This document shows, piece after piece, positions 1 to 19,798 of a DNA stretch of 19,798 nt. Where the stretch lies: the NCBI GenBank assembly GCA_017437705.1, contig JAFRYJ010000134.1, positions 1 through 19,798 on the forward strand. The letters run 5' to 3'. Under the pieces are notes generated by a model. The model did not search any database. It had not been told where the DNA came from and saw nothing but the letters and a program-made list of their open reading frames with translations. How positions within the stretch are numbered: position 1 is the stretch's first letter; every line of letters starts with the position of its first letter. The translations under genes and the position numbers were made by a program. Source of the stretch: Lachnospiraceae bacterium. GTDB lineage: Bacteria; Bacillota_A; Clostridia; Lachnospirales; Lachnospiraceae.

Positions 1-193
1 CTTTTTCCGGCTGAAGCACTCTGATGCCCCGCTTAAGGGCTTCCTCCTTTACCGGGGAGAATGCGGGCTTGCCGCTCCTTCCCCTGGGCTTGTCAGGCTG
101 TGTCACCACCAGGCATACATCGTGGCCGCTGTCGCAGAGGGCGGAAAGCGCAGGCACCGCAAAATCCGGTGTGCCCATATATACTATCTTCAT
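1..193 (-). CDS. fmt: Methionyl-tRNA formyltransferase, N-terminal part (cut by left window edge)
   Basis: Formylates Met-tRNAfMet with 10-formyl-THF so that translation can initiate; acts in the cytoplasm. Only about 64 N-terminal residues are in the window. They begin [16 protein letters not shown], the typical first strand and loop of the Fmt formyltransferase fold, followed by a TQPDKPRGR stretch that is also characteristic of the family. The ATG at 193 overlaps the TGA of def in an ATGA arrangement, so the two genes are probably translationally coupled. Pairing of the formylase and deformylase genes is common in bacteria. The C-terminal end lies outside the window, so intactness cannot be judged. 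Confidence 0.95.
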
Positions 194-681
194 TCGATCT
201 CCGGCTCCTCTTCATCGTCTTCCATCGGAACGTCCCGGAGGCCGCCCGTGGTCTTGCTTGAATAAAGCACTCCCTCGAGATGGTCGTTTTCGTGGCATAT
301 GGCCCTGGCAAAGAAGCCTTCCGCTTCCAGCTCGAAGGGCTGCATGTCCCTTCCGAGAGCCTTGATCTTTACCTTCTCCGGTCTTACTACCGTTCCGACC
401 TTGCCGGGCACCGAGAGACATCCCTCGTCTCCGACCTGCTCTCCCTCTGTTTCCAGTATCTCGGGATTTATGAAAACGTAGGTCCCTTCGCCGATATCTA
501 CGATAAATATCTTCCTCAGCACTCCCACCTGGGGCGCTGCGATGCCTACTCCGTTCTCCACGTTCATGGTCTCGATCATATCGTCGATGAGCTCCTCGAG
601 CCTGGGGGTAAGCTCCTTAACTTCCTTTGTCTTTTTGTTAAGTATCGGATCGCCTTCGATCCTTAATGTTCTTACAGCCAT
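190..681 (-). CDS. def: Peptide deformylase
   Basis: Removes the formyl group from the N-terminal methionine of new proteins; a metal-dependent enzyme acting at the ribosome exit. The 163-residue protein has all three deformylase motifs in order: GVGIAAPQ (residues 44-51), EGCLS (86-90, with the metal-ligand Cys 88) and HENDH (130-134, metal-binding His 130 and His 134 with catalytic Glu 131). The C-terminus ends in a short acidic tail. The ATG at 681 has GGAGG a few bases upstream. The gene lies 54 bases after priA and overlaps fmt by 4 bases, so formylation and deformylation genes are co-transcribed. Confidence 0.97.
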
Positions 682-735
682 CTGATGACCCTCCGAATTA
701 TATTATACTACAAAATTATGTAGATTTTATGTACG

Positions 736-2961
736 TCAGTAACTGTTTACCGGATCCGGGTCGAAGGATACATGTACGTCCCTGGGGAGGCTCTCCTGCG
801 CAAAGCTCATAACATCACGGATGATGTCTCTTAAAAGCTCCCTGTCCCGGCTCTTGATATATACGGTCCTTCTGTAGATATCCTTTCCCTTTGCCAAAGA
901 TGCCTCGGACGGCCCGATAATGTTCACCGCTCCTCCGTATGCCTGCCTGATGATGCCGGCAGCCGATGCCGAAGCCTTTACCGCCTTTTCCTCGTCGGCG
1001 GATTCTATACGTATGTGGAGCATGCTCCCGAAAGGAGGATATCCCATCCTGCTCCTGAATTCCGTTTCCTTTTCGTAAAACGACAGGTAGTCCCTTTCGG
1101 CGGCGGACCGTACCGCATAGTGATCCGGGCTGTAGGTCTGTATCGTTACCTCTCCGGGCTTGTCCGTCCTTCCGGCCCTGCCTCCAACCTGCAGAAGCAG
1201 CTGGAACGTGCGCTCCCCAGACATGTAATCCCCGCCGTATAGCGAAAGGTCCGCAGCCAGTATGCCCGCCAGCGTGACATTCCTGAAATCGTGGCCGTTT
1301 GCTATCATCTGGGTGCCTACCAGGATATCCGCCTCGCCGTCCCTGAATGCCGCGATCACTCTGTCGGCGCCGTCCTTACCCGATGCCGTATCGCGGTCAA
1401 GCCTCAGAACACGGGCGCCGGGAAACTCCTTTCTGATGTAATACTCCACCTTCTGGGTCCCGGTGCCGAAGGTGCCGATGAACTTCGACCCGCACTCCGG
1501 ACACACGGCGGGTACCGGCATCGTCTCGCCGCAGTAATGGCATTTCATGGTGCCGTCGTTGTGGACCGTCATGGACACATCGCAGTGAGGACACTTGATA
1601 ACGTGTCCGCAGCTGCGGCAGGAGATGCAGCCCGCGAAGCCCCTTCTGTTAAGGAAGAGCATCACCTGCTCCTTCTTCCGCAGCCGGTCCAGGATCTGGT
1701 CCTTAAGCCTCCTGCTGAAGATGCTCCTGTTGCCCTGCCGGAGCTCCTCCCTCATATCTATGACGCAGGTCTCAGGCAGCTCCGCCCCGGCAACGGCCCG
1801 CTTCTCCATGGTGTGGAGCACATATTCTCCTGCCTCGCATCTGTAATATGATGCAACGGAGGGCGTTGCCGATCCAAGTACCACAGTAGCTCCTTCATCC
1901 TCGCGTCTCATCATCGCGATCTCTGATGCGCTGTATCTGGGCACCTGTTCGTTCTTATATGATGCAGAATGCTCCTCGTCTATTATGATGAGCCCCAGGT
2001 CGGAAAATGGCATGAATACAGCCGTCCTGGGCCCGATGACCACGTCCGCCTCGCCGTTCAGGATGCGGATGTACTGGTCGTACCGCTCGCCGTCTGACAT
2101 CCGGGAGTTCATCACCGTTATCCTGTCGCCGAATACCGCCTGAAAACGGGAAAACATCTGGGTGGTGAGGGCGATCTCCGGTATGAGCATTATAGCCTGT
2201 CTGCCTCTTTTTATCTGTTCCTTAATAAGGGCGATGTAGACCTCGGTCTTTCCGCTGCCCGTAACGCCGTGGATAAGATGTACCCTTTCGGGCTCGTCCA
2301 GGATGTCGGCCACCGTGCGGGCCTGCTCATCATTGAGCGCCTCCACCGGCGTTTTGTCCTCCAGGCTCAGCTCCGGAGCCCTGTAGATCCTGTTCTGCTT
2401 TTCCTCTATGAGCCCGTCCCGTATAAGAGCCGAAAGGCTCTGCTTCGAAACGCCGTATTCCTCTTTCAGCTCGGAGAGCTTAAGCTCTCCCCTCTGCCTT
2501 ATTGCATTGAGGGCGCGGAGCTTTACCGCCGCTCTCCTGTCCCTGGAGAGCTTTGTTATCATCAGGTCAGCTTCATATTCGGAGACCGATAGCACATAGA
2601 TGCTGTCCGTTTTTTCCTTTACCCGGCTCTTTACCGGCATCACGGTCCTCATGGCCACAGCCATGGAGCAGCCGTAATCACGGCTTATCCTGCCGGCAAG
2701 CTTTACCAGTCGTGCCTCGGCGTCCACGTCGTTGGTATCAAGGGAAATGATGTCCTTGATCCTTTCGGCCTCCATCCCGGCATCATCCAGGATCTCCGTG
2801 ATGTATCCCTTTACGGTGCGGCCGCCCTTTCCGAAGGGCACGATGCAGCTGACGCCGGCGACCGCCCTTTCCTGAAGGGCCTCCGGTATCCTGTAAGTAA
2901 ATATGCTGTTTTGTCTGCCGATGGAAATGTTCACGGCAACGGATGCATACATATCTTTCAT
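736..2961 (-). CDS. priA: Primosomal protein N' (replication restart helicase PriA)
   Basis: A 3'-5' superfamily 2 DNA helicase that recognises stalled forks and reloads the replisome. Counting from the chosen start (741 residues), the N-terminal third is the 3'BD and winged-helix region. Walker A is GVTGSGKT at about 232-239 and the DEEH box at about 328-331. A cysteine-rich zinc module follows at about 445-490, with four CxxC pairs (451/454 region CRSC becomes 448/451, then 457/460, 474/477 and 487/490 in this numbering). A helicase C-lobe follows, including GRAGR. Length is normal for the family. The start is uncertain: two TTG codons at 2970 and 2967, and ATG at 2961 or 2952, are in frame, and none has a good ribosome binding site. 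I chose the first ATG. In Bacillus coaBC lies between rpoZ and priA; it is absent here. Confidence 0.95.
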   Translation of the reverse strand: MKDMYASVAVNISIGRQNSIFTYRIPEALQERAVAGVSCIVPFGKGGRTVKGYITEILDDAGMEAERIKDIISLDTNDVDAEARLVKLAGRISRDYGCSMAVAMRTVMPVKSRVKEKTDSIYVLSVSEYEADLMITKLSRDRRAAVKLRALNAIRQRGELKLSELKEEYGVSKQSLSALIRDGLIEEKQNRIYRAPELSLEDKTPVEALNDEQARTVADILDEPERVHLIHGVTGSGKTEVYIALIKEQIKRGRQAIMLIPEIALTTQMFSRFQAVFGDRITVMNSRMSDGERYDQYIRILNGEADVVIGPRTAVFMPFSDLGLIIIDEEHSASYKNEQVPRYSASEIAMMRREDEGATVVLGSATPSVASYYRCEAGEYVLHTMEKRAVAGAELPETCVIDMREELRQGNRSIFSRRLKDQILDRLRKKEQVMLFLNRRGFAGCISCRSCGHVIKCPHCDVSMTVHNDGTMKCHYCGETMPVPAVCPECGSKFIGTFGTGTQKVEYYIRKEFPGARVLRLDRDTASGKDGADRVIAAFRDGEADILVGTQMIANGHDFRNVTLAGILAADLSLYGGDYMSGERTFQLLLQVGGRAGRTDKPGEVTIQTYSPDHYAVRSAAERDYLSFYEKETEFRSRMGYPPFGSMLHIRIESADEEKAVKASASAAGIIRQAYGGAVNIIGPSEASLAKGKDIYRRTVYIKSRDRELLRDIIRDVMSFAQESLPRDVHVSFDPDPVNSY

Positions 2962-2976
2962 ATCCAACAACTAAAC

Positions 2977-3003
2977 GACCCTATGCACGGCGTGTATAGG
3001 GTC
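2977..3003 (-). other. Intergenic hairpin between rpoZ and priA
   Basis: GACCCTAT and ATAGGGTC form a perfect 8-bp stem. An inner CAC/GTG pair continues it beyond one mismatch, around a 3-base loop. It begins 7 bases after the rpoZ stop. In the direction of transcription it is followed only by GTTTAGTTGTT, so it is not a convincing intrinsic terminator. It may attenuate or mark a processing site before priA, whose ribosome binding site is weak. Read on the plus strand it is followed by TTTT. Confidence 0.5.
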
Positions 3004-3009
3004 TTTTCG

Positions 3010-3396
3010 TCAATCGTCTTCTTCGTCCTCGGATACCTGATCCTCGTCTTCCTCTTCGTCCTCTTCCTCTTCGTATTCGGAGGGCTCTCCCTGATCGTCC
3101 AGATTGATACCCATTATATCCTGGCCGCTGCTGTCGAGGTCTATTGTCACATCTTCCTCATCGTCGATGGCAAGGACCTTTACCTTGCCCTGATATATCT
3201 CCTCAACTGCTGCCGAAAGCGGCTTCATGCTGTCTCCTCCCTCAACGAGAGGCTCGTCGCCGGCTATGATCTGCCTTGCCCTTTTTGCGCACGCTATAAC
3301 GATCGAATACCTGCTGGAAACTACGGGCTCGTCGCCCAGCTCCGTCTCGCTGTTGACCTCTTTCATAAGTTCATTGTATGAAGGATGCATCATCAT
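3010..3396 (-). CDS. rpoZ: DNA-directed RNA polymerase omega subunit with long acidic C-terminal tail
   Basis: The small subunit that helps assemble and stabilise RNA polymerase by clamping beta-prime. The first ~76 residues are a typical omega core: MHPSYNELMKEVNSET, then SSRYSIVIACAKRARQII (conserved helix), then KPLSAAVEEIYQGKV. Residues ~77-128 are an added acidic extension; in the last 25 residues, 19 are Asp or Glu. Most Firmicute omega proteins stop at about 65-80 residues, so this one is long. Three consecutive ATG codons (3396, 3393, 3390) can start it. The first overlaps the gmk TGA, and GGGGAGGAAG lies just upstream. The position after gmk is conserved across Firmicutes. Confidence 0.93.
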   Translation of the reverse strand: MMMHPSYNELMKEVNSETELGDEPVVSSRYSIVIACAKRARQIIAGDEPLVEGGDSMKPLSAAVEEIYQGKVKVLAIDDEEDVTIDLDSSGQDIMGINLDDQGEPSEYEEEEDEEEDEDQVSEDEEDD

Positions 3397-4055
3397 AATA
3401 GGTCTTCCTCCCCGGTCTTATCTATTTCGTCTAAAAATGTCATTAAGTCTCTTTTGATCACCGCCGCGCTGCCCGGGGTCCGTGCGACCCTGTTCTGCTC
3501 CGCGGTTATAATGCTGTTTACCGTCTCCACGGATGTATCCACATCCTCATTGACGATAAGATAATCGTATTTTTCTATAAAGTCCGCTTCCTCGGAAGCC
3601 CTTTTCATCCTGCTGATGATGGTCTTGAGATCCTCGGTCCCTCTGGTCCTTAGCCTCCTGTAAAGTTCCTCCGGCGTGCCGGCCGTTACGAACAGTAAAA
3701 GCACGTCCGGGAACCGTTCCTTTATCTTAAGGGCTCCCTGTATCTCTATCTCCAGGATGACGTTCCTGCCCTCTGCGAGTCTGTCCAAAACATACTTCCT
3801 GGGCGTCCCGTAAAAATTGTCCACGTATCCGGCGTATTCCAGGAGCTCGCCCTCTTCTATCATGCGGAGGAACTCTTCCTTCTCCACGAAGAAGTATTCT
3901 CTTCCGTGGACCTCTCCCTCCCGGGGCTTCCTGGTGGTCGCCGATATGGAAAGGGCATATTTCTCGGGGTATTTACCGAGAAGCGCCTTCATGATGGTCC
4001 CCTTGCCGGCTCCGGAAAAACCGGATACCACCGTAAGTATACCTTTGTTATTCAT
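3393..4055 (-). CDS. gmk: Guanylate kinase
   Basis: Phosphorylates GMP to GDP using ATP, an essential step in guanine nucleotide supply and recycling. The P-loop is SGFSGAGKGT at residues 11-20. The GMP-binding segment ATTRKPREGEVHGREYFFV follows at about 39-57, and a YGTPR motif lies around residue 82-86. At 220 residues it is slightly longer than the ~205 usual for the family, with a short acidic end. The ATG at 4055 has GGGAGA about 8 bases upstream and is 21 bases after yicC. In many Firmicutes remA (DUF370) sits between yicC and gmk; here there is no room for it. Confidence 0.97.
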   Translation of the reverse strand: MNNKGILTVVSGFSGAGKGTIMKALLGKYPEKYALSISATTRKPREGEVHGREYFFVEKEEFLRMIEEGELLEYAGYVDNFYGTPRKYVLDRLAEGRNVILEIEIQGALKIKERFPDVLLLFVTAGTPEELYRRLRTRGTEDLKTIISRMKRASEEADFIEKYDYLIVNEDVDTSVETVNSIITAEQNRVARTPGSAAVIKRDLMTFLDEIDKTGEEDLL

Positions 4056-4076
4056 GGCATCTCCCGTGTTTCGGTC

Positions 4077-4955
4077 TTATTCTATATTCTGGATCTGTTC
4101 CCTTATTTTCTCTATGAGGGTCTTCATCTCGATGCCCAGATCCACCACCGCAAGATCGTCTGATTTTGAAAGCGTGGTATTGGCTTCCCTGTTCATCTCC
4201 TGGGCGATAAAGTCCAGCTTCCTGCCGATGCTGCCGCTCTTTTCCAGCTCGTCCCGCATCTTTTTTATGTGGCTGGAAAGCCTTACCAGTTCCTCGTCCA
4301 CGCAGATCTTGTCGGCCATGATGGCCACCTCGGTGAGCACCCTGCTCTCATCCAGCGTGTTGTCTCCAAGGAGGTTCTGTATCTTCTCGGTGAGCTTCTG
4401 CTGGTATTCCCCGATGATGCGGGGCTCCATGACCTTTATCTTCTCCACCACGTCTGAAAGCTCCGAAAGCTTTGCGACAAGGTCCGCCTTAAGGTGCTCT
4501 CCTTCCGTCTCCCTGGTCCTGATAAAGCCCTGCACCGCTATTGATGCGGCTTCCTCCACCACCGGCCATACCCTGTCCTCTTCGAAAACATTGTCCTCCA
4601 ACGTAATGACCTCGGGAAATCTGGCTATGGACGCTGCGTCAACGCTGCCGCCTATGGAAAAGTCCTCCGCGATCCTGGCGATGGCGTCGATGTAAGCTTT
4701 CGCTATATTGCCGTGGTAATTTATGCCGGCATCCCCGTCGTCGTATACCTCGTAAGATGCCGAAACATCCACCTTGCCCCTTAGTATGCTCTCCTTGAGA
4801 TAATTGCGGAGCCTTCCCTCCAGGAAGGACAGTTTTCGGGGTATGCGGATGTTGAATTCGTTGTATTTGTGGTTGACTGCCTTTATCTCCACAGTCACCC
4901 TTATATCCGGGCCGGCGGCTTCACCGCAGCCGTAGCCAGTCATGCTTCTGATCAC
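4077..4955 (-). CDS. yicC: YicC/YloC family endoribonuclease
   Basis: A member of the YicC/YloC family, for which endoribonuclease activity has been reported in E. coli and Bacillus homologues; cytoplasmic. I place the start at GTG 4955, which gives the family-typical N-terminus VIRSMTGYGCGEA and a 292-residue protein, the normal length. AGGTGA lies 5 bases upstream. An in-frame ATG at 4997 would add 14 unrelated residues and lies very close to the promoter. Further family signatures are VEIKAVNHKYNE near residue 25-36 and GRKLDFIAQEMNREANT near 243-259, the latter in the YicC C-terminal domain. It is the first gene of the yicC-gmk-rpoZ-priA-def-fmt operon. Confidence 0.93.
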   Translation of the reverse strand: MIRSMTGYGCGEAAGPDIRVTVEIKAVNHKYNEFNIRIPRKLSFLEGRLRNYLKESILRGKVDVSASYEVYDDGDAGINYHGNIAKAYIDAIARIAEDFSIGGSVDAASIARFPEVITLEDNVFEEDRVWPVVEEAASIAVQGFIRTRETEGEHLKADLVAKLSELSDVVEKIKVMEPRIIGEYQQKLTEKIQNLLGDNTLDESRVLTEVAIMADKICVDEELVRLSSHIKKMRDELEKSGSIGRKLDFIAQEMNREANTTLSKSDDLAVVDLGIEMKTLIEKIREQIQNIE

Positions 4956-5002
4956 TTTTTCACCTGTTCCTGAATACTGATACGCATAATTACACAAAAT
5001 AG

Positions 5003-5031
5003 ATTATACTTCAAGCGTTGATGTTCGTCAA
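5003..5031 (-). promoter_or_regulatory. Sigma-A type promoter of the yicC-gmk-rpoZ operon
   Basis: Read on the minus strand: TTGACG (-35, 5026-5031), a 17-base spacer, then a perfect TATAAT (-10, 5003-5008). It lies about 48 bases upstream of the yicC GTG and is the strongest match in the divergent intergenic region on this strand. Confidence 0.85.
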
Positions 5032-5034
5032 TTC

Positions 5035-5063
5035 TTTACCGCCCTGTCCCGCCGTGATATAAT
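5035..5063 (+). promoter_or_regulatory. Sigma-A type promoter of rqcH (extended -10)
   Basis: TTTACC (-35, 5035-5040), a 17-base spacer, then TATAAT (5058-5063) preceded by TG one base upstream (5055-5056), an extended -10. Its -35 box is only 3 bases from the -35 box of the divergent yicC promoter. The two polymerases would therefore compete for one binding site. Confidence 0.8.
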
Positions 5064-5078
5064 CCCTGTCATATAAGG

Positions 5079-5111
5079 CTCCGGACCGCCTGGTAAAGGC
5101 GGTATGCGGAG
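5079..5111 (+). other. Hairpin at the 5' end of the rqcH leader
   Basis: ACCGCC (5085-5090) pairs with GGCGGT (5098-5103) around a 7-base loop. CTCCG (5079-5083) pairs with CGGAG (5107-5111) to extend the stem past a small internal loop. It would start within ~10 bases of the predicted transcription start. No T-run follows, so a 5' stabilising hairpin is more likely than a terminator. The ribosome binding site GGAGGA is 17 bases further on, unpaired. Confidence 0.5.
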
Positions 5112-5139
5112 GCATCATCTGTAAAACGGAGGATCTGAA

Positions 5140-6891
5140 ATGGCATTTGACGGGCTTACCGTGAATGAGCTTGCCTTTGAACTGAATAAAGAACTCGAGG
5201 GCGCCCGCATCCAGAAGATCTACCAGCCCGGGGCCGAGGAGCTGCTCCTGGTGCTGAAGGCAGGCGGCAGGACCTTCCGCCTCATGATGTCGGCGGAGCC
5301 CGCCCTCCCGATGATATACTTAAGGGAAGACTCCGGGGAGAACCCGGCCAGCGCTCCCAATTTCTGCATGCTCTTAAGGAAGCATCTGACCGGCGGAAAG
5401 ATCGTATCCATCGAACAGCCGGGTCTGGAGAGGATAATCATCATAAAGATCCTGCACCAGAGTGAGCTGGGTGATGTCTGCGAAAGGCGTCTTTATACGG
5501 AGCTGATGGGAAGGCACAGCAACATCATCCTTACGGACAGCGATGATGTCATCATCGATTCCATAAAGAGGATTCCGCCCTTTGTGAGCACCGTCAGGAC
5601 AGTCCTGCCGGGACACAGGTATTTTATACCCAATACTCAGGACAAGGCCGATCCCCTTGAAACGGACAGGGCCGGCTTTGAGGAAAAGCTCAGAGCCTCG
5701 TCATCCGATACTCAGAAGGCGCTTTATACGTCGTTTACCGGGCTGAGCCCCGTTATCTCCTGGGAGATCTGCCACCGTGCCGGAGTAGATGAAAGGATAC
5801 CATCGGCAGAGCTTTCCTGCGATGATCTCGGGCGCCTTTATACTTCCTTTGCGGCGGTAATGGACGATATGAAGGCCCACCGGTACGACCCCCGCATTTA
5901 CTACGAGAACGGTCTGCCGGCGGAGTATGCCGCGGTGGAGCTCACATCCTACGGCGGTGCCGTTGCAGTCGCCTACGGCAGCATGCCTTCGCTTCTTTAT
6001 GCATATTACAGCGAAAAGGCCCGTGTCCTGAACATGCGCCAGCGTTCACAGGACCTTAGGAATCTGGTTAAGACGGACCTGGAGCGTGCGACCAAAAAGC
6101 TGGACCTTCAGCTGTCACAGCTTGAAGACAGCGAAAAACGGGAAAAGTACAGGATATGGGGAGAGCTTATAACAGCCTACGGCTATTCGGCCGTCCCTGG
6201 CGATACGGTGCTCCGCTGCGAAAATTATTACGACGATAATAAGCCGGTGGATATCCCGCTGAATAAAGACCTTTCCGCCATAGACAACGCCAAAAAATAC
6301 TTCGAGCGTTACAACAAGCTGAAAAGGACCTTCGATTCCCTTACGGTCCAGATCGAAAAGACCCGCCGGGAAAAGGCCCTTCTGGAATCCATACTCCTTT
6401 CCATAGACCTGGCGTCCACATCGGCCGATCTTAAGGATATTAAGGATGAGCTGACAGAGCACGGATATATGAAAAAGCGGCCCGGGAAAAGCAAAAAGGA
6501 AGCGTCGCCCGGGAAGTCCAGGCCCATGCATTTCATGACCGATACGGGTCTCGATATTTATGTTGGGAAGAACAACTATCAGAACGAGGACATAACCTTC
6601 AGGCTTGCCTCCGGTTCGGACTGGTGGTTCCATGCGAAAAACACTCCCGGCTCCCATGTTATCCTGAAATGCGGCAGTGAAATGCCGGATGACCTGGCCT
6701 TCGAGCAGGCTGCCAGGCTGGCCGCACATTTTTCCGACGCAGGAAACGGGACAAAGGCCGAGGTGGATTATACTCAGCGCAAAAACCTTAAAAAGCCGCC
6801 GGAGAGCGCCGCCGGCTTTGTGATATACCATACGAATTATTCCATGACCATCGATACAGATATCAGCGCCATAAAGAAGATCAGCGGATGA
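5140..6891 (+). CDS. rqcH: Rqc2/RqcH homologue, NFACT family (ribosome quality control)
   Basis: Binds stalled 50S-peptidyl-tRNA complexes and recruits alanyl-tRNA to add C-terminal alanine tails that mark nascent chains for degradation (known for Bacillus RqcH). Streptococcal relatives were named fibronectin-binding proteins (FbpA). The 583-residue protein starts MAFDGLT, typical of the family. The NFACT-N region contains FCMLLRKH (75-82) and ELMGRHSNII (about 120-130). A helix-rich, coiled-coil middle spans about 285-430. The NFACT-R domain begins near residue 461 and holds DIYVGKNNYQNE and SGSDWWFHAKNTPGSHVI. The conserved Asp-Arg pair at 97-98 of Bacillus RqcH reads Glu-Arg here (GLER). 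GGAGGA lies 6 bases before the ATG. It is a single-gene transcript. Confidence 0.94.
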   Translation: MAFDGLTVNELAFELNKELEGARIQKIYQPGAEELLLVLKAGGRTFRLMMSAEPALPMIYLREDSGENPASAPNFCMLLRKHLTGGKIVSIEQPGLERIIIIKILHQSELGDVCERRLYTELMGRHSNIILTDSDDVIIDSIKRIPPFVSTVRTVLPGHRYFIPNTQDKADPLETDRAGFEEKLRASSSDTQKALYTSFTGLSPVISWEICHRAGVDERIPSAELSCDDLGRLYTSFAAVMDDMKAHRYDPRIYYENGLPAEYAAVELTSYGGAVAVAYGSMPSLLYAYYSEKARVLNMRQRSQDLRNLVKTDLERATKKLDLQLSQLEDSEKREKYRIWGELITAYGYSAVPGDTVLRCENYYDDNKPVDIPLNKDLSAIDNAKKYFERYNKLKRTFDSLTVQIEKTRREKALLESILLSIDLASTSADLKDIKDELTEHGYMKKRPGKSKKEASPGKSRPMHFMTDTGLDIYVGKNNYQNEDITFRLASGSDWWFHAKNTPGSHVILKCGSEMPDDLAFEQAARLAAHFSDAGNGTKAEVDYTQRKNLKKPPESAAGFVIYHTNYSMTIDTDISAIKKISG

Positions 6892-6927
6892 CACTTTTTC
6901 ATACATCGTATTCAGGTCTTATGCAAA

Positions 6928-6964
6928 GATGCACCGAACGCCTTTTAATGGCTTCCGGTGCATC
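6928..6964 (+). terminator. Probable terminator of rqcH
   Basis: A 15-bp stem with two mismatches: GATGCACCG (6928-6936) pairs perfectly with CGGTGCATC (6956-6964), with an inner GCC/GGC pair and a TTTTAAT loop. It lies 37 bases after the rqcH stop. The T-tract after the stem is poor (TTCTGTCTG), so termination may be partial or rely on structures further on. Confidence 0.6.
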
Positions 6965-6970
6965 TTCTGT

Positions 6971-7026
6971 CTGCCGTTTCCTACGGCAGCATAACATTCT
7001 GTAGCTTTTATCTTAAGAAACGGCAG
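6971..7026. repeat. Three-copy CTGCCGT inverted repeats between convergent genes
   Basis: CTGCCGT at 6971-6977 can pair with ACGGCAG at 6983-6989 (7 bp, 5-base loop). Extended to CTGCCGTTTC (6971-6980), it can instead pair with GAAACGGCAG at 7017-7026 (10 bp, 36-base loop). The two hairpins are mutually exclusive. The segment lies between the 3' ends of rqcH and the spo0A-like gene. Confidence 0.6.
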
Positions 7027-7035
7027 GCATATTAT

Positions 7036-7057
7036 GATGCGGGTCCCCTCCCGCATC
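7036..7057 (-). terminator. Hairpin directly after the spo0A-like gene
   Basis: A perfect 8-bp GATGCGGG/CCCGCATC stem with a 6-base loop, starting 2 bases after the TAG stop on the minus strand. ATAATATG follows, with no T-run, so it may be a weak terminator or a 3'-end protecting structure. Confidence 0.5.
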
Positions 7058-7059
7058 AG

Positions 7060-7707
7060 CTATGACGCCTCATAACTCTCGTATTTCATCCTCAGCTTGT
7101 CTGCCACAACGGCAATGAACTCGCTGTTTGTCGGCCTCTGTCTGTCCTCCGACGATCTGAAGAACTGCCTGTATGCAGCCTGATCCCGGTTTTCAAAAGC
7201 TTTTCCTATTGCATTTCTGATCCCTCTTTCTACTCTGCTTGCCGTCACATGGTATTTAACGGCAATGTTCGGGTACAGTATCTTCGTTACCGAACCCAGA
7301 TTTTCCCTGTCCAGAACGGACATTACGATCGCATCTCTCAGATAAGCATATCCGCTGATGTGCACAGGCACGCCCAGCCTGTCCAGAACTGCCGTGGTCT
7401 CATCCGCCACGATCCTCTCCCTGCTGAGGGCAGGCCGCTCCTTTCTGTAATAGGGCCGCATCCTCTCCCGGGCCTCCTGCGGGCCGAAGTCTTCCTCCAG
7501 ACACTCGGCCATGACGATTATGAACTTTTCCTCTCCCGTCTCTTCATCAAAGCCCGCCGATATCCTTAACTGAATCGTCTTACTGTTCTTTAATGCCTCA
7601 ACCAAGTCGCAATAATATACGGAAGATACTTCTGTGTTTGCTTTCTTGTCCTCCTGTCCTAGATTTCCCCTGCGTTTTTTAAGGGGATATTGTATATGAT
7701 AGGTCAA
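7060..7707 (-). CDS. Receiver-less Spo0A-like transcription factor (Spo0A C-terminal DNA-binding domain)
   Basis: The C-terminal ~110 residues match the Spo0A DNA-binding effector domain: [20 protein letters not shown], then [15 protein letters not shown], then the recognition helix [17 protein letters not shown], and [16 protein letters not shown] at the end. Normal Spo0A has an N-terminal receiver with a phosphorylated Asp (~265 residues in all). Here the ~100 residues before the domain show no receiver motif (no acidic DD pair, no phospho-acceptor context). They contain instead [26 protein letters not shown], unrecognised here. The position after recN is the normal spo0A locus, but spoIVB is missing. 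The start is unresolved: TTG 7707 is listed; TTG 7779 would run through an inverted repeat and TTG 7605 has no ribosome binding site. A perfect AGGAGG at 7650-7655 has no usual start codon after it. Homology of the C-domain is firm; function is not. Confidence 0.8.
7650..7655 (-). promoter_or_regulatory. Strong ribosome binding site without an adjacent start codon
   Basis: AGGAGG on the minus strand inside the reading frame of the spo0A-like gene. The next ~25 bases (ACAAGAAAGCAAACACAG and on) contain no ATG, GTG or TTG in any frame. The first in-frame TTG is at 7605, over 40 bases away. Either initiation uses a non-standard codon, the start codon has decayed, or the match is chance. Confidence 0.5.
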
Positions 7708-7724
7708 ACTTCCGACTCTTGCAA
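7696..7724 (-). promoter_or_regulatory. Candidate promoter of the spo0A-like gene
   Basis: Read on the minus strand: TTGCAA (-35, 7719-7724), a 17-base spacer, TATCAT (-10, 7696-7701). It starts 8 bases downstream of the 16-bp inverted repeat, a layout expected for an operator-controlled promoter. If used, translation must begin below about 7690. Confidence 0.5.
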
Positions 7725-7732
7725 TTAAAAAG

Positions 7733-7772
7733 AATCGACATTTTTCGCGGAAATATGCGAAAAATGTCGATT
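7733..7772. promoter_or_regulatory. Perfect 16-bp inverted repeat with Spo0A-box-like ends; also terminator-like
   Basis: AATCGACATTTTTCGC (7733-7748) and GCGAAAAATGTCGATT (7757-7772) are exact reverse complements around 8 bases. Each outer end carries TGTCGAT, 6 of 7 bases of the known Spo0A box TGTCGAA, in opposite orientation. It sits 21 bases after recN and just upstream of a candidate promoter of the spo0A-like gene, so it could be an autoregulatory operator. On the minus strand CTTTTT follows the stem, so it could equally be the intrinsic terminator of the recN operon. Confidence 0.75.
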
Positions 7773-7793
7773 GATACAATTTATTGTCAGGTC

Positions 7794-9476
7794 TCAGTTT
7801 CTTATCTTCTGTTTGAGTTCGTCCGCCAGTTCCTTCATCTCGCCGGCGTTTTTCATTACGGCATCCGTTATCCTGGCTCCTCCCGACATCCTGGCAAGCT
7901 CTTCCACCTGCCCTTCCCTGGAAAGCCTTTCAACGGTCGTAACGGTCCTTTCACCCTCCTGATGCTTCTCTATCCTGAACTGCTCGTCGGCCATCGCCGC
8001 GATCTGGGGCAGATGGGTGATGCATACCACCTGGTTAACGGATCCGATGGCGAACAGCTTTTCCGCCACCTTCTGGGCTGTCCTGCCGCTGATGCCGGTG
8101 TCTATCTCATCAAAGATAAGCGTTCCCACCTCGTCGCCCGACGCCAGCACGGACCTCAGCGCCAGCATGATCCTCGAAAGCTCTCCTCCGGAGGCCACCT
8201 TTGAAAGAGGCTTCAGATCCTCTCCGGGATTTACGGATATCAGGAATGATACGCTGTCCCTTCCCTTTGCGGCCGGTTCCGTTTTTTCAAGCTCTATGCT
8301 GAACCGGGCTGTCAGGAAATTCAGGTCCTTCATGGCTTCCGTCATCAGCTTCTCCAGCTCTTTGGCCTTTTCCCTCCGAATGCCGGACACCGTGTCCGCC
8401 AGGCTCTCATACTCTTTTAAAGCTTCCTTTTCCATGGTCTTAAGCCTTAAAAGCTCCTCCTCCCAGGAATCCAGCCTTTCAAGCTCGGACCTTCTCTCGC
8501 TGCAGTAGGCCTTGATATCCTCAATGGTCCTTCCGTATTTCGATTTGAGCCTGTTTATTACATCCAGCCGCTCCTCTGCTTCTTTAAGGGCCGCCGGATC
8601 GTTCTCCATGTCATCCAGGTATGCGGTCACATCACGCCTTATGCCGGAAAGGATATCGTCGGCGTCCATCAGCGCGTCCCTGATCTCCTTAAGGGCTTCG
8701 TCATAGTCCTGTGCATCGGATACGGCGGACAGTGCCCTGCCTGTCATGTCCGATGCTCCGCCGTCGCCGGAGAGCAGGGAAGATGCCTGCTCCATCAGGA
8801 ATCTTATCCTTTCCCCGTGCTCCAGCATCCTGAAGCGCTCTTCAAGGGTGATGTCCTCGCCGTCCTGAAGCTCCGCCGCTTCTATCTCGTTGATCTCGTA
8901 TCTTAAAAGATCCGCCTCCCTGGACCGTTTTTCGGGATCCATATCCATGGCATCAAGCTTTCTGCGGCAATCGGTGTACTTCCGGTAACACCCGGAGAGC
9001 TTTTCCGGAAGATCCCCCAGCTCCTCTCTGGCAAACCTGTCCAGCATCTCGAGCTGCCTGTCCTTTTTCAGCAGGGACTGATGCTCGTGCTGGCCGTGGA
9101 TATCGATCAGCGAAGACGTTATGTCCGTCAGCATTTTTAAAGAGACCGCCTCGCCGTTTATGCGCGATACGGATCTGCCCTGCCTTATATTTCTCGATAT
9201 AAGCAGACAGTCACTGTCGCTTTGAATATCGTATTCCTCAAGCTTCTCCCGCAGGCCTTCGGGCAGTCCGGAAAAAACAAGCTCCACCGCGGCATGGTCG
9301 CTGCCCTTTCTTATGACGTCCTTTGAAACATTACTGCCAAGGGCGGCCGTAACGGCATCGATTATTATGGATTTGCCCGCGCCGGTCTCGCCGGTAAAAA
9401 CGTTAAAACCCGTTCCCGGCTCCAGCGTCAGTTCATCTATAAGTGCAAAATTCTCTACATGTATACTTTCCAGCAT
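7794..9476 (-). CDS. recN: DNA repair protein RecN
   Basis: An SMC-like ATPase that gathers at double-strand breaks and supports RecA-dependent recombination. The 560-residue protein begins [21 protein letters not shown]. Walker A is GETGAGKS (29-36), the ABC signature is ASGGELSR (428-435), Walker B is TLIFDEID (452-459), and the switch-His segment is ITHLPQ (486-491). A long helical, coiled-coil middle lies between. Length is normal. The ATG at 9476 has GGGAGA 5 bases upstream, 48 bases after argR. The argR-recN pairing is conserved in Bacillus and Clostridia, where spoIVB normally follows; here it does not. Confidence 0.97.
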
Positions 9477-9524
9477 ATGATCTCCCGTCTGATCCCTGCG
9501 GTCATAAGCCTTAAATCACAAAAC

Positions 9525-9995
9525 TCATTCGAGGCTCTGATGGGCCTCCGCCACTACCTTACGGAGATAAGCCAGGGCCTTCTCCCCGTCCTCTGCACTG
9601 GATACGGCGCACATTATCGTATCATCGCCGGCGATGCAGCCCACCATTCCGGGTATGCCCATATGGTCTATGGCGGCGGCAACTGCCATCGCCATGCCGG
9701 ACACCGTATGGATAACTACAAGCGATGATGCCGTGCCCGAGGATACATACCCGTCGTGGAGCACCCTTGCATACTTGGTCGCCATGGCCATATCCCTTCC
9801 GGGTGCGGCGGAATACTTTCTCCTGCCGTTCCCCGTGTCCACCTTGGAGAGCTTAAGCTCCTTGATGTCTCTGGACACAGTGGTCTGGGTCACATTGTAG
9901 CCCCTCTCGGTAAGCTTCTTTACAAGCTCCTCCTGGGTCTCGATCTCGTATCTGCCGATAAGGTCGATTATTTCCGCATGTCTTTTAAATTTCAT
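9525..9995 (-). CDS. argR: Arginine repressor ArgR/AhrC
   Basis: A hexameric regulator that binds ARG boxes with arginine as co-repressor; it represses arginine synthesis and activates catabolism. The 156-residue protein has the N-terminal winged helix with QTTVSRDIKELKLSKV (Ser 41, Arg 42 of the DNA-contacting SR motif). The C-terminal domain has the arginine-binding GCIAGDDT at 119-126 (Asp 124, Asp 125). Length is normal. The ATG at 9995 lies inside the end of nadK (11-base overlap), with GGGGAGG just upstream. I did not identify a clear ARG box next to this gene. Confidence 0.96.
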   Translation of the reverse strand: MKFKRHAEIIDLIGRYEIETQEELVKKLTERGYNVTQTTVSRDIKELKLSKVDTGNGRRKYSAAPGRDMAMATKYARVLHDGYVSSGTASSLVVIHTVSGMAMAVAAAIDHMGIPGMVGCIAGDDTIMCAVSSAEDGEKALAYLRKVVAEAHQSLE

Positions 9996-10869
9996 ATTGT
10001 CCCTCCCCGTGTCCGATCTTTTTCCTCATTGAATCGTAAAAACTGTAGTCGCTGAGTCTTACCAGTTCTATATAATGTCTGGATCTTTCTATCTCCACCT
10101 TGTCGAAGGAGGACAGCTGGGCGACCTTGATACCGTCTACCAGCACCTCCGCCTCCTCTGTCTCTGCCGAGCTCCTCCTCTTTCCTATCTCCACGCGTAT
10201 CTTGTCGAAGGGCGATGTCACTATGGCCCTTGAACTCAAAGCGTGGGGACAGACAGGTACGATTATCATTACACGGCTCTCGGGGAATACCACCGGCCCT
10301 CCGGCCGACAGATTGTATGCCGTCGATCCCGTGGGCGTCGATATCAGTATCCCGTCGGCCTGATACACCTCCGCCAGGTTGTCGTTGATGTACAGCTTCA
10401 GCTCCACCATCCTGGAGAATCCGGCCCTGGAGATCATGATCTCGTTCAGTGCGGGCACCGAGGCTCTCGGGCGGCCGTTTATAGTGGGCCTGCCCTTTAT
10501 CATCATACGTTTTTCAAGGGTGTAGGTACCTTCCACCATTTCCCTGACGGCCCTTTCCACATCATCCTTCTCCACCGATGCAAGAAAGCCCAGCGTTCCC
10601 AGGTTTACACCGAGGAACGGAATATGGAGATGGGCCAGGTTCCTGGCGATCTTTATAAGTGTTCCGTCGCCGCCCAGGACTATGATGCAGTCCGTGCCCT
10701 CTTCTATGAGGTCCTGGGTAATGTTTATGGGCCGGATATATGTGTCGTCGGTCCTGCCGCCCACGGTATAGGCTTCCATGCCTTCACGCTGAAGGGTCTC
10801 CAGTATATGATCCGTTATGGAATAGTCCCTGTCCTTGTTCCTGTTTGTTATGATACAGTACTTTTTCAT
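9985..10869 (-). CDS. nadK: NAD kinase (ATP-NAD kinase)
   Basis: Phosphorylates NAD+ to NADP+, the only route to NADP in bacteria. The 294-residue protein carries GGDGT (66-70, catalytic), LNEI (141-144), ADGILISTPTGSTAYNLSAGG (171-191, the conserved NAD-binding segment) and DGIKV late in the protein. Length is typical for Gram-positive NadK. The start overlaps the tlyA stop by 4 bases (ATGA) and the end overlaps argR by 11, so it is embedded in the operon. The Bacillus NADPH-supply paralogue split cannot be judged from one gene. Confidence 0.97.
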   Translation of the reverse strand: MKKYCIITNRNKDRDYSITDHILETLQREGMEAYTVGGRTDDTYIRPINITQDLIEEGTDCIIVLGGDGTLIKIARNLAHLHIPFLGVNLGTLGFLASVEKDDVERAVREMVEGTYTLEKRMMIKGRPTINGRPRASVPALNEIMISRAGFSRMVELKLYINDNLAEVYQADGILISTPTGSTAYNLSAGGPVVFPESRVMIIVPVCPHALSSRAIVTSPFDKIRVEIGKRRSSAETEEAEVLVDGIKVAQLSSFDKVEIERSRHYIELVRLSDYSFYDSMRKKIGHGEGQYEI

Positions 10870-11681
10870 CGGTCTGCTTTTCCTCCCAGTTCCTCAAAGG
10901 CTGCCTTTACCGTGTCCGGGATGTGCTCCGTCACATCGTCTTCAGTGCCCTTCCCCAAAAACAGCAGGTATTCGATATTCCCCTCGGGCCCCTTTATGGG
11001 GGAATGGGTTATGCCCTTCAGGGAAAAACCCGTTTCCATGGCAAAGGCGGCCACTTTTCTTATTACGGACTCATGTACGACGGGATCCCTTACGACGCCT
11101 TTTCGTCCCACCTCGTTCTTCCCGGCTTCGAACTGCGGTTTAATAAGGCATACCATCAGCCCGTCATCCTTTATTATCGGGAATGCCGGCGGCAGTATCT
11201 TCGTAAGAGAGATAAATGATACGTCGCTGGTAGCCAGGTCCACCTGTTCGCCTATGTCCTCGGGCTTTACATACCTGAAATTCGTCTTTTCCATGCAGAC
11301 TACTCTTTCGTCGCACCTGAGGCTCCAGTCCAGCTGTCCGTGACCCACGTCGACGGCGTAGACTTTGGATGCTCCGTTCCGGAGCATGCAGTCCGTAAAC
11401 CCGCCGGTGGATGCTCCTATATCCAGGCACACTTTTCCGTTTACGTCTATGCCGAAATACGGCAGGGCCTTTTCCAGCTTAAGGCCTCCGCGGCTGACGT
11501 ACTTAAGCCTTTCGCCGCGGATCTCTATAAGAAGCTCATCCTCCTCCCGGAAAAAGGTGCCGGCCTTGTCCTCCTTCTGGCCGTTAACGTAGACGTCGCC
11601 AGCCATGATGATGCTTCGGGCCTTTTCCCTCGAGGGCGCAAGATTCCGCTTTACCAGTATATTATCAAGTCTTTCCTTCAT
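10866..11681 (-). CDS. tlyA: TlyA family rRNA methyltransferase / hemolysin A homologue
   Basis: An S4-domain SAM-dependent RNA methyltransferase. Mycobacterial TlyA 2'-O-methylates 16S and 23S rRNA; clostridial and Bacillus (YqxC) members are less studied. The 271-residue protein has an N-terminal S4 RNA-binding domain (about 1-60: RLDNILVKRNLAPSREKARS). A FtsJ-like methyltransferase fold follows, with motif I LDIGASTGGFTDCML near residue 85-99, DVGHGQLDW (about 110-118) and DVSFISL (about 153-159). The start overlaps the dxs stop by 4 bases (ATGA). The dxs-tlyA-nadK order is usual in Firmicutes. Despite the older name hemolysin, no membrane segment is visible. Confidence 0.93.
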   Translation of the reverse strand: MKERLDNILVKRNLAPSREKARSIIMAGDVYVNGQKEDKAGTFFREEDELLIEIRGERLKYVSRGGLKLEKALPYFGIDVNGKVCLDIGASTGGFTDCMLRNGASKVYAVDVGHGQLDWSLRCDERVVCMEKTNFRYVKPEDIGEQVDLATSDVSFISLTKILPPAFPIIKDDGLMVCLIKPQFEAGKNEVGRKGVVRDPVVHESVIRKVAAFAMETGFSLKGITHSPIKGPEGNIEYLLFLGKGTEDDVTEHIPDTVKAAFEELGGKADR

Positions 11682-13543
11682 ATTACATTTAAGATCTTCG
11701 CAAAAATCGACAATTTATCCAGTCCGAGATAAGCGGAAAGCTCCTCCGGGCTTCCCTGTCTGACGAACATGTCGCCGGCCGCGATATTCAATACGCGCAG
11801 GCCCGTGATGCCTTCACGCTCATAGAATGCATCGATATGCTCGCCCATGCCTCCGGCGAGCACGTTCTCCTCCATCGTGACGATGATGTCATGCTCCGCA
11901 GCCAGCTCTTTCAGGACCTCTTCGTCCATGGGCTTCACGAATCTCATATTGACGACAGTGGGCTCTTCTCCCCTTTCCGACAGGAGCTCCGACACCTCCA
12001 TGGCTGTCCTTACCATGCTCCCCACGGCCAGGAGCGCGATCCTGGAGCCCTTTTTAAGGACCTCGGCCTTCCCCTTTATTACGGGTGCCCTGAATTCCCT
12101 GAGGCCGTCATATGCGTCTCCCCTGGGATATCTTACGGCTATGGGACCGTCCCCGTATTCCTCCGTAAACCTGAGCATGTCATAAAGTTCGAACTTGTTC
12201 TTCGGGGCCATCACCGTCATGTTGGGACATGATGAAAGATAGGACAGATCGAAGAGCCCCTGATGGGTCTCCCCGTCCCTTCCGACTATGCCGCCCCTGT
12301 CCACGCAGAAGGTGACGTTCAGCCGCTCCATGCATACGTCATGGATGATCTGGTCGTAGGCCCTCTGAAGGAAAGTGGAATAGATGGCAACGTAGGGCTT
12401 CAGCCCCCCGGCTGCCATGCCCGCTGCCATTGTAACGGCGTGCTCTTCGGCTATGCCCACATCAAAGAACCTGTCGGGGAATCTGGCCGCAAACCTGTTG
12501 AGGCCGGTGCCGTAGGGCATTGCGGCGCAGACCGCAGCGATCCTTTCGTTCTTTCCGGCCATCCTGACCATGGTCGCACCGAAGATATCGGTATACGTCC
12601 TGGTCTTTTCACCGCTCAGTACCTTGCCGCTTTCCTTGTCGAAGGCCCCGATGCCGTGATAGGTGCTTGGGTCGGATTCGGCGGGCGCATATCCCTTTCC
12701 CTTTTTGGTGATGGCGTGTATCAGCACCGCCCTGTTGTATCTGGCGGCAGCCGTTATCGCCCTCTCCATCTCCTCGATATTGTGCCCGTCTATGGGACCG
12801 ATGTAATTGATGCCCAGGTCCTCGAAAAGATCGCCCTTTGTAAGGAACTGCCTGATGCCGTCCTTGGACTTCTTTATCTCCTCTACCAGCTTTTTGCCGA
12901 TGCCGGGGATCTTTAAAAGCCTGCTCTCCACATCATCCTTGAGGTCGCCGTAGCCCTTCCTGGTCCTGATGGCGCTAAGGTATTTAGAGAGTCCGCCCAC
13001 ATTCTCGGATATGGACATTCTGTTGTCGTTGAGTATTATTACGAGATTGCTCTTAAGGGTGCTGGCATCATTCAGGGCCTCGTAGGCCATGCCGCCTGTC
13101 ATGGCGCCGTCGCCGATAACGGCCACTATCGTCTCGTCCGTGCCCTTAATATCCCTGGCCCTGCAGAGTCCCAGGGCTGCGGAAACGGAGGTGGAAGCGT
13201 GCCCCGTGGCAAAGGCGTCGCAGTCGCTCTCACCCGGTTTAGGAAAACCGCTGATGCCGTCAAAGGTCCTCAGCTTCCTGAACTCTTCCTTCCTGCCGCT
13301 TAATATCTTGTGGGGATAGGACTGATGCCCCACATCCCACACGATCTTGTCCTCCGGCAGGTCCAGCGCCAGGTGGAGGGCCATCGTCAGTTCCACGGCT
13401 CCCAGCCCGGATGCCAGATGGCCGCCGGTCACGCTGACCGTATCAACCAGATATTCCCTTATCTCCTGCGCCAGTTCGCCGAGGGCGTGGCGCGGTATGT
13501 TTTTTATATCTCCTGTTTTATTTATCCTGTCAAGCCATTTCAT
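11678..13543 (-). CDS. dxs: 1-deoxy-D-xylulose-5-phosphate synthase
   Basis: A thiamine-diphosphate enzyme joining pyruvate and glyceraldehyde-3-phosphate to make DXP, the entry to the MEP isoprenoid pathway and a precursor of thiamine and pyridoxal. The 621-residue protein shows GGH (40-42), DVGHQSYPHK (70-79), the ThDP/Mg motif GDGAMTGGMAYEALN (144-158) followed by LNDN, and GIAEEHAV (363-370), whose Glu 366 matches the catalytic Glu 370 of E. coli Dxs. A transketolase-type pyrimidine domain and C-terminal domain follow. It lies 5 bases after ispA, so isoprenoid precursor and chain-building enzymes are co-expressed. Length is normal. Confidence 0.98.
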   Translation of the reverse strand: MKWLDRINKTGDIKNIPRHALGELAQEIREYLVDTVSVTGGHLASGLGAVELTMALHLALDLPEDKIVWDVGHQSYPHKILSGRKEEFRKLRTFDGISGFPKPGESDCDAFATGHASTSVSAALGLCRARDIKGTDETIVAVIGDGAMTGGMAYEALNDASTLKSNLVIILNDNRMSISENVGGLSKYLSAIRTRKGYGDLKDDVESRLLKIPGIGKKLVEEIKKSKDGIRQFLTKGDLFEDLGINYIGPIDGHNIEEMERAITAAARYNRAVLIHAITKKGKGYAPAESDPSTYHGIGAFDKESGKVLSGEKTRTYTDIFGATMVRMAGKNERIAAVCAAMPYGTGLNRFAARFPDRFFDVGIAEEHAVTMAAGMAAGGLKPYVAIYSTFLQRAYDQIIHDVCMERLNVTFCVDRGGIVGRDGETHQGLFDLSYLSSCPNMTVMAPKNKFELYDMLRFTEEYGDGPIAVRYPRGDAYDGLREFRAPVIKGKAEVLKKGSRIALLAVGSMVRTAMEVSELLSERGEEPTVVNMRFVKPMDEEVLKELAAEHDIIVTMEENVLAGGMGEHIDAFYEREGITGLRVLNIAAGDMFVRQGSPEELSAYLGLDKLSIFAKILNVI

Positions 13544-13548
13544 ATTTA

Positions 13549-14457
13549 TCAGTTATTCCTGCGGATCATGTACATGATGAGCTCACGGAGAAAGGTCTTA
13601 TCCCCCGGAGCATCGATGCCGTCAAGCAGGTCCAGCGCCGCGTCTGACATTTCAGCGACATATCTCTCTCCGGCCTCCAGTCCATGGATCCTTACATATG
13701 TGTACTTGTCATTGTCATCATCGGAATGAACGGGTTTGCCAAGCTCTTCCTCGGTGCCCGTTTCATCAAGGATATCGTCCCTTACCTGGAAGGCCATTCC
13801 AACGCGGTATCCTATCTCCTCCCATTTTGCGATATCACTGTCATCTGCTCCCCCGCATATGGCTCCCGCGGCAAAAGCCGCCTGCAGAAGCGCGGAGGTC
13901 TTGTTTCTGTATACATAGGACAGCGTATCATCGTCGGACAGCTGCCCGTTAAGGTCAACGTCCACCGACTGACCGCCTATCATACCGTTTACCCCGGCCT
14001 TATCCGCCAGCAGCGCAAAGGCCGCGGCCCTTCTTTTCAGTGTTTCCGGATCTCCTGCCATTTTCAGCGTATCCGCACACACCTCGAAGGCCATGTTAAG
14101 AAGCCCGTCGCCGGCCAGTATGGCCATGGCTTCCCCGTACACCTTGTGGTTTGACGGCCTTCCGCGGCGCATGTCGTCATCATCCATGGCGGGAAGATCG
14201 TCGTGGATAAGGGAATAGGTGTGGATCATCTCAAGAGCCGCTGCAAAGCCCTCCGCTCCTTCCGGGTCCTTACCCCCGCATACACGGCATGTCTCCAGGA
14301 GGATAACGGGCCTGATGCGCTTTCCGCCCGCACTCAGGCTGTAATCCATGGCGGATATCAGTACGGAATTGTATTCAGACCCTTTAACAAAACGGTCCTT
14401 TACGACCCTTTCCGCCTCCGCCGCTTTAGTTTCCAGTGCGGTCCTCAGATCATTCAT
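13549..14457 (-). CDS. ispA: Polyprenyl synthetase (farnesyl diphosphate synthase)
   Basis: Condenses isopentenyl diphosphate with allylic diphosphates to make farnesyl diphosphate. Motifs (counting from the chosen start, 302 residues) are GKRIRP (45-50), the first Asp-rich motif DDLPAMDDDDMRRGRPSNHK (86-105) and the second, FQVRDDILDE (about 223-232). The extra residues in the first motif and the overall length fit a short-chain bacterial FPP synthase. An in-frame ATG at 14466, also with a plausible upstream AGGA, would add three residues; both starts overlap the end of xseB. Product chain length is inferred from family and context. Confidence 0.94.
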   Translation of the reverse strand: MNDLRTALETKAAEAERVVKDRFVKGSEYNSVLISAMDYSLSAGGKRIRPVILLETCRVCGGKDPEGAEGFAAALEMIHTYSLIHDDLPAMDDDDMRRGRPSNHKVYGEAMAILAGDGLLNMAFEVCADTLKMAGDPETLKRRAAAFALLADKAGVNGMIGGQSVDVDLNGQLSDDDTLSYVYRNKTSALLQAAFAAGAICGGADDSDIAKWEEIGYRVGMAFQVRDDILDETGTEEELGKPVHSDDDNDKYTYVRIHGLEAGERYVAEMSDAALDLLDGIDAPGDKTFLRELIMYMIRRNN

Positions 14458-14656
14458 CCGCAGCATCCTCTTCCTTTAAAACGATAAGCTCCTTCTCCGT
14501 TCTGTCCAGCGTGTCGTTGCAGTATTTAAGGAGCTTTACCCCATCATTGTAAAGCTTCATGGATTCATCAAGAGTGATGTCATCGTCCTCCATCTTCTCG
14601 ATGATCTCCTCTATATCCGTAAATGCCTTTTCAATAGTCATTTCCTTTTTCGCCAT
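14450..14656 (-). CDS. xseB: Exodeoxyribonuclease VII small subunit
   Basis: The small subunit of the single-strand-specific exonuclease VII; several copies bind each XseA. The 68-residue protein is almost all helical, with the family pattern MTIEKAFTDIEEIIEKMEDDDITLDESMKLYNDGVKLLKYCNDTL seen in three parts (residues 6-18, 19-32, 33-50). It ends in an acidic stretch. The ATG at 14656 is preceded by AGGAGG. It lies 41 bases after xseA, separated by a hairpin, and overlaps the start of ispA. Confidence 0.95.
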   Translation of the reverse strand: MAKKEMTIEKAFTDIEEIIEKMEDDDITLDESMKLYNDGVKLLKYCNDTLDRTEKELIVLKEEDAADE

Positions 14657-14669
14657 AATGCCTCCTTAA

Positions 14670-14696
14670 CGGCTTTTACAAACATCATAAAAGCCG
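14670..14696 (-). other. Hairpin in the xseA-xseB gap
   Basis: CGGCTTTTA and TAAAAGCCG are a perfect 9-bp inverted repeat around 9 bases, beginning just after the xseA stop (14698) and ending immediately before the xseB ribosome binding site. No T-run follows on the minus strand. It could set the subunit ratio by affecting mRNA stability or xseB initiation. Confidence 0.6.
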
Positions 14697-14697
14697 C

Positions 14698-15906
14698 TTA
14701 AAAATCGGACTCCTCTATGTCCTTTGCGACAGCCCTGATGCCGGCCGTCCTGAACCTCAGGTACAGTTCGTCGCCGCTTCTGATCTTCTCCGGTTCCTTT
14801 AACGTCTTTCCGTCCGGGCCCGTCACATATGCATATCCCGCCGACAGCCTTGAAAGCGGCGAAACGCCTTTCAGCCTCTCCATAAGGATAGCCGCCCTGT
14901 GCCTTCTGTCCGACAGGATCCTTTCCATTGCATTCTTCAAAGCGTTTTCCAGGTCCATGGCCCGGACCCTTGAATCCCTTATCCTGGCTTCGGGAGCCAG
15001 GCGGGAAAGCCTGAGTTTAAGATATTCGGTCCTGTTCCTGAGCTCTGTTATCTTCATGTCTATTCCTTCGTCAAGGTCGTCATAAAGATCTTCTATCCGC
15101 TGTATAAGGGCCCTGATATCAGGTATTACAAGCTCCGCCGCCGCCGATGGCGTAGGGGCCCTCAGATCCGCCGCAAAATCGGAAATGGAAAAATCCGTTT
15201 CATGGCCTACAGCCGATACCACGGGCACCTCCGAAGCCCTTACGGCTCTTGCAACCGCTTCCTCGTTGAAAGCAAACAGGTCCTCAAGTGAGCCTCCTCC
15301 CCTGCCGATGATGATCACATCCGCATTTTCCCTGTTCAGGACCTCTATGCCCTTTACGATGGTCTTCCACGCATCCTCACCCTGGACCCTGGCCGGATAC
15401 AGCACCAGCTGAACAAAGGGATTTCTCCTGGACGACACGTTTATGATGTCCTGTATCGCTGCTCCCGTGGCCGATGTAACGATGCCCACCCTTTTGGGCA
15501 AAAGCGGCAGCGGCCGCTTTAAGGCATCATCAAAAAGGCCTTCCTCCAGGAGCTTCTTCTTCAGCTGCTCGAACCGAAGGTACAGGTCCCCCGTCCCTGC
15601 GGCGGTGATCTGCGTAGCGTAAAGCTGGTATTTGCCGTCACGTTCGTAGACCGAAATGCTTCCCGTCGCTATTACGCTGTCGCCACTCTGCATCCTGTAG
15701 CTGAGGCCCTGCCTGTTGCCGGCGAACATCACTGCCGGAATGGCGCTCTTCTCATCTTTTAAGGTAAAGTAGATATGTCCCGACGAATGGTACTTCAGGT
15801 TGCTTACCTCGCCCTTGATGGAGATGCGCCTCAGCACCGGGTCCTGGTCGAAGGAATCCCTTATATATCTGTTTATGCGTGATACGGTATAAACATTATC
15901 TGCCAT
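14698..15906 (-). CDS. xseA: Exodeoxyribonuclease VII large subunit
   Basis: The catalytic subunit of exonuclease VII, which degrades single-stranded DNA to oligonucleotides in both directions. The 402-residue protein has an N-terminal OB fold (about 1-100: RRISIKGEVSNLKYHSSGHIYF). The catalytic core holds PKRVGIVTSATGAAIQDI (about 137-154), IIGRGGGSLEDLFAFNEE (about 199-216) and SAVGHETDFSISDFAADLRAPTPSAAAE in adjoining segments. A helical C-terminal arm follows. It is at the short end for the family (about 400-450). The ATG at 15906 overlaps the nusB stop by 11 bases and has GGGAGA upstream. Confidence 0.97.
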   Translation of the reverse strand: MADNVYTVSRINRYIRDSFDQDPVLRRISIKGEVSNLKYHSSGHIYFTLKDEKSAIPAVMFAGNRQGLSYRMQSGDSVIATGSISVYERDGKYQLYATQITAAGTGDLYLRFEQLKKKLLEEGLFDDALKRPLPLLPKRVGIVTSATGAAIQDIINVSSRRNPFVQLVLYPARVQGEDAWKTIVKGIEVLNRENADVIIIGRGGGSLEDLFAFNEEAVARAVRASEVPVVSAVGHETDFSISDFAADLRAPTPSAAAELVIPDIRALIQRIEDLYDDLDEGIDMKITELRNRTEYLKLRLSRLAPEARIRDSRVRAMDLENALKNAMERILSDRRHRAAILMERLKGVSPLSRLSAGYAYVTGPDGKTLKEPEKIRSGDELYLRFRTAGIRAVAKDIEESDF

Positions 15907-16315
15907 CCGTGTCTCCCGATCTCGAGATCTTGCCGAGGACGCCGTTTATAAAGGACGGCGAATCCTCCTCGCCGTATTTCTTGGCCAGCTCCACTGCCTC
16001 GTTTATGGCCACCTTCACGGGAACATCGGGATCGAAGACCATCTCATATACGGCAACGCGCATGATGGAAAGGTCCACCCTGCCTATCCTGCCGATGCTC
16101 CAGCCGGTGGTGTTGCAGCTGATCGTGTCGTCGATCTCCTCAAGATGCTCCGCTATATCCTTTACTCTTTCCTTAATGATGTCCGCATCACCGGAAATGT
16201 CTTCGTCCTGTCCTCGGATATAGTCCTCCGCTATAGCCTCCGGCGTTTCGTTTCTGTTGAATTCATACTGGAAGATTATCCTGAAGATATTCTCCCTCAA
16301 TCTGCGTTTTGTCAT
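15896..16315 (-). CDS. nusB: Transcription antitermination protein NusB
   Basis: Binds boxA RNA with S10 (NusE) to support antitermination on rRNA operons. I start it at ATG 16315, giving MTKRRLRENIFRIIFQYEFN and a normal 139-residue protein, with CGGAG about 6 bases upstream. The open frame continues to 16462, but those 49 extra residues are basic, unlike NusB, and cross a hairpin. The C-terminal part IGRIGRVDLSIMRVAVYEM and KVAINEAVELAKKYGEEDSPSFINGVLGKI (two adjoining segments) is diagnostic for NusB. It lies between the Asp23-family gene and xseA, as in many Clostridia. Confidence 0.95.
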   Translation of the reverse strand: MTKRRLRENIFRIIFQYEFNRNETPEAIAEDYIRGQDEDISGDADIIKERVKDIAEHLEEIDDTISCNTTGWSIGRIGRVDLSIMRVAVYEMVFDPDVPVKVAINEAVELAKKYGEEDSPSFINGVLGKISRSGDTDGR

Positions 16316-16431
16316 ACGGGCTCCGTTCAAATAATATGCATTTTTATGCGCTGATGACCTGCTTCCGTACCGTTCCCGGCCCTTTCTGATGCTGCTTTTC
16401 ATTTTTAACATGTTCCGAAAACACAGAAACA

Positions 16432-16460
16432 GCTGCCTTATTCTTTGCGAACACGGCAGC
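16432..16460 (-). other. Hairpin in the asp23-nusB gap
   Basis: GCTGCC (minus-strand order, from 16460) pairs with GGCAGC (to 16432) around a 17-base loop, followed by TGTTTCTGTGTTTT. A weak terminator or attenuator between the Asp23-family gene (stop at 16484) and nusB is possible. The rest of the 168-base gap shows nothing else I can name. Confidence 0.4.
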
Positions 16461-16483
16461 ATAGTCCCTTTGCCAAACGGTCT

Positions 16484-16870
16484 TTATTTACCTTCGATAA
16501 CTACGTCGGCGACCTTGATATTGACCGAGATCACTTCAAGTCCGGTCATGCTCTCGATATGGTTCTTTACTCTCTCCTGAACTGCATCGCAGACCTCAGG
16601 GATAGAGTGTCCGTACTTGATCTGAACAGCCAGATACACCTTTATCTTATGGTCTTCGCATACGGTCTTTACGCCTTTTCTCAGCGTTTTGGAGCTCAGC
16701 TTGTTCCGGTGCTCATAAGTGGTTCCGCCGTTCAGCGCATATACTCCATCCGTACCGAGGGCGGCTATGGCAGCCACGGCCGAGATGACCTCGTTTGATA
16801 TCATAACGCCTTTTCCGGTACCCTCTTCATATCCGATACGGCTCCTTACAGCCTCTTTTTTCTGACTCAT
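16484..16870 (-). CDS. Asp23/Gls24 family envelope stress response protein
   Basis: A member of the Asp23/Gls24 (DUF322) family: small cytoplasmic proteins, some membrane-associated, linked to cell-envelope stress in Gram-positive bacteria. The 128-residue protein contains ISNEVISAVAAIAALGTDGVYAL near residues 22-44 and VYLAVQIKYGHSIPEVCDAVQERVKNHIESMTGLEVISVNIKVADV (in segments, about 77-122), the conserved family core. The ATG at 16870 follows AGGAGG by 5 bases; an upstream in-frame ATG at 16888 would put the ribosome binding site inside the gene and is rejected. It is the first gene after the promoter at 16909-16937 and leads the nusB-xseA-xseB-ispA-dxs-tlyA-nadK-argR-recN operon. Confidence 0.92.
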   Translation of the reverse strand: MSQKKEAVRSRIGYEEGTGKGVMISNEVISAVAAIAALGTDGVYALNGGTTYEHRNKLSSKTLRKGVKTVCEDHKIKVYLAVQIKYGHSIPEVCDAVQERVKNHIESMTGLEVISVNIKVADVVIEGK

Positions 16871-16908
16871 GATGACCTCCTGAAACATAAATATGTGTCA
16901 ACTTAAAT

Positions 16909-16937
16909 ATTATACACTCAGGTGTGCATAAAAGCAA
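16909..16937 (-). promoter_or_regulatory. Sigma-A type promoter of the asp23-nusB-...-recN operon
   Basis: Read on the minus strand: TTGCTT (-35, 16932-16937), a 17-base spacer, perfect TATAAT (-10, 16909-16914). It lies 39 bases upstream of the Asp23-family ATG. The tight spacing of the following genes suggests that it serves the whole run down to recN. Confidence 0.8.
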
Positions 16938-17236
16938 ATACTATGCATATAATTACATGTAGAGCGCCACACCCGCCGGATCCTCTGCAGCCGCCGGGAC
17001 ACAGGAAAAGCGGCGCCCGGCCCCGCTTTAACGAACTGATAATAAACAACTTTATTTTTATATCTTTCATTCTAATGCGGCGGCTCCCGGGCTGTTTCTT
17101 CAGTGAGGGATCATACTTTTGTTTGATTTGACTAAATTTCAAGCTGTTTTTCACCGGAGTTGTTCATCTTTTTTGTATAAAACAAACACACACAAAAAAT
17201 CTTCGAAAAGCTCTTAAAGTCTGTAACGTCTGTCAA
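16938..17236. other. Gene-free intergenic region with GC-rich hairpins
   Basis: No credible gene is visible. A GC-rich island at about 16965-17030 contains AAAGCGG (17007-17013) and CCGCTTT (17023-17029), a 7-bp stem with a 9-base GC-rich loop, and repeated CCGCCGG words (about 16976 and 16992). AT-rich sequence from 17040 to 17220 holds a TATAAA (17176-17181) without a suitable -35. It separates the divergent Asp23-family operon and the small plus-strand gene. Confidence 0.5.
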
Positions 17237-17265
17237 TTGAATCTGTGGCCTCTGCAGCTTATGAT
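17237..17265 (+). promoter_or_regulatory. Candidate promoter of the small basic protein gene
   Basis: TTGAAT (-35, 17237-17242), a 17-base spacer, TATGAT (-10, 17260-17265). A start near 17272 would give a leader of about 75 bases before the ATG at 17347. Confidence 0.6.
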
Positions 17266-17327
17266 ATGCCCGTAACGAAGAAACAGGTTTTTTTAGAAGG
17301 ACCGGCCGAGGAATGACAGCCGGGCAT
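17266..17327 (+). promoter_or_regulatory. Inverted repeat in the leader of the small basic protein gene
   Basis: ATGCCCG (17266-17272) and CGGGCAT (17321-17327) are perfect complements, extendable by TGA/TCA across one bulged base. Between them CCGGC (about 17302-17306) can pair with GCCGG (17319-17323), which would compete with the outer stem. The right arm ends 6 bases before the AGGAG at 17334. It could be a regulatory leader or an operator at the transcription start. I could not match it to a riboswitch class I know. Confidence 0.4.
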
Positions 17328-17346
17328 TCAGAGAGGAGAGTTCAGA

Positions 17347-17511
17347 ATGCAGAAGAATTTTGTAACAGGTTACAACAACGAGTACAGAAAGATCAATGCC
17401 AACAAAGGTCTGTTTGACAGAGGAAGCAGGATCCGTCTTCCGAAGATCATCAAAATGCCTTCAGGTACATTAGTAAGGTTCGTTCGCGAGTCAGGTGCCG
17501 CGGAGAATTGA
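17347..17511 (+). CDS. Small basic protein of unknown function (54 residues)
   Basis: I do not recognise this protein. It reads MQKNFVTGYNNEYRKINA, then NKGLFDRGSRIRLPKIIK, then MPSGTLVRFVRESGAAEN. It is strongly basic (11 Lys or Arg against 4 Asp or Glu) with no signal peptide, membrane segment or cysteine. Support for a real gene: a good ribosome binding site (GAGAGGAG, 8 bases before ATG), a promoter-like pair at 17237-17265, a strong intrinsic terminator 31 bases after the stop, and codon choices resembling those of groEL. It is the only plus-strand gene in this half of the window, so it forms its own transcription unit. A nucleic-acid-binding or ribosome-associated role would fit the charge but is a guess. 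Confidence 0.75.
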   Translation: MQKNFVTGYNNEYRKINANKGLFDRGSRIRLPKIIKMPSGTLVRFVRESGAAEN

Positions 17512-17542
17512 CCTGAAAACGGTTCTGACCGGATCGATAAAA

Positions 17543-17579
17543 CCGGGCGGGGTCATAAACACCCTGCCCGGGTTTTTTT
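17543..17579 (+). terminator. Intrinsic terminator of the small basic protein gene
   Basis: CCGGGCGGGGT (17543-17553) pairs with ACCCTGCCCGG (17561-17571) in an 11-bp stem with one G-U pair and a 7-base loop. Seven T follow (17573-17579). This is the cleanest rho-independent terminator in the window. Confidence 0.93.
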
Positions 17580-17610
17580 AGTGTTATTCCACGATCCCTG
17601 GATCCGTTAA

Positions 17611-17876
17611 TCCACAGTAACTGAGTATTAGTCCTGCAAAAAAACGGCTGCGGTCTTCGAGCATCCACAGCGAACTGGGTATTGGTCCCCCCAATACAAA
17701 AACAGCCTGGTTTTCGTGCATCCACAGCGACCTGAGTATTCGTCCCGAGCAAAATAAAAACAGGCTTCGTATTTCATGCCTCCGCAGCGAAGCGTTTACC
17801 GTCCCGTTTAAATACACAAATGCCTGATTTCGTGCATCCACAGCGTAGCGAGGACCAGCACGAAACCAGGCATTTA
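17611..17876. repeat. Degenerate direct-repeat array, about five units of 53-60 bp
   Basis: Units begin at the word TCCACAGCG or a close variant at 17611, 17664, 17721, 17781 and 17837 (spacings 53, 57, 60 and 56). A unit runs roughly TCCACAGCGA, CTGAGTATT, GTCC, a variable middle, then AATACAAAAACAGGC, TGGTTTTCGTGCA. The second unit also has GTATTGG/CCAATAC as a 7-bp stem. The last two units form the hairpin after groEL. The spacings are not all multiples of three, which argues against a repeated protein. The array fills the gap between the small gene's terminator and groEL. Confidence 0.85.
17818..17875 (-). terminator. Long hairpin after groEL, probable terminator or 3' stabiliser
   Basis: AAATGCCTGATTTCGTGC (17818-17835) and GCACGAAACCAGGCATTT (17858-17875) pair over 18 positions, all Watson-Crick except one that is G-U in the minus-strand transcript, around a 22-base loop. 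It starts 11 bases after the groEL stop. The sequence after it is GTGTATTT, a weak U-tract. It is built from the last two units of the direct-repeat array. Confidence 0.75.
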
Positions 17877-17886
17877 TTTGTATTAT

Positions 17887-19512
<1,626 letters not shown>

Positions 19513-19532
19513 TTATATCCTCCGATTTTTTA

Positions 19533-19798
19533 TTATTTAATAACAGCAAGAATGTCGTCCTGTCTGAGGATGATGTACTGCTCTCCCTCAAACTTGACTT
19601 CGGTGCCTGCAAATTTGGCGTACATTACCTTGTCGCCCTTTTTTACCTGCATCTTTACTTCGTTGCCGTTAACCATTCCGCCGGGACCTACAGCAACAAC
19701 TGTAGCATATGAAGGCTTCTCCTTGGCACTTCCCGTAAGGATGATGCCGGATTCTGTCTTTTCTTCTGCGATCTCTTCCTTGATGATGATCCTGTCAC
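19533..19798 (-). CDS. groES: Co-chaperonin GroES, cut by right window edge
   Basis: The heptameric lid of GroEL. About 88 C-terminal residues are present, reading [19 protein letters not shown] (mobile loop, residues just after the window edge), then [13 protein letters not shown], then [21 protein letters not shown], and ending [14 protein letters not shown]. Only the first few residues and the start codon are missing, judging from the ~94 residues usual for the family. The stop is TAA at 19533-19535, 23 bases before groEL. Confidence 0.97.

Follow-up and report, generated by a model that had tools for sequence, protein, structure and literature searches.

A Spo0A-like gene lacking a receiver domain behind recN in a Lachnospiraceae lineage, and short Spo0A forms among its relatives

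In the stretch of Lachnospiraceae DNA analyzed here (the window; 19,798 nucleotides), the gene behind recN is apparently a real, conserved regulator, a derivative of Spo0A without a receiver domain. Our preferred reading, to which we assign a probability of about 0.55, is that it encodes a Spo0A-derived regulator of ~181 residues in which the lost receiver gave way to a lineage-specific helix-hairpin module, and which is independent of phosphorylation, self-regulating, and employed outside sporulation. Spo0A~P is commonly taken as the gate to sporulation. Passages of PMC6136694 (Davidson et al.) present Spo0A as a canonical response regulator, composed of REC and Spo0A_C domains and encoded by all known sporulators, and the relevant part of PMC8340488 uses the presence of spo0A in calling a genome that of a spore-former. 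Natural receiver-less forms at the spo0A locus decouple having spo0A from having phosphorylation-gated sporulation, and provide natural material on what the Spo0A receiver does. The window lineage would represent a developmental master regulator outliving the loss of its program; more surprising still is the recurrence of receiver loss among Lachnospiraceae with retained sporulation genes.

The gene, its locus and its N-terminal module

The earlier note on this DNA described a gene at 7060–7707 (minus strand) with a Spo0A effector domain and no receiver, a description that Pfam, AlphaFold2, and Foldseek all bear out. The frame is open as far as 7779, and Spo0A_C is the sole domain recognizable in it by Pfam, NCBIfam, and PDB sequence search (PF08769, E 9.3e-32, residues 129–229 of the 239-aa longest reading). 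Pfam gives no Response_reg match (PF00072) in the gene product at E ≤ 1, and the NCBIfam Spo0A equivalog, TIGR02875, whose cut-off is 200 bits, gives 124.2 bits over model positions 150–259 only. By sequence, the top-scoring PDB entries are 1fc3 and 1lq1, both Spo0A effector domains. The AlphaFold2 model of a 215-aa reading contains no receiver fold, while its effector domain has a pLDDT of about 90 or higher in most blocks, and all 7 Foldseek matches to the PDB at E ≤ 0.001 are Spo0A effector-domain chains, including the 1fc3/1lq1 fold. The recognition-helix core V-E-R-x-I-R is invariant in the 34 proteins of alignments A1 and A3; the helix of the closest relative, described below, has drifted to TGIKVERGIRTAI.

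A protein search with the gene product returned 292 proteins at E ≤ 0.001. Nearest among the best 120, which were examined, is P0001, the database entry from the same contig (181 aa), followed by P0002, a receiver-less metagenomic protein of 202 aa with 66% identity over 92%. Of the other 118 among these best 120, most align over about one-half to two-thirds of the query, P0077 reaching 90%; a receiver domain is present in 111 of the 118. The RecN query covered 299 genomes of the family of Roseburia inulinivorans (G006), 292 of which gave a match; the nearest genome is G227 (1.5 Mb) at 60% identity, the next standing at 51%. The receiver-less gene recurs at this position in G227, whose contig C39 preserves the order of all 19 window genes that were tested; apart from RecN, ArgR, and Spo0A_C, the window genes were named by eye. 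The earlier note had allowed that an assembly or sequencing deletion might have removed the receiver, as a single metagenome contig could suggest. Since P0002 and G227 share the receiver-less architecture, this is no assembly artifact; we regard such a deletion as refuted in substance and extremely improbable. No viral copy of the gene was confirmed among 600 pattern matches on viral contigs, and the window holds no Rfam element at the gathering threshold.

The neighborhood is altered as well. Full-length Lachnospiraceae loci usually read argR-recN-spoIVB-spo0A-glgA; the window locus lacks both spoIVB, which usually separates recN from spo0A, and glgA, which usually follows spo0A, and has the rqcH-like gene instead (Table 1). 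As stated in the earlier note, recN lies directly upstream: it ends 86 bases from 7707, the 5′ end proposed there, and so leaves no room for a receiver of ~120 residues. Elsewhere in the window, from the asp23-like gene to groL (17450–17841, minus strand), open frames carry an imperfectly repeated motif, ..TNTQ.AVDAR.P.., which may be a short array of direct repeats in intergenic DNA.

Table 1. Positions in the window of the receiver-less gene, its parts and its neighbors
Feature	Position	Strand	Basis or remark
Receiver-less Spo0A-like gene, probable extent	7060..7605	-	TTG start 7605-7603, 181 aa; ORF list, P0001, codon signature
AGGAGGACAAGAAAGCAAA, Shine-Dalgarno-like leader element	7637..7655	-	Conserved with G227
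Alpha-beta-beta module (helix and hairpin) replacing the receiver	7504..7614	-	AlphaFold2; conservation in P0002 and G227; codon pattern
Spo0A_C DNA-binding (effector) domain	7093..7395	-	Pfam PF08769; 1fc3/1lq1 by sequence and fold
Recognition helix	7195..7239	-	Alignments A1, A3; canonical H replaced by N in the window protein
recN, upstream neighbor	7794..9476	-	RecN-type match; locus comparison
rqcH/NFACT-like gene (named by eye), convergent neighbor	5140..6891	+	ORF list; locus comparison
Palindromic 0A-box core pair TCGACA...TGTCGA, candidate autoregulatory operator	7735..7770	.	Unique in the window and in G227
16-pair hairpin followed by CTTTTT, intrinsic-terminator-like, at the end of recN	7733..7772	-

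One element of the earlier description is probably wrong, namely the start at 7707, which appears to lie about 100 bases too far upstream. Compared with G227, the window shows a clear coding signature only from about LVEAL onward, and P0001 begins in the LVEAL region, which together make 7060–7605 the likelier gene; the codon pattern thus points to a coding start that is probably 7605 rather than 7707. The G227 counterpart comprises 180 aa when counted from its GTG. Third-position divergence, a mark of coding, becomes clear from about codon 12 past the AGGAGG leader, and its onset sits near the TTG (7605) in the window and near CTG/GTG in G227. The leader, AGGAGG-NN-AAGAAAGCAAA, is common to the window and to locus L038 (about 3321–3339); in the window and G227 it has no ATG, GTG, or TTG at the usual spacing. 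Short Spo0A genes of other Lachnospiraceae have an ATG at about the position that aligns with this missing start. A frameshift, or initiation at a non-AUG codon, is a further possibility at the conserved AGGAGG.

In front of the effector domain lies the segment for which the earlier note recognized no family, and which still has no family or fold match by Pfam or Foldseek. AlphaFold2 predicts a helix and a hairpin in the 215-aa reading (H32–42, E44–54, E59–68; pLDDT about 67–74), the first three helix residues lying upstream of the preferred start; because only three sequences in the input alignment have the module, we treat this part of the model as a hint. The motif R-I-S-[AS]-G-F-D-E-x-T-G-E-E-[KR]-F precedes the effector domain in the window protein, P0002, and G227. 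Between the window and G227, codon positions 1/2/3 are identical in 26/31/12 of the module's 40 codons; for the 116 codons of the effector domain the counts are 72/90/42. In the module, 15 of the 21 identical residues are encoded by synonymously differing codons. The linker is under no such constraint (11/4/10 of 23 codons; 4/23 residues identical). Synonymous sites are saturated, so that no dN/dS ratio can be obtained, but as far as the codon pattern is a guide, purifying selection is shown for the module and for the effector domain. Profile A2 matches 262 of 397 family genomes, and among the best 150 of these 262 matches G227 alone covers the module (positions 2–197), the other 149 having start positions of at least 24. 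The N-terminal profile A5 matches 1 of 392 genomes of the order, again G227, and a region-restricted protein search for further members gave the window's own protein only (17 candidates), although this search was weak and missed P0002. The N-terminal segment is conserved in two relatives, P0002 and G227, and is lineage-specific within the sampled genomes.

Sporulation genes and receiver loss in the Lachnospiraceae

That the lineage may no longer sporulate, as the earlier note supposed, now seems probable. A genome search of G227 finds 1 Spo0A_C gene only, and hence no second, full spo0A in this draft genome, our proxy for the window's own. SpoIVA (TIGR02836) has no match in G227 nor in 4 tested genomes without a Spo0A match, and is present in the other 22 of the 27 genomes tested. 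SpoIIE (TIGR02865) has no match in G227 either, at a model whose cut-off was reached by 0 of 27 genomes. In G227 the SigG model scores no higher than 132.7 bits, in a frame of 750 aa that is SigA-like by size and score; in 14 other genomes the model gave 406–434 bits in 10 and two partial pieces in G279, with its cut-off of 457 reached by 0 of 15 genomes. With no second Spo0A_C gene and no SpoIVA, SpoIIE, or SigG-grade match, G227 looks like a member of a former-spore-former lineage and, unless the draft genome is incomplete, is very probably asporogenous by gene content; from G227 we infer the same for the species of the window. In the part of the study by Browne et al. relevant here, 15 of 1358 genomes keep spo0A yet are classed as former spore-formers (PMC8340488), so the category itself is already known. 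Genome G018, which has no Spo0A or SpoIVA match but gives a short one for SpoIIE and one of SigG grade, may be an incomplete assembly.

The earlier note also raised the question of other Spo0A_C proteins lacking a receiver. Among the best 150 of the 262 A2 matches, 17 genomes have an open frame of ≤221 aa: G227 and 16 further Lachnospiraceae, which carry a receiver-less Spo0A near glgA (loci L091–L102, L105–L107, and L154). These genes, like the candidate 0A palindrome discussed below, are something that note did not foresee. In 15 of the 16, glgA directly adjoins the short gene, and in G275 it lies a few frames further on; within the stretches fetched, SpoIVB is upstream in 4 (G392, G279, G326, G246) and RecN beyond it in 2 (G279, G326). 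Fifteen of the 16 short genes, together with five database sequences (e.g., P0159), form one clade (support 100/99), nested among the full-length Lachnospiraceae genes in the effector tree. The remaining one, in G284, retains both ends of the receiver and pairs with a full-length gene (98/92), which looks like a second receiver-loss event. Compared with true receivers by hhalign, the short-form N-terminus scores a probability of 95% (E 3.6e-8); on this profile evidence it is a true receiver remnant, β1-α1-β2. The model of P0159 has one helix at the N-terminus and no receiver. The 173-aa protein is labeled in the database as "sporulation transcription factor Spo0A [Kineothrix alysoides]". Kineothrix alysoides has been described as spore-forming. 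Kineothrix-like OTUs are counted among spore-forming families in a passage of PMC9229247.

Most further Spo0A_C matches in these 16 genomes lie in frames of 125–205 aa. Three are longer: G396:C1 (265 aa, 75 bits), in which receiver motifs are seen, G232:C3 (262 aa, 70 bits), and G015:C1 (244 aa), with no receiver in the 70 residues examined. Besides the two weak Spo0A_C matches in frames of 262–265 aa, one of them with receiver motifs, the search turned up no receiver-bearing Spo0A in the 16 genomes. Side findings were DBD-only Spo0A_C frames of about 125–205 aa (L138–L152), beside GDP-sugar/glycosyltransferase-like genes (named by eye) in most of these genomes, and three more Spo0A_C proteins whose N-termini look unrelated or whose frame is short: P0004 and P0058, on long separate branches of the effector tree, and L155 (G012:C6), a second copy in G012, which has a 261-aa frame elsewhere.

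All 16 short-form genomes have a SpoIVA match. The SpoIIE model scores above 180 bits in 15 of them, below its cut-off and over the C-terminal phosphatase part only (frames of 388–495 aa), versus frames of 621–659 aa in 5 of 6 genomes with full-length Spo0A (the sixth, G269, has a 30.6-bit match only); frame length suggests that SpoIIE was shortened at its N-terminus in parallel in these 15 of 16, including G118, G279, and G326. Spo0E-like phosphatases, which act on Spo0A~P, occur in 3 of the 6 full-length genomes versus 0 of the 16 short-form ones (Fisher p 0.013, in a small, hand-picked sample), an absence that fits with lost phosphorylation control. Matches to the model of the spore germination protein GerXC (TIGR02887), all below cut-off, are found in 5 of 6 full-length-Spo0A genomes versus 0 of 16 receiver-less ones. 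If the receiver-less protein is truly the sole close Spo0A in a clade that keeps sporulation genes, these bacteria would enter sporulation without Spo0A phosphorylation. We entertain, at clearly less than even odds, a broader picture in which the receiver was shed several times in the Lachnospiraceae, a large clade sporulates without Spo0A phosphorylation, and the window lineage made of its copy a non-sporulation regulator with a new dimerization or sensing module and a private 0A palindrome. Natural receiver-less or truncated Spo0A proteins are undescribed in the titles and abstract openings searched, a search that lay mostly outside the subscription literature.

A single receiver deletion could underlie both the window gene and the short Spo0A genes, the N-terminal module of the former being a diverged β1-α1-β2 remnant. 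The two share a neighborhood, MAFFT matches the helix and strand of the window protein to α1-β2 of the short form without gaps, and AU tests do not reject joint monophyly of the short form with the trio of window, P0002, and G227 (p 0.42 for the effector domain, p 0.26 for RecN). Set against this, hhalign finds nothing significant between window-type and short-form N-termini (E 0.021, probability 2%), versus the 95% that the short form reaches with true receivers, and both trees place the window lineage apart. In the RecN tree the window and G227 group together (100/99), away from the short-clade genomes included; the tree comprises 4 of the 15 clade genomes and G284, one of nine named RecN loci having dropped out, and is small because only loci with coordinates from the RecN genome search were used. 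In the effector tree, built from 118 columns and with long branches, the trio forms a separate long branch outside the short clade. We consider a common deletion unlikely, and lean, by a clear margin in odds, toward a receiver loss in the window lineage that was independent of that in the short clade.

A candidate 0A palindrome and the proposed function

The 0A box, TGTCGAA, has TGTCGA as its core (PMC3485338). Two such cores, facing each other, lie between recN and the receiver-less gene. The pattern TCGACA-N6..30-TGTCGA occurs at 1 place in the 19.8-kb window, where 0.04 are expected and 7 of 200 shuffles contain at least one, and at 1 place in the 1.5-Mb genome of G227 (C39:11345–11380; the reversed-pattern control gave 4), which is likewise between recN and the receiver-less gene. 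The whole of G227 holds no further such palindrome, so that no regulon is visible. The cores read TGTCGAT in both genomes and so miss the full 7-base TGTCGAA. In both, the palindrome is the stem of a terminator-like hairpin (−22.5 and −20 kcal/mol) followed by T runs, with loops and flanks that differ between the two. A consensus terminator scan of the window gave 19 sites versus 18.8 in shuffles, the hairpin at 7733..7772 having the most pairs.

An upstream scan of 82 loci yielded 61 rows with a placed start, the others being dropped for want of a recognized start, a hit, or sufficient upstream sequence. Of 44 full-length spo0A rows, 38 have a 0A core in the 250 nt upstream, versus 4 of 17 short rows (Fisher p 6e-6, too small a value because the rows are related), or 3 of 15 short rows, including G284, once two genes present twice are dropped; the background is about 0.10 per 250 nt. 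Cores in 38 of 44 full-length rows make 0A boxes upstream of spo0A look ancestral, and two full-length genes (L077, L087) have the same convergent core pair within that spacing. According to passages of PMC3485338, the Spo0A effector domain in isolation needs no phosphorylation to bind 0A boxes, and for the isolated Clostridioides difficile domain the tightest C. difficile DNA tested to that point was the region upstream of spo0A itself. Taken together, the unique palindrome, the cores upstream of full-length spo0A, and the C. difficile binding make autoregulation through the candidate palindrome the best-supported function, by analogy and from sequence, for an element that could also serve as a terminator.

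In the mechanism that we propose, the effector domain, unmasked by the loss of the receiver, would bind 0A-type sites without phosphorylation; the N-terminal module would aid dimerization or sense something; and the protein, redeployed outside sporulation, would have its own promoter as a minimum target and would most likely repress it. Independence from phosphorylation probably follows from this anatomy together with the published part of the work on isolated effector domains that we draw on (PMC3485338).

Other readings account for some of these features. The gene might be a functionless spo0A remnant that is decaying after the loss of sporulation: G227 is small and without matches to hallmark sporulation genes, and the canonical start codon is missing at a conserved ribosome-binding-like site. 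Decay would not, however, be expected to leave the frames open, the third codon positions diverged with the first and second kept, the effector-core residues invariant, and the protein conserved across the window, P0002, and G227; the substitution pattern disfavors it, and we regard it as quite improbable. A better case can be made that the hairpin is the recN terminator and nothing else, the protein having its sites elsewhere and the shared TGTCGA cores reflecting coincidence or recent ancestry. The hairpins are strong and have T-tracts in both the window and G227, but the palindrome is unique in G227, keeps the same place in both lineages despite differing loops and flanks, and has its precedent in the 0A cores usual upstream of full-length spo0A (38/44 rows); on balance we doubt this account without dismissing it. 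Nor do we lean toward the module being a ligand or protein sensor that replaces the phosphorylation input, which would make the protein switched rather than constitutive. Constraint on the module matches that on the DNA-binding domain, and the module is lineage-specific within the sample, as a sensor might be; yet it is small, has no fold or family match, and dimerization alone could account for the constraint, which leaves the sensor a minority possibility.

Relation to known Spo0A forms

The window gene shares with Spo0A (TIGR02875; PF00072 plus PF08769) the effector domain, the V-E-R-x-I-R core, the position after recN, and the 0A cores upstream, but differs from it in lacking the receiver, the phosphorylatable Asp, and the spoIVB and glgA neighbors, and in reaching 124 of the 200 bits. 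Spo0A is the master regulator of sporulation, whereas in the genome closest to the window the hallmark sporulation genes went unmatched. Like the window protein, the short form in other Lachnospiraceae is a Spo0A_C protein without a receiver; its gene lies near glgA and in two cases right after recN-spoIVB. The short form differs in its β1-α1-β2 remnant, in residing in genomes with SpoIVA and mostly with SpoIIE- and SigG-type matches, and in mostly lacking an upstream 0A core. The DBD-only Spo0A_C proteins of L138–L152 are also receiver-less, but they lie at another locus, fall on a separate branch (96/79), and are second copies in short-form genomes. The closest functional parallels are artificial: in the parts of PMC3485338 and PMC4689505 that concern them, the isolated DNA-binding domain and the sad67 allele act without phosphorylation, as we propose for the window protein. 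Those are laboratory constructs, whereas the window protein would combine a natural loss of the receiver with a new N-terminal module.
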